Below, in pieces: positions 1 through 64,000 of a stretch of 64,000 nt of DNA; position 1 is the first letter of the stretch; each line of letters opens with the position of its first letter. This stretch comes from Deferribacteraceae bacterium V6Fe1 (GTDB lineage Bacteria; Chrysiogenota; Deferribacteres; Deferribacterales; Deferrivibrionaceae). The stretch covers positions 186,001-250,000 of the forward strand of contig CP063375.1 of assembly GCA_022813675.1 (NCBI GenBank), in the 5' to 3' direction. The notes below the pieces were generated by a model. That model made no database searches. It was not told where the DNA came from and saw nothing but the letters and a program-made list of their open reading frames with translations. The translations under genes were made by a program, and so were the position numbers.

Positions 1-207
1 ACCTAGGTGACAATCCACACAAGTCGGAACACCTTCCATGTTAACTTCTTTGTCCACTTCAGTCGGGTCAAGATACATTTGAGGATATCCTAACTTTTCC
101 AAAGCTTGCTTGTCAGAATGACATTTGACACAGCTGGAATCAGGGTCATACGCCATTACCATACTACAAGTAAAAATAAAAATAAAACAAAATAAAATCT
201 TCTTCAT
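1..207 (-). CDS. Multihaem cytochrome c, N-terminal part (cut by window edge)
   Basis: Only the first 69 codons are visible. The reading frame opens at an ATG preceded by AAGGAGG and begins with a signal peptide (MKK, hydrophobic stretch, cleavage probably after AMA), so the product is exported. Two haem c attachment motifs follow, CVKCH and CVDCH, about 31 residues apart. This is the spacing of a multihaem electron-transfer cytochrome and more motifs probably lie beyond the edge. The gene lies downstream of a histidine kinase and a sigma-54 activator on the same strand and has its own -24/-12 promoter, so it is probably a target of that system. The class (nitrite reductase-linked, NapC-like or other) cannot be decided from the fragment. 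Confidence 0.85.
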   Translation of the reverse strand, partial: MKKILFCFIFIFTCSMVMAYDPDSSCVKCHSDKQALEKLGYPQMYLDPTEVDKEVNMEGVPTCVDCHLG

Positions 208-239
208 CTATACCTCCTTCGAAAGTTTATTCGTTTTTT

Positions 240-255
240 TGCAAATAAAATGCCA
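240..255 (-). promoter_or_regulatory. Sigma-54 (-24/-12) promoter of the cytochrome gene
   Basis: Read on the minus strand the site is TGGCATTTTATTTGCA. It matches the consensus TGGCAC-N5-TTGCW at all positions but one, with the invariant GG and GC exactly 10 bases apart. Transcription should start near 229, leaving a leader of about 22 nt that carries the AAGGAGG ribosome site. The adjacent regulator has the GAFTGA sigma-54 contact motif. Confidence 0.85.
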
Positions 256-273
256 AAATATCTGTTCAAAGAA

Positions 274-342
274 TGTTGTATTTCTTAAGGTTAATTTATA
301 AAGATGTTGGATTTTGAGAATTAAGTGTCTTAAAATGCAACA
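274..342. promoter_or_regulatory. Three TGTTGnATTT repeats, candidate enhancer (UAS)
   Basis: The ten-base word TGTTGnATTT occurs at 274-283 and 305-314 on the plus strand and inverted at 333-342. Spacing is 31 and 28 bases, close to three helical turns. The two distal copies lie about 80 and 108 bases upstream of the predicted start of the cytochrome transcript, the usual range for activator sites of NtrC-type proteins. Binding by the neighbouring regulator is inferred. Confidence 0.5.
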
Positions 343-352
343 CAAATATTAT

Positions 353-1651
353 TTATTGTAAATTATATTCTTTCAATTTTCGATAAAGTGTTGATCTGTC
401 AATCTGTAAAATAGAGGCAGTTTTTACTTTATCATAATTATTTTTCCTAAGTACATTCATGATGTGACGTTTTTCCATATCTGAAAGACTCAAGTCTTTC
501 TCTTCGTACTCAAATGTTTTTTCTGTAATTATTGAAGTACTAGTGATAGTGCTTTCATTACTTTCGATTATCATTGCCCGTTCTATAATATTAGACAATT
601 CCCTTATATTACCCGGATAATCATATGACAAAAGCTTACTCTTTGCCTTTTCTTCAATGTCTATAATTGTTGGGTTTAAACTTTTAAATTTTTTAATAAA
701 GAAATATGCCAGTGGTAAAATATCTTCTTTTCTTTCTCTTAAAGGTGGTATTTTTATTTTAACTACACCAATCCTATAATACAAATCATCCCTAAAACCA
801 CCATTTTTAACTAACGTGTTCAAGTCCATATTAGTAGCGGTAATCAGCCTTATGTCACTTTTTTCAATACTTTCCGAACCCAAAGGGTAAAAAGTTTTAG
901 TTTCAATAAACCTTAAAAGTTTAGACTGAATAGTAAGAGGAATTTCACTTATTTCATCTAAAAACAATGTACCGCCATTTGCGACTGAAATAAGACCTCG
1001 CTTATTTCTATCAGCGCCAGTAAACGCTCCTCTTTTAAAACCAAATAATTCACTTTCAAATATGTTTTCCTGAAAATTTGCACAATTAATCGATATTATA
1101 GAATTATTATTTCTTGGGCTATTTTCATGAACAAATCTAGCAACAAGTTCTTTCCCTGTTCCACTCTCTCCTTCGATTAAAATATTAGAATCTGTTTTGG
1201 CTACCTTCTGAGCAAAAGCAAGTAGTTGTGCCATAACACTTGAGTTATACACGATGTTTACTTTATTGGCCTCCAAAAGAATTCTTCCTTTTATATTTAT
1301 TGCTTCTGAAATTTGAGATAATTTTAACTTTAATACTTCTATATCAACAGGCTTAAGCAAATAATCATAAGCGCCCGATTTAATAGCATCAACCGCTTCC
1401 TCAACGGTACCATATCCAGTTATTAACATTACATATATATCACCTGATATCTCTTTTATTTTTTTTAATAAATCAATTCCATTAATTTTAGGCAACTTTA
1501 TATCTGATATTACCACATCAATGAACTCGTTTTCCAGATGGTTTAAAGCTATTTCAGGGTCAGTAGTCCCATAAACGTCATAATAATTCTGAAGACTTCT
1601 TACTAAAGTATTGTTTAATACTTTATTATCTTCAATTATCAAAACTTTCAT
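353..1651 (-). CDS. NtrC-family sigma-54-dependent response regulator
   Basis: 432 residues with the full NtrC architecture. The receiver domain (about 1-115) has acidic residues E7/D8, phosphoacceptor D50 in VISDIKLP and the conserved Lys in LLKPVD. The central AAA+ domain (about 135-370) has Walker A GESGTGKE, the sigma-54 contact loop GAFTGA and Walker B GGTLFLDE. A C-terminal Fis-type helix-turn-helix (about 390-430) ends in STLYRKLKEY. The ATG at 1651 was chosen because GAGG lies upstream and it matches the receiver-domain start. It overlaps the kinase gene by about 20 bases, so the two are translationally coupled. It probably activates the downstream cytochrome gene; the signal is unknown. 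Confidence 0.93.
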   Translation of the reverse strand: MKVLIIEDNKVLNNTLVRSLQNYYDVYGTTDPEIALNHLENEFIDVVISDIKLPKINGIDLLKKIKEISGDIYVMLITGYGTVEEAVDAIKSGAYDYLLKPVDIEVLKLKLSQISEAINIKGRILLEANKVNIVYNSSVMAQLLAFAQKVAKTDSNILIEGESGTGKELVARFVHENSPRNNNSIISINCANFQENIFESELFGFKRGAFTGADRNKRGLISVANGGTLFLDEISEIPLTIQSKLLRFIETKTFYPLGSESIEKSDIRLITATNMDLNTLVKNGGFRDDLYYRIGVVKIKIPPLRERKEDILPLAYFFIKKFKSLNPTIIDIEEKAKSKLLSYDYPGNIRELSNIIERAMIIESNESTITSTSIITEKTFEYEEKDLSLSDMEKRHIMNVLRKNNYDKVKTASILQIDRSTLYRKLKEYNLQ

Positions 1652-3482
1652 ATTTATCAAACCTCAAAACAAATTCCGTCCATTCACCTTTCTTGGATTT
1701 TACTTCAATTTTTCCATTATGATCGGATACAATTTTGTGTACAAGACTCAACCCCAAACCCATACCTTTTTGTGGATTTTTTGTAGTATAAAACGGTACA
1801 AAGATATTGTTTATCGTTTCCTCATCCATACCTCTTCCGTTATCCCTTATAACTATCCAGACTTCACCATTTTTTTCAAAAACCTCAATAGTTATCCTAC
1901 AATTAACATCAGAGGCTTCAATTGCATTTAGCAAAATATTAAATATTACTTGATTCAATAATACTCTATTACCTAAAATATTACAATCCACCAAGTTTGA
2001 TTCTATAACTAACTCATTAAAAATATTCTTAAAATATAGAATATTACTTTCTATGACTTCTTTTATATTTACCACATCATTTGCTTGCACTTTATTTTGA
2101 GGATCAAGTAATTTTAAATTTTTTATAATGGACACGCATTTTTTAGCCTCATTCTTTATATCGACAATATCATTTATATTTACCTCATTATTTTTGCTTT
2201 CTTCTATCACAATGTCGCACAATAAAATAATTGAATTTAAAGGTGTGTTTAATTCGTGGCTGATCCCTGCAGACAAAAGGCCAATAGAGCTTAATCTGTT
2301 TAAAAGCTCAATCCTTTTTTGTCTCTCTTCTATTTCCAAAATATATTTTTGCAGTGCTTTAACCATTTCATAAATATTTATTACTATTTCGTTAAGTTCT
2401 TTGTCCATTTTTGTTTCATCAACCTTATAACTAAAATCTCCTTTTCCATAAGCATTAAGTGCCAATTTTATTTCATTTAGCGGTTTAAAAAATCTTGCGG
2501 TAAAAAATATGGATACAAAAAGACTTAAAAATACGGAAACAATAAATATTGACAGTAAGTTTTTTTTAAGAACTTCAAGTACACTTAAATAATAATTGGA
2601 ATAGAGAGTATTGCATATTACCCATTTTCGTGTCTTGTCTTTGTAAGGATAAACTGATGCAAATGCAAAAATATCTTCATTGATTTTATATATGCCAAAA
2701 TCCTCTTTTATTTTATCAAACAGTTCTTTCCCGTAAATATTCTGAAAATAATAATTTGTATTATATTGGTTAGCAAATTCGTAACTTTTATCTCTATGAA
2801 ACAAAAATATACCGTTTCTTTCTTTATCCATATAATTTACTTCAACCAGAAAAGCCACGCCGGTCTCTTTTTTAAATCTACTAACAAACTGACCTATTTT
2901 CAATCCCCAAAAGTTTATAATTAAATATCCTATTTTCTTATTATTAGACATTATTGGTACAACAGCTCTAACCATAGCAGGGCAAAAATTAGTTGTTTCA
3001 GGCAACTTACCTCTCTCGAAGTTGGAAAGTATTATTTCAGAGGAATTACTTGTAACTGCTTCTTTAAAAAAATCTTTTTCAGACAAACTAATTTCCGTGT
3101 ACTTTTTGTCTCTTGACAAGACCTCCCCTTCCCTCACAAAAACCTTAATATGACCTTGTAAATCTGTTATACGTAGTGCCTGAATAATAGGAAGTTTAGA
3201 ATATATTTCCAAAAACTTTTCCTCAAGCTTTTCTTTAATGTTAACATCGTAATCTTCTAAAAACTTTTCAACCAAATAATCTCGGCTAATGTTGTAGCTA
3301 ATATCTTTGATATACCTTAAAAATTCCTCTATGGAGCTTTTCGAGTTTGCAGTCATCGCTTCTGCCTGACCCATAACTTCCAACAGTAAGATTTGCTTGC
3401 TTTGATAATAATTGATTGTTGTCAGTACAGTTAAAATAACAGTCACTAATATTAGTATGTGAATAGTAAGCTTAACTTTCAT
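1632..3482 (-). CDS. Membrane sensor histidine kinase
   Basis: 616 residues. There is a transmembrane helix at about 5-27, a large extracytoplasmic sensor region (about 30-290, probably Cache-like by size and position), a second transmembrane helix near 300-322, a HAMP-like linker with coiled coil, then the kinase core. The phosphorylated histidine is H409 in ISHELNTPL. The ATPase domain shows an N box (NQVIFNILLNAIEA), G1 (DNGRGMD) and G2 (GMGLGLSL). It ends inside the start of the response-regulator gene, its obvious partner. The ligand cannot be read from sequence. Only a weak Shine-Dalgarno precedes the ATG. Confidence 0.93.
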   Translation of the reverse strand: MKVKLTIHILILVTVILTVLTTINYYQSKQILLLEVMGQAEAMTANSKSSIEEFLRYIKDISYNISRDYLVEKFLEDYDVNIKEKLEEKFLEIYSKLPIIQALRITDLQGHIKVFVREGEVLSRDKKYTEISLSEKDFFKEAVTSNSSEIILSNFERGKLPETTNFCPAMVRAVVPIMSNNKKIGYLIINFWGLKIGQFVSRFKKETGVAFLVEVNYMDKERNGIFLFHRDKSYEFANQYNTNYYFQNIYGKELFDKIKEDFGIYKINEDIFAFASVYPYKDKTRKWVICNTLYSNYYLSVLEVLKKNLLSIFIVSVFLSLFVSIFFTARFFKPLNEIKLALNAYGKGDFSYKVDETKMDKELNEIVINIYEMVKALQKYILEIEERQKRIELLNRLSSIGLLSAGISHELNTPLNSIILLCDIVIEESKNNEVNINDIVDIKNEAKKCVSIIKNLKLLDPQNKVQANDVVNIKEVIESNILYFKNIFNELVIESNLVDCNILGNRVLLNQVIFNILLNAIEASDVNCRITIEVFEKNGEVWIVIRDNGRGMDEETINNIFVPFYTTKNPQKGMGLGLSLVHKIVSDHNGKIEVKSKKGEWTEFVLRFDKYESFDN

Positions 3483-3762
3483 ACTATAGATATCCTATAC
3501 CAAGATATCTAAAAGTTAAAGCTATTCTTTAGTATTGACAAGGGTAGTGTCAACTTAATTGTGTCGCCCATCACGCTTGAAATATTTGGATAATTGCTCT
3601 AAAATTACATCATCCATTGTTAAATCCTCATTTGAAAGTTTTTTTTATCTTGCATGAGTTGTGAAGTTTTACTTAAAAGTATCCTTACTTTTGTTCCAGC
3701 TTCTAACGCATTTACCGTTTAAACTCAATAGCTGAAAATCTGTCATTTTCTTAATATTGTTA
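3483..3762. other. 280-bp gap between the cob operon and the kinase gene
   Basis: No intact gene is visible. On the minus strand a stop-bounded frame at about 3566-3635 reads MDDVILEQLSKYFKRDGRHN and stops just before a TTGACA-N7-TGTCAA inverted repeat. The upstream continuation is broken by stops and a frame change. This looks like the tail of a decayed gene, possibly a transposase whose terminal repeat follows the stop, but the family was not recognised. A weak 6-bp hairpin (3733-3749) follows cbiH and lacks a T tract. Confidence 0.3.
3524..3553 (-). promoter_or_regulatory. Possible sigma-70 promoter of the two-component operon
   Basis: On the minus strand TTGACA is followed after 18 bases by AAGAAT (4 of 6 to consensus), about 40 bases before the kinase ATG. 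The TTGACA is also one arm of a 6-bp inverted repeat (TTGACA at 3535-3540, TGTCAA at 3548-3553), so the site may also be an operator or an insertion-sequence end. Confidence 0.35.
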
Positions 3763-4491
3763 CTATCCGTATTTTTCCAAATACCCACGCGGTGTAATCA
3801 TCTTACCATTTTTAATATAAGTTTTGGTATTACCTACGATAACAGTTGTTGACATATCTACTATATCATAATCGAAGTTACTGATATAACTTATTTTTAC
3901 CATCTCATTATCCCTTTCACAATTTTTTACAATGCCACAAACCAAATCCCCTCTCTGTTCATAAAAGGTTGTTAATACTTCTTTTAGATATTTGTCCCTT
4001 TTTTTACTTTTTGGATTGTAAATTGCAGTGACAAAATCACCAAAATTTATAGCATCTACCCTTTTTCTAATAATTTCAAAAGGGGTTAACAAATCAGACA
4101 AAGATAAAATCACTAAATCTTCACAAATTGGTGCTCCAAGCTTTGTACTTGCTGACAAACCTGCTGTTATCCCAGGGATAATTTCAATATTTTCGAAATC
4201 TTCACTGAGCTCAAAAACAAGTGAGGCCAAGGCATAAAGGGAAGCATCTCCACCACAAACAAGAGAAACTGTTTTCCCGCTTTTTGCTTCATCCAATGCA
4301 AATTTTACCCTTTCTACCTCCCCCTTCATACCATTTGAAAAAACAGTTTTACCTTTGATTAGGGGTTGTATGATGTCTAAATATTTTATATATCCACAAA
4401 TTAGCTCACTATTTTGAATTGCCTGCAACCCTCTTTGAGTAATAAGATCATGACGACCGGGGCCTATCCCTACAACAAATAGTTTACCCAT
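3763..4491 (-). CDS. cbiH: Precorrin-3B / cobalt-factor III C17-methyltransferase
   Basis: 242 residues, the usual size for CobJ/CbiH. It is a SAM-dependent tetrapyrrole methylase that methylates C17 and contracts the ring. Motifs are the N-terminal GIGPG, GGDASLYALA in the substrate/SAM region and PGITAGLSASTKLGAP. It is the last gene of the long cob operon and overlaps the preceding cbiG by 8 bases. With CbiD, CbiG and CbiK nearby, the anaerobic (cobalt-early) name CbiH is preferred to CobJ. Confidence 0.93.
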   Translation of the reverse strand: MGKLFVVGIGPGRHDLITQRGLQAIQNSELICGYIKYLDIIQPLIKGKTVFSNGMKGEVERVKFALDEAKSGKTVSLVCGGDASLYALASLVFELSEDFENIEIIPGITAGLSASTKLGAPICEDLVILSLSDLLTPFEIIRKRVDAINFGDFVTAIYNPKSKKRDKYLKEVLTTFYEQRGDLVCGIVKNCERDNEMVKISYISNFDYDIVDMSTTVIVGNTKTYIKNGKMITPRGYLEKYG

Positions 4492-5269
4492 TTAATAAAT
4501 TCTCCTTTGCTATTGCTATTGTAACTCCATCAAAAACAGTTTTTACTAAGATAAGTTTAGGATTTCTTGCTGCAAGCAAAGCTGAAGGTTCGGCTACCCC
4601 TTTGATTCCTAAATATTTTTTTGCTGCAGTCTCTTTAAAAGAATATAATGCATTTTCGTAAAGCTCTTTTGGTAAAAACCTCAAATAACAATTAAGCTCC
4701 TTTGCAGCTTCGATTAGTCCTATCTCACCTTTTTTATGCCAGCAAGAAGCAATTACCCTTATATTGTTAGTTGATATATTTACAATTTCTGTTGCACGAT
4801 TTAATGCATCAAGGATTTTCTCTTTTTTAACCCCTTGTCTGCAACCTACTCCAGCCACATAGATTTTATTTGCTTCACTTGCCGTAGTAATAATAGGTTC
4901 AGCCCCCGTAATCGAGGCGACTAAAAAGGTAAGCTCATTTGCTCCCCCTTCATGCCCGGAAAGCATGCTTATTGCAAATCTACCCACTTCATCACAAACT
5001 ACAACCGCAGGGTCTACATATTTATTTTTTATCAAACCATTAACCATTCTTGCTACTATCCCTTGGGCCATTATTGCAACTATACCTTCGTAATTTTTAA
5101 AACAGTAACTAAAAATATCTTGCAATGAATCAAAATATTTAGCCTGCACTAAGTTTTTACATTTATCAGGTAAATAAAGAGTAGCTGTTAATTCATTAAC
5201 TATTTTTTCAGCTAAACGGGCTCCTTTTTCAGTTATCGCTATTACAGAAATTCTTTTTCCTAAACTCAT
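4484..5269 (-). CDS. cbiG: Cobalt-precorrin-5A hydrolase CbiG, short form
   Basis: CbiG opens the delta-lactone of cobalt-precorrin-5A and releases the C20 fragment as acetaldehyde. The start is set at MSLGKRISVIAITEKG, giving 261 residues. The N-terminal domain (about 1-120; GIVAIMAQGIVARM, SGHEGGANEL) is followed almost directly by the C-terminal domain (about 125-261; VAGVGCRQGVKKEKI, EPSALLAA). The central domain of typical CbiG proteins of around 350 residues appears to be missing. The start lies 41 bases inside cbiF, an unusually long overlap. Confidence 0.88.
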   Translation of the reverse strand: MSLGKRISVIAITEKGARLAEKIVNELTATLYLPDKCKNLVQAKYFDSLQDIFSYCFKNYEGIVAIMAQGIVARMVNGLIKNKYVDPAVVVCDEVGRFAISMLSGHEGGANELTFLVASITGAEPIITTASEANKIYVAGVGCRQGVKKEKILDALNRATEIVNISTNNIRVIASCWHKKGEIGLIEAAKELNCYLRFLPKELYENALYSFKETAAKKYLGIKGVAEPSALLAARNPKLILVKTVFDGVTIAIAKENLLNG

Positions 5270-6011
5270 GTTCAAAATCCTTATCATATAATTTTGAGTA
5301 TGTTATTATATTTTTTTTATCAATAACTTCCCCTATTAGTATAATTGCATGTTTATTAATTTTGTTTTCTTCTAAAATTTCTGTCAGCTTTTCTAATGTT
5401 GTAATAATAATTTTTTCATCCTCCCACGAAACTTTATAACATATAGCCACAGGGGTATCTTTATCCCACCCATGTTTTAAAAAGGTATCTTTCAATCTAT
5501 CCCCGCCGGTTGCAGATAGATAAAAAGCAAAAGTGCCACCATGTGATGCAAGCATGTCAATAGATTCGTTTTTTGGGACTGGAGTTCTCCCTTCCGTACG
5601 CGAAATAGTTACCGTTTGTGCAATTTCAGGAGCAGTCAATTCTATTTTTAATTTTGCAGCTGCTGCAAAAAGTGATGTTACTCCAGGAATTATCTCATAA
5701 GGTATCCCCCTTTTATCAAGCTCCAACATCTGCTCATATATTGCACCATAGATGGAAGGATCACCTGTATGTAATCTTGTGACAACTTTCCCCTTTTTGT
5801 AGTATTTTTCAATTGTATCTACAATTTCTAAAAGATTCATTTTTGAAGAATCATAAAATTTGCACATATTAGATGCATAATTTAAGATATCTTTGTTAAC
5901 GAGTGAGCCGGCATAAATAATAACATCAGATTTAGCTATTATTTTCATCCCTTTAACCGTAATTAATTCCGGATCTCCGGGCCCGGCTCCAATAAAATAA
6001 ACTTTATTCAT
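5229..6011 (-). CDS. cbiF: Cobalt-precorrin-4 C11-methyltransferase
   Basis: 260 residues, full length. The tetrapyrrole methylase signature GAGPGDPELITVKG is at the N terminus, LHTGDPSIYGA near 85 and PGVTSLFAAAAKL near 110, followed by the CbiF-typical region with FYLSATGG. It adds a methyl group at C11 of cobalt-precorrin-4. It directly abuts cbiE upstream, and its 3' end overlaps cbiG. Confidence 0.94.
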   Translation of the reverse strand: MNKVYFIGAGPGDPELITVKGMKIIAKSDVIIYAGSLVNKDILNYASNMCKFYDSSKMNLLEIVDTIEKYYKKGKVVTRLHTGDPSIYGAIYEQMLELDKRGIPYEIIPGVTSLFAAAAKLKIELTAPEIAQTVTISRTEGRTPVPKNESIDMLASHGGTFAFYLSATGGDRLKDTFLKHGWDKDTPVAICYKVSWEDEKIIITTLEKLTEILEENKINKHAIILIGEVIDKKNIITYSKLYDKDFEHEFRKKNFCNSDN

Positions 6012-6656
6012 CTAACTTTTTACCTCCAAATAAATAGCGTATAAACTTAATATTAATTTATTTATATCTTGCAAAGATTCTATTTTATAGATTGATTCGT
6101 CTGGCAAACCCAGATTATTCAAAATGTATATTTGAAAATTTGCTAAAATATTATTTAACTTTGGTAGAAAATCGAAAATTTTATGATTGTAATCGCTTAT
6201 TATATAAAGATTTTTATTGTAATGTAAACAAAACTCCAATTTTTTTTCAAACTCTTCAAATGGTATCTCTTTGCCGTGAAAAGATAAAAATTCAACATTA
6301 TCATAAGATTTAAAAAGCCTTGCCATACCAAGTTGAATGCTTGATATCCCGGGGATTACTTCGATAATCCTTTCTTTAAATCTCGCATAAAGAAGTTTTG
6401 AGAGTGAAAAAAAACCCGCATCACCGGAAACTACAACACCGATTATTCTACTTTGTTCGTTTGACAAAATTTCTATTGCATCTTTAACAGTATTTTTTAA
6501 GACTACATATCTGTTCTCAGAAAAAAGATTTTTAAATCTTTCAGCACCGATTAGAAAGTCAACTTTTTCTGCTGTCTTTAAAGCCTTTACAGTCAAATAA
6601 TCTTTATTTCCACAACCGGCTGAAATTATATAAATATTCTTATTCACAATATTCAC
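6012..6656 (-). CDS. cbiE: Cobalt-precorrin-7 C5-methyltransferase CbiE (no CbiT domain)
   Basis: 214 residues, the size of stand-alone CbiE. The N terminus reads SAGCGNKDYLT in place of the usual GxGPGD, and GVVVSGDAGFFSLS and PGISSIQLGMARL follow. It methylates C5 of the corrin ring. In many genomes CbiE is fused to or followed by CbiT, which methylates C15 and decarboxylates; neither is seen here. The start is GTG at 6656, with a second GTG at 6647 possible; no ATG is available. It overlaps the end of cbiD by 17 bases. Confidence 0.88.
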   Translation of the reverse strand: MNIVNKNIYIISAGCGNKDYLTVKALKTAEKVDFLIGAERFKNLFSENRYVVLKNTVKDAIEILSNEQSRIIGVVVSGDAGFFSLSKLLYARFKERIIEVIPGISSIQLGMARLFKSYDNVEFLSFHGKEIPFEEFEKKLEFCLHYNKNLYIISDYNHKIFDFLPKLNNILANFQIYILNNLGLPDESIYKIESLQDINKLILSLYAIYLEVKS

Positions 6657-7614
6657 CCACTTTATTACACTTCATATCATACAATTTGACATAAACTTTA
6701 TTGAAATAAAAAACATCTTTTATCTTTTTACTTACAAGATACGCTATTTTATCAAAAGAATTTTTACAGCATACCTCTTCCACTGTGTTAAAATCGTAAT
6801 CTATATTCAAAGCCTCTTTGACAAAATCATTTGCCTGAGGAGAATGTTTTGAGTGGGTATTGAAATAGCCCATTGCAAGTTTTGCTATCTTCCCTGGATG
6901 TCCAGAAATACCTATATCTTTAACATTTTTCTTTATAAGATATTCAAAAGCATCCTTAAAATAGTTACTTACAATCACCGACGGAGCTATATTTTCTTTT
7001 TTTAAACATTTTTCCCCAATATTACCGGGGACAAGCCATAACAAATCATATTTTTGTGCAAGTAAAACATCAATCTCACACTTAAAACTTTCTATTAACG
7101 CATCAATACTCATGGGCTTTACGATACCTGTAGTTCCGATAATCGAAATCCCTCCAATAATCCCTAATCTTTTATTAAAGGTTTTTTCAGCTATTTTTTC
7201 ACCTTCCGGGACGATGATTGTTACCTCAACACCTTTATTTTCCTCAAGCAAACCTTCCAAATTCTGCTTTATCATTTTTCTTGGAGTAGGATTAATGGCT
7301 GATTCACCAATAGAGATCTGTAACCCTGGCTTGGTTATTATCCCTACACCTTTTTCACCTTTTATAGCTATCCCTTTTTTGTCAATCAATTTGACTTTTG
7401 CAAAAATTTCAATACCATCTGTAACATCCGGGTCATCACCACTCCACTTTTTAACACCTATAAGCCCGTTTTTGAAAATTAAGGGCACATTAATTATCTC
7501 ATCATTAGGCATTATTATCTCAACTTCTTCATAAATCTTACCTGTCAGCGTATAAAGCAAAGCACCTTTTGCGGCAGCTGTTGCCGCTGTGCCGGTTGTT
7601 ATACCTGTTTTCAT
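6640..7614 (-). CDS. cbiD: Cobalt-precorrin-5B C1-methyltransferase
   Basis: 324 residues, typical of CbiD, the marker gene of the anaerobic pathway. The N terminus MKTGITTGTAATAAAKGAL is the family hallmark, followed by GDDPDVTDG, INPTPRKMI and GTTGIVKPMS. It methylates C1 and is not related to the other SAM methylases in this operon. It starts 4 bases before the end of the precorrin-2 dehydrogenase gene. Confidence 0.95.
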   Translation of the reverse strand: MKTGITTGTAATAAAKGALLYTLTGKIYEEVEIIMPNDEIINVPLIFKNGLIGVKKWSGDDPDVTDGIEIFAKVKLIDKKGIAIKGEKGVGIITKPGLQISIGESAINPTPRKMIKQNLEGLLEENKGVEVTIIVPEGEKIAEKTFNKRLGIIGGISIIGTTGIVKPMSIDALIESFKCEIDVLLAQKYDLLWLVPGNIGEKCLKKENIAPSVIVSNYFKDAFEYLIKKNVKDIGISGHPGKIAKLAMGYFNTHSKHSPQANDFVKEALNIDYDFNTVEEVCCKNSFDKIAYLVSKKIKDVFYFNKVYVKLYDMKCNKVGEYCE

Positions 7615-8066
7615 TCATCACCTTTAAGTTTTTCTGATAAAATCTCTTTTATCTTTTTCGATAAAGCAGGTGAATCCCCCTTGGTTGAAATAGAAATCAT
7701 AATATCGTTGTAAGATATAACTGCCGGCATATAAAAATCTGATAACTCTTTATTATCGCATATATTAACTAGAATATTCAGTCTCTTTAAAATGGTTGCT
7801 GCTTGTTCGTTTGCACTTTTATCATTTGTACATATAAAAGCGAAATCGTAGTTTTCACTTATTAATTTTTCGTCAAAAGATGATTGAATCCATTTTATAT
7901 GGTGTTTTTCCAAAAGCTGCTGTAAAGATGGGTGCAACTCTTTAGAAATAATTGTAATTTCTGGATTGCTCCAAGCAATAATCGATTCTATCTTTCTTTT
8001 TGCCACATTACCGCCACCAATAAATAATAAGTTTTTACCGCTTAATTTAAAAATAAAAGGGAACAT
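7611..8066 (-). CDS. Precorrin-2 dehydrogenase (SirC / CysG N-terminal type)
   Basis: 151 residues. The dinucleotide-binding motif FIGGGNVAKRK lies near the N terminus, with DFAFICTNDKSANEQ and STKGDSPALSKKI further on, matching the short SirC-type proteins. It oxidises precorrin-2 to sirohydrochlorin with NAD+. It links the uroporphyrinogen methyltransferase CobA and the chelatase CbiK of the same operon. It overlaps cbiB by 20 bases. Confidence 0.9.
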   Translation of the reverse strand: MFPFIFKLSGKNLLFIGGGNVAKRKIESIIAWSNPEITIISKELHPSLQQLLEKHHIKWIQSSFDEKLISENYDFAFICTNDKSANEQAATILKRLNILVNICDNKELSDFYMPAVISYNDIMISISTKGDSPALSKKIKEILSEKLKGDE

Positions 8067-8997
8067 CTTTAAACCCCATCAAATTAAAAATCATGATTAG
8101 TAATGTGCAAAAAATTGCACCGTTTAAATAAAGAAAGATTGCATCTATTATTTTTTGCTCCGATAAAGACTCGTATCCTCCTACAATTAGAGGCTTTTTA
8201 ACAAGTTTTCCAAAGTAATAAGTATCTCCACCAAGAGTAACATTTAGTGCACCTGCAAAAATAGATATTCCGTAACCGGAGTTTGGGCTTGATAGGGCGT
8301 TTTTATACTTAAAATATGAATTTAAAGCATTAAAACCGTTTTTATACAAAAGATGGATAACCGGTAATAAAACGAAAATTTGCAGTCTTGCCGGGATAAA
8401 GTTTAACATATCGTCACATTTAGCTGAAAACTTACCAAACTCTATGTATTTTTTATTTTTATATCCCACCATTGCATCCAGTGTGTTTACAACACGATAA
8501 AAAACCATACCGTAAATTCCAAAAATTAATCCGTAAAAAATCGGAGCGAAAAAAGCGTCATTAAAGTTTTCAGCAATCGACTCTATTGTAGATTTTATAA
8601 TATCCCCTTCACCCATGGATTCTATATCTCTACTAACAATCAACTTTACTTTTTCCTTTGCTAAGTTAATATCTTTTGTTAGTAAACGGTAAACTCCTAA
8701 AGCATGATCAATCATCCCTCTGATAGATATGGAAAAATATACGATTAATACTTTAAGTATAAAAACAAGATATTTATTCGTATCAAGTATTTTTATAAAT
8801 ATAATAACAAATGCTAAAACAGTAATAGTTGAAAATATAAATAGATAAAATCCACCTAATAATTTGTTTTCAAGATTATAAAGCTTTTTTTCATAGAAAG
8901 TGATTAGTTTGCCTATATATGCTACTGGATGAAATCGATTTGGCAATTCACCAAAAACAATATCGATTAGTACGGCCAAAATTATTACATCATACAT
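8047..8997 (-). CDS. cbiB: Adenosylcobinamide-phosphate synthase CbiB
   Basis: 316 residues, a polytopic inner-membrane protein with at least four hydrophobic segments. Family motifs are LIDIVFGELPNRFHPVAYIG at the N terminus, SRDIESMGEGDIIKSTIESI and FNDAFFAP near the middle, and SPNSGYGISIFAGALNV. It attaches aminopropanol phosphate (or aminopropanol) to adenosylcobyric acid. Its partner, the threonine-phosphate decarboxylase, is two genes upstream. Confidence 0.94.
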   Translation of the reverse strand: MYDVIILAVLIDIVFGELPNRFHPVAYIGKLITFYEKKLYNLENKLLGGFYLFIFSTITVLAFVIIFIKILDTNKYLVFILKVLIVYFSISIRGMIDHALGVYRLLTKDINLAKEKVKLIVSRDIESMGEGDIIKSTIESIAENFNDAFFAPIFYGLIFGIYGMVFYRVVNTLDAMVGYKNKKYIEFGKFSAKCDDMLNFIPARLQIFVLLPVIHLLYKNGFNALNSYFKYKNALSSPNSGYGISIFAGALNVTLGGDTYYFGKLVKKPLIVGGYESLSEQKIIDAIFLYLNGAIFCTLLIMIFNLMGFKDVPFYF

Positions 8998-10436
8998 ATA
9001 TTTTCCCAGATATTTTCTTCAATTATATCTGCAAGTTTATTTAGATTTTCTTCCTTAATTTCGTGATATGTTTTATCTATTTTAATCTTTTTATTCATTA
9101 GTTTGAAAAGAAAGTTTAAGAACTCAGAGTTTTCAAAGATACCGTGCAGATAAGTGCCAATTAATTTTTTGTCCTCGTTAAAAACCAAACACCCTTTTTT
9201 CTTTAATAAATCAATGATATTATTATCTGTAATTGTGGAATACCCGTGATGAATCTCATAACCTGATATCTTATTTTTCAAATAGTTGTGTAAAGGGGGG
9301 TATTCACCTCTTTTTAAGATTTTCTCTTTTTTCATAAAAGTAATCATATCTATAAAACCGAAACCTTCGATTTCACCTTTGTGCTCTATACCTTCTTTAT
9401 CAACAATCTTTTTCCCAAGCATCTGAAAACCGCCACAGATTCCCACAATCCACTTTTTCCCTAAGAGCCCTTTCAATCTTTCATAAAAACCTTTATTTAA
9501 CAAATAATTCATATCAGCTATTGTATTTTTTGACCCGGGTATGATGATAAGATCATAATGTATCAACTCTTTAGGATTAGTAACATATTCCACATTTATT
9601 TTATTAATTTGTTCAAGTGGGTGAAAATCGGTAAAATTTGATATATAAGGCAATTTTACAATACCGATATTCAAAGAAATCTCTTCAGATCTTTGTACCC
9701 TGTTTATTGACAGACTTTGAGAATCTTCCTCTTCCAGACTGTTTTCAAAATATGGGACAACACCTATAATCGGTATTTTACAAAACTTTTTAAAATCATT
9801 TATACCGGGCTTCAATAACGATAAATCACCTCTAAATTTGTTTATAATAAAACCTTTTATAAACTCTTTGTACTCAGGCTGTATCAAATCATAAGTCCCT
9901 TTAAATGATGCGAAGACACCGCCTCTATCAATATCTCCAACGATATAAACGTTTGAATTTGAGATTTCTGCCATTTTCATATTAACCAAATCAAATTTTT
10001 GCAGGTTAATCTCAGCAGGTGATCCTGCACCTTCCAAGACTATAATATCAAACTCCTTCGAAAGTGAAAAAAATGCTTCTTTTACCACATTTAGATTTTC
10101 ATCATATAGTTTGTAGTAATCTTTATATGAAACAGTTTTGTATGGTCTTCCAAGTCTGATAACATGGGATTTACCTTTTTCAGTGGGCTTTATTAAAATG
10201 GGATTCATTCTCACATCAGGTAAAATTTTGCATGCTTCAGCTTGCAAAATTTGTGCTCTTCCCATCTCCAGTCCATCATATGTAACACCGGAGTTAAGTG
10301 CCATATTTTGAGCCTTAAATGGTGCTACTTTATAACCTTTATTTGCAAGCATTCTACAAATACCTGCGACAATAACACTTTTGCCAACTCCGGAACCGGT
10401 CCCCTGTATCATTATATTTTTATTTATCACACTCAA
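8985..10436 (-). CDS. cbiP: Cobyric acid synthase (glutamine-hydrolysing)
   Basis: About 480 residues. The N-terminal ATP-binding domain has GTGSGVGKS, and a class I glutamine amidotransferase domain carries the catalytic Cys in VGICGGFQMLG and His in GTYLHGIFEN. It amidates four side chains of adenosylcobyrinic acid a,c-diamide. No strong start is present: a TTG (10436), a GTG (10430) and an ATG (10412) are in frame; GTG or TTG keeps the usual N-terminal extension. It overlaps the decarboxylase gene upstream. Confidence 0.93.
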   Translation of the reverse strand: MSVINKNIMIQGTGSGVGKSVIVAGICRMLANKGYKVAPFKAQNMALNSGVTYDGLEMGRAQILQAEACKILPDVRMNPILIKPTEKGKSHVIRLGRPYKTVSYKDYYKLYDENLNVVKEAFFSLSKEFDIIVLEGAGSPAEINLQKFDLVNMKMAEISNSNVYIVGDIDRGGVFASFKGTYDLIQPEYKEFIKGFIINKFRGDLSLLKPGINDFKKFCKIPIIGVVPYFENSLEEEDSQSLSINRVQRSEEISLNIGIVKLPYISNFTDFHPLEQINKINVEYVTNPKELIHYDLIIIPGSKNTIADMNYLLNKGFYERLKGLLGKKWIVGICGGFQMLGKKIVDKEGIEHKGEIEGFGFIDMITFMKKEKILKRGEYPPLHNYLKNKISGYEIHHGYSTITDNNIIDLLKKKGCLVFNEDKKLIGTYLHGIFENSEFLNFLFKLMNKKIKIDKTYHEIKEENLNKLADIIEENIWENICMM

Positions 10437-11481
10437 TTATCCCCCTAAAAATATTAATAAACCTTTTCATAGCTTCTAATTCCTTTATTGAAATTCTGAC
10501 AAATGAATTATCAAGCCCTCTTATATTGTGACAGTTTCGTATTAATATTTTGTGCGATAAAAAACGGTTAAATAATTCGTCACTATTTAATTTATCCAAC
10601 TTTATCAAAATAAAATTCGTAACAGATGGATAAGTATGTACTTTATTGCATGAAGCTAACTTATCAAGAACATACCCCTTTATTTTGTGTATCTTTAAGG
10701 CAATCTCATCTGTATCCATCTCAATGAGATACCTTCCGACTGCTTCACTTAGACTGCTTACCCCCCATTCAAGACAATGTTTTTCAATCTCAGAAATTAA
10801 ATGTTTATTTTGAGAATAAGCATATCCAAGTCTTAGGCCGGCCAAACCGTATATCTTTGAAAATGACCTTAAAACAACAATGTTCTCTTTTTCCGAAAAG
10901 AGTAAAGTGGCTTTGTTACTATCCGACATAAAAGGGAGATAGGATTCATCTATTATGAATATACAATTTTTAAAATGTTCAGCGGATTTTATAATTTCAT
11001 CTTTGGGGATATAATAGCCGGTAGGATTATTTGGGTTGCATATAAATGCCAAATCATAATTTGTAAAATCTATTTCATTTAATTTGATCTCAAAATTCTT
11101 CGATTTATCAGGAAAATAAAAAGATAAGCCAAGATTATACAAATTACAATATTTCTCATAATCTATATAGGTCGGCCCAATTATCAATGCTTTTTTGGCT
11201 CTATTTATTAGACATATATTTTTTATGATTTCGCTTGTACCAACACCAACTACAAAATTTTCACAACTTTTATTAAATTTATCAGCCAAAGTTTCTTTTA
11301 AAAAAGTGGAATGTGGTGATGGGAGCAACCTCAATGTATCTAACTTATCTTTAATTAAACTAAAAACCTTTTGTCCGACAAAAGGGGAGATGTTACTGCT
11401 CAAATCCAATACTTCATCGGTATGGCATCCTAAGATTTTTGCATAAAAATGAATGTTTCCGCCATGGGTAAAATTATCCAA
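10420..11481 (-). CDS. cobD: L-threonine-O-3-phosphate decarboxylase (PLP enzyme, CobD/CobC type)
   Basis: 353 residues, fold-type I aminotransferase family. FICNPNNPTGYYIP, the PLP-contacting IIDESYLPF and the Schiff-base lysine in LRSFSKIYGLAGLRLGYA are present. The N terminus (HGGNIHFYAK) is typical of the cobalamin decarboxylase rather than of HisC, and its place between cobS and cbiP supports this. It makes aminopropanol phosphate for CbiB. It overlaps cobS by 8 bases. Confidence 0.9.
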   Translation of the reverse strand: MDNFTHGGNIHFYAKILGCHTDEVLDLSSNISPFVGQKVFSLIKDKLDTLRLLPSPHSTFLKETLADKFNKSCENFVVGVGTSEIIKNICLINRAKKALIIGPTYIDYEKYCNLYNLGLSFYFPDKSKNFEIKLNEIDFTNYDLAFICNPNNPTGYYIPKDEIIKSAEHFKNCIFIIDESYLPFMSDSNKATLLFSEKENIVVLRSFSKIYGLAGLRLGYAYSQNKHLISEIEKHCLEWGVSSLSEAVGRYLIEMDTDEIALKIHKIKGYVLDKLASCNKVHTYPSVTNFILIKLDKLNSDELFNRFLSHKILIRNCHNIRGLDNSFVRISIKELEAMKRFINIFRGIIECDK

Positions 11482-12172
11482 TTATCGCTCCCGTCAACAG
11501 TAATAAAGTTTCAATCACTTCACAGGTTGCCCCTATTATATCTCCTGTAATCCCACCTACTTTGTTTAGATGCAATCTTTTTAACATTAAAAATGTTATG
11601 AGGAACATTAGATTAAATGAAATAAAAAATTTTAATCCTACAAAAGTAGATAAAACTACAGTAAAATAAAATAAAATTTTGTTATCTTTACCAGAACTAT
11701 CAAAAAATGCTTTAGCTGTCCCATTATTTCTTAGATATGGCAACCCTTCTATCAGTAAAATCATGCTCCCCCTTGAATAAGCAAAAGGTAAAATGATTGC
11801 AAAAGGGTTATTTAATATTTTGAAAGAATAAAATTTTGACATGATTATGAGTATTAATGCTAAAGCGCCCATAACTCCGATTCTGCTATCTTTCATAATT
11901 GTAAGCATTTCATCTTTGTTTTTATGGGAAAAGTAGGCATCAGCCGTATCGGCTAGTCCGTCAAGATGTAGCCCCCCTGTAATTACCACAGAAAAAATTA
12001 GCATCATCAGGGGGGCCAATTTAAGGCTTATCAAACCTACAAGATAGACCGACAACCCTATTAATAGCCCAACAACTGGGAAAAATAGTAGCGAGCCATT
12101 TGCATCAAAATTTTTTTGCTTGATTCTAATAATTGTTAAAAATGTCAAAGCATTAATAAATTTCTCAAACAT
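11474..12172 (-). CDS. cobS: Adenosylcobinamide-GDP ribazoletransferase (cobalamin synthase)
   Basis: 232 residues, a hydrophobic membrane protein with about six transmembrane segments. The hallmark GGLHLDGLADTADAYF motif near 65 carries the acidic residues that bind magnesium. KDSRIGVMGALALI and GGITGDIIGATCEV are further family signatures. It joins alpha-ribazole (phosphate) to cobinamide-GDP in the last assembly step. It follows cobT after 10 bases. Confidence 0.94.
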   Translation of the reverse strand: MFEKFINALTFLTIIRIKQKNFDANGSLLFFPVVGLLIGLSVYLVGLISLKLAPLMMLIFSVVITGGLHLDGLADTADAYFSHKNKDEMLTIMKDSRIGVMGALALILIIMSKFYSFKILNNPFAIILPFAYSRGSMILLIEGLPYLRNNGTAKAFFDSSGKDNKILFYFTVVLSTFVGLKFFISFNLMFLITFLMLKRLHLNKVGGITGDIIGATCEVIETLLLLTGAIIG

Positions 12173-12182
12173 TCTTTACCTT

Positions 12183-13256
12183 TTATAATTCACTTTCACT
12201 GACACCTGCTTCCTCAAAAGTAGCAACTTCCGTTATAATTTTAACCGCTGCATCTAATATATGCATAGCCAAAACAGCACCTGTTCCTTCGCCAAGTCTC
12301 ATATTAAGCTGTAATAGTGGCTTTAAACCTAAATATTCCAGCATAAACTTATGCCCAGGTTCTTCTGACATATGACCTGCAAACATATATTCCTTTACAG
12401 TCGGACAAAGTTTGTAGGCTATTAGAGCGCCTGCTGTAGATATCAGTCCATCAACAATTACCGGGACTTTATAATAAGCTCCTGCGAGTATAACGCCGGC
12501 TATTGCTCCGATTTCAATTCCACCTACTTTAGCCAAAATATCAATTGCATCATCAGAGTTTGGTTTGTGTAAATTTATCCCTTTTTCAATAACTTCAATT
12601 TTCTTTTTCAACAGATTATTTGGTATACCTGCACCTTTGCCAGTCATCTCCATTACACTTTTTCCTGTAATAACAGAGCCAATAGCTGATGATGGAGTAG
12701 TATTGCCAATCCCCATATCACCTGTTGCTATCATATCTAACTTTTGATTTTTTATCTCATTAGAAGCGATTTCAAAACCGGCTAAAATAGATTTTTCAGC
12801 TTCATCTCTTGTCATAGCCAGATCTTTTGTAAAATTGTTTGTCCCATATTTCACTTTTTTTACTATAAATTTATTTTTCCCCTGCAACCCTTTTTCGCTG
12901 ATATTGCACTTTGTCCCAACATCAGCCACAATAGTAGAACATTTATTTTGTCTTGCTAAAACGGTTATAGTGGCCAGATCATTTACAAAAGCTTTTATCA
13001 TCTCACATGTTACTTGTTGAGGAAACGCACTAATCCCCTCTTCTACAACCCCATGATCACCCGCCATTACAAACACTGCTCTTTTTTCTACAGTAGGTTT
13101 TAATGTCCCCCTTATGGCACAGATCTGTTCGGAAACATCATTTAACATCCCCATGGCTCTATAAGGCATGATCAAATTGGAAGTCCTCTCCTTTGCTTTT
13201 TCATAGATTTCATGATTAGTTGGCGTAATTTTTTGTGTAATTCTTTCCAAATTCAT
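12183..13256 (-). CDS. cobT: Nicotinate-nucleotide:dimethylbenzimidazole phosphoribosyltransferase
   Basis: 357 residues, normal length. The family signatures VFVMAGDHGVVEEGISAFP, GDMGIGNTT and RLGEGTGAVLAM (catalytic Glu) are all present. It activates the lower-ligand base to alpha-ribazole phosphate. No gene for making dimethylbenzimidazole was found in the window, so the natural base may come from elsewhere or from uptake. It is 17 bases downstream of cobU. Confidence 0.95.
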   Translation of the reverse strand: MNLERITQKITPTNHEIYEKAKERTSNLIMPYRAMGMLNDVSEQICAIRGTLKPTVEKRAVFVMAGDHGVVEEGISAFPQQVTCEMIKAFVNDLATITVLARQNKCSTIVADVGTKCNISEKGLQGKNKFIVKKVKYGTNNFTKDLAMTRDEAEKSILAGFEIASNEIKNQKLDMIATGDMGIGNTTPSSAIGSVITGKSVMEMTGKGAGIPNNLLKKKIEVIEKGINLHKPNSDDAIDILAKVGGIEIGAIAGVILAGAYYKVPVIVDGLISTAGALIAYKLCPTVKEYMFAGHMSEEPGHKFMLEYLGLKPLLQLNMRLGEGTGAVLAMHILDAAVKIITEVATFEEAGVSESEL

Positions 13257-13273
13257 AAATTCAACCCCCTTAT

Positions 13274-13771
13274 TTATTTTATTTTAACAGGAATACCTGA
13301 AACCAACAGATAACATACATCGGCTACAGCAGCTATTTTTTGATTGAGTTTACCAAGAATATCCACATACTCCCTTGTTAATTTATCTGAAGGGATAATC
13401 CCAAAACCCACTTCGTTTGTTATGACAATAATATCAAAAGGTAGATTTGTAATTGTGGTTAAAAATTGTTCTATATATTCATTTATATTTTTATTGTAAT
13501 GGAAAAGATTCCCAAGCCACGTGGTGATGCAATCTATTATTATCACTTCACAATCAGAGCAGCTGACCAATTTATTGCAAATATTTATTGGCTCCTCTAT
13601 TGTAAAAAAGAGATTACCTCTATCTTCTCTGTGTTTGTTAATCCTTTTTAGCATCTCATCGTCAAAAGGTTCGGCTGTAGCCAGATAAGCCCTTTTTTTA
13701 TATTCCAACCCTAATTTAATGGCAAAATCTGTTTTGCCACTCTTAATTCCACCCGTGATAAGCGTAACCAT
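13274..13771 (-). CDS. cobU: Adenosylcobinamide kinase / cobinamide-phosphate guanylyltransferase
   Basis: 165 residues. The P-loop GGIKSGKT is at 7-14, ATAEPFDDEM follows, and the guanylylated histidine is H47 in RINKHREDRG. ITNEVGFGIIP is the other family signature. It phosphorylates adenosylcobinamide and forms the GDP derivative used by CobS. Its start overlaps the end of the cbiR-like gene by 29 bases. Confidence 0.94.
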   Translation of the reverse strand: MVTLITGGIKSGKTDFAIKLGLEYKKRAYLATAEPFDDEMLKRINKHREDRGNLFFTIEEPINICNKLVSCSDCEVIIIDCITTWLGNLFHYNKNINEYIEQFLTTITNLPFDIIVITNEVGFGIIPSDKLTREYVDILGKLNQKIAAVADVCYLLVSGIPVKIK

Positions 13772-14450
13772 ATCTTTTAAAAACCTCCGACAAATAATTA
13801 AGACTATTTATTAACGGTGTCAGACCAAAAAGCTCTAAAGATATCCCCACATTAAAATCAATTGCAAAATCAAAAAGAAACTTTAATAAATTTACATCTA
13901 AATAGGTTATTTCTTTATGGTCTCTACCATCATGAACACCGTGCAAATGGATATATTTTATCTTTTCTTTATACTTTTTAATAATATTGATAGGATTCTC
14001 ATTGCTAAGTAAAGCATGCCCCACATCAAGGCAGTAGTTTATTTTTGTGTACTTTAAGTCATAAAATATATTTGATGATGTTGTATTTTCCACTAAAACA
14101 GATGGATATAAATGGCAAAGTCTTTCAATTGCATCATAATCGTTGCCTATAGAGTGAAGAAAATAGTATGAAATCTTTGGTGAATCTAATTTGCTGATGA
14201 AAGATTCCATAAATTTAAAATCTTCAATTCTACTCAAATCTCTATCATATGGTAAATGAACCACATACTTCATATCCATTTTATTTAGCAACATTAACTC
14301 ATTATCATCTAACTGGTCATACTTTCTTCTGCTTTCAAAATAGAGCAACTCTATTTCATCGAAAAGATGTTTAAGCTTTAAGACATTCATAATCCGTGTA
14401 TCCCGATATATGAATGATGTTGTAGAAAGCTTTGGTATATTTTTTACCAT
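13743..14450 (-). CDS. cbiR: CbiR-like TIM-barrel protein, probable cobamide-remodelling phosphodiesterase
   Basis: 235 residues of the AP-endonuclease-2 / xylose-isomerase-like TIM-barrel superfamily. Probable metal ligands fall at the strand ends: H65 (HLPYD), E121 (LVENT), D142 and H145 (LDVGH), H168/H170 (YIHLHG), H178 and E206 (LELFG). From established knowledge, CbiR of this superfamily (described in Akkermansia) hydrolyses cobamides to cobinamide phosphate so that the lower ligand can be exchanged. The fit is motif pattern plus position in the middle of the cob operon between cbiJ and cobU; no alignment was run. A generic sugar-phosphate isomerase or endonuclease IV-like enzyme is the alternative. 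Confidence 0.7.
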   Translation of the reverse strand: MVKNIPKLSTTSFIYRDTRIMNVLKLKHLFDEIELLYFESRRKYDQLDDNELMLLNKMDMKYVVHLPYDRDLSRIEDFKFMESFISKLDSPKISYYFLHSIGNDYDAIERLCHLYPSVLVENTTSSNIFYDLKYTKINYCLDVGHALLSNENPINIIKKYKEKIKYIHLHGVHDGRDHKEITYLDVNLLKFLFDFAIDFNVGISLELFGLTPLINSLNYLSEVFKRYGYAYHGWN

Positions 14451-14463
14451 AAAACACCTTTAA

Positions 14464-15171
14464 TCATTTATTACCCCAATCCTTTATCGCCAAACAATGG
14501 ATATTAGTCTCTTTACAAGCTTCCACCTTTTCCACAAAACCGCCAGCTTCTCCACTTACCTTTGTTACCAATAGGTCAATTTCAAATTCTTTAATAAGTG
14601 CTTTATTAAAATCTTTAGAAAAAGGGCCTTGTATTGCGATTATCTGATTATAATCAAAGCCTGATGCCAATACATCTTTTATGGATTGTTCAAAAGGTAA
14701 AATTCTCACATAGGCATTTTCTTTTACAAATGAAAAATGCTTTATCATCTTGCTACCTATTGTGAATAAAATTTTACTAAAATTATTTTCTTCTAAATAT
14801 GAGATTGCTTCCCTTAAGGAATTTACACATATCAATCTGTTATAATGCACATCAACTTCATTGTTTCTAATAAAAGACTCATATGGGATGTTTAAAGAAC
14901 GTGCCACCTTTTGTGCCAGGTCAGTAATCTCTTTTGCAAAAGGGTGAGTCGTATCTACAATCTTTTTAATTTTATACTGACATATAAACTCTTCTAACCT
15001 CTTTTCATCAAATCGAATTAAAACAACCTTATCTTGACCAAATTTTCTGTAAAATTGCTTATACCCATACTCTGTGGCTACGGATATTACAAAATCATCT
15101 AAATAGTGTTTGTTTATAAAGCGCTCAGTATCGGAAGTCCCGCCCAATATTAAAACTTTTTCAGACATCAA
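14464..15171 (-). CDS. cbiJ: Cobalt-precorrin-6A reductase
   Basis: 235 residues. LILGGTSDTERFI at the N terminus, VDTTHPFAKEIT near 90 and IAIQGPFSKDFNKALI near 175 are typical of CbiJ/CobK, followed by LLVTKVSGEAGGFVEKVEA. It reduces the macrocycle with NAD(P)H before the C5 and C15 methylations. It overlaps cbiC by 11 bases and precedes the cbiR-like gene by 13. Confidence 0.93.
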   Translation of the reverse strand: MMSEKVLILGGTSDTERFINKHYLDDFVISVATEYGYKQFYRKFGQDKVVLIRFDEKRLEEFICQYKIKKIVDTTHPFAKEITDLAQKVARSLNIPYESFIRNNEVDVHYNRLICVNSLREAISYLEENNFSKILFTIGSKMIKHFSFVKENAYVRILPFEQSIKDVLASGFDYNQIIAIQGPFSKDFNKALIKEFEIDLLVTKVSGEAGGFVEKVEACKETNIHCLAIKDWGNK

Positions 15172-15778
15172 AGCATACCTTTATCATAGCGTTAAAAGCT
15201 GCAGCAGCAATACCGCTACCACCTTTTGTCCCACGATTTGTTACAAAAGGGATTTCAGATTTTGCCAACAAATCTTTTGATTCGGCAGCCTTAACAAATC
15301 CTACCGGAAATCCAACAACAAAAATATTCTGCAGTGGTTTTTGTTTTTGTATTTCTACTATTTTGAGTAGTGCAGTTGGAGCATTACCTACAACAAAAAT
15401 AATATTCTCAAATTTATCAAAGGCATACTCTATAGAAATCTCAGCCCGAGTTTTATTAAGCTCATTTGCTTTTCTCACAACTTCGTTATCAGAAATAAAG
15501 CAATAAGTATTTAGCCCACTGATTCTTAAATACTTTTCCGTAATTCCGGCCTTTACCATATTTACATCACAAATCACAGGGGGATTTTTTCCTAAAATAT
15601 TTTTAAAATCTGTTAACCACTTTTTTGAAAAATGTATCAACTTTGCAAACTCAAAGTCTCCACAAGCATGAATAACCCTTTTTACGACGACTTTCTCTTC
15701 TTCACTAAATTTCGATAAATCAACATTTCTATCAATAATATCAAAACTTTCTTTTTCTATTCTTACACCTTTATTCAT
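15161..15778 (-). CDS. cbiC: Cobalt-precorrin-8 methylmutase
   Basis: 205 residues from the ATG at 15778, which overlaps the cbiL stop by 8 bases; a longer open frame upstream lies inside cbiL and is not needed. The catalytic histidine is in VVKRVIHACGDFEFAK, and CDVNMVKAGI and NAPTALLKIVE followed by VGFPVGFVKAAESK are family signatures. It moves the C11 methyl to C12 and yields cobyrinic acid. Its substrate depends on CbiT, which is not in the window. Confidence 0.94.
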   Translation of the reverse strand: MNKGVRIEKESFDIIDRNVDLSKFSEEEKVVVKRVIHACGDFEFAKLIHFSKKWLTDFKNILGKNPPVICDVNMVKAGITEKYLRISGLNTYCFISDNEVVRKANELNKTRAEISIEYAFDKFENIIFVVGNAPTALLKIVEIQKQKPLQNIFVVGFPVGFVKAAESKDLLAKSEIPFVTNRGTKGGSGIAAAAFNAMIKVCFDV

Positions 15779-16469
15779 TTTTTGCCTCACTATATAAAAT
15801 TGCTGTGGATAGATAACCTGCATTTTCGGGGATTTCGTCCGACAAAAGATCAAAAACCCTTTCTTCAGGCAGTGATGCCCTTTCTATTAAAAACCCTTTT
15901 TTAATTTTCTTACAATTTTTGACAAACTCTTTCAGACAATTTAACTTTTTATGAACCTTCATAATAACTATAGTGGAGAAATTTTCCAAAAGAGAATCAA
16001 GCTTGTTTATGCTATTTGGCATTTCCACTACACAAAACGATTCTTCTTTCACTACTATATTTTCATCTATTCTATTTGCCGCAGCAATAAAAGATGGAAT
16101 TCCAGGAACCTTTTCTACTTTGATTCCAATGGGTTGTAACTTTTTTTCGAGATAATTAAATGTGCTGTAAATAGAAAGGTCACCGATTGTAACATAAGAA
16201 ACTTTTTTATTTTCTTTTAAGAATTGTTCAATAGTTATTGCTAACTCAGAGTATTTTTCGTCAAGCAAATCTTTATTGTTGTTCATAGGGAAATAGTACA
16301 TATAAATTTTTGATAACGGGACATATCCGCTTATGATATCTTTTGCAAGACTTCTACCGTTTTTATCCGATTGAGGAGTAACAATTATATCTGAGTTTTT
16401 TAAAACATTTAGAGCTTTTAAAGTAATCAGCTCTGGGTCTCCTGGGCCAATACCTAAAGCATAAATCAT
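15771..16469 (-). CDS. cbiL: Cobalt-factor II C20-methyltransferase
   Basis: 232 residues from the ATG at 16469, which forms an ATGA coupling with the cobA stop; ATG at 16478 is an alternative. Tetrapyrrole methylase motifs are ALGIGPGDPELITLKAL at the N terminus, YVTIGDLSIYSTF near 85 and PGIPSFIAAANRI. The GDLSIYST variant is typical of CobI/CbiL. It methylates C20 and follows CobA in both operon and pathway. Confidence 0.92.
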   Translation of the reverse strand: MIYALGIGPGDPELITLKALNVLKNSDIIVTPQSDKNGRSLAKDIISGYVPLSKIYMYYFPMNNNKDLLDEKYSELAITIEQFLKENKKVSYVTIGDLSIYSTFNYLEKKLQPIGIKVEKVPGIPSFIAAANRIDENIVVKEESFCVVEMPNSINKLDSLLENFSTIVIMKVHKKLNCLKEFVKNCKKIKKGFLIERASLPEERVFDLLSDEIPENAGYLSTAILYSEAKNE

Positions 16470-17227
16470 TTTTTGCATTTTACACATACCTCACTTTTTA
16501 ATGAGTAACTATTTGAAAACAAATTAGAAAATCTTACCACTTCTCCAATAAGCATAATTGCAGGAAATTTAATTTTTGGCTTGTTACAAAGTAAGTTATC
16601 AACATTTGATATTATAATTTGTTCGTCTTCATATTCCAACCTCTCACCTATTGCTACAGGTGTATTTTTATTAAGTCCGTTTGCTACTAATGAGTTTAGT
16701 ATTTTTAAAAAATTCTTAACTCCCATGTAGACCACAATGCTCATATTCAAATCTACAATAGCTTTCCAGTTGTAAGCTTTATCAAGTTCCGAATCTTTTT
16801 TATGACCTGTAATAAAAACCACACCGGATGAGACATCTCTTGCCGTAAGAGCTGTTTCTATTTTTGCAACAAAGTGTGAGATTGTAGTAATCCCTGGAAT
16901 AATTTCAACCAATGCATTACATTTTCTTGCTATTTCAATTTCCTCAAGGCTTCTTGAATAAATTGATGCATCACCACTTTTTAATCTAACAACTGTTTTA
17001 TTTTCTAAAAGTGCTTTTTCTATCAAACTGTTTATTTGACATTGAGAACAGCTTGGTTTGTAGGGTATTTTACCTACATATATTTTTTCGCAATCAATAC
17101 TTTCTATCAATTTGTTATCAACTAATCTATCATACAAAATAAGATCAGCTTCTTTAAGTTTATGCAAACCTTTTAAAGCTATTAAATCATCACCCAGTCC
17201 TGCCCCGATTATTATGAGTTTTCTCAT
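16466..17227 (-). CDS. cobA: Divergent uroporphyrinogen-III C-methyltransferase
   Basis: 253 residues from the ATG at 17227, which overlaps the upstream stop as ATGA. The fold is that of SUMT: start of the Rossmann-like domain, YDRLVDNKLIESI, VVRLKSGDASIYSR, PGITTISHFVAK, LTARDVSSGVVFITGHKK and VYMGVKNFLKIL. Two normally strict motifs have changed: the N-terminal GAGPGD reads GAGLGD, and GGDPFVFGRG reads SGDASIYSRS. The C terminus carries an extra CVKCKK tail. By position it should make precorrin-2, the entry to the pathway. A specialised role is possible if another SUMT is encoded elsewhere. Confidence 0.8.
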   Translation of the reverse strand: MRKLIIIGAGLGDDLIALKGLHKLKEADLILYDRLVDNKLIESIDCEKIYVGKIPYKPSCSQCQINSLIEKALLENKTVVRLKSGDASIYSRSLEEIEIARKCNALVEIIPGITTISHFVAKIETALTARDVSSGVVFITGHKKDSELDKAYNWKAIVDLNMSIVVYMGVKNFLKILNSLVANGLNKNTPVAIGERLEYEDEQIIISNVDNLLCNKPKIKFPAIMLIGEVVRFSNLFSNSYSLKSEVCVKCKK

Positions 17228-18021
17228 TGTAAACTCCATTTATAAAAAATATTGTTAAGATATAATATGGCATCGATGGTTTTTGTATTGGCTCTTGAAA
17301 AAGTAAGCTCATTTACCTGTATAAACACAGAATCCATATCTTTAAAACCGATTCTATCTTTTGGAGGAGTAGGATTCTTATTCATAGGTCCAATCTGATA
17401 GATATAAATATCAGGTTTCAATGAAATCGTTTTTTCTACTGAAAATTTAATGAGCTTTTTATCGATATTTATTATATTTATTCCACCGGCTTTTTCTATT
17501 ATATCGGAGATTACGCTATTCTTCCCTGCCACGATATATGGTGCTTGTGTTATTTCGTAGATAACCTTTGCTGTTCTTTTAGGTTCTTTCAAATTAGTTA
17601 ATTTATGCTTTAGCTGATTTATAAGTGCCTCACCTTTTTCGGATACATTCATTATGGAGGCAATTGTCTTAATATTTTCAAATATTTCATTAACATTTGT
17701 CGGATCATATTCATATGTCTTGATATTTTCTAAACTTTTCAGATAATCAGAGATAAATTTGTTATTAGAATATATGATAAAGTCCGGTTTTAGAGATAGA
17801 ATCAGCTCTAAATTAGGTTTTAGATGTGAGCCAACCTTAATTGCATTTTCAAATCCATTTACGTGCTTTGTAACCCCCACAACTTTATCGTTAAGTCCAA
17901 GTTTAATAAATATATCAGCAGCAGCAGGGGATAAAATAATTACCCTGTCGTATGCATAACATATATTAATCGACAAAATAAAAGCCGCTGATACACTTAA
18001 AATCCACTTCAAAAACTTCAT
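17224..18021 (-). CDS. Periplasmic binding protein of a BtuF/FecB-type ABC importer
   Basis: 265 residues. It has a clear signal peptide (MKFLKW, hydrophobic core, YAYD) and the two-lobed cluster-A-2 fold seen in BtuF and siderophore-binding proteins, with IILSPAAADIFIKLGL, VGVTKHVNG, KPDFIIYSNN and YIVAGKNSVISDIIEKAGG. The start overlaps the ATPase gene by 56 bases. Being in a cobalamin-riboswitch operon makes corrinoids, a precursor tetrapyrrole or cobalt chelates the likely ligands; a siderophore cannot be excluded. Confidence 0.85.
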   Translation of the reverse strand: MKFLKWILSVSAAFILSINICYAYDRVIILSPAAADIFIKLGLNDKVVGVTKHVNGFENAIKVGSHLKPNLELILSLKPDFIIYSNNKFISDYLKSLENIKTYEYDPTNVNEIFENIKTIASIMNVSEKGEALINQLKHKLTNLKEPKRTAKVIYEITQAPYIVAGKNSVISDIIEKAGGINIINIDKKLIKFSVEKTISLKPDIYIYQIGPMNKNPTPPKDRIGFKDMDSVFIQVNELTFSRANTKTIDAILYLNNIFYKWSLQ

Positions 18022-18697
18022 TTAGAATCTCCTCATTTAATTCATCAATGCTTATTTGGCAAAAAAGCTCACCTTTTTTCAAAAAAACCACTTCATCCAC
18101 AAGACTTTTTAAAATATTCAAATCGTGAGACGACAAAATAATACTTTTATTAAGATTACTTAAAGTTTCTTTAATAGTTTGCATATGTTTTACATCAAGC
18201 ATTGCAAAAGGCTCATCTAATAAAATAATTTCAGTATCTTGATTTAAGACCCTTGCAAGCATTACTCGTTTTTTCTCACCACCGGATAGCTCATTAAACT
18301 TTCTGTATTTCAAATGATATATATCAAGCGCTTTTAACCACTCAGAAGTTTTCTCATAATCACAATCCGTATATTTCCCGGCCGTTTTTGGATATCTTCC
18401 AAAAAGAACAGAGTCAAAAACATTATATCCGAATATAATTTCAGAAAATTGTGGCAAATAAGATATAATATTAGCAAGCTCTATGGGGTTATAGGTATTA
18501 ATGTCTTTTTCTAATATATTAAGTTGACCGTCAAAGCTTTTGTTTATTCCGCCAATGATATCCAATAATGTGCTTTTCCCTGCACCATTTTCCCCCAATA
18601 ATCCAACTTTTTTCCCTTTTTTTAGTGAGAGATTATTAATTTTTAAAACAAAATCTCCTACTTTAGCCTTTAAATTTTGTATCTCGATAATATTCAT
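17966..18697 (-). CDS. ABC importer ATPase, BtuD/FhuC-like
   Basis: 243 residues. Walker A is GENGAGKS, the signature is LSGGEKKRV, Walker B is EIILLDEPFAMLD and the switch histidine is in SSHDLN. It energises the BtuC-type permease encoded directly upstream without a gap. The last 56 bases also encode the signal peptide of the binding protein in another frame, an unusually deep overlap. Confidence 0.9.
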   Translation of the reverse strand: MNIIEIQNLKAKVGDFVLKINNLSLKKGKKVGLLGENGAGKSTLLDIIGGINKSFDGQLNILEKDINTYNPIELANIISYLPQFSEIIFGYNVFDSVLFGRYPKTAGKYTDCDYEKTSEWLKALDIYHLKYRKFNELSGGEKKRVMLARVLNQDTEIILLDEPFAMLDVKHMQTIKETLSNLNKSIILSSHDLNILKSLVDEVVFLKKGELFCQISIDELNEEILNEVFEVDFKCISGFYFVD

Positions 18698-19639
18698 TTA
18701 ACCGTACCAAATACTTTTTAATCTGTATTTCATCAAAAAGATAAAAAATATTCCACCTATAAAAGATGTCGCAACACCGACGGGTAATTCCGCTCCGGAA
18801 GGGATAACAATTCTGCAAAAAGTGTCAGATAATAAAAGAAAATTTGCTCCAAAAAGGGTAGAATATAAGAGATGTGTTTTCATATCAGGCTTGAAAAGCC
18901 CTCTTACGATATGTGGTATAATAAGTCCGACAAACCCAATTATCCCACTAAAACTCACAGCAAAAGCTATCAAAACAGCAACAATAACAAATAGCTTTTT
19001 CCTTTCTTTTGCGATATCAAGCCCAAGTGAGCTTGCAGTCTTAAAATCATAAGCCATGATATTGAGCTTAAGGGAATCTTTGAAAAGTAGAAAAAAGCAA
19101 AACGACAAAACAAGAAAAAGAGTAAAAACCCTTTCGTAGGAAACAACATAAAATCCACCCATCAGCCAGAAAATGATTGAGCCGATAGATTCATCAAAGT
19201 AATACTTTAAAAAGCTTATAATTGCCGAGCAAATTATATTTACAATAATACCTGCAAGAATTACAGTTGTGTAATGAAAAGATTTATCCATACTTGTCAA
19301 TTTGAAAATAGCAAACAGACCAGCTATGGCAAAAGCTATTGCAACTAAAGGGATTGACAGTAGATTTAACCCTAACCCAATGCTTATGGCTGCACCAAGT
19401 GCTGCTGATGCAGAAATTCCGGTAGTAAAGCCGTCGGCTAATGGGTTTCTTAATATTAATTGCAAAATTGAGCCACTAAGTGCAAGCATCCCTCCTATTA
19501 GGAAAGCTGTTAACACTCTTGGTAATCTGATATCTAACAGTAGCCGTATTGTTAGGTTGTCAAAACTCACAGCACCGTTTATTAATGAAAAAATGAAAAT
19601 TATCACTGTAATTGCAATGACTAAAAAAAGATTTTTCAT
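18698..19639 (-). CDS. ABC importer permease, BtuC/FecCD family
   Basis: 313 residues with about eight to ten transmembrane helices. Family motifs LDIRLPRVLTAFLIGGMLAL near the N terminus, NPLADGFTTGISASAALGA, and VGFVGLIIPHIVRGLF (the ATPase-coupling loop) followed by the D-T-R region are present. It forms the channel for the binding protein and ATPase encoded downstream. The start overlaps cbiK by 4 bases. Confidence 0.92.
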   Translation of the reverse strand: MKNLFLVIAITVIIFIFSLINGAVSFDNLTIRLLLDIRLPRVLTAFLIGGMLALSGSILQLILRNPLADGFTTGISASAALGAAISIGLGLNLLSIPLVAIAFAIAGLFAIFKLTSMDKSFHYTTVILAGIIVNIICSAIISFLKYYFDESIGSIIFWLMGGFYVVSYERVFTLFLVLSFCFFLLFKDSLKLNIMAYDFKTASSLGLDIAKERKKLFVIVAVLIAFAVSFSGIIGFVGLIIPHIVRGLFKPDMKTHLLYSTLFGANFLLLSDTFCRIVIPSGAELPVGVATSFIGGIFFIFLMKYRLKSIWYG

Positions 19640-20610
19640 TTAAAATTTATCCCACCATCTTTTGCGGCATCTTTTAGATGTTCTACAAAAATTCTTGCAA
19701 AAGCATCATTAGAACCAAGCCCTTCGATAATTGGTACGACATCTATCTCTTCTCTTTTCAAAATGTTTTTCCATGAGTCAGGCTCATCCCCAGCCATATC
19801 ATTGCTTGCATGGTCACCTGCAACCACCATAAAAGGTTTTAGGACAACTTTCTTGATATTGTATTTTTTTAGTTTTGCAATTACATCATTTAGGGTTGGA
19901 TACCCTTCTACTGTCCCTATAAATGTTTTTACATCGGGATATTCTTTATTAAACTCCTCTTCTGTTTCAATATAACTGCCTGTTGAATAATACTCGTTTC
20001 CGTGCCCCATATAAACAAGTGCTGCTTTATGTTCTTTTGCTAATTCCGCATCACCCCTTAATGCCATTACAACTGTTTTTATATCTTCGTGATAGTCATA
20101 TTTATCTCCATATGTGCCAAGCGCAGGACGTCCTACTGCAATCTTTTGAAATGGTTTCCATCTGTTTTTGATAGTCTGAATGGAATTTAATGCTCTTACA
20201 TATTCCAATAAATCAGAAAACTCTTCGCCGTGATAAATATGTGTTGGCTGAATTACTATGTTTTTGTACCCTTCATCGGATAACTCCCCTAATGTTGCCA
20301 CGATACCCTTAACATTCAAAATCTCTTTGGGTACACCTTTATTTAGCCATTCGTCAGGATTTTTACCCCTTTTTTGCCAGATGTTTCTTATAATATTGGA
20401 TGTAAATGTCACTCTTACTTCTGTTTCAGGAAACTCTTTTTTTACCAGATTAATTATGTTGATAATTGATTTTAGGCCAGAAAGGTAGGTTGTACCAAAA
20501 CTTGCAATTACAATTGCATTTTTTTTACTTTTGTTCTCATCCATTTTTGCCATAGCTACTCCTGATGTTATAAAAATACTTAACATAAAAAGAATAAGGT
20601 ATTTTTTCAT
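19636..20610 (-). CDS. cbiK: Sirohydrochlorin cobaltochelatase, periplasmic-type CbiK
   Basis: 324 residues. A signal peptide (about 1-22, ending AMA) precedes the chelatase domain. The catalytic histidines of the CbiK family are visible in IQPTHIYHGEEF and MVVAGDHASNDMAG, and ALVYMGHGNEYYS is a further signature. Cytoplasmic CbiK inserts cobalt into sirohydrochlorin; a secreted form (CbiK-P) is known from Desulfovibrio vulgaris. An exported chelatase next to an ABC importer is striking: either it works in the periplasm on tetrapyrrole uptake or metal storage, or the leader is not cleaved and it serves the pathway. No second chelatase is seen in the window. Confidence 0.9.
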   Translation of the reverse strand: MKKYLILFMLSIFITSGVAMAKMDENKSKKNAIVIASFGTTYLSGLKSIINIINLVKKEFPETEVRVTFTSNIIRNIWQKRGKNPDEWLNKGVPKEILNVKGIVATLGELSDEGYKNIVIQPTHIYHGEEFSDLLEYVRALNSIQTIKNRWKPFQKIAVGRPALGTYGDKYDYHEDIKTVVMALRGDAELAKEHKAALVYMGHGNEYYSTGSYIETEEEFNKEYPDVKTFIGTVEGYPTLNDVIAKLKKYNIKKVVLKPFMVVAGDHASNDMAGDEPDSWKNILKREEIDVVPIIEGLGSNDAFARIFVEHLKDAAKDGGINFK

Positions 20611-20614
20611 TTAA

Positions 20615-21949
20615 TTACCTCCGAATAATCTTTTTTATGATGCAATTGTCGCTTAAAAAGTGAAAATGTGTATAACAAGCAAGCGTGTTATTATTTACAA
20701 ACCCATCTCTATATTCTTCACCACTTGTAAGTTTTGTAATTTTAAATACATATTCTTCAAGACAATCTTTAACTTTTGAATAATGGAACTCATGCCCAAC
20801 AAAACAATCTGCTTTATCAAAAAAATTTGTTTTCTTTAAAGCTGTTGCTTTTATATATCCAAGAGCTTGCCTTTTATCAGTCATTTCTACTGTTACATTA
20901 AAAACATTGCACATCTCAAAAAAGTTATCGCCAACTTGCACACCTTTAGACAAAAACATCATCCCCCCACACTCTGCAAATATAGGGATACCTTGTTTAG
21001 AAACTTTTCTTATGTATGCCTTTAATTCCTTGTTATTTGAAAGTTTTTCTGCAAATAGCTCCGGATATCCGCCACCAAAATAAATAAAATCAGGATTTTC
21101 AGGTAATTCATTTTTTAAAGGGGAAAAATTTATAATCTGATATCCATTTTCTTCCAAAAAATCTATATTATCTTGATAATAAAAGTTAAATGCTTCATCA
21201 AATGCGATATAAGCTTTTTTATCTTTCTTGATTTGAGAAGCTCCGAATAGAGATACTTTTTCGCAATTATAATTTATATTTTCATATATTTGATTCACAT
21301 CAACATAATTTAAAAATGTATCTACAATTTCATCGTAAAAACTCTCTTTAGTCTCCAATGCGGTATAAATACCTAAATGTCTTGAAGATAAATTTAAGTT
21401 TTGTAATTTAGGTATTGCACCAAATACTTTTATACCCGTATGGTACTCTATCGCATCAGTTAGCATTTTTTCGTGTCTTTTTGAGCCCACATTGTTTAAA
21501 ATCACACCGGCTACATTAATATTTTCACCTAAATTTATTAGACCATTTACCCTTGCAGCGACTGTAAAGGATGTGGAGCTTACATCCAAAACAAGTATAA
21601 TCGGGACATTTAACAATTTTGCTATTTCGTATGTACTGCCGGAAAAGGTTTTATAATCAATACCGTCATAAAAGCCCATAACACCTTCTATTACGGCTAT
21701 ATCGCTTTTATTGAGATTAGATAAAAAAATGGATTTAACCCTGTCAGGACTCACTAAAATTGTATCAAGGTTGTATGCGTTATTACCTGTTGCATACTTT
21801 AAATGAAGGGTATCAATATAATCAGGTCCACATTTAAATGGTAAAACTGCTTTATGATTTCCTGAAAAATACCTTGAAAGGAAAAGTGTAAATAGACTCT
21901 TCCCTGATCCACTTTTATCAGATGCTATTAAAACAGCTTTTTTTATCAC
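20615..21949 (-). CDS. cbiA: Cobyrinic acid a,c-diamide synthase
   Basis: 444 residues, first gene of the operon. The N-terminal ATPase domain has SDKSGSGKS, then KCGPDYID and EGVMGFYDG; the amidotransferase domain has the catalytic Cys in FAECGGMMFLS and His in CYTHFHFLS near the C terminus. It amidates the a and c side chains with glutamine and ATP. The start is GTG at 21949, seven bases after GGAG, close to a hairpin at the end of the riboswitch leader, so translation initiation is a plausible control point. Confidence 0.94.
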   Translation of the reverse strand: MIKKAVLIASDKSGSGKSLFTLFLSRYFSGNHKAVLPFKCGPDYIDTLHLKYATGNNAYNLDTILVSPDRVKSIFLSNLNKSDIAVIEGVMGFYDGIDYKTFSGSTYEIAKLLNVPIILVLDVSSTSFTVAARVNGLINLGENINVAGVILNNVGSKRHEKMLTDAIEYHTGIKVFGAIPKLQNLNLSSRHLGIYTALETKESFYDEIVDTFLNYVDVNQIYENINYNCEKVSLFGASQIKKDKKAYIAFDEAFNFYYQDNIDFLEENGYQIINFSPLKNELPENPDFIYFGGGYPELFAEKLSNNKELKAYIRKVSKQGIPIFAECGGMMFLSKGVQVGDNFFEMCNVFNVTVEMTDKRQALGYIKATALKKTNFFDKADCFVGHEFHYSKVKDCLEEYVFKITKLTSGEEYRDGFVNNNTLACYTHFHFLSDNCIIKKIIRR

Positions 21950-21989
21950 TCACACTCTCCAGTCTCGTATTTGAGACCGAAGAGCTATT

Positions 21990-22197
21990 AATTTCCCGCA
22001 CTCCGGTCCCAATACCCGGGGACACTTCCACCCAAATTTTAGGGTGAGGCTCAGGTCTTCTGGCTCGCTTTCATCCTACTCGCCCGCCTTCCCGCTAAGC
22101 TTAAACAGTTAAGCTTAGCAGTGGCATAATGGGCTTTCGTCCAGCTCACAGCTGCGGGTACAGCACCGGATTTTCACCGGACTTCCCTTGTGCCTGT
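21990..22197 (-). promoter_or_regulatory. Cobalamin riboswitch
   Basis: The minus-strand RNA contains the core of the B12 aptamer: the conserved 5' part with GGGAAGTCCGGTG, then GCTGTACCCGCAGCTGTGA, a side arm (GCTAAGCTTAA and its complement), and the B12 box GAGCCAGAAGACCTG at about 22052-22066. The 3' region adds a GGGTG-type helix and, at about 21965-21981, a hairpin (GTCTC/GAGAC) directly before the GGAG of cbiA. No terminator with a U tract is seen, so control of translation start is favoured. It governs the whole cob operon. Confidence 0.95.
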
Positions 22198-22201
22198 TAA
22201 T

Positions 22202-22230
22202 TTAATACTAAAATTAAAAATTTTTTTCAA
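22202..22230 (-). promoter_or_regulatory. Promoter of the cob operon
   Basis: On the minus strand TTGAAA (22230-22225), a 17-base spacer and TATTAA (22207-22202). The predicted start near 22195 coincides with the 5' edge of the riboswitch aptamer. Confidence 0.7.
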
Positions 22231-22238
22231 TTATTTTC

Positions 22239-22267
22239 TTGAAATTTAGAATTAGTTTAACTATTTT
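22239..22267 (+). promoter_or_regulatory. Promoter of the divergent ABC exporter genes
   Basis: TTGAAA, 17-base spacer, TATTTT, then only seven bases to the ATG. It is back to back with the cob promoter: the two -35 boxes are eight bases apart. The transcript would be leaderless, in keeping with the lack of a Shine-Dalgarno. Confidence 0.6.
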
Positions 22268-22274
22268 CACTTTC

Positions 22275-23126
22275 ATGCAAATTAAAGTCATCGATCTTGA
22301 AAAAAAATTTGGAAACACTAAGGCGTTAAATTGTATTAATTTCACAATAGAGAGTAATACTATCACAGCTCTTCTTGGCCCAAATGGAGCAGGAAAAACT
22401 ACCACCATAAATATCCTAACAGGTTTGCTTACTCCTGATAACGGAGAAATATACTATGGAAACATGATGTTTATTAACAATAACAATAAAATAAAAAAGA
22501 TAATAGGTGTTGTACCTCAACATAATAATATCGACAGAGATCTTACTGTTTATCAAAATTTATTGATACACGCCATACTTTTCGGGCTTAAAAAAGATGA
22601 AATAGATAATAGAATAAATGAGATTTTAGAGTTTACAGGGCTCAACAACAACAGAAACAAAAAAGCAGGGAAATTATCCGGAGGGATGAAAAGAAGGCTT
22701 GTGATTGGGAGAGCACTATTACACGCTCCTAAAATACTTTTTTTAGATGAACCAACAGTTGGGCTTGACCCTGCAACGAGAAGACATATCTGGGATTTTG
22801 TCAAAAATATTAATAAAAATTTCGGTTGTACAGTAGTGCTGACTACACACTATATTGAAGAAGCCGAGCTACTATCAAATTATGTGTATTTTATTGATAA
22901 AGGTAAAATTATAAAGCATGGTGAGCCAGAAAATCTAAGAAATCAGATGGGTAAATATGTCTTGGAAATTTTTGAGAATGGGAAGACTATTGAAGAGTAT
23001 TTTGATACAAAGAAAGATGCTCTTGAAAGACTAAATCAGTTAAATGATATCGATTCTGCAAAAATCAGAGAAGTAAATTTGGAAGATGTATATTTGAAAA
23101 TAACTGGCAAGAGAATAGATATATGA
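22275..23126 (+). CDS. ABC-2 type exporter ATPase (NodI/DrrA/CcmA-like)
   Basis: 283 residues from the ATG at 22275, where similarity to the family begins (MQIKVIDLEKKFG). A longer frame opens at a TTG upstream but would start inside the promoter. Walker A GPNGAGKTT, Q-loop VPQHNN, signature LSGGMKRRLVIG, Walker B ILFLDEPTVGLDP and the switch His in TTHYIEEAE are all present. It pairs with the permease that starts in its stop codon (ATGA). The substrate (drug, lipid or polysaccharide) is not determinable. Confidence 0.9.
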   Translation: MQIKVIDLEKKFGNTKALNCINFTIESNTITALLGPNGAGKTTTINILTGLLTPDNGEIYYGNMMFINNNNKIKKIIGVVPQHNNIDRDLTVYQNLLIHAILFGLKKDEIDNRINEILEFTGLNNNRNKKAGKLSGGMKRRLVIGRALLHAPKILFLDEPTVGLDPATRRHIWDFVKNINKNFGCTVVLTTHYIEEAELLSNYVYFIDKGKIIKHGEPENLRNQMGKYVLEIFENGKTIEEYFDTKKDALERLNQLNDIDSAKIREVNLEDVYLKITGKRIDI

Positions 23127-23863
23127 TTAATGGAATTTATGGTGTTTATTTGCGAGAATTATTGGTTTTAAAATCAAGGTGTTGGAAAGTAATATTATCA
23201 AGTGCTATTTCCCCGCTACTGTTTCTTTTAGCGTTTGGATACGGTATTGGTAAAAGCTCTCAGGTAAATGGGTTTAGCTATATATCTTTTTTAATACCCG
23301 GACTAATAACTATGAGCTCTATGAACCAAGCTTATGGTATTTCAACAGAAATAAATATCTCAAGATTCTATTTCAAAGTATTTGATGAATTTTTGTTAGC
23401 ACCAATACCAAAATGGCAGATTGTATTGGGTGAGATTTTATACGGCATTACAAAAGGGCTTATCCCAGTATGCATAGTTTTAATTTACGGACTAATCATT
23501 GGAGTTAACCTTAACTTAAATATATATTTTATTTTAGCTGTAATACTCCACTTAACAACTTTTTCTCTACTTGGTTTTATAGTAGCTTTAGTGGTCAAAA
23601 ATCATGGTGACCAATTTAGTTTCAATACATTTATTATAACCCCTATGGTATTTTTATCGGGAACATTTTATCCGGTAGAAAAAATGCCAATTTTTATAAA
23701 ATATCTTGCTTATATTTTCCCTTTGACATACTCGACAAGTTTGATCAGAAGCTCTCTGTTAGTAGGGACAATCTCATTACAATACTTTTCAATTATTATA
23801 ATAATTACATTATTATTATTCTTTTGTGCTTATTATATTGTAAACAAAATTGAAACAATTTAA
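23123..23863 (+). CDS. ABC-2 type exporter permease
   Basis: 246 residues with about six transmembrane segments in the ABC-2 arrangement, resembling NodJ/DrrB: PLLFLLAFGYGIG, FLIPGLITMSSMNQAYG, the conserved loop after EILYGITKG and a late FLSGTFYPVEKMP segment. It is translationally coupled to the ATPase gene. No plus-strand terminator with a T tract is evident downstream. Confidence 0.88.
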   Translation: MINGIYGVYLRELLVLKSRCWKVILSSAISPLLFLLAFGYGIGKSSQVNGFSYISFLIPGLITMSSMNQAYGISTEINISRFYFKVFDEFLLAPIPKWQIVLGEILYGITKGLIPVCIVLIYGLIIGVNLNLNIYFILAVILHLTTFSLLGFIVALVVKNHGDQFSFNTFIITPMVFLSGTFYPVEKMPIFIKYLAYIFPLTYSTSLIRSSLLVGTISLQYFSIIIIITLLLFFCAYYIVNKIETI

Positions 23864-23954
23864 TAAATTCATTCTCTTTTCTTTCTACATAAACAGATTT
23901 GCTAATACTTTTTATCGGAAAACTGTATTACTTTTGAAAATTAAGAAGTTGCAA

Positions 23955-24000
23955 CCAAAAAATACCCCCGAATACTCTGGTATACCAAAGTACTCAGGGG
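23955..24000 (-). terminator. Rho-independent terminator of glnK-amtB
   Basis: A 16-bp stem with loop TATA (arms 23965-23980 and 23985-24000) is followed on the minus strand by TATTTTTT. Three stem positions are C/A mismatches on the plus strand but become G/U pairs in the minus-strand RNA, so only the minus RNA folds perfectly. Confidence 0.88.
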
Positions 24001-24016
24001 CAATAATTATAAGATT

Positions 24017-25348
24017 TTATCTAATTAGAGATTTTTGAAATTCAGGGTACGCGTTAGCGCCATGCTCGAAAAAGTCAAGCCCCATAATCTCTTCCTCTTC
24101 GGTTACTCTAAATTTTATAAAGATATTTAATATTTTCACAACGAGATATGTTGAGCCAAATGCCCAAATAAATGCTGCCACAATACCTATAATTTGGCTC
24201 ATAATCACAGGTTCAAGTGTATGAGTTTCAAAATTGTAATTAAATAATCCTGCTGCAAGTGTGCCCCATGCTCCGTTTACACCATGTACCGAAATTGCAC
24301 CCACAGGGTCATCTACCTTAATCTTATCAAAGAATATAACCGAATAGACTACAAGGATACCTGCCACTATACCTATGATAATTGAATAAAAAGGTGTGAC
24401 ATTTGCACATCCTGCAGTAATACCTACAAGCCCTGCCAATGCTCCGTTTAATGACATACCGATATCAAACTTTTTATACCTAAAGTATGTCACAGTCATT
24501 GCCGACAACACTGCAGCTGCAGGAGCAAGTGTCGTATTCACTGCAATGAGTGGTAAAGCAGAGTCTGCTGCTGTTTCACTCCCCACATTAAATCCGTACC
24601 AGCCAAACCACAAGATAAAAACACCAAGTGCCGCCAAAGGGATATTATGACCTGGAATTACCCTAATCTGGCCTTTATCCCCATACTTTCCAATTCTCGG
24701 CCCAATGATTATTGCTGCAGCAAGTGATGCCCAACCACCTATGGAATGGACTACTGTGGAGCCTGCAAAGTCTATAAAACCAAGCTTTTCAAGCCAACCA
24801 TTTCCGTGAAAAAGACTTCCCCAAGCCCAGCTGCCAAAAACCGGATATATAAGCATTGACATAATAAAACTAAATAGAATGTAAAATTTGAAGTTTGCCC
24901 TTTCAGCTATAGCACCTGATACAATTGTCGCCGCAGTAGCACAGAATACTACCTGAAATATCCAAAAAGCTAACGTCCAATTATCCTGCATATCCCAATT
25001 TGACAGAAAAAATCCTTCAGTGCCGAAAAAACCTGTTGATGTTGCTCCAAACATTATGGCAAAACCAACCGCCCAAAATCCTATCGACCCTGCTGCAAAA
25101 TCCAGCAAATTTTTCATTATAATATTAAGAGCGTTTTTTGATCTGGTAAACCCTGATTCCACCATAGCAAAACCAAGTTGCATAAAAAATACCATAAATG
25201 CTGCGATTAATGTCCAAAGCCAGTCAGTATTTGTCTGCACCTGCTTGATGGATTCCTCAAGGGACTCAAGAGTAATTATCTTATCCCCTTCAGCAAAAAC
25301 GGAAGCGGCTAAAATCAACAAATATATAACAGTTATAATCATTTTCAT
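24017..25348 (-). CDS. amtB: Ammonium transporter
   Basis: 443 residues from the ATG at 25348, which follows AGGAGG by seven bases; an upstream extension lacks a ribosome site. A signal-like N terminus (ending VFAEG) precedes about 11 transmembrane helices. The pore histidines are in STVVHSIGGWAS and ISVHGVNGAWG, and WTLIAAFMVFFMQLGFAMVE forms the first helix after the leader. It conducts ammonium and is normally blocked by GlnK at high nitrogen; glnK lies ten bases upstream in the same operon. Confidence 0.95.
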   Translation of the reverse strand: MKMIITVIYLLILAASVFAEGDKIITLESLEESIKQVQTNTDWLWTLIAAFMVFFMQLGFAMVESGFTRSKNALNIIMKNLLDFAAGSIGFWAVGFAIMFGATSTGFFGTEGFFLSNWDMQDNWTLAFWIFQVVFCATAATIVSGAIAERANFKFYILFSFIMSMLIYPVFGSWAWGSLFHGNGWLEKLGFIDFAGSTVVHSIGGWASLAAAIIIGPRIGKYGDKGQIRVIPGHNIPLAALGVFILWFGWYGFNVGSETAADSALPLIAVNTTLAPAAAVLSAMTVTYFRYKKFDIGMSLNGALAGLVGITAGCANVTPFYSIIIGIVAGILVVYSVIFFDKIKVDDPVGAISVHGVNGAWGTLAAGLFNYNFETHTLEPVIMSQIIGIVAAFIWAFGSTYLVVKILNIFIKFRVTEEEEIMGLDFFEHGANAYPEFQKSLIR

Positions 25349-25358
25349 GGCAGACCTC

Positions 25359-25760
<402 letters not shown>

Positions 25761-25822
25761 TTATTATTGGATTCTTATGAACTTATGCTTAAAGTTTGCA
25801 CAAATATTTAACTTACTGGTTA

Positions 25823-25913
25823 AAAAATAATCAAATATAGCGTCTGTTAGAATGAATAGTTTTAAAACTCAACTTAAAAAATCAGGTAACGCTGTTAAAG
25901 CAGTTACCCCCTA
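25823..25913. repeat. Left copy of a 91-bp direct repeat (target duplication)
   Basis: It is identical over all 91 bases to 27833-27923 and directly abuts the insertion-sequence end. It contains a GGTAAC/GTTACC hairpin with a T tract and the last three codons of comM, so it is a duplicated piece of the comM 3' end. Confidence 0.95.
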
Positions 25914-26064
25914 CCTGACTTTGACACTTTCAATTAAAAAAAATCAATAAAAGTGGCAAGAAGCCAGTAAATACAGGGGTGTTAATTTCTGTGCTCCATA
26001 TTTTGTAGTGGCAACTTATTGATAGATAATATGTTTTATATTGATGTTTTTATGCATTTTTTTC

Positions 26065-26094
26065 TTGACATATTTACTACTTTTGTAGTATATA
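26065..26094 (+). promoter_or_regulatory. Transposase promoter
   Basis: TTGACA, an 18-base spacer, TATATA, followed after five bases by the ATG of the transposase. A start at the usual distance would yield a leaderless mRNA. Confidence 0.6.
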
Positions 26095-26099
26095 TAGCC

Positions 26100-27739
26100 A
26101 TGTACTTGAAAAAAACTCGCTCTAAACAATATACTTACCTGCAAGTTGTAGAATCATATAGAGACGACAATGGTGTCCCAAGACATAAAGTACTATTTAA
26201 TTTAGGCAGATTAGATATCCTAAAAAAAGACCCATCTTTTGCCACTGTAATAGATAAAATAAGAGAAGAGATTTCTGAATCTACTAAACCTGAGTTTAAA
26301 GATATATCTGATGCTGATATAGTGAATTGGGGCTATAAGATATATGAGAAGCTCTGGAAGATGTTTGAGCTGGATAAGACACTTGATGATATACAGAAAA
26401 ACAGTAAAGCCAGGTTTGATTTACAATCGAGTTGTTTCCGTATGGTAATAGAGCACTTATTAGAGCCTAAGAGTAAGCTTGGAGTTTATGCAAATCAGAA
26501 TAGGTATTACAATATTCCTGAAGTAGAGCTTCATCATTTTATAGAAGCCTTGATATATTGTCAGAACATAAGGAGCTTTTAGAGGATAAATTATTTTATA
26601 AAAATTTTAGCGTATTTAATTTAAAAGTAGATATAGTTTTTTATGATGTAACGACCTTTTATTTTGAGAGTGTCAGGTCAGATAGTTTAAGAGAATTTGG
26701 CTTTAGTAAAGATGGTAAGTTTAATGAGGTACAGATTGTATTTGGTTTACTTGTTGATATGGAAGGTCGTCCTATTGGTTATGAACTATTTCCTGGGAAT
26801 ACTTTTGAGGGTAAGACCCTTGAGAAGGCATTATTTAAATTAAATGAACGATTTAATTTAAATAAAGTTATAATAGTTGCAGATAGGGGCTTAAACAGTA
26901 AGATTAATTTAAAGCTGATAAAAGATAATGGATTTGATTATATAGTTGCAAGCAGACTAAAGAGTTTGCCATCAGATATTCAATCCGAGATATTTATGGA
27001 TGAAGGTTACAATTTTATAAAATCGGATGAAGAGGATATTTTTAAATATAAGAGTATAGATTACAAGAATAAAGTTTCTTTGGGTAATGGTTCTGTAGCT
27101 GTTTTGGATGAGAAGTTAATAGTAACATATTCTTCTAAAAGGAGTAAGAAGGATAAAGCAGACAGGCAAAGACTTATAGACAAGGCTAATCATTTGCTTG
27201 AAAATGAATCATTGATAAAATCCTCTTTTAAGAGAGGTGGCAAGAAGTTTTTAAAGGAAGAATCCTCAAACAAAGAAAAATGTTATAAACTTGATGAGGC
27301 TGCGATTGAGAAGGATGAGCGCTTTGATGGATATTATGGTATACAGACAAGTGAAACGAATTTATCTGAGATAGATGTAATAGATGCATATCACAATTTG
27401 TGGAAGATAGAAGAATCTTTTAGAATAATGAAGAGTAAATTAGAGGTACGTCCGATATTTCATTGGACGGAGAAGCGTATTAAAGGGCACTTTGTAGTTT
27501 GCTTTTTAGCATTTTTACTTGAGAGGACATTGGAACATAAGCTTAGAACGGCTGATATAAAAGCATCATCGAGAGATGTAAGAAGTACAATTAACTCTAT
27601 GAATTTTGCAAGATTTGAATCTAAGGGTCAGACTTATCTGCTTAAAACTAAATTTGGCAGTTTGGGCAGTCATATATTAAGAGCACTTAGAATCCCACCG
27701 CCTAAGAATCTTTCCACCCCTGATGAGTTGAAATTTTAA
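26100..27739 (+). pseudogene. IS1634-family transposase, frameshifted
   Basis: The N-terminal part (MYLKKTRSKQYTYLQVVES) runs to a stop at 26582, and the rest continues in another frame (SLDILSEHKELLEDK) to 27739. The switch lies at a run of four T near 26525-26545; one extra T there would give a continuous protein (HHFYRSLDILSEHKE) of about 547 residues. The DDE domain is otherwise complete: VFYDVTTFYF, IVADRGLNSK and the late Glu in WKIEESFRI. No canonical slippery heptamer is present, so a deletion is favoured over programmed frameshifting. The protein must act at the two inverted repeats. Confidence 0.85.
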
Positions 27740-27832
27740 TCTAAAAATCACCTGTAGTGACAAAATGTACAAACCTAAAATAATAAAATTATTATCTACA
27801 ATTACTTATAAAATCAAAGTGTCAAAGACAGG

Positions 27833-27923
27833 AAAAATAATCAAATATAGCGTCTGTTAGAATGAATAGTTTTAAAACTCAACTTAAAAAATCAGGTAAC
27901 GCTGTTAAAGCAGTTACCCCCTA
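27833..27923. repeat. Right copy of the 91-bp direct repeat
   Basis: Identical to 25823-25913. It includes the comM stop codon and the native comM terminator, so this is the side that stayed attached to comM. Confidence 0.95.
27880..27919 (-). terminator. comM terminator (duplicated by the IS)
   Basis: The minus-strand RNA has GGTAAC and GTTACC arms closing an inner GCT/AGC stem, then TGATTTTTT. It lies within the 91-bp repeat, so a second copy sits between the IS and glnK. Confidence 0.75.
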
Positions 27924-29416
27924 TTTTCAAACCGATACTGGCAGGCTTCAAGGACATGCTTTTTAGAAACCTCATTGCTGCCTTCAAGGTCGGCGATAGT
28001 GCGGCTGATTTTCAAAATTTTCATATAGCTTCTTGCCGACAGTCCAAGCTTTTCATGGACATTTTCGAGGGTCAAATATGCCTCATCGGCAATATTTGCG
28101 TATTTTTTGATATGGCGTTCAGTCATCTGACTATTGTAGTTAATCTTTTCTTTCTTAAATCTTTTCTCCTGCAATTGTCTTGCAAGCTCTACACGTTTCT
28201 TAATCTCTTTAGATGATTCCCCTTCGGGCAGTTTGTTTAATTCTTTTATATCAACTGCTTCAACATTGACATGCAAATCTATTCTGTCCATTATCGGGCC
28301 TGACAGCTTGCTCCTGTATTTTTGAATCTGCCCCATAGCGCATACACATTCTTTGTCTGTGCCATAAAAACCGCACGGGCAAGGGTTACATGCCGCCACA
28401 AACATAAAATTGGCAGGATATACCACCGTCCTGTTTGCTCTGCTTACAGTCACTACCCTGTCTTCCAAAGGTTGCCTCAACACTTCAAGAACATTTTTCT
28501 TAAATTCCAAAAATTCATCAAAAAAAAGTATACCATTACTTGCAATACTCACTAAACCAGGTTTTGCGTCCTTACCACCACCTATCACTGCCACATCACT
28601 TGCTGTAGGGTGGGTAATAATAAAAGGTCTTGTTTGGACTAGCCCCTTATTTTCCCTAAGAAGTCCCGCTACCGAATGAACTTTGGTAGTCTCAATAGCC
28701 TCATCTATCGTCATTGCAGGCATAATGGTAGGGATACGCTTGGCTATCATAGTTTTTCCGCTGCCTGGCGGTCCCATCATTAGCAAATTGTGCATCCCTG
28801 CCGCTGCAATCTCAGATGCCCTTTTAACCAAAAACTGCCCCCTTACATCCGAAAAGTCAATATCATAAGTATCAGGGACAAACTCTACCCCTCCTTTGTA
28901 AGGCTCTTTCACATCTCCATTCAAAAAAGGTAGTATTTCTGATAACGTGTCAAATCCGTAAATCTCAATATTTTCAAGGACAGATGCTTCTCTTACATTT
29001 TCATTAGGTAATATTAATTTTGTATTATCTTCAAGACTTGATGCAAAAGGTAAAATGCCTGCTACCCCTCTAAGTCTTCCATCCAGAGAAAGCTCACCGG
29101 CAAAAGCAAATTTGTCTAAATCGGCATTTATAACCCCAGAGGCTTTCAACAGGGCTATCGCAACAGGTAAATCAAAATGACTCCCATCCTTTTTAAGATC
29201 GGCTGGAGCCAGATTGACCGTTATCGGCTTATCGAAAATATTAAATTCAAGATTTTTAAGTGCAGATTTTACTCTTTCACGACTCTCTTTTACGGCACCC
29301 TCAGCAAGCCCGACAACATTGAAAGAGGGCATCCCCATATTTCTTATGTCAGCTTCAACATCCACTTGCTCAGAATTAATCCCTATAAGGGTAAAAGTCC
29401 TAACCTTTGCAAACAT
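27914..29416 (-). CDS. comM: ComM / YifB family Mg-chelatase-like ATPase
   Basis: 500 residues, full length. An N-terminal ribosomal S5-like/Lon-type domain (FNVVGLAEGAVKESRERVKSA) precedes an AAA+ domain with Walker A GPPGSGKTM and Walker B ILFFDEFLEF, and the Cys-rich AACNPCPCG motif; the C-terminal MCM-like lid ends in LDGS-type helices. ComM is a branch-migration helicase used in natural transformation. It lies nine bases after sppA in the same direction. The last three codons fall inside the IS target duplication but the gene is intact. Confidence 0.94.
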   Translation of the reverse strand: MFAKVRTFTLIGINSEQVDVEADIRNMGMPSFNVVGLAEGAVKESRERVKSALKNLEFNIFDKPITVNLAPADLKKDGSHFDLPVAIALLKASGVINADLDKFAFAGELSLDGRLRGVAGILPFASSLEDNTKLILPNENVREASVLENIEIYGFDTLSEILPFLNGDVKEPYKGGVEFVPDTYDIDFSDVRGQFLVKRASEIAAAGMHNLLMMGPPGSGKTMIAKRIPTIMPAMTIDEAIETTKVHSVAGLLRENKGLVQTRPFIITHPTASDVAVIGGGKDAKPGLVSIASNGILFFDEFLEFKKNVLEVLRQPLEDRVVTVSRANRTVVYPANFMFVAACNPCPCGFYGTDKECVCAMGQIQKYRSKLSGPIMDRIDLHVNVEAVDIKELNKLPEGESSKEIKKRVELARQLQEKRFKKEKINYNSQMTERHIKKYANIADEAYLTLENVHEKLGLSARSYMKILKISRTIADLEGSNEVSKKHVLEACQYRFENRG

Positions 29417-29425
29417 TTTTATTTT

Positions 29426-30283
29426 TTACCTTTCAAAAAGGTAGTAAAGGTAGTTTTTATTCTCCATTTTATTCCTAAAATATGTTGCCGTTTCTGTAAG
29501 TCTTTCAAGTAAATTATCCTTGTTTACATCAAAATATATCTCTACGTCTGAAAGATTGTATTGTTTTTTCATATCCTCAAATGCATCCAAATATGTGCCA
29601 AGCTCATCCACAAGACCAATTTTTTTGGCAACACTTCCAACTATTATCCTGCCATCTGCATAAGCAAGTAAAGTTTCTTTCTTTATCTTTCTTGAGCTTA
29701 ATATATCATTCACAAACTGATTGTAAACTTCCATAATGGAATCTTGAAGAAGTTTAATCTCCTCTTTAGTCATCTCTCTGTTTGGTGAGCCGATATCCTT
29801 GAATTTACCGGATTTAATGGTCTGAAAATCTATCCCTATTTTTTCATAAAGACCTTTCATATTTGGAAATTTTATAATCACACCTATACTTCCAGTTATT
29901 GTCCCCGGTAAAGCATATATTTTATCAGCTGCAATGGAAACATAGTATCCGCCTGAAGCAGCAAGAGATTGCATCGCTACAAATACAGGTTTATCAAGGC
30001 TTTTAACAAATCTATAAATTTCCTGGCTCGGTGCAACCCCTCCGCCGGGAGAATTTACCCTTATTATAAACCCTTTTACTTTATCATTCTTGTTATATTT
30101 TTTGAGCTTATTGATCATTGTATCGGATTCATAAATCACATCTTGTAAGTCAATAACAACTATCTTGTTTTTAGCAAACTCACCCACATCGTTTCCGGTA
30201 TAATAAAGTATCGCGGAGAAGATAAATCCTACGACGAAAATGACAAAAACAAGTTTAAACAGTCTTTTACCCCATTTTTTCAT
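29426..30283 (-). CDS. sppA: Signal peptide peptidase SppA (short, S49 family)
   Basis: 285 residues. One N-terminal transmembrane helix (about 9-27) anchors the protein, with the catalytic domain outside the cytoplasm. The nucleophile is S110 in SLAASGGYYVS and the general base probably K162 in SGKFKDIGSP, 52 residues apart as in Bacillus SppA. GFIIRVNSPGGG is the oxyanion-side motif. It degrades remnant signal peptides. It is encoded 3 bases after the exchanger gene. Confidence 0.93.
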   Translation of the reverse strand: MKKWGKRLFKLVFVIFVVGFIFSAILYYTGNDVGEFAKNKIVVIDLQDVIYESDTMINKLKKYNKNDKVKGFIIRVNSPGGGVAPSQEIYRFVKSLDKPVFVAMQSLAASGGYYVSIAADKIYALPGTITGSIGVIIKFPNMKGLYEKIGIDFQTIKSGKFKDIGSPNREMTKEEIKLLQDSIMEVYNQFVNDILSSRKIKKETLLAYADGRIIVGSVAKKIGLVDELGTYLDAFEDMKKQYNLSDVEIYFDVNKDNLLERLTETATYFRNKMENKNYLYYLFER

Positions 30284-30286
30284 TCA

Positions 30287-31258
30287 CTAACCTCTGACAA
30301 TTATAGTAGAGTATACCACATAAAATAAAAGAATATAAACAGAATATAACGAAATGTGTCCAAATCTAAATTTTGAAAGTTTGTCTTGCTGTATCCCCAA
30401 AACAGCAATAAGCACAATAATTGCCGAACAGATTGCAGCAACAAGATTTATCTTGCTTGCAGCCATGAAAATATCCCCTTTTTTATAAAATATATCAGCA
30501 ATAGGGATAACTGTAATATTAAAAACATTTGATCCTAATAAATTTCCGATAGCCATATTCGTAGAGCCTACTTTTATGGCACCGAAACATGCCGAAACTT
30601 CCGGCAAAGAGGTTACAAGTGCAAGTAAAAATGAGCCGACGACTGTCCTGCCAAGCCCCGTTGCTTCGGCTATTTCATCAGCACTTTTACTTAAAAGAAG
30701 ACCTGCAAAAACAATGATAGAAGCCATAAACATAAACATAAATACAGCTCTATTTAGGCTAATATCCGTTTTTTCATCTTCAATATCCGAATCACTCATA
30801 TCTATTGTCCTGTAGGCACTGTACATCGATAAAATATATATTATAAATATCCCAAGACTAATCGCACTAACGTTGAATAGTTTTATATTCAATAAAAAAC
30901 CAAAAGCTGAAATAAGTGGTAAAAGTATTGCAAATGATGCTGTAACAATATTGGATAAACTGACACTTTTAAATACACTGTCCTTTTTAAAAAGTGCATC
31001 AAGAAAGAATATAATCAATATATTAAACATATTGGAGCCGTAAACATTGCCAAATACCAAATCAGGTGCATCCACAATCGTAACGGCACCAATAGAGGAG
31101 ATAAGCTCCGGCAGACTTGTAAACAGAGCGATAAATGTTACCCCTACAAAGCTGTGCCCCAAAGGGGTCTTTGACGCTATTACATCCCCGTATTTTGAAA
31201 GTTTGACCCCGCTAAATATTACAAGAAAAGCCGAAACGGCAAAAAGAAAAAAGTACAT
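30287..31258 (-). CDS. Na+/Ca2+ exchanger-family (CaCA) membrane antiporter
   Basis: 323 residues, about ten transmembrane helices in two inverted halves. Each half carries an alpha repeat: VGVTFIALFTSLPELISSIG with GNVYGSNMFN, and VGSFLLALVTSLPEVSACFG with GNLLGSNVFN. This is the YrbG-type bacterial exchanger; the transported cation is probably calcium, but that is inferred from the family. It follows the rpsA terminator, so it begins a new transcript with sppA and comM. Confidence 0.92.
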   Translation of the reverse strand: MYFFLFAVSAFLVIFSGVKLSKYGDVIASKTPLGHSFVGVTFIALFTSLPELISSIGAVTIVDAPDLVFGNVYGSNMFNILIIFFLDALFKKDSVFKSVSLSNIVTASFAILLPLISAFGFLLNIKLFNVSAISLGIFIIYILSMYSAYRTIDMSDSDIEDEKTDISLNRAVFMFMFMASIIVFAGLLLSKSADEIAEATGLGRTVVGSFLLALVTSLPEVSACFGAIKVGSTNMAIGNLLGSNVFNITVIPIADIFYKKGDIFMAASKINLVAAICSAIIVLIAVLGIQQDKLSKFRFGHISLYSVYILLFYVVYSTIIVRG

Positions 31259-31272
31259 AAAAATTACCTCAA

Positions 31273-31297
31273 CAAAAAAGGGGCTTATTAAGCCCCT
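31273..31297 (-). terminator. rpsA terminator
   Basis: Minus-strand stem GGGGCTT/AAGCCCC with a short AAT loop, followed by TTTTTTG. It closes the pheA-to-rpsA transcript. Confidence 0.9.
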
Positions 31298-31300
31298 TGA

Positions 31301-33004
31301 TTATTTTATCTCGTCAATCTTCCCTTTTATCAAGGTACCTAAATTAAATGTGGAATCCGAATTGTCCTCTATCTGTTTCAGGTACTCTTTTACCTCTCGT
31401 TTTTCAGAGTCAAGTTTGTATTTTTTCACAGAGAGTAATATTTCCCTGTTTCTCTTGTCAATTTTCAACACAACGACTTTTAACGTATCGCCCACCTTGC
31501 AAAACTCTTCAGGAATAACTTTATTCTCATCAAGCTCTTTGGCAGGGATAATGCCAGTCAGCCCTTTCGGCAGCGCTACGACAACATTTTCTTTGTTAAC
31601 TTCAATGACTTCCACATCTAACACTTTACCTGAAGGTAAAAGCTTCTCAATGTCTTTCCAAGGATTTTTCTCAAGTTGTTTTATACCAAGGGAAATTCTC
31701 TCTTTATCTTCGTCAATTTTTAAAATTTTAGCGGTAATTTCATCACCTGCTTTAAATTTTTCATTCAAATCCTGAATATCTTCTGTCCAAGAAATATCAA
31801 TTTTTTTAATAAGACCGTCAATATGCGCACCGAAATCCACAAAAATACCAAAATCAGTAACACTCTTAATTTTGCCTGTAACGACAGAGCCTTCCGGATG
31901 ATTATTCTTTAAAGTTATCCAAGGATTCTCTGACAACAATTTGAGTGACATCAAGACTTTTTTGTGATCGTTATCAATTCCGATAACCTTACCCTCGACC
32001 ATATCCCCTCTTTCAAGCTTTACTGAGGAGTTTTTAATCCAGGAAAGCTCTTCTTCAGGGATAAAACCGTCAACACCCGGCTCAAGCTCTACAACGTAAC
32101 CTTTCTTCCTTCTGGTTACCACTCTCCCCTTTGCTTCACTGTCCACAGGGTATTTTTCTGCGACTTTATTCCATGGATCTTCTTTTAATTGTTTAAGCCC
32201 TAACTCTATTTTTTTATTCTCTTTGTCCACATTCAAAACGACTGTTTCAACCACATCATCTACTTCCAAATATTTAGAAGGGTGCTTAACTTTCCCCCAA
32301 TCGATATTGTCTCTATGAAGAAAACCATCTACAGCACCAATGTTTATAAATACACCATACTCTTTGATTGTTTTTACCTTACCCTTAACTTTGTCTCCCT
32401 CTTTAATGGAATCAAACAACTCGTTCTTTTCCATTTCAGCAGCTTCAACAATATAAAGTTTGTGAGAAGCCAATATACTTTTGCTCTTTCTATCTACCTT
32501 TAAAATTTTGCAATTTAAAACTTTGCCGATATAACTTTTACTGTCTTTAATTTTATTCCTGACATCAATATGATTGGAAGGGATAAATACCGAAACTTCA
32601 CCTACTTTTCCTGTAAACCCTTTGTCATTGAAGTTTTCAATCTTAACGGCGACAGGCTTATTTTTTTCAAACTTTTCAAGAATCTCATCAAAATCTCTCT
32701 GCTGATTCAATACTTTTCTTGAAAGTCTGACATAACCACCACCACCCTGGACACCTTCGACCAATGCCTCTATCTCATCGCCAACCTTGACCGTAAGTTC
32801 ACCATTGTTTTCAAGTTCGCTTTTATCTATTACACCTTCTGATTTATATCCAATATTTACCAATATATCTGTTCCATTTATTGCAACCACCGACCCTTTT
32901 ACAATACTCCCCTTAGACGGCGGATTGAGAGAATCCTCAAGCATAGACTCAAAGTCCTCAAATTTCATTTCATTGTTCATCCCATTGTTATCCTGCATGT
33001 TCAA
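31301..33004 (-). CDS. rpsA: Ribosomal protein S1
   Basis: 567 residues made of about six S1/OB-fold repeats, for example GSVVAINGTDILVNIGYKSE, GKVKTIKEYGVFINIGAVDG and GKIKSVTDFGIFVDFGAHID, with conserved KVLDIDK-like linkers. It binds mRNA on the 30S subunit. It starts inside the end of ispH (17-base overlap), a gene pairing seen in several anaerobic lineages. Confidence 0.94.
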   Translation of the reverse strand: MNMQDNNGMNNEMKFEDFESMLEDSLNPPSKGSIVKGSVVAINGTDILVNIGYKSEGVIDKSELENNGELTVKVGDEIEALVEGVQGGGGYVRLSRKVLNQQRDFDEILEKFEKNKPVAVKIENFNDKGFTGKVGEVSVFIPSNHIDVRNKIKDSKSYIGKVLNCKILKVDRKSKSILASHKLYIVEAAEMEKNELFDSIKEGDKVKGKVKTIKEYGVFINIGAVDGFLHRDNIDWGKVKHPSKYLEVDDVVETVVLNVDKENKKIELGLKQLKEDPWNKVAEKYPVDSEAKGRVVTRRKKGYVVELEPGVDGFIPEEELSWIKNSSVKLERGDMVEGKVIGIDNDHKKVLMSLKLLSENPWITLKNNHPEGSVVTGKIKSVTDFGIFVDFGAHIDGLIKKIDISWTEDIQDLNEKFKAGDEITAKILKIDEDKERISLGIKQLEKNPWKDIEKLLPSGKVLDVEVIEVNKENVVVALPKGLTGIIPAKELDENKVIPEEFCKVGDTLKVVVLKIDKRNREILLSVKKYKLDSEKREVKEYLKQIEDNSDSTFNLGTLIKGKIDEIK

Positions 33005-33836
33005 CCTCTTTTAAAAATTCTATAACCTCATCTATCAAAAATTTAGGAGTGCTTGCTCCAGCGGTTATGCCAATGTTTTCTACCCCTATAAGGTCGGATT
33101 TGTCAATCTCGTCCTTTGTCTCAATATGAAACACCTTGGGGCATATCTCTTTGCAAATTTCATAAAGTCTCGTGGTATTTCCACTATTTTTACCACCGAT
33201 TACATACATTATATCTGAAATTAAAGCAACCTTTTTTGCAGCTTCCTGTCTCTGGTCAGTGGCATTGCATATCGTATTGACTATTTTCAGTTCATTACAT
33301 TTCGATTTTAAGGCATTAACTACCACATCAAAATTGGCTTTATTCTGAGTAGTCTGCGCCACCACTCCAATTTTATCATGAAATTCAACATATTTTTCTA
33401 CTTCCTCACTACTTTCCACCACTACAAACCCATTATTTGCATAGCTCACTATCCCTTTTACTTCCGGGTGGTCTTTTTCACCGAAAACAACCAAAAAGTA
33501 GCCGCTACTGCTGAGTATTGAGGCCTGTCTCTGAGCCCTTGTCACAAATGGACATGTCGCATCCACAACACTTATTTTATTGTCTTTTAATTTATCCATA
33601 TGTTGTTTGGGAATACCGTGAGAGCGGATTACCACAACATCATCCTTTTCAACATCCTCAACACTTTTTTTAACATTTACGCCCTTTTCTTCAAGCTTTT
33701 TAACTAATTGAGGATTATGAATAATAGGCCCGAGTGTATATACTCGCCCCCCTTTGTCAGATGTCTCCTCCACTATCTTTATCGCCCTTTCTACTCCAAA
33801 GCAAAAGCCGGAATAATCAGCTACTATAATGTTCAT
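32988..33836 (-). CDS. ispH: 4-hydroxy-3-methylbut-2-enyl diphosphate reductase
   Basis: 282 residues. The three cluster-binding cysteines are C12 (SGFCFGVERAI), C95 (VDATCPFV) and C190 (NTICNATDQRQ); the [4Fe-4S] enzyme makes IPP and DMAPP in the last MEP-pathway step. GEKDHPEVKG and GGKNSGNTTRL are further signatures. It begins directly at the cmk stop. Confidence 0.95.
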   Translation of the reverse strand: MNIIVADYSGFCFGVERAIKIVEETSDKGGRVYTLGPIIHNPQLVKKLEEKGVNVKKSVEDVEKDDVVVIRSHGIPKQHMDKLKDNKISVVDATCPFVTRAQRQASILSSSGYFLVVFGEKDHPEVKGIVSYANNGFVVVESSEEVEKYVEFHDKIGVVAQTTQNKANFDVVVNALKSKCNELKIVNTICNATDQRQEAAKKVALISDIMYVIGGKNSGNTTRLYEICKEICPKVFHIETKDEIDKSDLIGVENIGITAGASTPKFLIDEVIEFLKEVEHAG

Positions 33837-34498
33837 TAAGCCAACACTCTCTCTAATATTTTATTTACGACTTCATCAATAGTCATACTGCTTGTATCTA
33901 TTAAAATTGCATCATCTGCCTTTTTAAGCGGTGCCACTTCTCTATTCATATCTTCAAAATCCCTTTTTATTACACTCTGTAAAATCTCCTCAAAATTCAC
34001 ATCGATACCTTTAGCCGTTAACTCTTCAAATCGTCTTTTTGCCCTCTCGTTTGCATTGGCATCAAGATAAAATTTATATTCGGCATCAGGAATTACCACT
34101 GTGCCTATATCTCGCCCATCCATTATCACATCACTTTTCGAAGCAATTTCCTGCTGTTTTTTGGTTAAAATTTCCCTTACTTCCGTTATCTTTGAAGTCT
34201 CAGATACCTTTGCTGTAACCTCAGCACTCCGTATCTCATCAGTAACATCAAGCTCATGTAAATTAATCTTTAGGATTACCCTTTGACGTTCTCCGTCCTT
34301 TTTGAAAGATATATCACAATCTTTAAGTTTATCTACAAGTGCAGCCCCAATTAAACCGTATTTTACACTTAAATAAGCACAAGCCCTATACATTGCACCG
34401 GTATCGATGTAAATCAAGTTTAACTTTTCCGCTATAATTTTTGAAATGGTGCTTTTGCCGCTTCCGGCAGGTCCATCAACAGCAATTCTCAAGGGCAT
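33836..34498 (-). CDS. cmk: Cytidylate kinase
   Basis: 220 residues. The P-loop GPAGSGKST is at 8-16, then YIDTGAMYRA, DGRDIGTVV and AKRRFEEL. It phosphorylates CMP and dCMP. It is 54 bases after aroA, with a short AT-rich inverted repeat in the gap, and just precedes ispH and rpsA; cmk next to rpsA is a widespread arrangement. Confidence 0.95.
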   Translation of the reverse strand: MPLRIAVDGPAGSGKSTISKIIAEKLNLIYIDTGAMYRACAYLSVKYGLIGAALVDKLKDCDISFKKDGERQRVILKINLHELDVTDEIRSAEVTAKVSETSKITEVREILTKKQQEIASKSDVIMDGRDIGTVVIPDAEYKFYLDANANERAKRRFEELTAKGIDVNFEEILQSVIKRDFEDMNREVAPLKKADDAILIDTSSMTIDEVVNKILERVLA

Positions 34499-34552
34499 TT
34501 ATCTCGCTCACACAAATTTCGTTAATAGTAATAACAACTTTTAAAATAGCTG

Positions 34553-35833
34553 CTATTTTATACTCAGGCTATCCACCTTGCTGATAAAATCTGGGAAGGA
34601 TACATCAATTGCATCTATTTCGTCAATACTAAGTTGCCCAAATCTTTTTGACAAAAGGATATTTATCATAGCAATTCTATGGTCATCAAAGGATTTCAAG
34701 TTGGCCTTTTTATTTATTTCTTTCAAAGGATAAACTTTTAAGCCGTCATCAAACTCCTCTACTTCAGCCCCGATTTCCCTTAAATTATAAACCATTGCTT
34801 TTATTCTATCAGACTCCTTTACTCTCAGCTCTTCAGCCCCCCTAATTTCGACAGGGCTTTTAGCAAACAGACCTAAAGCGGAAATCATAGGAATTTCATC
34901 TATAATGTTGGCTACTATATCCCCTTCTATCTTTATCCCTTCATACTCTTGGTGTTGTATAAAAATATCGCCGAAAGGGTCACCTAAATGAGATTTTACA
35001 ATAACTTCAAATTTAACCCCCATCCCTTTTAAAACATCAAGCATTCCACTTCTTGTAGGATTAAGACCAACATTTTTAATTAAAACTTCTGCGCCTTCAT
35101 ACATTAATGCAGCTCCAAGAAAAAAAGCCGCTGATGAAAAATCCCCCGGCACACTTATTGTACAAGGCTCTAACCTCTTTACAGGGTCTATTTCAATCCT
35201 CAATCCGTCAATTTTCAAGTCAACGCCATAAGATTTGAGCATAAGTTCGGTATGATTTCTCGTAACAGCCTGCTCTGTGTAAATAGTTTTGGAATCAGCC
35301 TGAAGTGCGGCTAAAATAATAGCACTTTTTACCTGAGCACTTTTTACCTTACCAACAATATCGTCACCTTTCAGTTTACTGGGGATAATCGTAAGAGGGA
35401 GAAATCTGTTATTTTCTCTTGCTACAATATATGCGCCGAGCTTACTAAGCGGCTCAATTACTCTGCCCATCGGCCTTTTCTTAAGAGAATTGTCTCCGGT
35501 AAGAACAAAGTATTTATTTTGGCCGGCAAAAAGTCCGGTTAAAAGCCGAGCAGTCGTGCCTGAGTTTTCGCAATTTATTATATCATTTGGCTCGATGAAG
35601 TTTCTACACCCTTCAGATTCTATAATAAAGCCATTATCTATTTCAATAAATTTTGCTCCAACCGCCTGCATTGCCGCTTTTGTGGCAAGTGTATCCCTTG
35701 ACATAAGCGGATTCAACACTTTACTTTTCCCTTCTGCCATGGCCGACAAGATAAACGCTCTATGAGATATGGACTTATCAGAAGGAACAAATATTTCGCC
35801 TTTTAACGTTTCTACCTTTTCAAAACTTATCAT
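34553..35833 (-). CDS. aroA: 3-phosphoshikimate 1-carboxyvinyltransferase (EPSP synthase)
   Basis: 426 residues, full length. DKSISHRAFILSAMA at the N terminus, NSGTTARLL near 90, SQ/SA-type phosphate contacts, GDFSSAAFF, and the C-terminal LRVKESDRIKAM and SFDDHRIAM are the family motifs. It joins PEP to shikimate-3-phosphate. Start codon overlaps the tyrA stop by 4 bases. Confidence 0.95.
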   Translation of the reverse strand: MISFEKVETLKGEIFVPSDKSISHRAFILSAMAEGKSKVLNPLMSRDTLATKAAMQAVGAKFIEIDNGFIIESEGCRNFIEPNDIINCENSGTTARLLTGLFAGQNKYFVLTGDNSLKKRPMGRVIEPLSKLGAYIVARENNRFLPLTIIPSKLKGDDIVGKVKSAQVKSAIILAALQADSKTIYTEQAVTRNHTELMLKSYGVDLKIDGLRIEIDPVKRLEPCTISVPGDFSSAAFFLGAALMYEGAEVLIKNVGLNPTRSGMLDVLKGMGVKFEVIVKSHLGDPFGDIFIQHQEYEGIKIEGDIVANIIDEIPMISALGLFAKSPVEIRGAEELRVKESDRIKAMVYNLREIGAEVEEFDDGLKVYPLKEINKKANLKSFDDHRIAMINILLSKRFGQLSIDEIDAIDVSFPDFISKVDSLSIK

Positions 35834-36663
35834 AGCGCTTCCCTTAATCCTTTAACCTTTGAAATCATGCTCTTCATAAGGTCATAATCGTTAGAATTTA
35901 TTGCTTTTTTCCACTTTGTAAGCTCTTCAATATATCTGTCAATCAGCCGTTGAAGATTATCACTGTTATCAAAAAATATATCTGACCACATTGTAGGATT
36001 ACTTTTGGCAATCCTTGTAAAATCTCTAAAACCGCCACCAGTAAATCCAAATGCCAGAGAATCCTCATTTTCTACAAAATCTATGAGAGAAAAAGCTATT
36101 AAATGCGGAAAATGGCTAATAAGACCGAAGATTTTATCATGCCTGTTAACATCCATAACATTCACTTTCATACCAATTTGGCTGTGCAAACTTTTGAGTG
36201 CTTCCAATAATTCTTTATGCTCCGCGTCTATCAAAATATGGTAAGCATTTTTAAAAATTTCTACTTCAGAGTTTTCAAAACCTGATACCTCTTTCCCTGC
36301 AATAGGATGCCCACCAACAAACTTGAGGTTTAAAGCTTCTGCTTTCTCACAAATGCTTTTCTTAGTGCTGCAACCGTCAGTAATAAATGTAGTTACCTTT
36401 TTACCCCCAAGATATTCTAAAAATTTCAAAGCCGAATTAACAGGCAAACAAATATAAATAAGATCAAGTTCAAAATTTAAAAACTCATCTTCGTTATCGG
36501 TCAGCCCTTCAAAGATAAATGACTCAGCCGCACTGCCAAGACATTCAATACTTTTATCAAACCCGTAAACTTTAATCCCTTGTTCAACAAAAGCCTTTGC
36601 AAAGGAACCACCGATAAGACCAAGTCCGGCTATCCCAATTTTATTAAAAAAAATATTTTTCAA
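35830..36663 (-). CDS. tyrA: Prephenate dehydrogenase
   Basis: 277 residues. The NAD-binding motif GLGLIGGSFAKAF is at the N terminus; GCSTKKSICE, FVGGHPIAGKEVSG and ISHFPHLIAFSL are conserved, including the catalytic His region. It converts prephenate to hydroxyphenylpyruvate. No ACT or chorismate mutase domain is fused. It follows aroF by six bases. Confidence 0.93.
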   Translation of the reverse strand: MKNIFFNKIGIAGLGLIGGSFAKAFVEQGIKVYGFDKSIECLGSAAESFIFEGLTDNEDEFLNFELDLIYICLPVNSALKFLEYLGGKKVTTFITDGCSTKKSICEKAEALNLKFVGGHPIAGKEVSGFENSEVEIFKNAYHILIDAEHKELLEALKSLHSQIGMKVNVMDVNRHDKIFGLISHFPHLIAFSLIDFVENEDSLAFGFTGGGFRDFTRIAKSNPTMWSDIFFDNSDNLQRLIDRYIEELTKWKKAINSNDYDLMKSMISKVKGLREAL

Positions 36664-36669
36664 AATAAT

Positions 36670-37689
36670 TTATTCCTCTATATGTTTTTCGACTGTAGCA
36701 GCGATAATTTTTATCCGTTTCATCAAAATATCAAACTCTTCCGGAGTAATTGACTGATCTCCGTCACTCATAGCCTCAGATGGTTTAGGGTGCACTTCAA
36801 TCATAAGCCCGTCAGCTCCCGCTGCAATTGCCGCCTGTGCCATCGGTAAAATGCAATCCCTTCTACCTGTACCATGGCTTGGGTCAACTACAATTGGCAG
36901 ATGGCTCATCCCCTTAATTACAGGTACCGCTGATAAGTCTAAAAGGTTTCTTGTTTCACTGTCAAAGCTTCTTATCCCTCTTTCACAAAGAATTATATTA
37001 TAATTCCCTTCCGAAGCTATGTATTCAGCTGCCATCAGAAATTCTTTAATCGTAGCACAAATCCCTCTTTTGAGCATACAAGGGATATTGGATTTTCCCA
37101 CCTCTTTCAATAACCTGAAATTTTGCATATTTCTTGCACCGATCTGAATTATATCGGTATATCTCCCAACCACATCAAGATCTCTTGGGTCCATAAGCTC
37201 TGTTATTACAAGCATGTTATATTCGTCTGCAGCTTCTCTCAAGTATCTTAATCCTTCCTCTCCAAGCCCCTGAAAAGCGTATGGTGAAGTCCTTGGTTTG
37301 AAAGCCCCGCCTCTTAAAATTCTCGCACCTGATGCATGCACTCGGGAAGCTACTTCAAACAGCATCTCTCTATTTTCCACAGAGCATGGCCCCGCCATTA
37401 CAACACTGTGCTTACCGCCAATTTTAAACCCTTTAATATCAAGCACAGAATCTTCTTTTTTAAATTCACTGCTGACAAGTTTAAAAGGTTTAAATACAGG
37501 GACAACTTTTTCAACTCCGGGAAAAGAGCTTAATGGCTTATCCCTTAAGACCGATTCATCCCCTACAAGCCCTATAACAGTTTTGCCTTCATTCAAATAT
37601 ATATGCGTCTTAAATCCGTATGAATTAAGCTTTTCTACCAAAAAATCAACGTCAGCCTGACTTACACCGTTTTTCAAAACTATAATCAT
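36670..37689 (-). CDS. aroF: 3-deoxy-7-phosphoheptulonate synthase (type I-beta, with N-terminal regulatory domain)
   Basis: 339 residues. A ferredoxin-like domain (about 1-70) precedes the barrel (about 80-339), as in the Thermotoga enzyme. Key motifs are VMAGPCSVE, RGGAFKPRTSPYAFQG, GARNMQNF, LKRG, and VDPSHGTGRR with the metal/PEP ligands. It makes the first intermediate of aromatic synthesis and the N-terminal domain is probably the feedback site. Confidence 0.95.
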   Translation of the reverse strand: MIIVLKNGVSQADVDFLVEKLNSYGFKTHIYLNEGKTVIGLVGDESVLRDKPLSSFPGVEKVVPVFKPFKLVSSEFKKEDSVLDIKGFKIGGKHSVVMAGPCSVENREMLFEVASRVHASGARILRGGAFKPRTSPYAFQGLGEEGLRYLREAADEYNMLVITELMDPRDLDVVGRYTDIIQIGARNMQNFRLLKEVGKSNIPCMLKRGICATIKEFLMAAEYIASEGNYNIILCERGIRSFDSETRNLLDLSAVPVIKGMSHLPIVVDPSHGTGRRDCILPMAQAAIAAGADGLMIEVHPKPSEAMSDGDQSITPEEFDILMKRIKIIAATVEKHIEE

Positions 37690-37692
37690 AGG

Positions 37693-38790
37693 TTATCTTC
37701 CTAATATTTTTTTCAATTTTTCTATAAAAAATTTATTTTCTTCTTCTGTGCCTATGGACACCCTTACATATTCCGCAAGCCCTGGCCCTAAAAATCTTAC
37801 AATTACCCCCTCTTTCAACAAATCATCAAATATCTTCTTACCGTCTCCAACATTTACAAGGATAAAATTAGCCTGAGTAGGGATATACTTCAAGCCAAGA
37901 TTTTCAAATTCTTTATAAAGATATGCCTTGCCTTCTCTATTGGTCTTTATGGACTTTCTAAGGAAATCATTATCGTCTAACGCTGCTTCGGCAGCAATCT
38001 GAGCAAGCATATTCACATTAAAAGGCTGCCTGACTCTATTTAGCATATCGATAGCTTCCCTATCGCCCACAGCATAGCCTACCCTAAAGGCAGCAAGGCC
38101 ATAAGCTTTTGAAAATGTCCTCATTACTATTAGATTCTTATATTTTTTCATTAATTTAAGGGAATTAGGATAATCATTAGCATCTACATATTCTATATAA
38201 GCCTCATCAAGTGCTACAATGATATCTTGCCGAATACTCTCGATAAAATTGATAAGAGCATCTTCACTAAAGTATGTCCCCGTCGGGTTGTTCGGATTTG
38301 CCAAAAACACTATCCTTGTTTTATCGGTAATGCTTTTTTTAAGGCTTTCAAAATCGACTTCAAACCCTTCTTTCATTTTTACCCATTCACAACTACTACC
38401 GGCAGCCTGAGCAATTATTCCGTAAACAGAGAAAGATGGTGCATAAGATAATACGGTTTCATCACCCTTCACAAATGTCCTGATTAAAAGCTCAATAATT
38501 TCGTTTGAGCCGGTGCCGAAAATAAGCTCATCTTTTCTGACTGAAAGTTTATCTGCAAGCTTCTCTCTAAGGTAATAAGCATCCCCTAAAGGATATCTAT
38601 TCATTTCATCCAAACTTTTTATAATTGCCTGCTTTGCTTTTTCAGGAATCCCAAGCGGATTTTCATTGGAAGCAAGTTTAACTGCCTTTTTAATACCAAG
38701 CTCTCTTTCAAGCTCTTTTATAGGCTTGCCCGGCTGATATGGCACTAAATCTGCAATATTTTTTCCTGCTAATTTTTTGTAATCTATCAT
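37693..38790 (-). CDS. hisC: Histidinol-phosphate / aromatic aminotransferase
   Basis: 365 residues, fold-type I PLP enzyme. KLASNENPLG, FLANPNNPTGTYF, the Asp/Tyr pair in ALDEAYIEY and the Schiff-base Lys in MRTFSKAYGLAAFRVGYA are visible. The sequence is HisC-like, but its place between pheA and aroF suggests it transaminates phenylpyruvate and hydroxyphenylpyruvate as well as, or instead of, imidazoleacetol phosphate. Confidence 0.9.
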   Translation of the reverse strand: MIDYKKLAGKNIADLVPYQPGKPIKELERELGIKKAVKLASNENPLGIPEKAKQAIIKSLDEMNRYPLGDAYYLREKLADKLSVRKDELIFGTGSNEIIELLIRTFVKGDETVLSYAPSFSVYGIIAQAAGSSCEWVKMKEGFEVDFESLKKSITDKTRIVFLANPNNPTGTYFSEDALINFIESIRQDIIVALDEAYIEYVDANDYPNSLKLMKKYKNLIVMRTFSKAYGLAAFRVGYAVGDREAIDMLNRVRQPFNVNMLAQIAAEAALDDNDFLRKSIKTNREGKAYLYKEFENLGLKYIPTQANFILVNVGDGKKIFDDLLKEGVIVRFLGPGLAEYVRVSIGTEEENKFFIEKLKKILGR

Positions 38791-39857
38791 TTTTCCCCCT
38801 TTGGATATGATCCTAATATTTTAAAGAATGATACCTCATTGCTAAATTTATCTATGGCATCTTTTATCTTTTTATCTTTATAATGTCCATCTATATCTAC
38901 ATAAAATACATATTCCCATGCCTTCATTTTAGAAGGTCGCGATTCTATTTTTGTCATATTTATCTCATTTTCAGAAAAAGACTTTAATGCAGAATAAAGG
39001 GAGCCAGCCCTGTGAGCTACAGAAAACACAAGGGATGTTTTGTCCTTTCCTGTCATTTCAGGTTCAAAATTCCCAATAATTAAAAACCTTGTATAATTGT
39101 TTGTAAAATCTTCTATATTTTTACTTACTATCTTTAAACCGTAAACAAGCTCGGACATTTCTGAAGCAATCGCGGCAGAAGTCTCATCTTTTGAAGCAAT
39201 CTCCGCAGCCTTTGCAGTCGATTCTACCTCAATAATAGGTATACTTCCGGCTTCTCTTGAAAGCCACTTACGGCACTGAGCAATTGCATGAGGGTGAGAA
39301 TATATCCTCTTCATATCTTGAAGTTTGCCTGTTTTGTTCATCAAATGATGACTAACTTCCAAAAATACCTCACCGCAAATTTTCAAATTTGAGCTCATAA
39401 ACATGTCAAGGGTGTGATTGACAACACCTTCAAGAGAATTTTCAATAGGGATAATACCATAGTCACATCTTTTTTTCTCCACATCTTCAAATACTTCAGG
39501 AATACTTCTTGACGGTATTAGTTTTGCGGACAAGCCAAAGTGCTTTATCCCCGCAAGGTGGGTAAAAGTACCTTCTGGCCCGAGGTATGCAATTTTTTGC
39601 ACCTCTTCAAGGGAAAGTGAAGCAGAAATAATCTCCCTAAATACACTTTTTAAAGACTCATTTGGAAAAGGTCCTGGGTTAATCGCTTTCAACCTTTCAT
39701 AAATGGCCTTCTCCCTTGAAGGCACATAAAGGGGCTTATTTTGAGACTGTTTGATTTTACCTATTTCAATAACACAGTGAGCCCTTTCGTTTAACAACTT
39801 AAGTATCTTTTCGTCAATATTGTCAATCTGTTGTCTTAACTCATCAATATTTTTCAT
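38787..39857 (-). CDS. pheA: Bifunctional chorismate mutase / prephenate dehydratase
   Basis: 356 residues in three domains: AroQ-type chorismate mutase (about 1-85; LRQQIDNIDEKIL, LLNERAHCV), prephenate dehydratase (about 90-270; YLGPEGTFTHLA, VPIENS-like PIENSLEGVV, NYTRFLII) and a C-terminal ACT domain (about 275-356; ESRPSKMKAWEYVFYVDIDG) for phenylalanine feedback. It is first in the operon and overlaps hisC by 4 bases. Confidence 0.95.
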   Translation of the reverse strand: MKNIDELRQQIDNIDEKILKLLNERAHCVIEIGKIKQSQNKPLYVPSREKAIYERLKAINPGPFPNESLKSVFREIISASLSLEEVQKIAYLGPEGTFTHLAGIKHFGLSAKLIPSRSIPEVFEDVEKKRCDYGIIPIENSLEGVVNHTLDMFMSSNLKICGEVFLEVSHHLMNKTGKLQDMKRIYSHPHAIAQCRKWLSREAGSIPIIEVESTAKAAEIASKDETSAAIASEMSELVYGLKIVSKNIEDFTNNYTRFLIIGNFEPEMTGKDKTSLVFSVAHRAGSLYSALKSFSENEINMTKIESRPSKMKAWEYVFYVDIDGHYKDKKIKDAIDKFSNEVSFFKILGSYPKGEK

Positions 39858-39882
39858 ATAATTTTCCCATTGCTTTTTTAGA

Positions 39883-39911
39883 AAAATACCAAAATGTTAA
39901 AAAATATTCAA
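39883..39911 (-). promoter_or_regulatory. Promoter of the pheA operon
   Basis: On the minus strand TTGAAT, 17 bases, TATTTT; transcription should start near 39876, 19 bases before the ATG. Confidence 0.6.
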
Positions 39912-39913
39912 CT

Positions 39914-39936
39914 TTTTTTAGTCTGACACTAAAAAA
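39914..39936. promoter_or_regulatory. Perfect 9-bp inverted repeat upstream of the pheA promoter
   Basis: TTTTTTAGT, five-base spacer CTGAC, ACTAAAAAA. It ends 3 bases from the -35 box, where an operator would be expected. A repressor site is inferred; a weak terminator for either strand is possible. Confidence 0.4.
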
Positions 39937-40223
39937 CAGATGATTAAAGACTAATCAAATTTAAAACACTCTTTTATAAAATTTTAAAAATATATATTAC
40001 TATATAGCAGCAAAAAATTTAACAATACTTAACAGGCAATTATAAAAATTTTTAAAATAAAAATGTTATTTGTTTGCTATAATTTAATTTATTATTGACT
40101 AAAAGAAATAAATAAATATCTTAGAACTCAAGATTTAGGACATCCTCCCAATAGTAATAGATTAACTCCCCCAAACTTGCCCCTTTTCAAGGGGCATTTT
40201 ATTTATCCTAAACTTTGAAAAAT
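39937..40223. other. AT-rich gap with a candidate small RNA
   Basis: No protein gene is seen. The stretch is about 80-90% AT except for the last 80 bases, which hold the candidate small RNA and its hairpin. Confidence 0.6.
40129..40203 (+). ncRNA. Candidate C-rich small RNA with intrinsic terminator
   Basis: A plus-strand terminator (TGCCCCTT, loop TTC, AAGGGGCA, then TTTTATTTAT; 40178-40203) has no plus-strand gene ahead of it. TTGACT at 40095, a 16-base spacer and TATCTT at 40117 would start an RNA of about 75 nt near 40129. The RNA carries two single-stranded pyrimidine runs, CATCCTCCC and CTCCCCC, able to pair with Shine-Dalgarno sequences. Homology to a known family was not recognised. 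Confidence 0.4.
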
Positions 40224-40487
40224 TTATTTAGACAGGGCTTCTACAATATCGTTTACAGTTACATCCAAAGGTATTTCAATCAATTTATCCCGACTGTGCT
40301 CACCCATCAATATGTTGACGGCACTCTTCTTCAAGTTAAGTTTTTTAGAAATAAATTTTATTAATTCTTTATTGGCGGCACCGTCTACCGGAGGGGCACT
40401 CAACTTGATTTTTATGATATCTGAATCGTAAAATCCCACACACTCAGTCTTTTTTGCAGAAGGCTGTATATGAAGCTTAATTCTCAT
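40224..40487 (-). CDS. DUF167 (YggU) family protein
   Basis: 87 residues from the ATG at 40487, which overlaps the end of the ATPase gene. The family motifs IHIQPSAKKTE-like start, IKIKLSAPPVDGAANKELI and INILMGEHSRDKLIEI are present. The molecular role of this conserved small cytoplasmic protein is not established. It is co-transcribed with the MinD-like fusion gene. Confidence 0.88.
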   Translation of the reverse strand: MRIKLHIQPSAKKTECVGFYDSDIIKIKLSAPPVDGAANKELIKFISKKLNLKKSAVNILMGEHSRDKLIEIPLDVTVNDIVEALSK

Positions 40488-42414
40488 CAGGATACGTGAC
40501 AATACCGGAGTCTTTGTAGTAAGCACTGTTTAATAAAAGCGACTCCAAAGAGCCTTTTATTTTAACATCAGAAATTAATACCCCTTCATTCACAAAAAAC
40601 TCCCCCTCATTTAAATTTAACAGCACATATAGGGATTCATATGGGTCATACTCCTGATAAACGGCATTTATTATATTCCCATCACTAATCATTATCTGTC
40701 CCGAATCGTTATTGGTAAGTATTTCAATAGTTAAATCTTTTTTCATCCCACACAAAAACTGCACTAACTCATGGATATCAATATTACTGACATCACCGGA
40801 GAAATTATTATCACTTAAAATATTTTCACTCTCACCAAGTATACTTTTATATACGTTGACAAAATTTTCTATCCTTTTATAGAATATTTTTGCCAAATCC
40901 ACAAATTCAAGTCCGTATCTGTTATTATCCCTTATATTTTTAATTTTTGACTTTACATTCTCTATTTTCTTGCCGTTAGGTAAAGTAAAACTGATTATTA
41001 TGGCATCATTCATATCAAGGGGATAACTTGTCTCAAGCAACGTACCATTCACACTTAAATCGTGTAAAACACCCGGGAATGTTTTAATGTTTTTGTAATT
41101 TACACTGCAAGCTATATTTACTGGGACACGTTTACTGCCGCGCAAAGAGTACTCCGTATAATCCTGAGGATAACTGATTAAAATTAACGATGAGTTTGGC
41201 TCTATACCTTTTATCAAGCCTGTTTCAAACTCAATAAGTTTGTCCTGAAAAAGATATCTTGCAGTAACTCTTTCATAATACTCAAATAGCTTCAAGATTT
41301 CACGTCTTGACTCAACTATAATGTACTGCCCCAAGCTCCAGCCTATAATATTTGTACCGTAAAATCTTTTTTTATCTTCCACTAAAATAAGTTCCGTACC
41401 TACAGCAAACTGCCTGAAGATATTCCCCTTTACAAACTCACTCGACCTTTTCCTCAAATAAAGCTTAAGGGTCTTATAAAGCCCGTTTATATCCTCCAAC
41501 ATCTTGCTCATAGTCTTTTCCATCTGAACGATGAAATAAGGATCATCAACCATAGGCTCTACTTCCTGAGCGGTCGGCTTTACTTCTTGTTCACTTTCCA
41601 AAAGTGATTTTTCTTCTATAAATTGCTCAAAAAAATCTGCGATATCGTTCTTTGGGACAGTATTTTTTGCTATAACATCTGCATAATACCGAAAAAACCT
41701 TGTAGTTTGAGAGTTAGGATAAAGTTGAACAATCGGAATCTGTCTATTAACCGACTCAGTAAAATTTTCATCATCAGGAAGCGGTCCCAAAAGATTGACC
41801 TTTATATCCAAAAACTTTTCAACAGTCTCCTTAAACTTATCAAATACATTATGTGTCTGCACTTTAGATTTGGCTTTATTCACCAGCACATCTATATTTT
41901 TATTTATATTCTTACTTTTTAATACTTTTAACATCCCATAAGCATCTTTAATAGAAGTAACTTCCGGGACAATTATCAAAATCACAGTATCAGCAAGCTT
42001 TATAAAACTAACAACTTCATCAGATACACCAGCGCCCGTATCGATAATAAGAAAATCTGCCCTTTCTTTAAGCTTTGCTATTTCACCGAGGATTTTACTT
42101 TTATTTTTACTGCTGAGGTTAGCTAATTTTGACACACCTTTCCCCGCAGGGATAATGGAAAAGTTTGGCAGTTCCTTTTTTTTCAACAATATATCTTCAA
42201 TGGTAACATCTTCATCCAGTAGGTTTTCAATGGTTTTTCCAGGGACTTCGCCGAATAAAAGGTCTGCATTTCCAAGGGCTAAATCGGCATCCAACAAAAA
42301 TGTATTATATCCATCTTTGGCAAGGCAAACACTAAGATTTATACAAAAATTGCTTTTTCCAACCCCTCCCTTACCGCTTGTAACAGCTAATACTTTACAA
42401 TTTTTACTTTTCAT
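40477..42414 (-). CDS. MinD/FlhG-like ATPase fused to YcgR/PilZ and DUF4388-like domains
   Basis: 645 residues from the ATG at 42414. Domains in order: MinD/FlhG-type ATPase (about 1-255) with deviant Walker A KGGVGKS at 15-21, DADLALGNAD and the FLIIDTGAGVS Walker B region; a linker with a possible coiled coil (about 290-326); a YcgR N-terminal-like domain (about 336-421); a PilZ domain (about 422-530) with both c-di-GMP motifs, R425xxxR429 and DLSVNG at 452-457; and a DUF4388/PATAN-like domain (about 541-631) containing MISDGNIINAVYQ and LNEGEFFVNEG. It lacks the MinD C-terminal amphipathic helix. A role in placing or braking surface organelles under c-di-GMP is inferred from the parts. No flagellar gene is nearby. 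Confidence 0.85.
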   Translation of the reverse strand: MKSKNCKVLAVTSGKGGVGKSNFCINLSVCLAKDGYNTFLLDADLALGNADLLFGEVPGKTIENLLDEDVTIEDILLKKKELPNFSIIPAGKGVSKLANLSSKNKSKILGEIAKLKERADFLIIDTGAGVSDEVVSFIKLADTVILIIVPEVTSIKDAYGMLKVLKSKNINKNIDVLVNKAKSKVQTHNVFDKFKETVEKFLDIKVNLLGPLPDDENFTESVNRQIPIVQLYPNSQTTRFFRYYADVIAKNTVPKNDIADFFEQFIEEKSLLESEQEVKPTAQEVEPMVDDPYFIVQMEKTMSKMLEDINGLYKTLKLYLRKRSSEFVKGNIFRQFAVGTELILVEDKKRFYGTNIIGWSLGQYIIVESRREILKLFEYYERVTARYLFQDKLIEFETGLIKGIEPNSSLILISYPQDYTEYSLRGSKRVPVNIACSVNYKNIKTFPGVLHDLSVNGTLLETSYPLDMNDAIIISFTLPNGKKIENVKSKIKNIRDNNRYGLEFVDLAKIFYKRIENFVNVYKSILGESENILSDNNFSGDVSNIDIHELVQFLCGMKKDLTIEILTNNDSGQIMISDGNIINAVYQEYDPYESLYVLLNLNEGEFFVNEGVLISDVKIKGSLESLLLNSAYYKDSGIVTYPDEN

Positions 42415-42420
42415 AATAGA

Positions 42421-42450
42421 ATTATAGCCTATTTTTACCAATGTTGTAAA
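42421..42450 (-). promoter_or_regulatory. Promoter of the MinD-PilZ fusion gene (leaderless)
   Basis: On the minus strand TTTACA, an 18-base spacer, TATAAT, then six bases to the ATG. No Shine-Dalgarno is present, so the transcript probably starts at or next to the start codon. Confidence 0.65.
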
Positions 42451-42473
42451 TATTTTTTAAAAAGGGTGCAGAT

Positions 42474-43475
42474 ATGCGCGTTGGGATAATTGGAGCAACC
42501 GGATACACAGGGTTTGAATTAATCAAAATATTGGCAAGACATTCGTCCGCAAAGATTTCAGCAGTTACGAGCGATAGCTCGGCAGGCAACAAAATAAGTG
42601 ATTTGTATCCGTATCTTACGAAAATTTGTGATTTGACTCTTCAGTCAAATGATTATGATGACTTATCAGATAACGTAGATGTGGTATTTTTATGTTTGCC
42701 ACATGGTGCTTCACAAGACGCCGCCAGTTTTTTTTACAAAAAAGGGAAATTGGTAATAGATTTAAGTGCCGATTTTAGGATAAAAGATAAAGACTTATAT
42801 GAAAAAACTTATAGCACACCTCATAAGGCTACCGATATTCTTGAGCAAAGCGTTTACGGGATACCTGAATTATTTTATAATGAGATAAAACAAGCACGGC
42901 TAATTGCAAACCCGGGATGCTATCCAACATCTGTAATTGTCCCTCTGTTTCCATTACTCAAAGAGAAGGTTGTTGACAATAATTTTATCATTGCAGATTC
43001 AAAATCAGGGGTGAGCGGTGCTGGGAAAAACCCGAGTGCAAAGACACACTTTTGTGAAGTAAATGAAGATTTTAAGCCTTACGGAATTTTTTCCCACAGA
43101 CACAACCCTGAAATAGATTTTATCCTTTCCAAAGCACTAAATAACACACATATCACATTCACACCACACTTACTCCCCATTAACAGAGGGATAGAAAGTA
43201 CTATCTATCTTAAAAAAACAAGTAACATAAATTTAAAAACCATCCTTGAAGATTACTATAAAAACTCTATATTTGTAAGGGTAAGAAAGGACGATTCAAT
43301 CCCAACTATAAAAGATGTATCCGGGACAAACTTCGTTGATATAAACATTTTTGAAGATGGAAATAGTGTTATTATAGTAAGCTGTATTGACAATCTTATT
43401 AAAGGTGCAAGCGGCCAGGCGGTGCAAAATATGAATATAGCTGCCGGCTTTGATGAAAAGGACGGACTTTTATGA
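42474..43475 (+). CDS. argC: N-acetyl-gamma-glutamyl-phosphate reductase
   Basis: 333 residues. The NADP-binding motif GATGYTGFELIKIL is near the N terminus and the catalytic Cys is in IANPGCYPTS; SGVSGAGKNP and HRHNPEID follow. It reduces acetylglutamyl phosphate in arginine synthesis. It overlaps argJ by 4 bases and is divergent from the ATPase gene. Confidence 0.95.
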   Translation: MRVGIIGATGYTGFELIKILARHSSAKISAVTSDSSAGNKISDLYPYLTKICDLTLQSNDYDDLSDNVDVVFLCLPHGASQDAASFFYKKGKLVIDLSADFRIKDKDLYEKTYSTPHKATDILEQSVYGIPELFYNEIKQARLIANPGCYPTSVIVPLFPLLKEKVVDNNFIIADSKSGVSGAGKNPSAKTHFCEVNEDFKPYGIFSHRHNPEIDFILSKALNNTHITFTPHLLPINRGIESTIYLKKTSNINLKTILEDYYKNSIFVRVRKDDSIPTIKDVSGTNFVDINIFEDGNSVIIVSCIDNLIKGASGQAVQNMNIAAGFDEKDGLL

Positions 43476-44692
43476 AAACTCACTTTAATGAAATTAAAAA
43501 TGGTGGAGTCTGCACACCCATTGGTTTCAGCTCTGCAGGCATTTCTGCTGACATTAAAGGAAAAAAGAGCACTAAAAAAGATTTAGGATTACTAATGAGC
43601 GAGTCTCCATGTGTTGTTGCCGCAACTTTTACTGAAAATAAAGTAAAAGCTGCTCCGGTAATTGTCTGTAAAAACTTGATTTTAGAAAACAATGAATTTA
43701 AAGGGATAATCGTAAATAGCGGTAACGCAAATGCCTGCACAGGTAAACAAGGTATAGAAAATACGCTAAACATAATTAAACATTATGAAAACAAATTAAA
43801 CTTATCCCCTCATTCTCTTTTAATGGCTTCAACCGGGGTCATAGGGAATCAACTGCCTGTTAGTAAATTTATTGACAAATCGGATGAACTAATAGCAAAC
43901 ATTGAAGATTACCACGAAAACTTCAATGAAGCCATCATGACCACAGACTCTTTTGCTAAAAGTATTGCTGTCCTTGTAGAAACTAAAAACGGAGCTTACG
44001 TAATAGGCGGTGCTGCCAAAGGTGCCGGCATGATATCTCCATCTATGGCTACTATGCTGGCATTTATTACTACCGATGCCTTAATCGACAAAAATACTTT
44101 ATCAAAAACATTGGACTGTGCAGTAAAAAACAGCTTTAACAAAATCACCGTAGATGGAGACATGAGCACAAATGACTCTGTCTATGTTTTTGCCAATGGG
44201 CTCAGCGGGATAGCGATTAGTTCCGCAGAAGACATAAAAAAATTTGAAGAAGCTCTGACATTTGTATGTTTGAGTCTTGCAAAAATGATTGTAAAAGACG
44301 GTGAAGGAGCGACTAAGCTTGTTGAGATAGAAATAAAAAATGCTACCACTGAGGAAGATGCTAAAAAATGTGCATTTAAAATTGCCAACTCCCCCCTCGT
44401 TAAGACTATGTTTTTCGGTGCAGACCCAAACTGGGGACGCCTTTTGGCATCAGTGGGGGCATCGTTAATAGAGATTGACCCGGATAATATCGATATATAT
44501 TTCAACGAACTGCACTATGTGTCAAAATCAACAATTATTGATGTTAACCTTGAAAATAAAGCTCACGAAATTATGAAAAACAGTGAGTACAAGATAACAA
44601 TCGACTTAAATGTGGGAAAAAAATCTTTTAGTGTCTACACTTGCGACTTGACATATGAATATGTAAAAATTAATACTGACTACAGGACATAA
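43472..44692 (+). CDS. argJ: Glutamate N-acetyltransferase (ArgJ)
   Basis: 406 residues. The self-cleavage site is the Ala-Thr bond in SPSMATMLAFITTDA, whose Thr becomes the nucleophile of the beta chain; NSGNANACTG and TVDGDMSTNDS are also typical. It recycles the acetyl group from acetylornithine to glutamate and may also use acetyl-CoA. It is coupled to argC (ATGA). Confidence 0.95.
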   Translation: MKTHFNEIKNGGVCTPIGFSSAGISADIKGKKSTKKDLGLLMSESPCVVAATFTENKVKAAPVIVCKNLILENNEFKGIIVNSGNANACTGKQGIENTLNIIKHYENKLNLSPHSLLMASTGVIGNQLPVSKFIDKSDELIANIEDYHENFNEAIMTTDSFAKSIAVLVETKNGAYVIGGAAKGAGMISPSMATMLAFITTDALIDKNTLSKTLDCAVKNSFNKITVDGDMSTNDSVYVFANGLSGIAISSAEDIKKFEEALTFVCLSLAKMIVKDGEGATKLVEIEIKNATTEEDAKKCAFKIANSPLVKTMFFGADPNWGRLLASVGASLIEIDPDNIDIYFNELHYVSKSTIIDVNLENKAHEIMKNSEYKITIDLNVGKKSFSVYTCDLTYEYVKINTDYRT

Positions 44693-44695
44693 CAG

Positions 44696-45067
44696 ATGAA
44701 ATTTGTAGATAAAATCTTTTTTTACGGACAGTTAAAATCTGACGGTATTTTCTTCCCTATGTATAAAAGGTATGTTTTAAACATCGAAAAAGGTTATACA
44801 TATGGGACACTTTATAAATACAAGAACAGACCTGTTTATATCCCTCGAGGGGACAATAAGATTTATGGAGAAATCTTAACTTTTTTCAACACAAAGACTG
44901 TTTTTAAACTTCTTGATAATGTTGAATATTATCTAAAAAGAATCTTAGGAAAATGTTATAGAGTCTCTGATAACTCGTGTATTTCATCCTACATTTACAT
45001 AATAGAAGATTTTGAAGAAAGTGAATTATCGGAAATTGCTACCGGTATTTGGTTAAATAAAAAATAG
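44696..45067 (+). CDS. Gamma-glutamylcyclotransferase-like (AIG2/GGCT) protein
   Basis: 123 residues. FFYGQLKSDG at the N terminus is the YGxLK/R substrate-binding loop of the GGCT fold, a PRGD loop follows, and the likely catalytic Glu is in LLDNVEYYL. Substrate is unknown. It starts 3 bases after argJ and 21 before gatB, so it is part of the same transcript. Confidence 0.75.
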   Translation: MKFVDKIFFYGQLKSDGIFFPMYKRYVLNIEKGYTYGTLYKYKNRPVYIPRGDNKIYGEILTFFNTKTVFKLLDNVEYYLKRILGKCYRVSDNSCISSYIYIIEDFEESELSEIATGIWLNKK

Positions 45068-45088
45068 TTAATAAAGGAGTCTTTAAAT

Positions 45089-46525
45089 ATGGATTTTGAA
45101 GCGGTTATCGGTTTGGAAGTTCACGTTCAGCTTGCAACTGACTCAAAAATATTTTGCGGTTGCTCTACAAAGTTTGGCTCACAGCCAAACTCAAATGTTT
45201 GCCCCGTGTGCCTTGGAATGCCGGGAGTGCTCCCCGTTTTGAACAAAAAAGTAGTCGAGTTCACCACAAAAGCGGGACTTGCCTTAAATTGTAAAATAAA
45301 TAAAAAAAACATCTTCGCTAGAAAAAATTACTTTTACCCAGATTTACCAAAAGGCTATCAGATATCTCAATACGAGCTGCCTATATGTGAACATGGATAT
45401 ATTGATATAAACATTAACGGTCAGGAAAAAAGGATAGGCATAACAAGGATACATATGGAAGAGGATGCGGGTAAATCTATACACGGCGAAAATCTTGGAG
45501 ACTCCTCTTCAAGCTTTATAGATTTGAATAGGACAGGCGTGCCTCTTATGGAAATTGTCAGCGAGCCAGACATGAGGAGCGGAGAGGAGGCTAAAGAGTA
45601 TTTACAAAAACTCAAATCTATACTCGAATATGTAGAAGTCTCAGACTGCAACATGGAAGAAGGCTCATTAAGGTGTGATGCCAATATTTCCGTGCGCCCG
45701 GTTGGTCAAAAAGAGTTTGGCACAAAAACGGAAATAAAAAATATGAATTCATTTAAAAATGTTCAAAAAGCTATCGAATATGAAATAAAAAGGCAAATCA
45801 AGGTAATAAAAGAAGGGGGCAAGATAGTCCAGGAAACAAGGCTGTGGGACCCGGACAAAAATGTCACAATTTCAATGAGGAGCAAAGAAGAAGCTCATGA
45901 TTACAGATATTTCCCGGACCCTGATTTGGTCCCATTAGTGCTTGATGATGAATTTATAGAAAATATAAGAAAAACCCTCCCTGTTTTACCTGACGAATTA
46001 AAAGGAAAATTTATCAAAGAGTACGGCCTACCGGAATATGATGCTTCCGTATTAACCAGTGTAAAATCTTATGCAACATACTTTGAAAAAACAGTTAACA
46101 TTGTAAATAGTCCTAAAAAAGTGTCCAATTGGATAATGTCTGAATTGTTGAGAGTAGTAAACGATAAAGGTTGCGATATTTTTGATGCAGGATTATCACC
46201 GGAATACCTCGCAGAAATCATAAAACTAATTGATGATGGCAAAATAAGCGGTAAAATTGCAAAAGATGTCTTTGAAGAAGTAATTGAAACTGGCAAAAAG
46301 CCTTCGGTTATTATTGAAGAAAAAGGGCTTGTCCAAATATCAGATGACAGCGAGCTTGAATCAATAATAAGCAAAATTATTGAAAACTCTCCAAAAGAAG
46401 CCGAACGTTTTAAAAATGGCGAACAAAAACTGATGGGATTTTTTGTTGGGCAAGTGATGAAAGAAACCAAAGGGAAAGCCAATCCAAAACTGGTCAATGA
46501 AATTATAAATAAACTATTATCTTAA
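45089..46525 (+). CDS. gatB: Aspartyl/glutamyl-tRNA amidotransferase subunit B
   Basis: 478 residues, full length, preceded by AAAGGAG. The kinase-like core has VIGLEVHVQL, CPVCLGMPGVLPVLN, KNYFYPDLPKGYQISQYE, EEDAGKS and EMNSF-type motifs, and the C-terminal YqeY-like tail (about 405-478) binds tRNA. With GatA and GatC it makes Gln-tRNA or Asn-tRNA from mischarged tRNA; those subunits are not in the window. Confidence 0.96.
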   Translation: MDFEAVIGLEVHVQLATDSKIFCGCSTKFGSQPNSNVCPVCLGMPGVLPVLNKKVVEFTTKAGLALNCKINKKNIFARKNYFYPDLPKGYQISQYELPICEHGYIDININGQEKRIGITRIHMEEDAGKSIHGENLGDSSSSFIDLNRTGVPLMEIVSEPDMRSGEEAKEYLQKLKSILEYVEVSDCNMEEGSLRCDANISVRPVGQKEFGTKTEIKNMNSFKNVQKAIEYEIKRQIKVIKEGGKIVQETRLWDPDKNVTISMRSKEEAHDYRYFPDPDLVPLVLDDEFIENIRKTLPVLPDELKGKFIKEYGLPEYDASVLTSVKSYATYFEKTVNIVNSPKKVSNWIMSELLRVVNDKGCDIFDAGLSPEYLAEIIKLIDDGKISGKIAKDVFEEVIETGKKPSVIIEEKGLVQISDDSELESIISKIIENSPKEAERFKNGEQKLMGFFVGQVMKETKGKANPKLVNEIINKLLS

Positions 46526-46541
46526 GCATTAAGGGGGAGTT

Positions 46542-46943
46542 ATGTTAAACAAAATAGACCATATTGGAGTCGCTGTAAGAAATCTTGAGAATTCTCTTGC
46601 ATTCTATGAAAGCATGGGGGCTAAACCATACCATTTTGAAGAGGTTGCAAGTCAAAAAGTAAAAGTGGCTTTCATAAAGATTGGTGAAAGTAATATCGAA
46701 TTGTTGGAGCCGACTTCAGAAGACAGCCCTATATTTAAATATATGGAAAAAAAGGGTGAAGGGATTCACCATATCTGCTATGATGTTCAAGATTTAAATA
46801 GCGCACTTGAAATATTAAAGAAGAATGGATTTCAATTAATCAATGAGGCTCCGCAAAAAGGTGCCCATCACAAATTGGTGGCTTTCGTTCACCCTAAGTC
46901 GACCAATGGAGTATTAACCGAGCTTTCAATGGATGAGAAATAG
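46542..46943 (+). CDS. mce: Methylmalonyl-CoA epimerase
   Basis: 133 residues, glyoxalase/VOC fold. The metal ligands appear in IDHIGVAVRN, IELLEPT, GIHHICYDV and LTELSMDE. It interconverts the methylmalonyl-CoA epimers for the B12-dependent mutase, which gives a metabolic use for the cobalamin operon in this window. It follows gatB by 16 bases with GGGGGAG ahead of the ATG. Confidence 0.9.
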   Translation: MLNKIDHIGVAVRNLENSLAFYESMGAKPYHFEEVASQKVKVAFIKIGESNIELLEPTSEDSPIFKYMEKKGEGIHHICYDVQDLNSALEILKKNGFQLINEAPQKGAHHKLVAFVHPKSTNGVLTELSMDEK

Positions 46944-46947
46944 TAAT

Positions 46948-47532
46948 ATGAAAATATTGCTGCATCAGTGCTGCGGGCCCTGTTCTATTTACCCAATTGA
47001 AATACTGCTTGAAAACAATTTCGAAGTAACAACTTATTTTTATAACCCCAATATCCACCCTATGCACGAATTTTACAAACGTCTAAACGGAGCAATAGAT
47101 GTTTCCAAATATTACAATTTAAAATGCTTGGTATCAAATGATTACGGTTTAGCAGCATTTTTAAATACCGACTTTTTAGACAGCAGCATAAGATGCTCAT
47201 TCTGTTACGATATGAGAATCAAAAACGTTGCAAAATATGCCGCAGAAAAAGGTTATGACTGTTTTTCATCTTCTCTTCTGTATAGCAAATATCAAAATCA
47301 TGAAGAAATAATTAATATTTGTGAAAAATATTCGAAAGAGTACGGTGTAAATTTTTACTACTACGATTTCAGAGAAGGTTGGAAAACAGGGATTGAAAAA
47401 TCCAAAAGCATGGAAATTTACAGACAACAATATTGTGGCTGCATATTCAGTGAGACTGACAGGTATGATAAACAATTAAGTAATCAATTAATTAAAAGAA
47501 TTGAATCTGACAACTCTGTGGAGGCGGTATGA
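46948..47532 (+). CDS. queH: Epoxyqueuosine reductase QueH
   Basis: 194 residues from the ATG at 46948, where the family begins (MKILLHQCCGPCS). Conserved cysteines are C8, C9, C12, the CSFCYDMR motif and a late YCGC, which bind an Fe-S cluster and a second metal site. It performs the last step of queuosine synthesis in tRNA as a replacement for QueG. It starts 4 bases after the epimerase stop. Confidence 0.92.
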   Translation: MKILLHQCCGPCSIYPIEILLENNFEVTTYFYNPNIHPMHEFYKRLNGAIDVSKYYNLKCLVSNDYGLAAFLNTDFLDSSIRCSFCYDMRIKNVAKYAAEKGYDCFSSSLLYSKYQNHEEIINICEKYSKEYGVNFYYYDFREGWKTGIEKSKSMEIYRQQYCGCIFSETDRYDKQLSNQLIKRIESDNSVEAV

Positions 47533-47744
47533 ACCCAGGTATAGGACGGATGCTAATTCTTTTGGGAATAATCTTTATAATTGCAGGGTTTATTTTTATT
47601 ACGGGAGAAAAAATAGGACTTGGAAGATTATTCGGGGATATTTATTATAAAAAAGGGAATTTCAGTTTCTATTTCCCCATTACAACATCAATAATTATAA
47701 GTATTATATTGACTATTTTGCTAAATATCTTTTTCAGAAAATAA
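47529..47744 (+). CDS. DUF2905-family small membrane protein
   Basis: 71 residues with two transmembrane helices (about 6-25 and 48-68) separated by a GEKIGLGRLFGDIYYKKGN loop, the hallmark of DUF2905. Function is unknown. It overlaps the queH stop by 4 bases and is the last gene before a bidirectional terminator. Confidence 0.85.
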   Translation: MNPGIGRMLILLGIIFIIAGFIFITGEKIGLGRLFGDIYYKKGNFSFYFPITTSIIISIILTILLNIFFRK

Positions 47745-47775
47745 AAAATCCGCCCCAATGAGGCGGATATATCTT
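47741..47775. terminator. Bidirectional terminator between DUF2905 gene and csp
   Basis: Stem ATCCGCC (47749-47755) and GGCGGAT (47763-47769). The minus side runs into ATTTTTTATTTT and is the stronger; the plus side has ATATCTTTTAAT. Confidence 0.88.
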
Positions 47776-47802
47776 TTAATCAGTTTAAAGCCTCAGTTTC
47801 AA

Positions 47803-48006
47803 TTACGCTTTTGAAACGTTAGCTGCTTGTGGTCCCTTTGGTCCTTCTACTACTTCAAATGTAACCTTATCACCCTCTTTTAAAGACTTGAAGCCTTCAC
47901 CTGTGATAGCTGAGTAATGTACGAATACATCCTCTCCAGTTGAACTAGTGATGAAACCATAGCCTTTTGAATCGTTGAACCACTTAACGGTACCTGTGTT
48001 ACTCAT
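47803..48006 (-). CDS. Cold-shock protein, CspA family
   Basis: 67 residues, a single cold-shock domain with RNP1 KGYGFIT and RNP2 VFVHYSAI and the usual [13 protein letters not shown] start. It binds single-stranded RNA and DNA as a chaperone. GAGGTG stands seven bases before the ATG. It is monocistronic, with a promoter and leader hairpin upstream and the shared terminator downstream. Confidence 0.96.
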
Positions 48007-48030
48007 GTTAATTCACCTCATATTTTTACT

Positions 48031-48078
48031 GAAGCAATGCTTCGTTTATAAATTATCACTATTACAAAAATATGTCAA
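48031..48078 (-). promoter_or_regulatory. csp promoter and leader hairpin
   Basis: On the minus strand TTGACA at 48078-48073 is followed by GATAAT after 15 bases (a -10-like match of 5 of 6 at a short spacing). The leader then holds GAAGC-ATT-GCTTC (48031-48043), a small hairpin near the 5' end, before the ribosome site. Confidence 0.45.
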
Positions 48079-48202
48079 ACAATATTGGAATAAAATACCA
48101 TTATAAATTGTTTTTTATTAACCGTTTTTAACGTAATAAATTCTTCAACATTGATTTTAAGAAGAATAGGTTATAAAATATATCAGTTAGCAGGAGGTTA
48201 AT

Positions 48203-49054
48203 ATGAAAATTTCATTCGTAGGTTTTGGAAAGCTTGGCTCTGCAATAGCTGCCAATCTAAGCAATTACTATGATATTGTAGGTTTTAACAGAACTTTTGA
48301 AAAAATAAAAAATGTAAAGTTCAAAACACGCAATCTTGAAGATATTGTAAAAAACGATATTATTATCCTCAACCTATCCGACAGCACAGTGGTAGAGGAA
48401 ATCCTCTTTGGACAAATGGGGCTCATAAATTTTGGTTTAAAAGGAAAAATCATAATAGATACCACCACTAATCATTTTGAAAAAGTTTTGGATTTTCATA
48501 AAAAACTTTCAGAGTTAGACTCAAATTATGTTGAAGCACCTGTTATAGGCAGTGTAATTCCGGCACTAAATGGTCAGCTCACGGTTCTTGCCTCGTGCAA
48601 AGCTGACACTTTCAATAAGACAAAAAATATTTTGGAATATATAGGTAAAAAAGTTATTCACTTTACCGAAAATGGTCTGGCAACTAAGCTAAAGTTAATA
48701 AATAATCTTGTAATGTCAAATATTATGTTTGCAATTTCCGAAGCACTTGCTTTTGGTGAAAAAATTGGTCTGAATAAAAGTAATATCATAGATGTCTTAG
48801 AAAATGGCGCAGGCAACTCATTGATACTTAATGCTAAAAAAGAAAAGCTTTTAACGGAAAATTTCAACCCTCATTTTGACTTAAAAACACTTCTAAAAGA
48901 TTTAAATTATGCGGATGAAATGTTTGAAAGTTACAATCTGCCCGTGTTAAGCAATTGTACTAAGAATATTTACAGTATAGCTTCAAATATGGGGTATTCT
49001 GAAAAAGACTTCAGCTCGATTTATATGTTTCTCAAAAATATAAAGGGCGACTAA
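48203..49054 (+). CDS. Beta-hydroxyacid dehydrogenase family protein (3-hydroxyisobutyrate dehydrogenase-like)
   Basis: 283 residues, preceded by AGGAGG. The NAD(P)-binding FVGFGKLGSAIAANL, the DTTTNHF and APVIGSVIPALNGQLT substrate loop, and the catalytic Lys in ATKLKLINNLV are present. Candidate substrates include succinic semialdehyde, tartronate semialdehyde or hydroxyisobutyrate; sequence alone does not decide. Confidence 0.85.
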   Translation: MKISFVGFGKLGSAIAANLSNYYDIVGFNRTFEKIKNVKFKTRNLEDIVKNDIIILNLSDSTVVEEILFGQMGLINFGLKGKIIIDTTTNHFEKVLDFHKKLSELDSNYVEAPVIGSVIPALNGQLTVLASCKADTFNKTKNILEYIGKKVIHFTENGLATKLKLINNLVMSNIMFAISEALAFGEKIGLNKSNIIDVLENGAGNSLILNAKKEKLLTENFNPHFDLKTLLKDLNYADEMFESYNLPVLSNCTKNIYSIASNMGYSEKDFSSIYMFLKNIKGD

Positions 49055-49070
49055 TAGTCGCCCCTATTTA
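49045..49070. terminator. Shared terminator between the dehydrogenase gene and hcp
   Basis: GGGCGACT and AGTCGCCC form an 8-bp stem; both flanks are T-rich in the outgoing direction (CTATTTACTTTATTTT on plus, TTTATATTTTTGAG on minus). The dehydrogenase stop codon lies in the loop. Confidence 0.8.
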
Positions 49071-49072
49071 CT

Positions 49073-50713
49073 TTATTTTCCTGCCATTATAGCTTCTAAG
49101 TCTTCATCCACTGAGCCAATAGGCTTAATATCGAAATTTTCTACCAATACTTTTGCCACATTTGGTGATAAAAATGCAGGAAGAACCGGTCCAAGCCTAA
49201 TACCTTTGACACCTAAATAAAGGAGTGCCAAAAGGACGCAAACTGCTTTTTGTTCATACCATGCAATATCATAAGATATTGGCAGATCATTTATATCGTC
49301 AAGCCCTAACGCTTCTTTCAATTTCAAAGCAATATAGGCTAACGAATATGAGTCGTTACACTGGCCTGCATCAAGTACTCTTGGAATACCTCCGATATCC
49401 CCTAAGTCAAGCATGTTGTATCTGTATTTTGCACAACCGGCAGTCAAAATTACAGCCTCTTTAGGAAGCTTTTTAGCAAGCTCTGTGTAGTATTCTCTTT
49501 CTTTTAATCTTCCATCACAACCTGCCATTACTACAAATCTTTTTATTGCGCCACTCTGAACGGCCTCAATAACTTTATCAGCAAGGCTTAATACCTGGTC
49601 ATGTGCAAAACCGATAACTATTTTTTTCCCTTCAACAGGAGTAAGTCCGCCCAAATCTTTAGCCATTTTAATCATTGCGGAAAAGTCTTTCATTTTACCT
49701 TCCGGCGCATTAGGAATATGTTTTATACCAGGCCAGCCGACAAGCCCTGTTGTAAATATTCTATCCTTGTATTCATCCTTTGGCGGGACAATACAGTTAG
49801 TAGTAAAAAGGATAGGTCCATTGAAAAGCGGGAATTCTTTGGTCTGATTAAACCAAGCTGTTCCAAAATTACCGGCCAAATGCTTGTATTTTTTAAACTC
49901 TGGATATGCGTGAGCCGGAAGCATTTCACCGTGTGTATACACCTTTACGCCTGTGCCTTCGGTCTGAATCAAAAGCTCTTCCAAATCCAAAAGGTCGTGG
50001 CCACTCACAAGTATACCCGGACCTTCATATAATCCAGTATACACTTCTGTAATTTCAGGTTTGCCATATTTAGTGGTATTTGCTTCGTCAAGAAGTGCCA
50101 TAGTCTTAACGGCTATCTCTCCGGTTTGAAGGGTAAGTGCTACCAACTCATCAACAGTTATATCTTTTCTCAAAGTCTCAACAAGTGCCTTTTCAGTGAA
50201 TTCAGTAATCTCGCTATTCTTATACTTTAAGACATATGCGTGATCAGCATAAGCTGCTACACCTTTAAGCCCGTAAATAATAAGCTCTTTTAGTGATCTA
50301 ATGTCTTCATTAGCTTCAGACATAACTCCCACTGCTGTGCCTTTAGCAAGAAAATCTTCCTTAGTCTGACTTGATTTCCAAGTAACCGCATCGGGTGCGT
50401 TATTTAATTCTCCAACTTTTTCAGCCAATTCATCTCTCAACTTTAAAGCCTTTTTGTTATACTCAACAAATCTCTCAGGGTCAAAATTCACGTTTGTAAT
50501 TGTAGAAAAAAGCCCTTCCAATACAAATAAATCCGCCTCTTCTGTATTAATACCTTTTTCTCTGGCTTTGATTGCCACATATGATAGACCTTTTAGGGTA
50601 TAAACCAAACAATCTTGCAGGGTAGCTACTTCGTCATTTTTACCACATACCCCTTTAATATTACATCCTACACCTTTTGACGCTTCTGAACATTGATAAC
50701 AAAACATACTCAT
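49073..50713 (-). CDS. hcp: Hydroxylamine reductase / hybrid-cluster protein
   Basis: 546 residues. The N-terminal cysteines ([20 protein letters not shown]) bind the [4Fe-4S] cluster; hybrid-cluster ligands lie in [28 protein letters not shown] and GCAKYRYN. Hcp reduces hydroxylamine and, in current models, nitric oxide, and so protects against nitrosative stress. AGGAGG precedes the ATG by seven bases. No hcr reductase gene is adjacent. An FNR/HcpR-like box sits at the right place for activation. Confidence 0.95.
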
Positions 50714-50742
50714 GTTTTCCTCCTTCTGCTTTTGTTAATCAT

Positions 50743-50783
50743 ACTATATCACTTAAAATGACTATTAACTTGATTTAAGTCAA
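50743..50783 (-). promoter_or_regulatory. hcp promoter with FNR/HcpR-like activator box
   Basis: TTGATTTAAGTCAA at 50770-50783 is a nearly perfect TTGA-N6-TCAA palindrome, the target type of FNR and HcpR. The minus-strand -10 TATAGT at 50748-50743 gives a start near 50736, so the box is centred about -41, the class II activator position. No good -35 box is present, as expected. Confidence 0.75.
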
Positions 50784-50841
50784 AAATACTCTTTTTATTT
50801 TTTCAACTTGCATGATTTTTTATTTTGTATATAAGATTGTC

Positions 50842-51465
50842 ATGTCTTCTTATGGTTCGTTTATAAATGGCTTTACTCTCGGATTTTCCTTAATATTGGC
50901 TATTGGAGCTCAAAACGCCTTCGTTTTAAAGCAAGGAATCAAAAATAATCATATTTTTTTAATATGCATTATCTGTGCATTGTCAGATGCCTTTCTTATA
51001 TTTGTTGGTGTTTCAGGGCTTGGCTTTATAATAAAAAAATTCCCTGTCCTATTGGCAATTACCAAATACTTTGGAGTTATTTTTTTAGTATACTACGGTA
51101 TATTAAACTTATACTCTGCTTTAACAAAAGCTCATGCACTGGAGATAACCAATCAGGACCACCATAATATAATAAACATTGTTATGTTAACTTTAGGTTT
51201 TACTTGGCTTAACCCACATGTTTACTTGGATACGGTATTACTATTAGGCTCTATTTCTGCGCAATATGGCCACTTCAGATACTTTTTTGCCATTGGTGCG
51301 ATATGCGCTTCTTTTGTATTTTTCTTCTCCTTAGGTTATGGTGCCAGACTTTTTGCTCCTATTTTTCAAAAGCAAATCTCATGGAAAATACTTGAGGGAG
51401 TTATCGGTATTACAATGTTAATTATCGCCTTAAAAATCTATTTAATACCACTTAATACCATATGA
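50842..51465 (+). CDS. LysE/ArgO-family amino acid exporter
   Basis: 207 residues from the ATG at 50842 (an earlier ATG at 50812 would lie in the promoter). About six transmembrane helices. GFTLGFSLILAIGAQNAFVLKQG at the start and TLGFTWLNPHVYLDT in the middle are family signatures, the first matching ArgO/LysE proper. It exports basic amino acids; argC and argJ are nearby but not linked. No Shine-Dalgarno is seen; a TATAAG box ends six bases before the ATG. Confidence 0.85.
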   Translation: MSSYGSFINGFTLGFSLILAIGAQNAFVLKQGIKNNHIFLICIICALSDAFLIFVGVSGLGFIIKKFPVLLAITKYFGVIFLVYYGILNLYSALTKAHALEITNQDHHNIINIVMLTLGFTWLNPHVYLDTVLLLGSISAQYGHFRYFFAIGAICASFVFFFSLGYGARLFAPIFQKQISWKILEGVIGITMLIIALKIYLIPLNTI

Positions 51466-51478
51466 TTAAAACAGTTAC

Positions 51479-51507
51479 TTGACTTTTTTATTTGTTAGAA
51501 ATAGCAT
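51479..51507 (+). promoter_or_regulatory. Candidate ilvE promoter
   Basis: TTGACT, a 17-base spacer, TAGCAT, with a predicted start near 51514 and a GGGGG ribosome site before the ATG. Confidence 0.4.
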
Positions 51508-51533
51508 AACTATCATTGATATGGGGGTAGTTT

Positions 51534-52625
51534 ATGAAAATAAACTTTAAACTAAAAGATAACTCAGAAAGACTGCAGTCTCAGCTTGCTCCAAAAGAAA
51601 AATTACCATTTGGGAAACTTCGTACTGACCATATGTTTGTTGCAGATTATATTGATAACGAATGGAAAAATGCTCAGGTTGTGCCATATTCTGATTTTAA
51701 TATTGCGCCCGGAGCCATAGTCCTTCATTATGCTCAATCAATTTTTGAAGGGGCTAAGGCTTTCATGCACCCTGATAGGGAAATTTATACATTTAGGATT
51801 GACAAAAATGCTGAAAGATTAAATATTTCTGCTGATTGTCTTTGTATGCCGAATATCCCTGTTGATTTTCAGATTGAGGCCATACATACCTTAATTGATG
51901 TCGATAGGCTATGGTTCCCTTTGCAAGAAGGCGCTTCGCTATACATTAGGCCGTTTATGTTTTCAATTGATGACTCATTAGGTGTCCATCCGGGGTCAAA
52001 ATATAAATTTGCCGTTATTCTTTCTCCAAGTGGTCCTTACTACCCCGACGGATTTTCAAAGCCTATCAAGCTGTTAATTACTAAAAAGTTTCACAGGGCC
52101 ACTCCAGGCGGTACAGGATATGCAAAAGCTTCTGGTAATTACGCCGCTTCTCTCAGAGCTGGTGAGTTTGCAAAAAAATTCGGTGCCAATCAGGTATTAT
52201 ACCTTGATACTACAAACACATACATTGAAGAAGCGGGGGCTATGAACCACTACCACATAACTTCCGACGGCACTATTGTTATTCCTGAATTCACAGATAC
52301 TATCTTAAAATCAATAACATCCCAATCAATTATTGAGCTTGCCGGTGAGCTTAATTTGAATGTTATTCAAAAAAGAATTAAAATTGATGATTTTATTAAT
52401 GATGTAAAGTCTGGTAAAATTGTTGAAGCCGGTGGTTTTGGGACGGCTGCTGTTATTTCCCCTGTGGGTGAATATGTTTTTGAAGACGGTACATCTTTAA
52501 CCGTCGGAAACGGACAGATTGGGCCTATTTCTAAAAAGATTTACGAATACTACACTGGTCTGCAATATGGAAGAATCAAAGATACAAAAGGATGGTTAAG
52601 AAAAGTTGAAAAGAAGCATGCCTAA
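51534..52625 (+). CDS. ilvE: Branched-chain amino acid aminotransferase
   Basis: 363 residues, fold-type IV PLP enzyme of the longer (class II) BCAT group. HYAQSIFEGAKAF, the Schiff-base Lys in GGTGYAKASGNYAAS, LDTTNTYIEEAGAMNHY and VGNGQIGPISKKI are diagnostic. It interconverts leucine, isoleucine and valine with their keto acids. It is convergent with gpsA. Confidence 0.94.
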   Translation: MKINFKLKDNSERLQSQLAPKEKLPFGKLRTDHMFVADYIDNEWKNAQVVPYSDFNIAPGAIVLHYAQSIFEGAKAFMHPDREIYTFRIDKNAERLNISADCLCMPNIPVDFQIEAIHTLIDVDRLWFPLQEGASLYIRPFMFSIDDSLGVHPGSKYKFAVILSPSGPYYPDGFSKPIKLLITKKFHRATPGGTGYAKASGNYAASLRAGEFAKKFGANQVLYLDTTNTYIEEAGAMNHYHITSDGTIVIPEFTDTILKSITSQSIIELAGELNLNVIQKRIKIDDFINDVKSGKIVEAGGFGTAAVISPVGEYVFEDGTSLTVGNGQIGPISKKIYEYYTGLQYGRIKDTKGWLRKVEKKHA

Positions 52626-52635
52626 TCAGGCATGC
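52617..52635. terminator. Shared ilvE/gpsA terminator
   Basis: GCATGCC, loop TAATCA, GGCATGC, with T-rich stretches outward on both strands (TCTTCTTTT and TTCTTTTCAACTTTTC). Each arm encodes the C-terminal His-Ala of the gene entering it, and the loop holds both stop codons. Confidence 0.8.
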
Positions 52636-53615
52636 TCTTCTTTTAAAGGCCTGTTCATCAAATCCAACAGCGATTGCTTAGGATTTTTATTGTTGTAAAG
52701 TATTTCGTATATTTCGTTTGATATCGGCATCTCTATATTCAGCTTTTCGGAAAGATTTTTTACTGCTTTTGCTGTAAAAACCCCTTCAGCCACCATTTTC
52801 ATATTTTTTAATATTTCTTCGAGTGTATACCCCTCTGCAATTTTAAGTCCGACATTTCTGTTTCTGCTCAAATCGCCTGTACATGTTAAGACCAAATCCC
52901 CCATTCCGCTTAGACCCATAAAAGTTTCTTTTTTTCCTCCAAGTCGTATACCAAGCCTTGTTATTTCAGCAAGACCACGTGTGATAATCCCTGCCCTTGC
53001 ATTGTGGCCAAGTTGTAGGCCATCACAAATACCTGTAGCAATTGCTATGACATTTTTTATAGCTCCTCCGACCTCTACACCTACTACGTCATCACTTGTA
53101 TATGCTCTGAAATAAGTATTGGACAATATCTCCTGCCACCTTTTTGCTTCTATCTCATTACTTGAGGCAATACTAACTGCGGTCGGCTTTCTTTCGCACA
53201 CCTCTTTGGCAAATGATGGACCTGATAAAATTGAAAGATTTGCACTTATCACGTCTGAAATTATTTCAATTATCAGCTCCCCGGTATTTATTTCTATCCC
53301 TTTTGTAGCTACTATTATCGATTTTCCGGCCAATAAACTGCTTATTTTCTTTAGCGTCTCTCTTGTAAATTGTGTAGGCACAGCCCATAATATTTTTTCA
53401 TATCCGCCTTGAAAATTTTTAAGCAAATCGGCCCTGAGCTTTTTGTCAAGTTTTACCCCTCCTAAAAATAGTGGGTTTTGATTTTTATCATTTATCCCTT
53501 TTACAACTTCAGGCTCTAATGCATATATTGTTACTTCATAATTATTTTCTGCCATAAGATTGCCAAGCGCGGTGCCCCAGCTTCCGCCGCCAATGACTGC
53601 TATTTTTCCTTGCAT
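52626..53615 (-). CDS. gpsA: Glycerol-3-phosphate dehydrogenase [NAD(P)+]
   Basis: 329 residues from the ATG at 53615, seven bases after GGAGG; the longer frame upstream has no ribosome site and runs into the divergent gene's promoter region. AVIGGGSWGTALGNLMAEN binds NAD(P), the catalytic Lys is in GGAIKNVIAIATG, and GLSGMGDLVLTCTGDLSRNR is conserved. It supplies sn-glycerol-3-phosphate for phospholipid synthesis. Confidence 0.95.
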   Translation of the reverse strand: MQGKIAVIGGGSWGTALGNLMAENNYEVTIYALEPEVVKGINDKNQNPLFLGGVKLDKKLRADLLKNFQGGYEKILWAVPTQFTRETLKKISSLLAGKSIIVATKGIEINTGELIIEIISDVISANLSILSGPSFAKEVCERKPTAVSIASSNEIEAKRWQEILSNTYFRAYTSDDVVGVEVGGAIKNVIAIATGICDGLQLGHNARAGIITRGLAEITRLGIRLGGKKETFMGLSGMGDLVLTCTGDLSRNRNVGLKIAEGYTLEEILKNMKMVAEGVFTAKAVKNLSEKLNIEMPISNEIYEILYNNKNPKQSLLDLMNRPLKEEHA

Positions 53616-53664
53616 TTTATACCTCCGATGGTAAAATGTATTATCTTGGTGCAAAGGGGGTTTT

Positions 53665-53946
53665 ATGCCGAAAATTAATATATACGATTATGACAAAATA
53701 CACAACATCAATGAAAAAAGGGTTTGGGAACTTTTGATTCAGCTTATTGAAAATGATGACTCCATATGCACTTGTAGGGATTGTATACTTGATATTGTTG
53801 CCATAACGTTGAACAATATTCCTCCTCACTATCAGGTCAATGAAGATGATTTTTCTGAGGCTTATAAAAAAATTAGTGACGAAGGTATACTTTCAGAGCT
53901 CTTGAATGCATCTGAAATTGTTAAAAAACATCCTCACCACTTATAA
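53665..53946 (+). CDS. ComFB-domain protein
   Basis: 93 residues, matching the short ComFB (late competence) domain: NINEKRVWELLIQLIE, the Cys cluster at C35, C37 and C40 (CTCRDC), DIVAITLNNIPPHY and the helical C terminus ending KHPHH. The cysteines probably bind zinc. From memory, ComFB proteins have recently been reported as cyclic di-nucleotide receptors; that was not checked. It is divergent from gpsA and single. Confidence 0.82.
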   Translation: MPKINIYDYDKIHNINEKRVWELLIQLIENDDSICTCRDCILDIVAITLNNIPPHYQVNEDDFSEAYKKISDEGILSELLNASEIVKKHPHHL

Positions 53947-53948
53947 AA

Positions 53949-53973
53949 AAAGCAGGCCTAATAGCCTGCTTTT
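53949..53973. terminator. Bidirectional terminator between comFB-type and ferritin-like genes
   Basis: AAAGCAGGC, loop CTAATA, GCCTGCTTT, with T runs outward on both strands. It also ends the complex I operon. Confidence 0.93.
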
Positions 53974-54435
53974 TTAATTCTCACTGAGAACTATATCTTC
54001 ATACATCTTTTGTATCGTATTTCTGTGCAACGACTCCTCAATGGCAAGTCGATTAAATACTTCCTCAGCAGGTGTCCCGCTGTATTTCTCAGCGAGCTTT
54101 TCATAAAATACCCTTGAATTATCCTCATGCTTCATAGCTATTCTGAGGACATCCTGTACTGACATATCCTCAGTAATAACCTTCGGAAGTACAAGGTTAG
54201 TAATGCCAAGGTCAGTATAATAATATTTAGTATCAAGCCCTACACTATCAATCTTACCGGTATCTATCATATCCTGGATAAGATTTTTATGCTTGACCTC
54301 TTCTTCAGCAAGCTCTTTTATTATAGTTTTAGCACCCAAATCACTTACGTAGTCATTAAGCTTCATATAAAATTCGTAAGCCAATTCTTCTTTTCTTTTT
54401 GCATCTTCCAATGCTTCTTTAATTGTTATCTCCAT
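53974..54435 (-). CDS. Ferritin-like (rubrerythrin-type) di-iron protein
   Basis: 153 residues, a four-helix bundle with two ferritin-like halves: KEELAYEFY and EEEVKHK, then HEDNSRVFYEKLAE and AIEESLHR, each giving Glu and ExxH ligands for a di-iron centre. No C-terminal rubredoxin domain. It probably removes peroxide or stores iron. It starts 8 bases after nuoN and ends at a strong terminator, so it is the distal gene of the complex I operon. Confidence 0.83.
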   Translation of the reverse strand: MEITIKEALEDAKRKEELAYEFYMKLNDYVSDLGAKTIIKELAEEEVKHKNLIQDMIDTGKIDSVGLDTKYYYTDLGITNLVLPKVITEDMSVQDVLRIAMKHEDNSRVFYEKLAEKYSGTPAEEVFNRLAIEESLHRNTIQKMYEDIVLSEN

Positions 54436-54443
54436 ACCTCACC

Positions 54444-55871
54444 TTATACTAACATCATTTTTACTATATTTATGAAAAATGATGGAAATACACCAATTAA
54501 AAGGACAAATACAACTGCGATAAAAGTAGCAATTGAACTTGCAGGCTTCATTTCAAGTGTAGCATCATATTCAGCCTCTTTAAAGTACATGTAAATTGTT
54601 ACTCTCATGTAGTAGTAGCAAGCAATCGCACTATTTACAACACCCACTATAGCAAGCCATACAAGACCGCTTTTGATAGCAGCAGAGAAGATGTAAAATT
54701 TACCGATAAATCCGGCAAGAGGCGGAATACCTGCAAGTGAAAACATAAATATCAACATTGCAAGTGATGCCAACGGGTGCTTTTTAGAAAGTCCTGCAAA
54801 GCTTTCGAGTCTTTCATCATCAATTATTCCTTTATTTTTAAGCTGTCCAAGTATCGTAAAAGCACCAATATTCATAAAACCATAAATAATCATATAAAGG
54901 GCAATCGCTTTATATCCTAAATCATTTGCAGCAACAAGGCCAATTAGCATATAACCTGCATGAGAGATAGCTGAGTAAGCAAGCATTCTTTTAACATTGT
55001 TTTGTGCTATTGCCACAAGGTTACCATAGGTCATTGTGAGAACTGCCAAAATTGAGAAAAATAACTGCCACTGAACACTTGCTGGCTCAAGAGCAATCAT
55101 TACAAATCTTATGAGAGCACCGAATGCAGCAGCCTTTGGCGCAACAGTCATAAACCCAGTAACAGGTGTTGGTGCCCCTGAATATACATCCGGAGCCCAC
55201 ATATGAAATGGCACTGCAGAAATTTTAAATGCAAACCCTGCAAGCATCATCACAAGACCAAGTTTGATATTTAAATTTTCTACACCGTTTGTTCTCAGCA
55301 TTTCAGCAATAACTGAATATTTTGTGCTCCCGGCATAACCATATACATATGTCAGGCCATATAGCAATATACCTGATGAAAAAGCACCGATTATAAAATA
55401 TTTGATCCCTGCTTCATTTGACCTTTTATCTTTTTTATTAAAGCCGGCCATTATGTACATTGCAATAGCCATTGTCTCAAGACCAAGATACAATACGGAA
55501 AGGTCGGTTGCACTAACCATGAACATCATACCAATGATACTAAAATACAAAATTGTATAATATTCACCTTTATTTATACCGTTTGCTCTCAAATAGTCTA
55601 CAGAGCCAAGTGTAGTCAAAATATAAGCAATTGCAAATACTATGAAAAAGGCATAAGCATATGAGTCCCATACCAACATTTGACCAAAACCAACTATCTT
55701 AAACCCTCCAACAGGAACAGATGCAAGCAGCGTAAGGAGGATAAAAGCAATCCCAAAATATCCCACTCCGGATTTTTTCTCGTCTTTAGTCATTACGTCA
55801 ATGACTATCAGCATTAATCCGAAAATGGTCATCAATATTTCTGGTAAAATTGAAACTATACTCTGACCCAT
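54444..55871 (-). CDS. nuoN: NADH-quinone oxidoreductase subunit N
   Basis: 475 residues, about 14 transmembrane helices, antiporter-like. SVLYLGLETMAIAMYIMAGF carries the conserved Glu of helix 5; KISAVPFHMWAPDVYSGAPTPVTGFM and VKRMLAYSAISHAGYMLIG hold the channel lysines. It is one of three proton-pumping subunits in the membrane arm. Confidence 0.95.
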   Translation of the reverse strand: MGQSIVSILPEILMTIFGLMLIVIDVMTKDEKKSGVGYFGIAFILLTLLASVPVGGFKIVGFGQMLVWDSYAYAFFIVFAIAYILTTLGSVDYLRANGINKGEYYTILYFSIIGMMFMVSATDLSVLYLGLETMAIAMYIMAGFNKKDKRSNEAGIKYFIIGAFSSGILLYGLTYVYGYAGSTKYSVIAEMLRTNGVENLNIKLGLVMMLAGFAFKISAVPFHMWAPDVYSGAPTPVTGFMTVAPKAAAFGALIRFVMIALEPASVQWQLFFSILAVLTMTYGNLVAIAQNNVKRMLAYSAISHAGYMLIGLVAANDLGYKAIALYMIIYGFMNIGAFTILGQLKNKGIIDDERLESFAGLSKKHPLASLAMLIFMFSLAGIPPLAGFIGKFYIFSAAIKSGLVWLAIVGVVNSAIACYYYMRVTIYMYFKEAEYDATLEMKPASSIATFIAVVFVLLIGVFPSFFINIVKMMLV

Positions 55872-55884
55872 CTTATCTCCTCCC

Positions 55885-57381
55885 TTAATTCATCGCTACT
55901 TTGATATTTTGAATCTGCTCTACCAAATGTTTTACGCTTTCATGCATGTAAGACGTAAAAGTCTCAGGGTATATACCTGTCCAAAATACCAAAATTATCA
56001 GAGGCATAATATAAATTACTTCTCTTATATTCATATCTGTCAAATGGTGCAAACCGGTGTTGTATGATTGGAAGAATACTCTTTGATACATCCACAGCAT
56101 ATACACTGCAGCGAAAATAACCCCAGATGCAGCGATGATCGCCATGTTTGAAAATGCCTTAAAGCTTCCTACCAACACTAAAAATTCACCGATAAATCCG
56201 CCCATACTTGGCAAACCTATTGAACCCATTGTAAATATCAAGAATATAGTCGCATATACTGGAACCTTTGATGCAATTCCGCCATAATCTGCAATCATTC
56301 TGGTGTGAGTTCTTTCATATATCAAACCGATAAGCAAGAAGAGGGCACCGGTAATAATACCGTGATTAAACATTTGCAAAATACCACCTTCTATACCTGA
56401 TTGGTTAAATGCATAAATTCCAAGTGTTACAAAACCCATGTGGCTAACTGAAGAGTAAGCAACAAGTTTTTTTATGTCTTCCTGTACCATAGCTACAAGT
56501 GCACCATATATGATTGCAATTACTGAAAGCACAGCGACATATGGCATGAAGTTAATAGATGCCATTGGTGTAATAGGCAAACAGAATCTTAAAAATCCGT
56601 AAGTACCCATTTTAAGAAGTACACCGGCAAGTATTACAGACCCTGCAGTTGGTGCCTCAACGTGAGCATCAGGTAACCATGTGTGCACCGGAAACATTGG
56701 TACCTTAATGGCAAATCCTACAAAGAATGCCAAAAATACTAGTGTTTCAAACAAACCTCCGCCATAAGACTGACTTGAGATTGCAAGAATATCAAATGTA
56801 TAATTTCCGGTAATGCTACCATGTTTAAAATACAGTGCGATAATTGCAAGCATCATAAACACTGAGCCTGCGAGAGTATAAAGGAAGAATTTAACTGCTG
56901 CATAAATTCTTCTTGCACCGCCCCACACACCGATTATCAAGTACATCGGGATAAGCATCGCTTCCCACAAGATGTAAAAGAGGAAGAAATCAAGTGCAAC
57001 AAACACACCTACCATTGCGGCTTCCAAGATAAGCATAGCAATGTAAAACTCTCTTTGTCTCTTTTGAATATAAGTAAATGAACCCAGTATAGCTATTGCA
57101 GTAAGCAATGTGGTTAAAAACACCATCAAAATTGAGATACCGTCTACTCCAACATAGTACTGAACGCCAAATGAGCTGATCCAGTCATACTTTTCAACAA
57201 ACTGCATTCCCGGATAAGACTTATCAAAATTGGTCATTAATGGCATTGTCATGATAAGCTCTATCACACTTGCGATAAACGCACCCCACATTGTGGCCTT
57301 TCCGCTTCTAAAAAACAGGAAGAGGAAGAATGCAGCTAAAACCGGGAAGAAGATTAATATAGTCAAAATATTCGCCATCAT
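55885..57381 (-). CDS. nuoM: NADH-quinone oxidoreductase subunit M
   Basis: 498 residues, about 14 transmembrane helices. FFLFYILWEAMLIPMYLIIG holds the key Glu, KVPMFPVHTWLPDAHVEAPT and KLVAYSSVSHMGFVTLGIYA hold the proton-path lysines and histidines. Membrane-arm pump subunit; encoded 13 bases ahead of nuoN. Confidence 0.95.
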   Translation of the reverse strand: MMANILTILIFFPVLAAFFLFLFFRSGKATMWGAFIASVIELIMTMPLMTNFDKSYPGMQFVEKYDWISSFGVQYYVGVDGISILMVFLTTLLTAIAILGSFTYIQKRQREFYIAMLILEAAMVGVFVALDFFLFYILWEAMLIPMYLIIGVWGGARRIYAAVKFFLYTLAGSVFMMLAIIALYFKHGSITGNYTFDILAISSQSYGGGLFETLVFLAFFVGFAIKVPMFPVHTWLPDAHVEAPTAGSVILAGVLLKMGTYGFLRFCLPITPMASINFMPYVAVLSVIAIIYGALVAMVQEDIKKLVAYSSVSHMGFVTLGIYAFNQSGIEGGILQMFNHGIITGALFLLIGLIYERTHTRMIADYGGIASKVPVYATIFLIFTMGSIGLPSMGGFIGEFLVLVGSFKAFSNMAIIAASGVIFAAVYMLWMYQRVFFQSYNTGLHHLTDMNIREVIYIMPLIILVFWTGIYPETFTSYMHESVKHLVEQIQNIKVAMN

Positions 57382-57391
57382 ACTCTGCCCC

Positions 57392-59311
57392 CTAACCTAT
57401 ATAGAATATTGTTAGCAGCAGGATGACACCTACTACCATGCTAAAAATATATGTTTGAATTCTCCCGGTCTGAAGATGTCTAAGCACGCTACCGAGAAAC
57501 TTTGCCACCCATCCGAATGCATTGACAATAAAGTCAATCACGTTGGCATCAAAACCTTTCCACAGAAACTTTGATATCATAACCAATGGGTTAATTATGA
57601 AAGCCTGATATATCTCGTCAAAATACCATTTATTATAAAACAGTTTGTAAATCGGTCCTGCAGCCTTTGCTGTTTTGGCAGGTAATACATCAGGTTTCAG
57701 TACATAAAAGACGTAAGCTATGTAAATACCGATTATACCGATAACGGTTGAAAGAGCCATCAAACCATAAGTTGTAGCATGACTTAAATGTTCCCCAGCT
57801 TCACCGTGACTGGCTACTACATGAGAGAGCATTTTATGGATAATACCGTTTTCAAGCGGAAGGCCAAATACCAAACCTGCAAAGATAGCCGGTATTGAAA
57901 GCAATATCAATGGAACAGTCATTGTCCATGGTGATTCATGAGCATGGTCAAACTTATGTTTATTTCTTGGTGTCCCCTCAAATACAAGGAAATATGATCT
58001 AAACATATAAAATGCCGTCATACCACCAACGACAGCTGTTACAAACCATGGAAAGTAGTGACCGCTTGCAAATGTCATTCCAAGGATTTCATCTTTTGAG
58101 AACCACCCTGACATCAAAGGAACCGCACCTGAAATTGCCATACAACCTATTAAGTATGTCCATCTTGTAATAGGCATCTTAGCCTTAAGTCCACCCATTT
58201 TTCTAACATCAAGGTCATTTTCCATTGCGTGCATTACGCTACCTGAACCCAAGAAGAGAAGCCCTTTGAAAAATGCATGAGTAAAAAGGTGGAAAATTGC
58301 TGCTATATATGCGCCTGCACCTGTAGCCATTATCATGTACCCAAGCTGACTAACGGTGGAGTATGCAAGAATTCTCTTAAGGTCAAACTGTGTAAGACCT
58401 ATTGTAGCACCCAAAAATGCAGTAAACATACCGACATATACTACTATGTTGCTTGTAACATGAGCCTCAGCAAATAATGGATTACACCTTGCAACCATAT
58501 AAACACCCGCAGTTACCATTGTTGCGGCATGTATAAGTGCTGAAACCGGTGTAGGACCTTCCATCGCATCAGGCAACCACACATGAAGAGGGAACTGGGC
58601 TGACTTACCGATTGCACCGCAGAAAAGTCCGAATGTCATTAAATCTAACAGGCTTAAATTTGCACCAAATACATTAAATGTTGCTTCTTTGATATGCTCT
58701 ATCGCTTCATGATTGAAAGCATCTGAATAATTTAGGCTTCTAAAAGTTACCAATACTAAAAGCAAGCCCACATAAAAACCAAAGTCACCTATCCTGTTTA
58801 CTACAAATGCCTTTTTATTAGCATCTGCAGCACTCTTCTTCTCATACCAGAAACCGATAAGAAGATAAGAGGATAGACCAACCAATTCCCAACCGACAAA
58901 AAGCATTAGGAAGTTGTTTCCTAATACAAGAACAAGCATTGAAAATGTAAATATTGAAAGATATGTGAAAAATCTCCAGTATCCCGGGTCATCGTGCATA
59001 TAGCCGATGGAGTATATATGTACCATAGTACTAACAAAAGTTACCACCACAAGCATATAGGCAGTTAACTGATCCACAAGTATTCCAAAAGGTATCTTTA
59101 TATCGCCGGCTAAAACCCACTCATATACTACTGTATCAACTGTATGCCCCCCCATAACTCTGACAAATGTAATCAGAGAAACAAGCAGAGACACAAGCAC
59201 ACCTGCTATTGCAATGTAATGGGCATTGTTTTTGATGTAAAGCCTTCCAAATATCCCGTTAATTAATAGGGCTGCTAAAGGTGCCAACAGAATTAATAAC
59301 TCTATCATCAT
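57392..59311 (-). CDS. nuoL: NADH-quinone oxidoreductase subunit L
   Basis: 639 residues, about 16 transmembrane helices plus the long amphipathic C-terminal helix that braces the membrane arm. LFVGWELVGLSSYLLIGFW, SAQFPLHVWLPDAMEGPTPV, SALIHAATMVTAGVYMVAR and RILAYSTVSQLGYM are conserved. It is the distal pump subunit. Confidence 0.96.
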   Translation of the reverse strand: MMIELLILLAPLAALLINGIFGRLYIKNNAHYIAIAGVLVSLLVSLITFVRVMGGHTVDTVVYEWVLAGDIKIPFGILVDQLTAYMLVVVTFVSTMVHIYSIGYMHDDPGYWRFFTYLSIFTFSMLVLVLGNNFLMLFVGWELVGLSSYLLIGFWYEKKSAADANKKAFVVNRIGDFGFYVGLLLVLVTFRSLNYSDAFNHEAIEHIKEATFNVFGANLSLLDLMTFGLFCGAIGKSAQFPLHVWLPDAMEGPTPVSALIHAATMVTAGVYMVARCNPLFAEAHVTSNIVVYVGMFTAFLGATIGLTQFDLKRILAYSTVSQLGYMIMATGAGAYIAAIFHLFTHAFFKGLLFLGSGSVMHAMENDLDVRKMGGLKAKMPITRWTYLIGCMAISGAVPLMSGWFSKDEILGMTFASGHYFPWFVTAVVGGMTAFYMFRSYFLVFEGTPRNKHKFDHAHESPWTMTVPLILLSIPAIFAGLVFGLPLENGIIHKMLSHVVASHGEAGEHLSHATTYGLMALSTVIGIIGIYIAYVFYVLKPDVLPAKTAKAAGPIYKLFYNKWYFDEIYQAFIINPLVMISKFLWKGFDANVIDFIVNAFGWVAKFLGSVLRHLQTGRIQTYIFSMVVGVILLLTIFYIG

Positions 59312-59317
59312 TATCTC

Positions 59318-59617
59318 CTATCCCTTAAAAAAGTTTACTTCGTCTGCGTTTATTGTCTCTTTATTTTTAAAGAGAGTAATGATCAGGGCTAAACCGACCG
59401 CAGCCTCAGCAGCAGCTACTGACATTACAAAAACTATAAAAACCTGGCCGCTCATTGCATGCAAGTATTTTGAGAATGCTGCTAAATTTATGTTTACGGC
59501 GTTAAGCATAAGCTCCAATGACATAAACATTACGATTAAGTTTCTCCTTACAAGAACGCCAGTAATCCCTACACCAAATATAATTGCACTAAGTGCCAAA
59601 TAATGTTGTAAAGTCAT
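59318..59617 (-). CDS. nuoK: NADH-quinone oxidoreductase subunit K
   Basis: 99 residues with three transmembrane helices. The conserved membrane Glu residues are in [12 protein letters not shown] and [12 protein letters not shown], both essential in proton transfer. Normal length. Six bases before nuoL. Confidence 0.95.
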
Positions 59618-59629
59618 AAACCCTCCTCC

Positions 59630-60130
59630 TTAATCCTTTTTAGCAAGAACTATTGCGCCTATCATTGCCACCAAAAGCAGTATAGAAGCAATTTCAAAAG
59701 GCACCAAATAGGTTGTAAAAAGTTCTTTACCGAACATTTTAACATTACCCAGCTCTTGCGCCAACTGAGGAGTTACCCATCCAAGTTTACCAATTACTTC
59801 AGAGCTTTTAAGGGTCATAAGCACCTGAAACACTATAATAACAGATGCGACAACTCCGATTGCATACCTGAACGGAACTTTTATAAACCCATGTGATTTT
59901 GGGTTAAGAAGCATAACTACGAACAGGTATAAAACCAAAATTGCCCCTGCATATACTAATACCTGAATAGCAGCGACGAACTCTGCATCTAATTGCACAA
60001 AGATTCCGGCAACTGCAAAAAACGTAAGAAGCATCCATAATGCTGAGTGCACAGGGTTATTCCTAGTTATCATAAACAGGGACGAAACTATAGCTACAAA
60101 CGCAAGAATATAAAAAATCACCTGTTCCAT
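59630..60130 (-). CDS. nuoJ: NADH-quinone oxidoreductase subunit J
   Basis: 166 residues with five transmembrane helices. NPVHSALWMLLTFFAVAGIF, LDAEFVAAIQVLVYAGAI and VLYLFVVMLLNP are typical, including the pi-bulge helix region. It starts 3 bases after nuoI. Confidence 0.95.
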   Translation of the reverse strand: MEQVIFYILAFVAIVSSLFMITRNNPVHSALWMLLTFFAVAGIFVQLDAEFVAAIQVLVYAGAILVLYLFVVMLLNPKSHGFIKVPFRYAIGVVASVIIVFQVLMTLKSSEVIGKLGWVTPQLAQELGNVKMFGKELFTTYLVPFEIASILLLVAMIGAIVLAKKD

Positions 60131-60133
60131 AAT

Positions 60134-60574
60134 CTATTCTCCTTTGACATTTTTCCTATTCTCTACCATGTATCTCATGTTGATAATATAATTATCCCTG
60201 GTGCTGTCTACGGTATCATACCTGTCACTCATATGTATTGCATCTTTTGGACAAGCCTCTTCACAAAACCCACAGTAAATACATCTTGATAGATCTATCT
60301 CAAACTTCCTTACCAATCTTTCTCCGTTAGGACCTGCATCCGTTTCTATGTGAATACATTCTGCAGGACATACCTTTTCACAAAGGTAGCAGCCAACACA
60401 TTTACTTACCCCTCTTTCATCTACATTCATATAATGAATCCCTCTAAACTTATAGATTGGGGATTCCTCATAAGGGTACTTGACTGTAACAGGCTTCTTG
60501 AACATATGTTTCAGAGTTACGCCCAAGCCCTGAAATATTTCCGTAAAAAATATTGTATCAAATATATTCTTCAT
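60134..60574 (-). CDS. nuoI: NADH-quinone oxidoreductase subunit I
   Basis: 146 residues. Two ferredoxin motifs, CVGCYLCEKVCPAEC and CIYCGFCEEACPKDA, bind the N6a and N6b [4Fe-4S] clusters that link the peripheral arm to quinone. An N-terminal amphipathic segment with the FRGIHYM motif contacts the membrane. Confidence 0.96.
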   Translation of the reverse strand: MKNIFDTIFFTEIFQGLGVTLKHMFKKPVTVKYPYEESPIYKFRGIHYMNVDERGVSKCVGCYLCEKVCPAECIHIETDAGPNGERLVRKFEIDLSRCIYCGFCEEACPKDAIHMSDRYDTVDSTRDNYIINMRYMVENRKNVKGE

Positions 60575-60584
60575 TAAGCACCCC

Positions 60585-61577
60585 CTACCTTATCACGTAA
60601 ACGACTATAGAAGTTATTACTACATTCGCAAGGGCAATGGGTATCAACACTTTCCAGCCAAGTGCCATAAGCTGATCAAACCTAAGCCTTGGTAATGTAG
60701 CCCTCAACCACAGGTAGAAGAACATGAAGAACAGAACCTTCAACACAAACCAGACAAATCCTGGTAAAATCGGACCGTTCCATCCTCCGAGAAAAACTAT
60801 TGCAGCTATTGAAGATACTACATACATGTTTGCATATTCCGCTAAAAAGAACATTGCAAACTTCATACTTGAGTATTCAACATGAAAACCCGCAACAAGT
60901 TCTGTTTCGGCTTCAGGAAGGTCAAAAGGTGCCCTGTTTGTCTCAGCGATTGCAGAAATAAGGTATACTACAAATGCCACAAATTGTGGAACTATATACC
61001 AAAGCCCACCTGCCTGAGCCTCAGTGATCCCTTTAAGGCTAACAGTACCAGCAAGAAGAATTGGTCCAATAAGGGCAAGTCCCATTGCAGTCTCATAGCT
61101 GATAACCTGCGCTGATGACCTCAAACTTCCAAGAAGAGCATACTTGGAGTTTGACGCCCATCCGGACATAATAAGACCGTATGTACCGACTGAAGATAAA
61201 GCTAACACATAAAGAAGACCAATGTTGACATCACTGATGTATGGCTGCACCTGATAGCCAAACAGTGTAAACTTATCAGCAAAAGGGATAACCGCAAATG
61301 CTGATAGCGCCGGAATCAAACTCAATAACGGTGCAATGATATAAACCGGCTTGTCAACCATATCAGGAACGATGTCCTCTTTAGCAACAAGTTTCAGTCC
61401 GTCTGCGATAGGTTGTAACAAACCTTTCCAACCTACGTGTGTCGGACCAAGCCTTACCTGCATATGACCGATGACTTTTCTTTCAAGCCAGGTCATATAG
61501 GCTACACCTAAAAGTAAAACTGTGATAACGATTAGGATTTTGATTACTACTAAGAGAATCTCTAAAAGCATAGCCAA
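60585..61577 (-). CDS. nuoH: NADH-quinone oxidoreductase subunit H
   Basis: 330 residues, eight to nine transmembrane helices. [47 protein letters not shown] (quinone-site acidic loop) and [13 protein letters not shown] are conserved. It forms the quinone chamber. It starts 4 bases after the TPR gene. Confidence 0.96.
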
Positions 61578-61581
61578 CCTC

Positions 61582-62349
61582 TTATAATTTTTTTATATCT
61601 TTAAAAACTTCAACCAACTTTTCAACTTCGGGGTTATTAGGGTAATTTTTGCTCGCAGTTTCAAGAACTTCTTCTGCCTCGTCATATTTCGTCAACCCTA
61701 TCAATGCTAAAGAATAGTTCAGCAATAATGTTATATCCATTATTCCTCTGCTGTATGCCTTAAAATAACATTTGGAAGCCTCTTCATAATCATGCTTTGT
61801 AAAGTACAAATCACCAAGCTTTTTATAAGCATCCAAGTAGTCACTGTTGATTGTCAGAGTCCTTTTAAAAAGCTTTTCGGCTTCTTCAATATTTCCCAAA
61901 TAGTACTCACATAACCCCAAATAATATACTGCTGCTGCATTTTCTTCATTATTTTCTTTAATCTCATTAAATATCTTTTTTGCTTCCTGCAGATTGCCAA
62001 TTTTAAAATAGACTGTACCTAACATGTACTTGGCTCTTACGTTATCTTCAGCCAATTCTATCGCCTTAGTCAGATATTGTATCGCCTCGGAAAACTTCAT
62101 CAGCCTTGCACATACAAGCCCAAGTCTATAATAATATTTGGCACTTTTTGGATTAAGGGAAACTGCATTTTTAAAATGCTTTTCCGACTCTCTGAGTCTG
62201 CCTGAGTCATACAAAGAAAGACCAAGATAGTAATGGGCTAAGCCATCACTATCTTTATTGTCTTGTATATACCCACTAAGCATCTCAATAGCGCCGGAAT
62301 AGTTTCCTAAATTATACATTCTCAAAGCTTCCTGTAATTTATTATCCAT
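61582..62349 (-). CDS. TPR-repeat protein inside the complex I operon
   Basis: 255 residues, no signal peptide and no membrane segment, so cytoplasmic. It consists of about six to seven tandem tetratricopeptide repeats (for example [79 protein letters not shown]). The start overlaps the nuoG end by 8 bases and nuoH starts 4 bases after its stop, so it is firmly in the operon. TPR proteins act as scaffolds; an assembly factor or regulator of the complex is inferred, not shown. Confidence 0.88.
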
Positions 62350-64000
62350 TATGTTTAACTAAATCTACCTTCAAGTACTTCCCTTTATGGAACAGCTCTG
62401 CTGTTTCCTTAAAATCATTAGGTAAAGAAACAACTCCATCCGGCATCCCTTTAACTACAGTAACTCTAAACTTTCTCGTGGTATCTTCAAACTTCAATAT
62501 TATATAGTCCCCATCGGTTACATTAAGTTTAGAGGCATCTGCCGCATTCATCTCAACTGCCGGCTCGGCATACACTTTGCTCAGATCTTTAGATCTTCTC
62601 GTAAATGAACCTGAATGAAGTCTGAGGGAGCCAGGGAAAACTTTATATTTTCCTTTACCTTTTGGCGAAACCTTCTTAAGAGCAAATTCTCCGTCTAACA
62701 CAAATGGATATTTGACTGTTCCACCATTAAAATCAACATCACTGTACAGTGATACCTCTTTTCTTATTAAACTTTGAACCGCATCAACATCCTTAGGAAG
62801 ATTTACACCCAACTTCGCGGATAGTAATGCTAAAAACTCAAGATCAGATATAAGACCGTTGTCCACAGCCTTATTTAAACTCTGAACTCTACCCTCAAAG
62901 TTAGTAAACGTGCCGTTCTTTTCTGCAAAAAGTGAAACAGGAATATATACTTCGGACAATTCTGCAACTTCACTCATAAACGGATCTGCAACTGCCAAAA
63001 AGTCAAGCTTGCCTAAAATATCGCCAAGGTCACTATACTCAGGGTGTAATAGAGGATTTTCACCTAAGATTACAAGTGCCCTTAAGCTACCATCTTCCAA
63101 CACCTTTCGAAAATCAGCCTGTGCTTCTGTTTTTACATAACCCGGTTTATAATAAGGGGTACAACCCATATCTATAATACCTTGAGAGTTGTTTTTAACT
63201 TTGCAAGGTACTGTAATTACATTGCTAACCAGCGATTTTATCTCATTAACATAATATAAATCGAGTTCATCGTATGGATTATAGATTAAAACTGGTTTTT
63301 TGGCACTTTTAAAACTTTCTGCCAAATCTTTAAATTCTCCATCACCTTTAAGGCCATTTACAAAATTTTCTACCTTTTCATATACCTCTGACGGCTTGCC
63401 TGTAAAGAAGTTGGTTGCTACTCTCTTAAGAGAGGTTACTTTAGGATAGAATACACTCAATGTCGTTTCTTCTTTTCTGCCCATTCTTCTTACGGCATAA
63501 CCAAGCACCGGATTTGACTCGGTTACATCTATGTTTAGCACTACCAGATTGTCAGAGTTTTCCACATCCTCATATGTGCCTTCAGGCAAAGCATTAACTG
63601 TTTCAAATGAGAAAACATTATTACTTCCGATTACTTCTCTGGCAAATTTTTGAGCAAGAAATGCTTCTTCGTTGGTTACTCTTGGAGAGACCAATACCCC
63701 AATCGAATCAGCACCATACTTACCTTTTATTTCACCTATTTTAGCGGCAACATATTCTATTGCCTCTTCTATGCTGCTTTCTGAAAATTCCCCCGATTTT
63801 TTAATCTTTGGAGTCTTCTCCCTTTCAGGCGAGTTAATAAGCTCATACCCGAATCTCCCTTTTGCACATAAAAAGCCATGGTTTACGCCTAAATCAGGAT
63901 CTTCGGAGATTTTATAAACTTCATTATCTTCATGCTCAACTATAATTGAACATCCGCATGAACAAAAACCGCAAACAGACTCTGTCTTTTCAAGATTCCA
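62342..64000 (-). CDS. nuoG: NADH-quinone oxidoreductase subunit G, C-terminal part (cut by window edge)
   Basis: 552 residues are visible and the frame is open to the window end, so the N terminus with the ferredoxin-like clusters lies outside. The visible part begins in the molybdopterin-oxidoreductase region with cluster cysteines (CGFCSCGC and LCAKG, at about 10-17 and 45), then the large domain (VLGENPLLHPEYSD, EKNGTFTNFEGRVQ) and the C-terminal MopB-like domain (GSFTRRSKDLSK, VTDGDYIILKF). A formate dehydrogenase alpha subunit is the alternative, but the nuoH-N context favours NuoG. Confidence 0.88.
   Translation of the reverse strand, partial: WNLEKTESVCGFCSCGCSIIVEHEDNEVYKISEDPDLGVNHGFLCAKGRFGYELINSPEREKTPKIKKSGEFSESSIEEAIEYVAAKIGEIKGKYGADSIGVLVSPRVTNEEAFLAQKFAREVIGSNNVFSFETVNALPEGTYEDVENSDNLVVLNIDVTESNPVLGYAVRRMGRKEETTLSVFYPKVTSLKRVATNFFTGKPSEVYEKVENFVNGLKGDGEFKDLAESFKSAKKPVLIYNPYDELDLYYVNEIKSLVSNVITVPCKVKNNSQGIIDMGCTPYYKPGYVKTEAQADFRKVLEDGSLRALVILGENPLLHPEYSDLGDILGKLDFLAVADPFMSEVAELSEVYIPVSLFAEKNGTFTNFEGRVQSLNKAVDNGLISDLEFLALLSAKLGVNLPKDVDAVQSLIRKEVSLYSDVDFNGGTVKYPFVLDGEFALKKVSPKGKGKYKVFPGSLRLHSGSFTRRSKDLSKVYAEPAVEMNAADASKLNVTDGDYIILKFEDTTRKFRVTVVKGMPDGVVSLPNDFKETAELFHKGKYLKVDLVKHNG

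Follow-up and report, generated by a model that had tools for sequence, protein, structure and literature searches.

A MinD/FlhG-type ATPase in one chain with a YcgR-PilZ c-di-GMP receptor and a DUF4388-like domain in Deferribacterota, a candidate link between c-di-GMP and cellular positioning

The gene examined here lies within a 64,000-nucleotide stretch of contig CP063375.1 of Deferribacteraceae bacterium V6Fe1 (hereafter the window). In the open reading frame reading of the 64-kb window, its ATG is at position 42414 and its stop codon at 40477-40479. The features of the gene and its product are as follows, in window coordinates or in residues of the fusion protein.

42421..42450, minus strand: promoter-like TTTACA-18-TATAAT just 5' of the ATG, conserved in the relatives G012 and G013
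40477..42414, minus strand: fusion gene, 645 amino acids, encoding a MinD/FlhG-type ATPase, a YcgR N domain, a PilZ domain and DUF4388
41665..42414, minus strand: ATPase domain, residues 1-250 (Pfam; best fold match FleN/FlhG)
Residues 13-21: deviant Walker A motif of the ATPase, SGKGGVGKS
Residues 42-53: Walker A' region of the ATPase, DADLALGNADLL
Residues 125-129: Walker B motif of the ATPase, DTGAG
41617..41649, minus strand: acidic amphipathic helix (DIADFFEQFIE region), residues 256-266, net charge -4, at the position of the membrane-targeting helix of FlhG
41434..41541, minus strand: long helix predicted by the structure models, residues 292-327, linking ATPase to receptor
41155..41409, minus strand: YcgR-type N domain (PilZNR), residues about 336-420 (family scan and fold match)
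40840..41154, minus strand: PilZ domain, residues 421-525 (Pfam and fold match)
Residues 425-429 and 452-457: c-di-GMP motifs of the PilZ domain, RGSKR (RxxxR) and DLSVNG (DxSxxG)
40510..40800, minus strand: DUF4388 (PATAN-like) domain, residues 539-635 (Pfam), in a compact form

The promoter-like element abuts the ATG, which suggests that the message may be leaderless. Similar promoter spacing before the ATG was seen in G010 (L046) and in the pel-operon copy of G009 (L041), and the type I copies of family f2 have a G-rich stretch 5' of the ATG. Elsewhere in the window, two overlapping open reading frames on the plus strand (26019-27739), in different frames, look like a single frameshift-split transposase.

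The original prediction from the sequence was of a four-part protein comprising a positioning ATPase, a YcgR N domain, a PilZ domain with both binding motifs intact, and a DUF4388-like module. Pfam profiles and the predicted fold bore out this architecture, and alignment confirmed that both PilZ motifs are intact in the window protein. The ParA (3.6e-18), PilZ (1.1e-9) and DUF4388 (8e-11; 42.5 bits vs a gathering score of 25) profiles all matched the window protein above their curated cut-offs, at residues 6-246 (ParA/CbiA/AAA_31), 425-519 and 539-635, and all three matched 10 of 10 homologues scanned singly. The PilZNR match to the window protein alone (residues 346-416) was sub-threshold at 0.08, but nine of the 10 homologues scanned singly were matched, the best at 1.9e-5; the YcgR N domain is thus identified through these homologues and through its fold, and not through the window protein alone. 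The DUF4388 match in the fusion spans 97 residues vs about 150 in the genome's other DUF4388 proteins, and neither the length of this match nor the predicted model holds an alpha-helical insert. The original description of the PATAN domain reportedly names such an insertion. No description of the whole architecture was found in the literature searched, of which coverage was partial, in agreement with the original prediction, which did not recognize it as a described system.

AlphaFold2 models were built from the family alignment, and their folds were compared with the PDB by Foldseek. The full-length model had a pLDDT of 75 and a pTM of 0.43, too low for the relative placement of the domains to be read from it; the model of the C-terminal half had a pLDDT of 80 and a pTM of 0.53. 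The ATPase half was closest to FleN/FlhG (5j1j, 8e-20; 4rz2, 5e-19), with FleQ-FleN complexes also among its best structural matches. The C-terminal half matched c-di-GMP-bound VCA0042 (2rde, 9.5e-11), E. coli YcgR (5y6f, 1.3e-8) and MotI/DgrA (5vx6), while a phmmer search of this half against PDB sequences returned nothing convincing. Collectively, profiles and predicted folds indicate that the protein is an ATPase of FleN/FlhG fold, a YcgR/VCA0042-type c-di-GMP receptor and a putative PATAN-like adaptor in one chain.

The protein had been taken for a fusion of FlhG with YcgR. On this reading it would be a second FlhG, through which c-di-GMP would exert direct control over the position or number of flagella or over motor speed. 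FleN and FlhG are the nearest solved folds of the ATPase, most functionally characterized YcgR-N/PilZ proteins act as flagellar brakes (5y6f and 5vx6 were matched here), and all nine genomes that carry the fusion also have a short FlhG-type match. However, the window's genome already encodes a canonical FlhG of 286 amino acids, with the start MEKLMADQAQQLRKIAW and the motif DQAQQLR, directly beside FlhF, and the candidacy of the fusion as the genome's own FlhG was rejected on this ground. The locus, with genes named by eye, reads flhA, flhF, flhG, fliA, cheB, fliM, fliN, cheY, on to cheA, and the flhA-flhF-flhG-fliA run is arranged identically in G006 and G010. The window's genome likewise encodes a stand-alone protein of YcgR type (223 amino acids, C1:2179710-2180381), and its flagellar/chemotaxis cluster ends with a gene for a PilZ protein.

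The fusion also differs from FlhG in its sequence elements. A review ascribes the stimulation of FlhF to DQAxxLR and describes the C-terminal membrane-targeting sequence of FlhG as its lipid anchor (PMC12826062). The DQAxxLR enhancer helix was absent from the fusions and present in the short FlhG proteins of the phylum that were read. The window fusion has no cationic membrane-targeting helix, the equivalent helix being the acidic DIADFFEQFIE; this helix was acidic in most fusion copies (net -5 to -1) and neutral in one, the best helix segment differing in one copy, while six of the seven FlhG C-termini tested carried +1 to +2. Among the loci read, the fusion never lay beside flhF or in a flagellar operon, and many FlhG-bearing relatives (families f5 and f7) are without it. 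In an IQ-TREE tree of ATPase domains with weak deep branches and some long outgroups, the fusion ATPases formed one clade (93/90) and the FlhG proteins of the phylum another (100/99); with the same weakness of deep branches and length of outgroups, this tree does not support an origin of the fusion as a recent duplicate of the phylum's FlhG. Judged by its sequence, the fusion is distinct from the protein that ordinarily positions the cell's flagellum, and its service as a second FlhG is rather unlikely. Of the original prediction, the direct coupling of c-di-GMP to a positioning ATPase stands by profile and fold, whereas the FlhG-YcgR fusion for flagella and the control of flagellar placement or number do not.

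Through its C terminus, the protein could instead act on type IV pili, with the PATAN-like end binding a PilB-type motor and the ATPase localizing that motor at high c-di-GMP. PATAN response regulators act on cyanobacterial type IV pili, PixE being reported to bind PilB1 (PMC7690835), and two PATAN proteins are among the candidate SgmX partners in Myxococcus (PMC11580455). All fusion carriers have several copies of PilB/PilT-type ATPases; however, T2SSE ATPases occur in 50 of the 51 genomes, which renders this co-occurrence uninformative. Further, the DUF4388 of the fusion is without the helical insert and ranks among its most diverged domains (21-33% identity across families), no pilus operon adjoins the gene, and family f4 has DUF4388 and pilus-type ATPases without the fusion. 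We consider a dedicated type IV pilus function unlikely.

Several genes bearing on pili or on DUF4388 were observed at other loci. Just past the fusion in the G013 relative, and convergent with it, lies a type IV pilin-like gene (L006 10254-10739, minus strand; MKKGFTLIELIIVIVIIG) that is not there in the window. L094 (G000:C1:1994885-1997293) encodes an 802-amino-acid protein with DUF4388 and a J-domain-like stretch, and L095 (G000:C1:1697352-1698386) a 344-amino-acid DUF4388 protein with a probable membrane segment that adjoins a response regulator. The pilus-type ATPase of L096 (G000:C1:1886449-1888143) starts with an MshEN-like stretch, as read by eye, and pili here may therefore also respond to c-di-GMP.

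Other families of MinD-like ATPases were compared with the fusion. It scored 127.9 bits against NCBIfam minD_bact and 43.5 bits against BcsQ, below the respective cut-offs of 212.9 and 157.85. MinC_C exceeded its cut-off in no genome of the order and in a single genome overall, which belongs to another class of the phylum. With no MinC over cut-off in the order and the MinD cut-off unreached, a MinD of the MinCDE system was rejected; since MinC was not found over cut-off in the order, the fusion is not a MinCDE component. BcsQ, a polar MinD-like protein, is indispensable for cellulose secretion and interacts with the PilZ module of BcsA (PMC5727187), and on its sequence score the fusion is not a BcsQ. 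Transcriptional co-regulation in the manner of FleQ-FleN, in which the ATPase would bind an NtrC-type activator and c-di-GMP would modulate the pair, is consistent with the presence of FleN and FleQ-FleN complexes among the best structural matches. However, no activator is linked to the gene, and the c-di-GMP site lies in the ATPase chain and not in an activator, so that such a role is quite improbable.

Within the 51 genomes of the phylum, 11 full-length homologues of the fusion were found in nine genomes from three Deferribacterota families: three genomes of f1, all of the window's genus (G000 included), two of f3 and four of f2. Two copies each are present in G008 and G009, both of f2; contig ends truncate the G007 copy and one of the two in G008. 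A pattern scan of genome contigs found one relative only (L006, a Deferribacteraceae MAG), apparently the same contig as G013:C6. The remaining families of the phylum have a short FlhG-type protein only, or less. Comparison of G000 with G012 gave a dN/dS of 0.03 for the whole fusion, 0.01 in YcgR-N and PilZ, and 0.06 in DUF4388. RxxxR was kept in 10 of 10 aligned members, and DxSxxG was intact in seven of the 10 (the window protein and six others), the three f2 "type I" copies having DxNxxG. This substitution of Asn for Ser is common to all three type I copies (L040, L042 and L045), whereas Ser is retained in the pel-linked type II copies; a split of function after duplication is a possible explanation of the difference. 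With the same domain order in 11 copies from three families, no internal stops and a dN/dS this low, a chance fusion or annotation artefact can be dismissed. The fusion is a real, strongly conserved combination of domains that is apparently undescribed.

Outside the phylum, a whole-protein profile found no full-length fusion in 334 sampled genomes, and no C-terminal half spanning YcgR-N, PilZ and DUF4388 was found in these genomes. Seven MinD-like proteins from outside the phylum, picked for long open frames or high score, had no such tail by eye, and among 72,556 plasmid records there was no match covering most of the query. These sequence searches suggest that the fusion is restricted to Deferribacterota, a conclusion that is provisional because the outside sample is thin, at about one or two genomes per family.

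The genomic context of the fusion differed among families. Outside the pel run of G009, which was scanned with Pfam, gene names at these loci were read from sequence. In f1 and f3 the fusion lies between a divergent argC and a downstream DUF167-like gene (named by eye), a neighborhood that says nothing on function. The second copy of G009 starts an operon-like run of overlapping or adjacent genes: the fusion, a lipoprotein 18 bases on, PelD, a PelE-like protein, PelF, PelG and GH114. Three of these matched Pfam (PelD_GGDEF, 2.3e-7; PelF as DUF3492, 4e-80; PelG, 2.3e-131). By position, the lipoprotein is PelC-like and the membrane protein after PelD is PelE-like, and the 907-amino-acid GH114 protein is read from its sequence as PelA-like. 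In G008 the run opens likewise with the fusion, a lipoprotein and a PelD-like protein before the contig ends. PelD, which is required for exopolysaccharide, acts as a c-di-GMP receptor (PMC2170427).

Only three of the phylum's 51 genomes had PelF and PelG matches (G000, G013 and G009), and all three are fusion carriers; the chance of drawing three carriers when nine of 51 genomes carry the fusion is about 0.004, a weak figure that ignores kinship. The exopolysaccharide-operon position is confined to one copy in G009 and G008, two genomes of a single genus, and is not found in f1, f3 or the f2 type I copies. The pel genes lie at a locus distant from the fusion in G000 and G013, and neither PelF nor PelG was matched in four near-complete carriers (G006, G010, G011 and G012). 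Thus, pel is not the sole or ancestral client of the fusion and, as far as gene content indicates, would be a client in one lineage at most and not a general explanation.

The reading that we favor, at slightly short of an even chance, is that the fusion is a MinD/FlhG-family paralogue, a positioning ATPase that c-di-GMP controls directly and whose candidate client is a matrix- or pilus-type surface machine and not the flagellar FlhF switch. The ligand is probably made in the host, since the window's genome has 15 GGDEF matches. Binding of c-di-GMP at the YcgR-N/PilZ junction would gate the ATP-driven dimerization and localization of the ATPase half, altering the ATP-dependent dimer or its partners. 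The DUF4388 end and the acidic linker helix would dock onto the client at the membrane, and the surface machine would be placed or licensed when c-di-GMP is high. Within the f2 lineage, one copy has come to head a pel exopolysaccharide operon. ATPases of the ParA/MinD type that share a cell usually have one dedicated cargo each (PMC10241942). More broadly, we tentatively propose, at somewhat less than an even chance, a class of ParA/MinD positioning ATPases in which the spatial cycle is switched directly by c-di-GMP via the covalently attached YcgR-PilZ receptor and duplicates serve different surface machines, one of them captured by pel.

ParA/MinD ATPases determine where bacterial structures form, and c-di-GMP governs the choice between swimming and sticking. 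To our knowledge, c-di-GMP and positioning ATPases meet in known systems via separate proteins, as in FleQ-FleN or in BcsQ with BcsA and BcsE. A single chain that holds both would tie the second messenger directly and testably to cellular positioning, with a specific candidate client offered by the copy in the pel operon. Each domain is already known; the combination, among positioning ATPases of the ParA/MinD family, is what appears to be new.

Compared with FlhG/FleN, the fusion shares the ATPase fold, about 33% identity over 250 residues, the deviant Walker A and the DTGAG Walker B, but it lacks DQAxxLR, has an acidic and not a cationic helix after the ATPase, does not lie with flhF, carries the additional YcgR-N, PilZ and DUF4388 domains, and shares its genome with a true FlhG. 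It resembles YcgR, VCA0042 and MotI/DgrA in the order PilZNR then PilZ, in predicted fold and in the RxxxR and DxSxxG motifs; however, its receptor sits behind a MinD-type ATPase and is followed by DUF4388, and a stand-alone YcgR-type protein is also present. With the PATAN-CheY regulators PixE and PixG it has in common a PatA-N/DUF4388-type domain, a presumed docking module, but it has no receiver domain, and its compact DUF4388 has no alpha-helical insertion. BcsQ with the PilZ domain of BcsA likewise joins a MinD-like ATPase to a PilZ c-di-GMP sensor in exopolysaccharide secretion, and one fusion copy heads a pel operon; in contrast, the fusion scores below the BcsQ cut-off, its PilZ domain is in cis and not in the synthase, no bcs genes are involved, and most copies lie outside exopolysaccharide operons. 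By analogy with E. coli BcsQ, which works in trans with the BcsA PilZ domain, the fusion may perform this task in cis, such that a secretion complex is placed and licensed only at high c-di-GMP.
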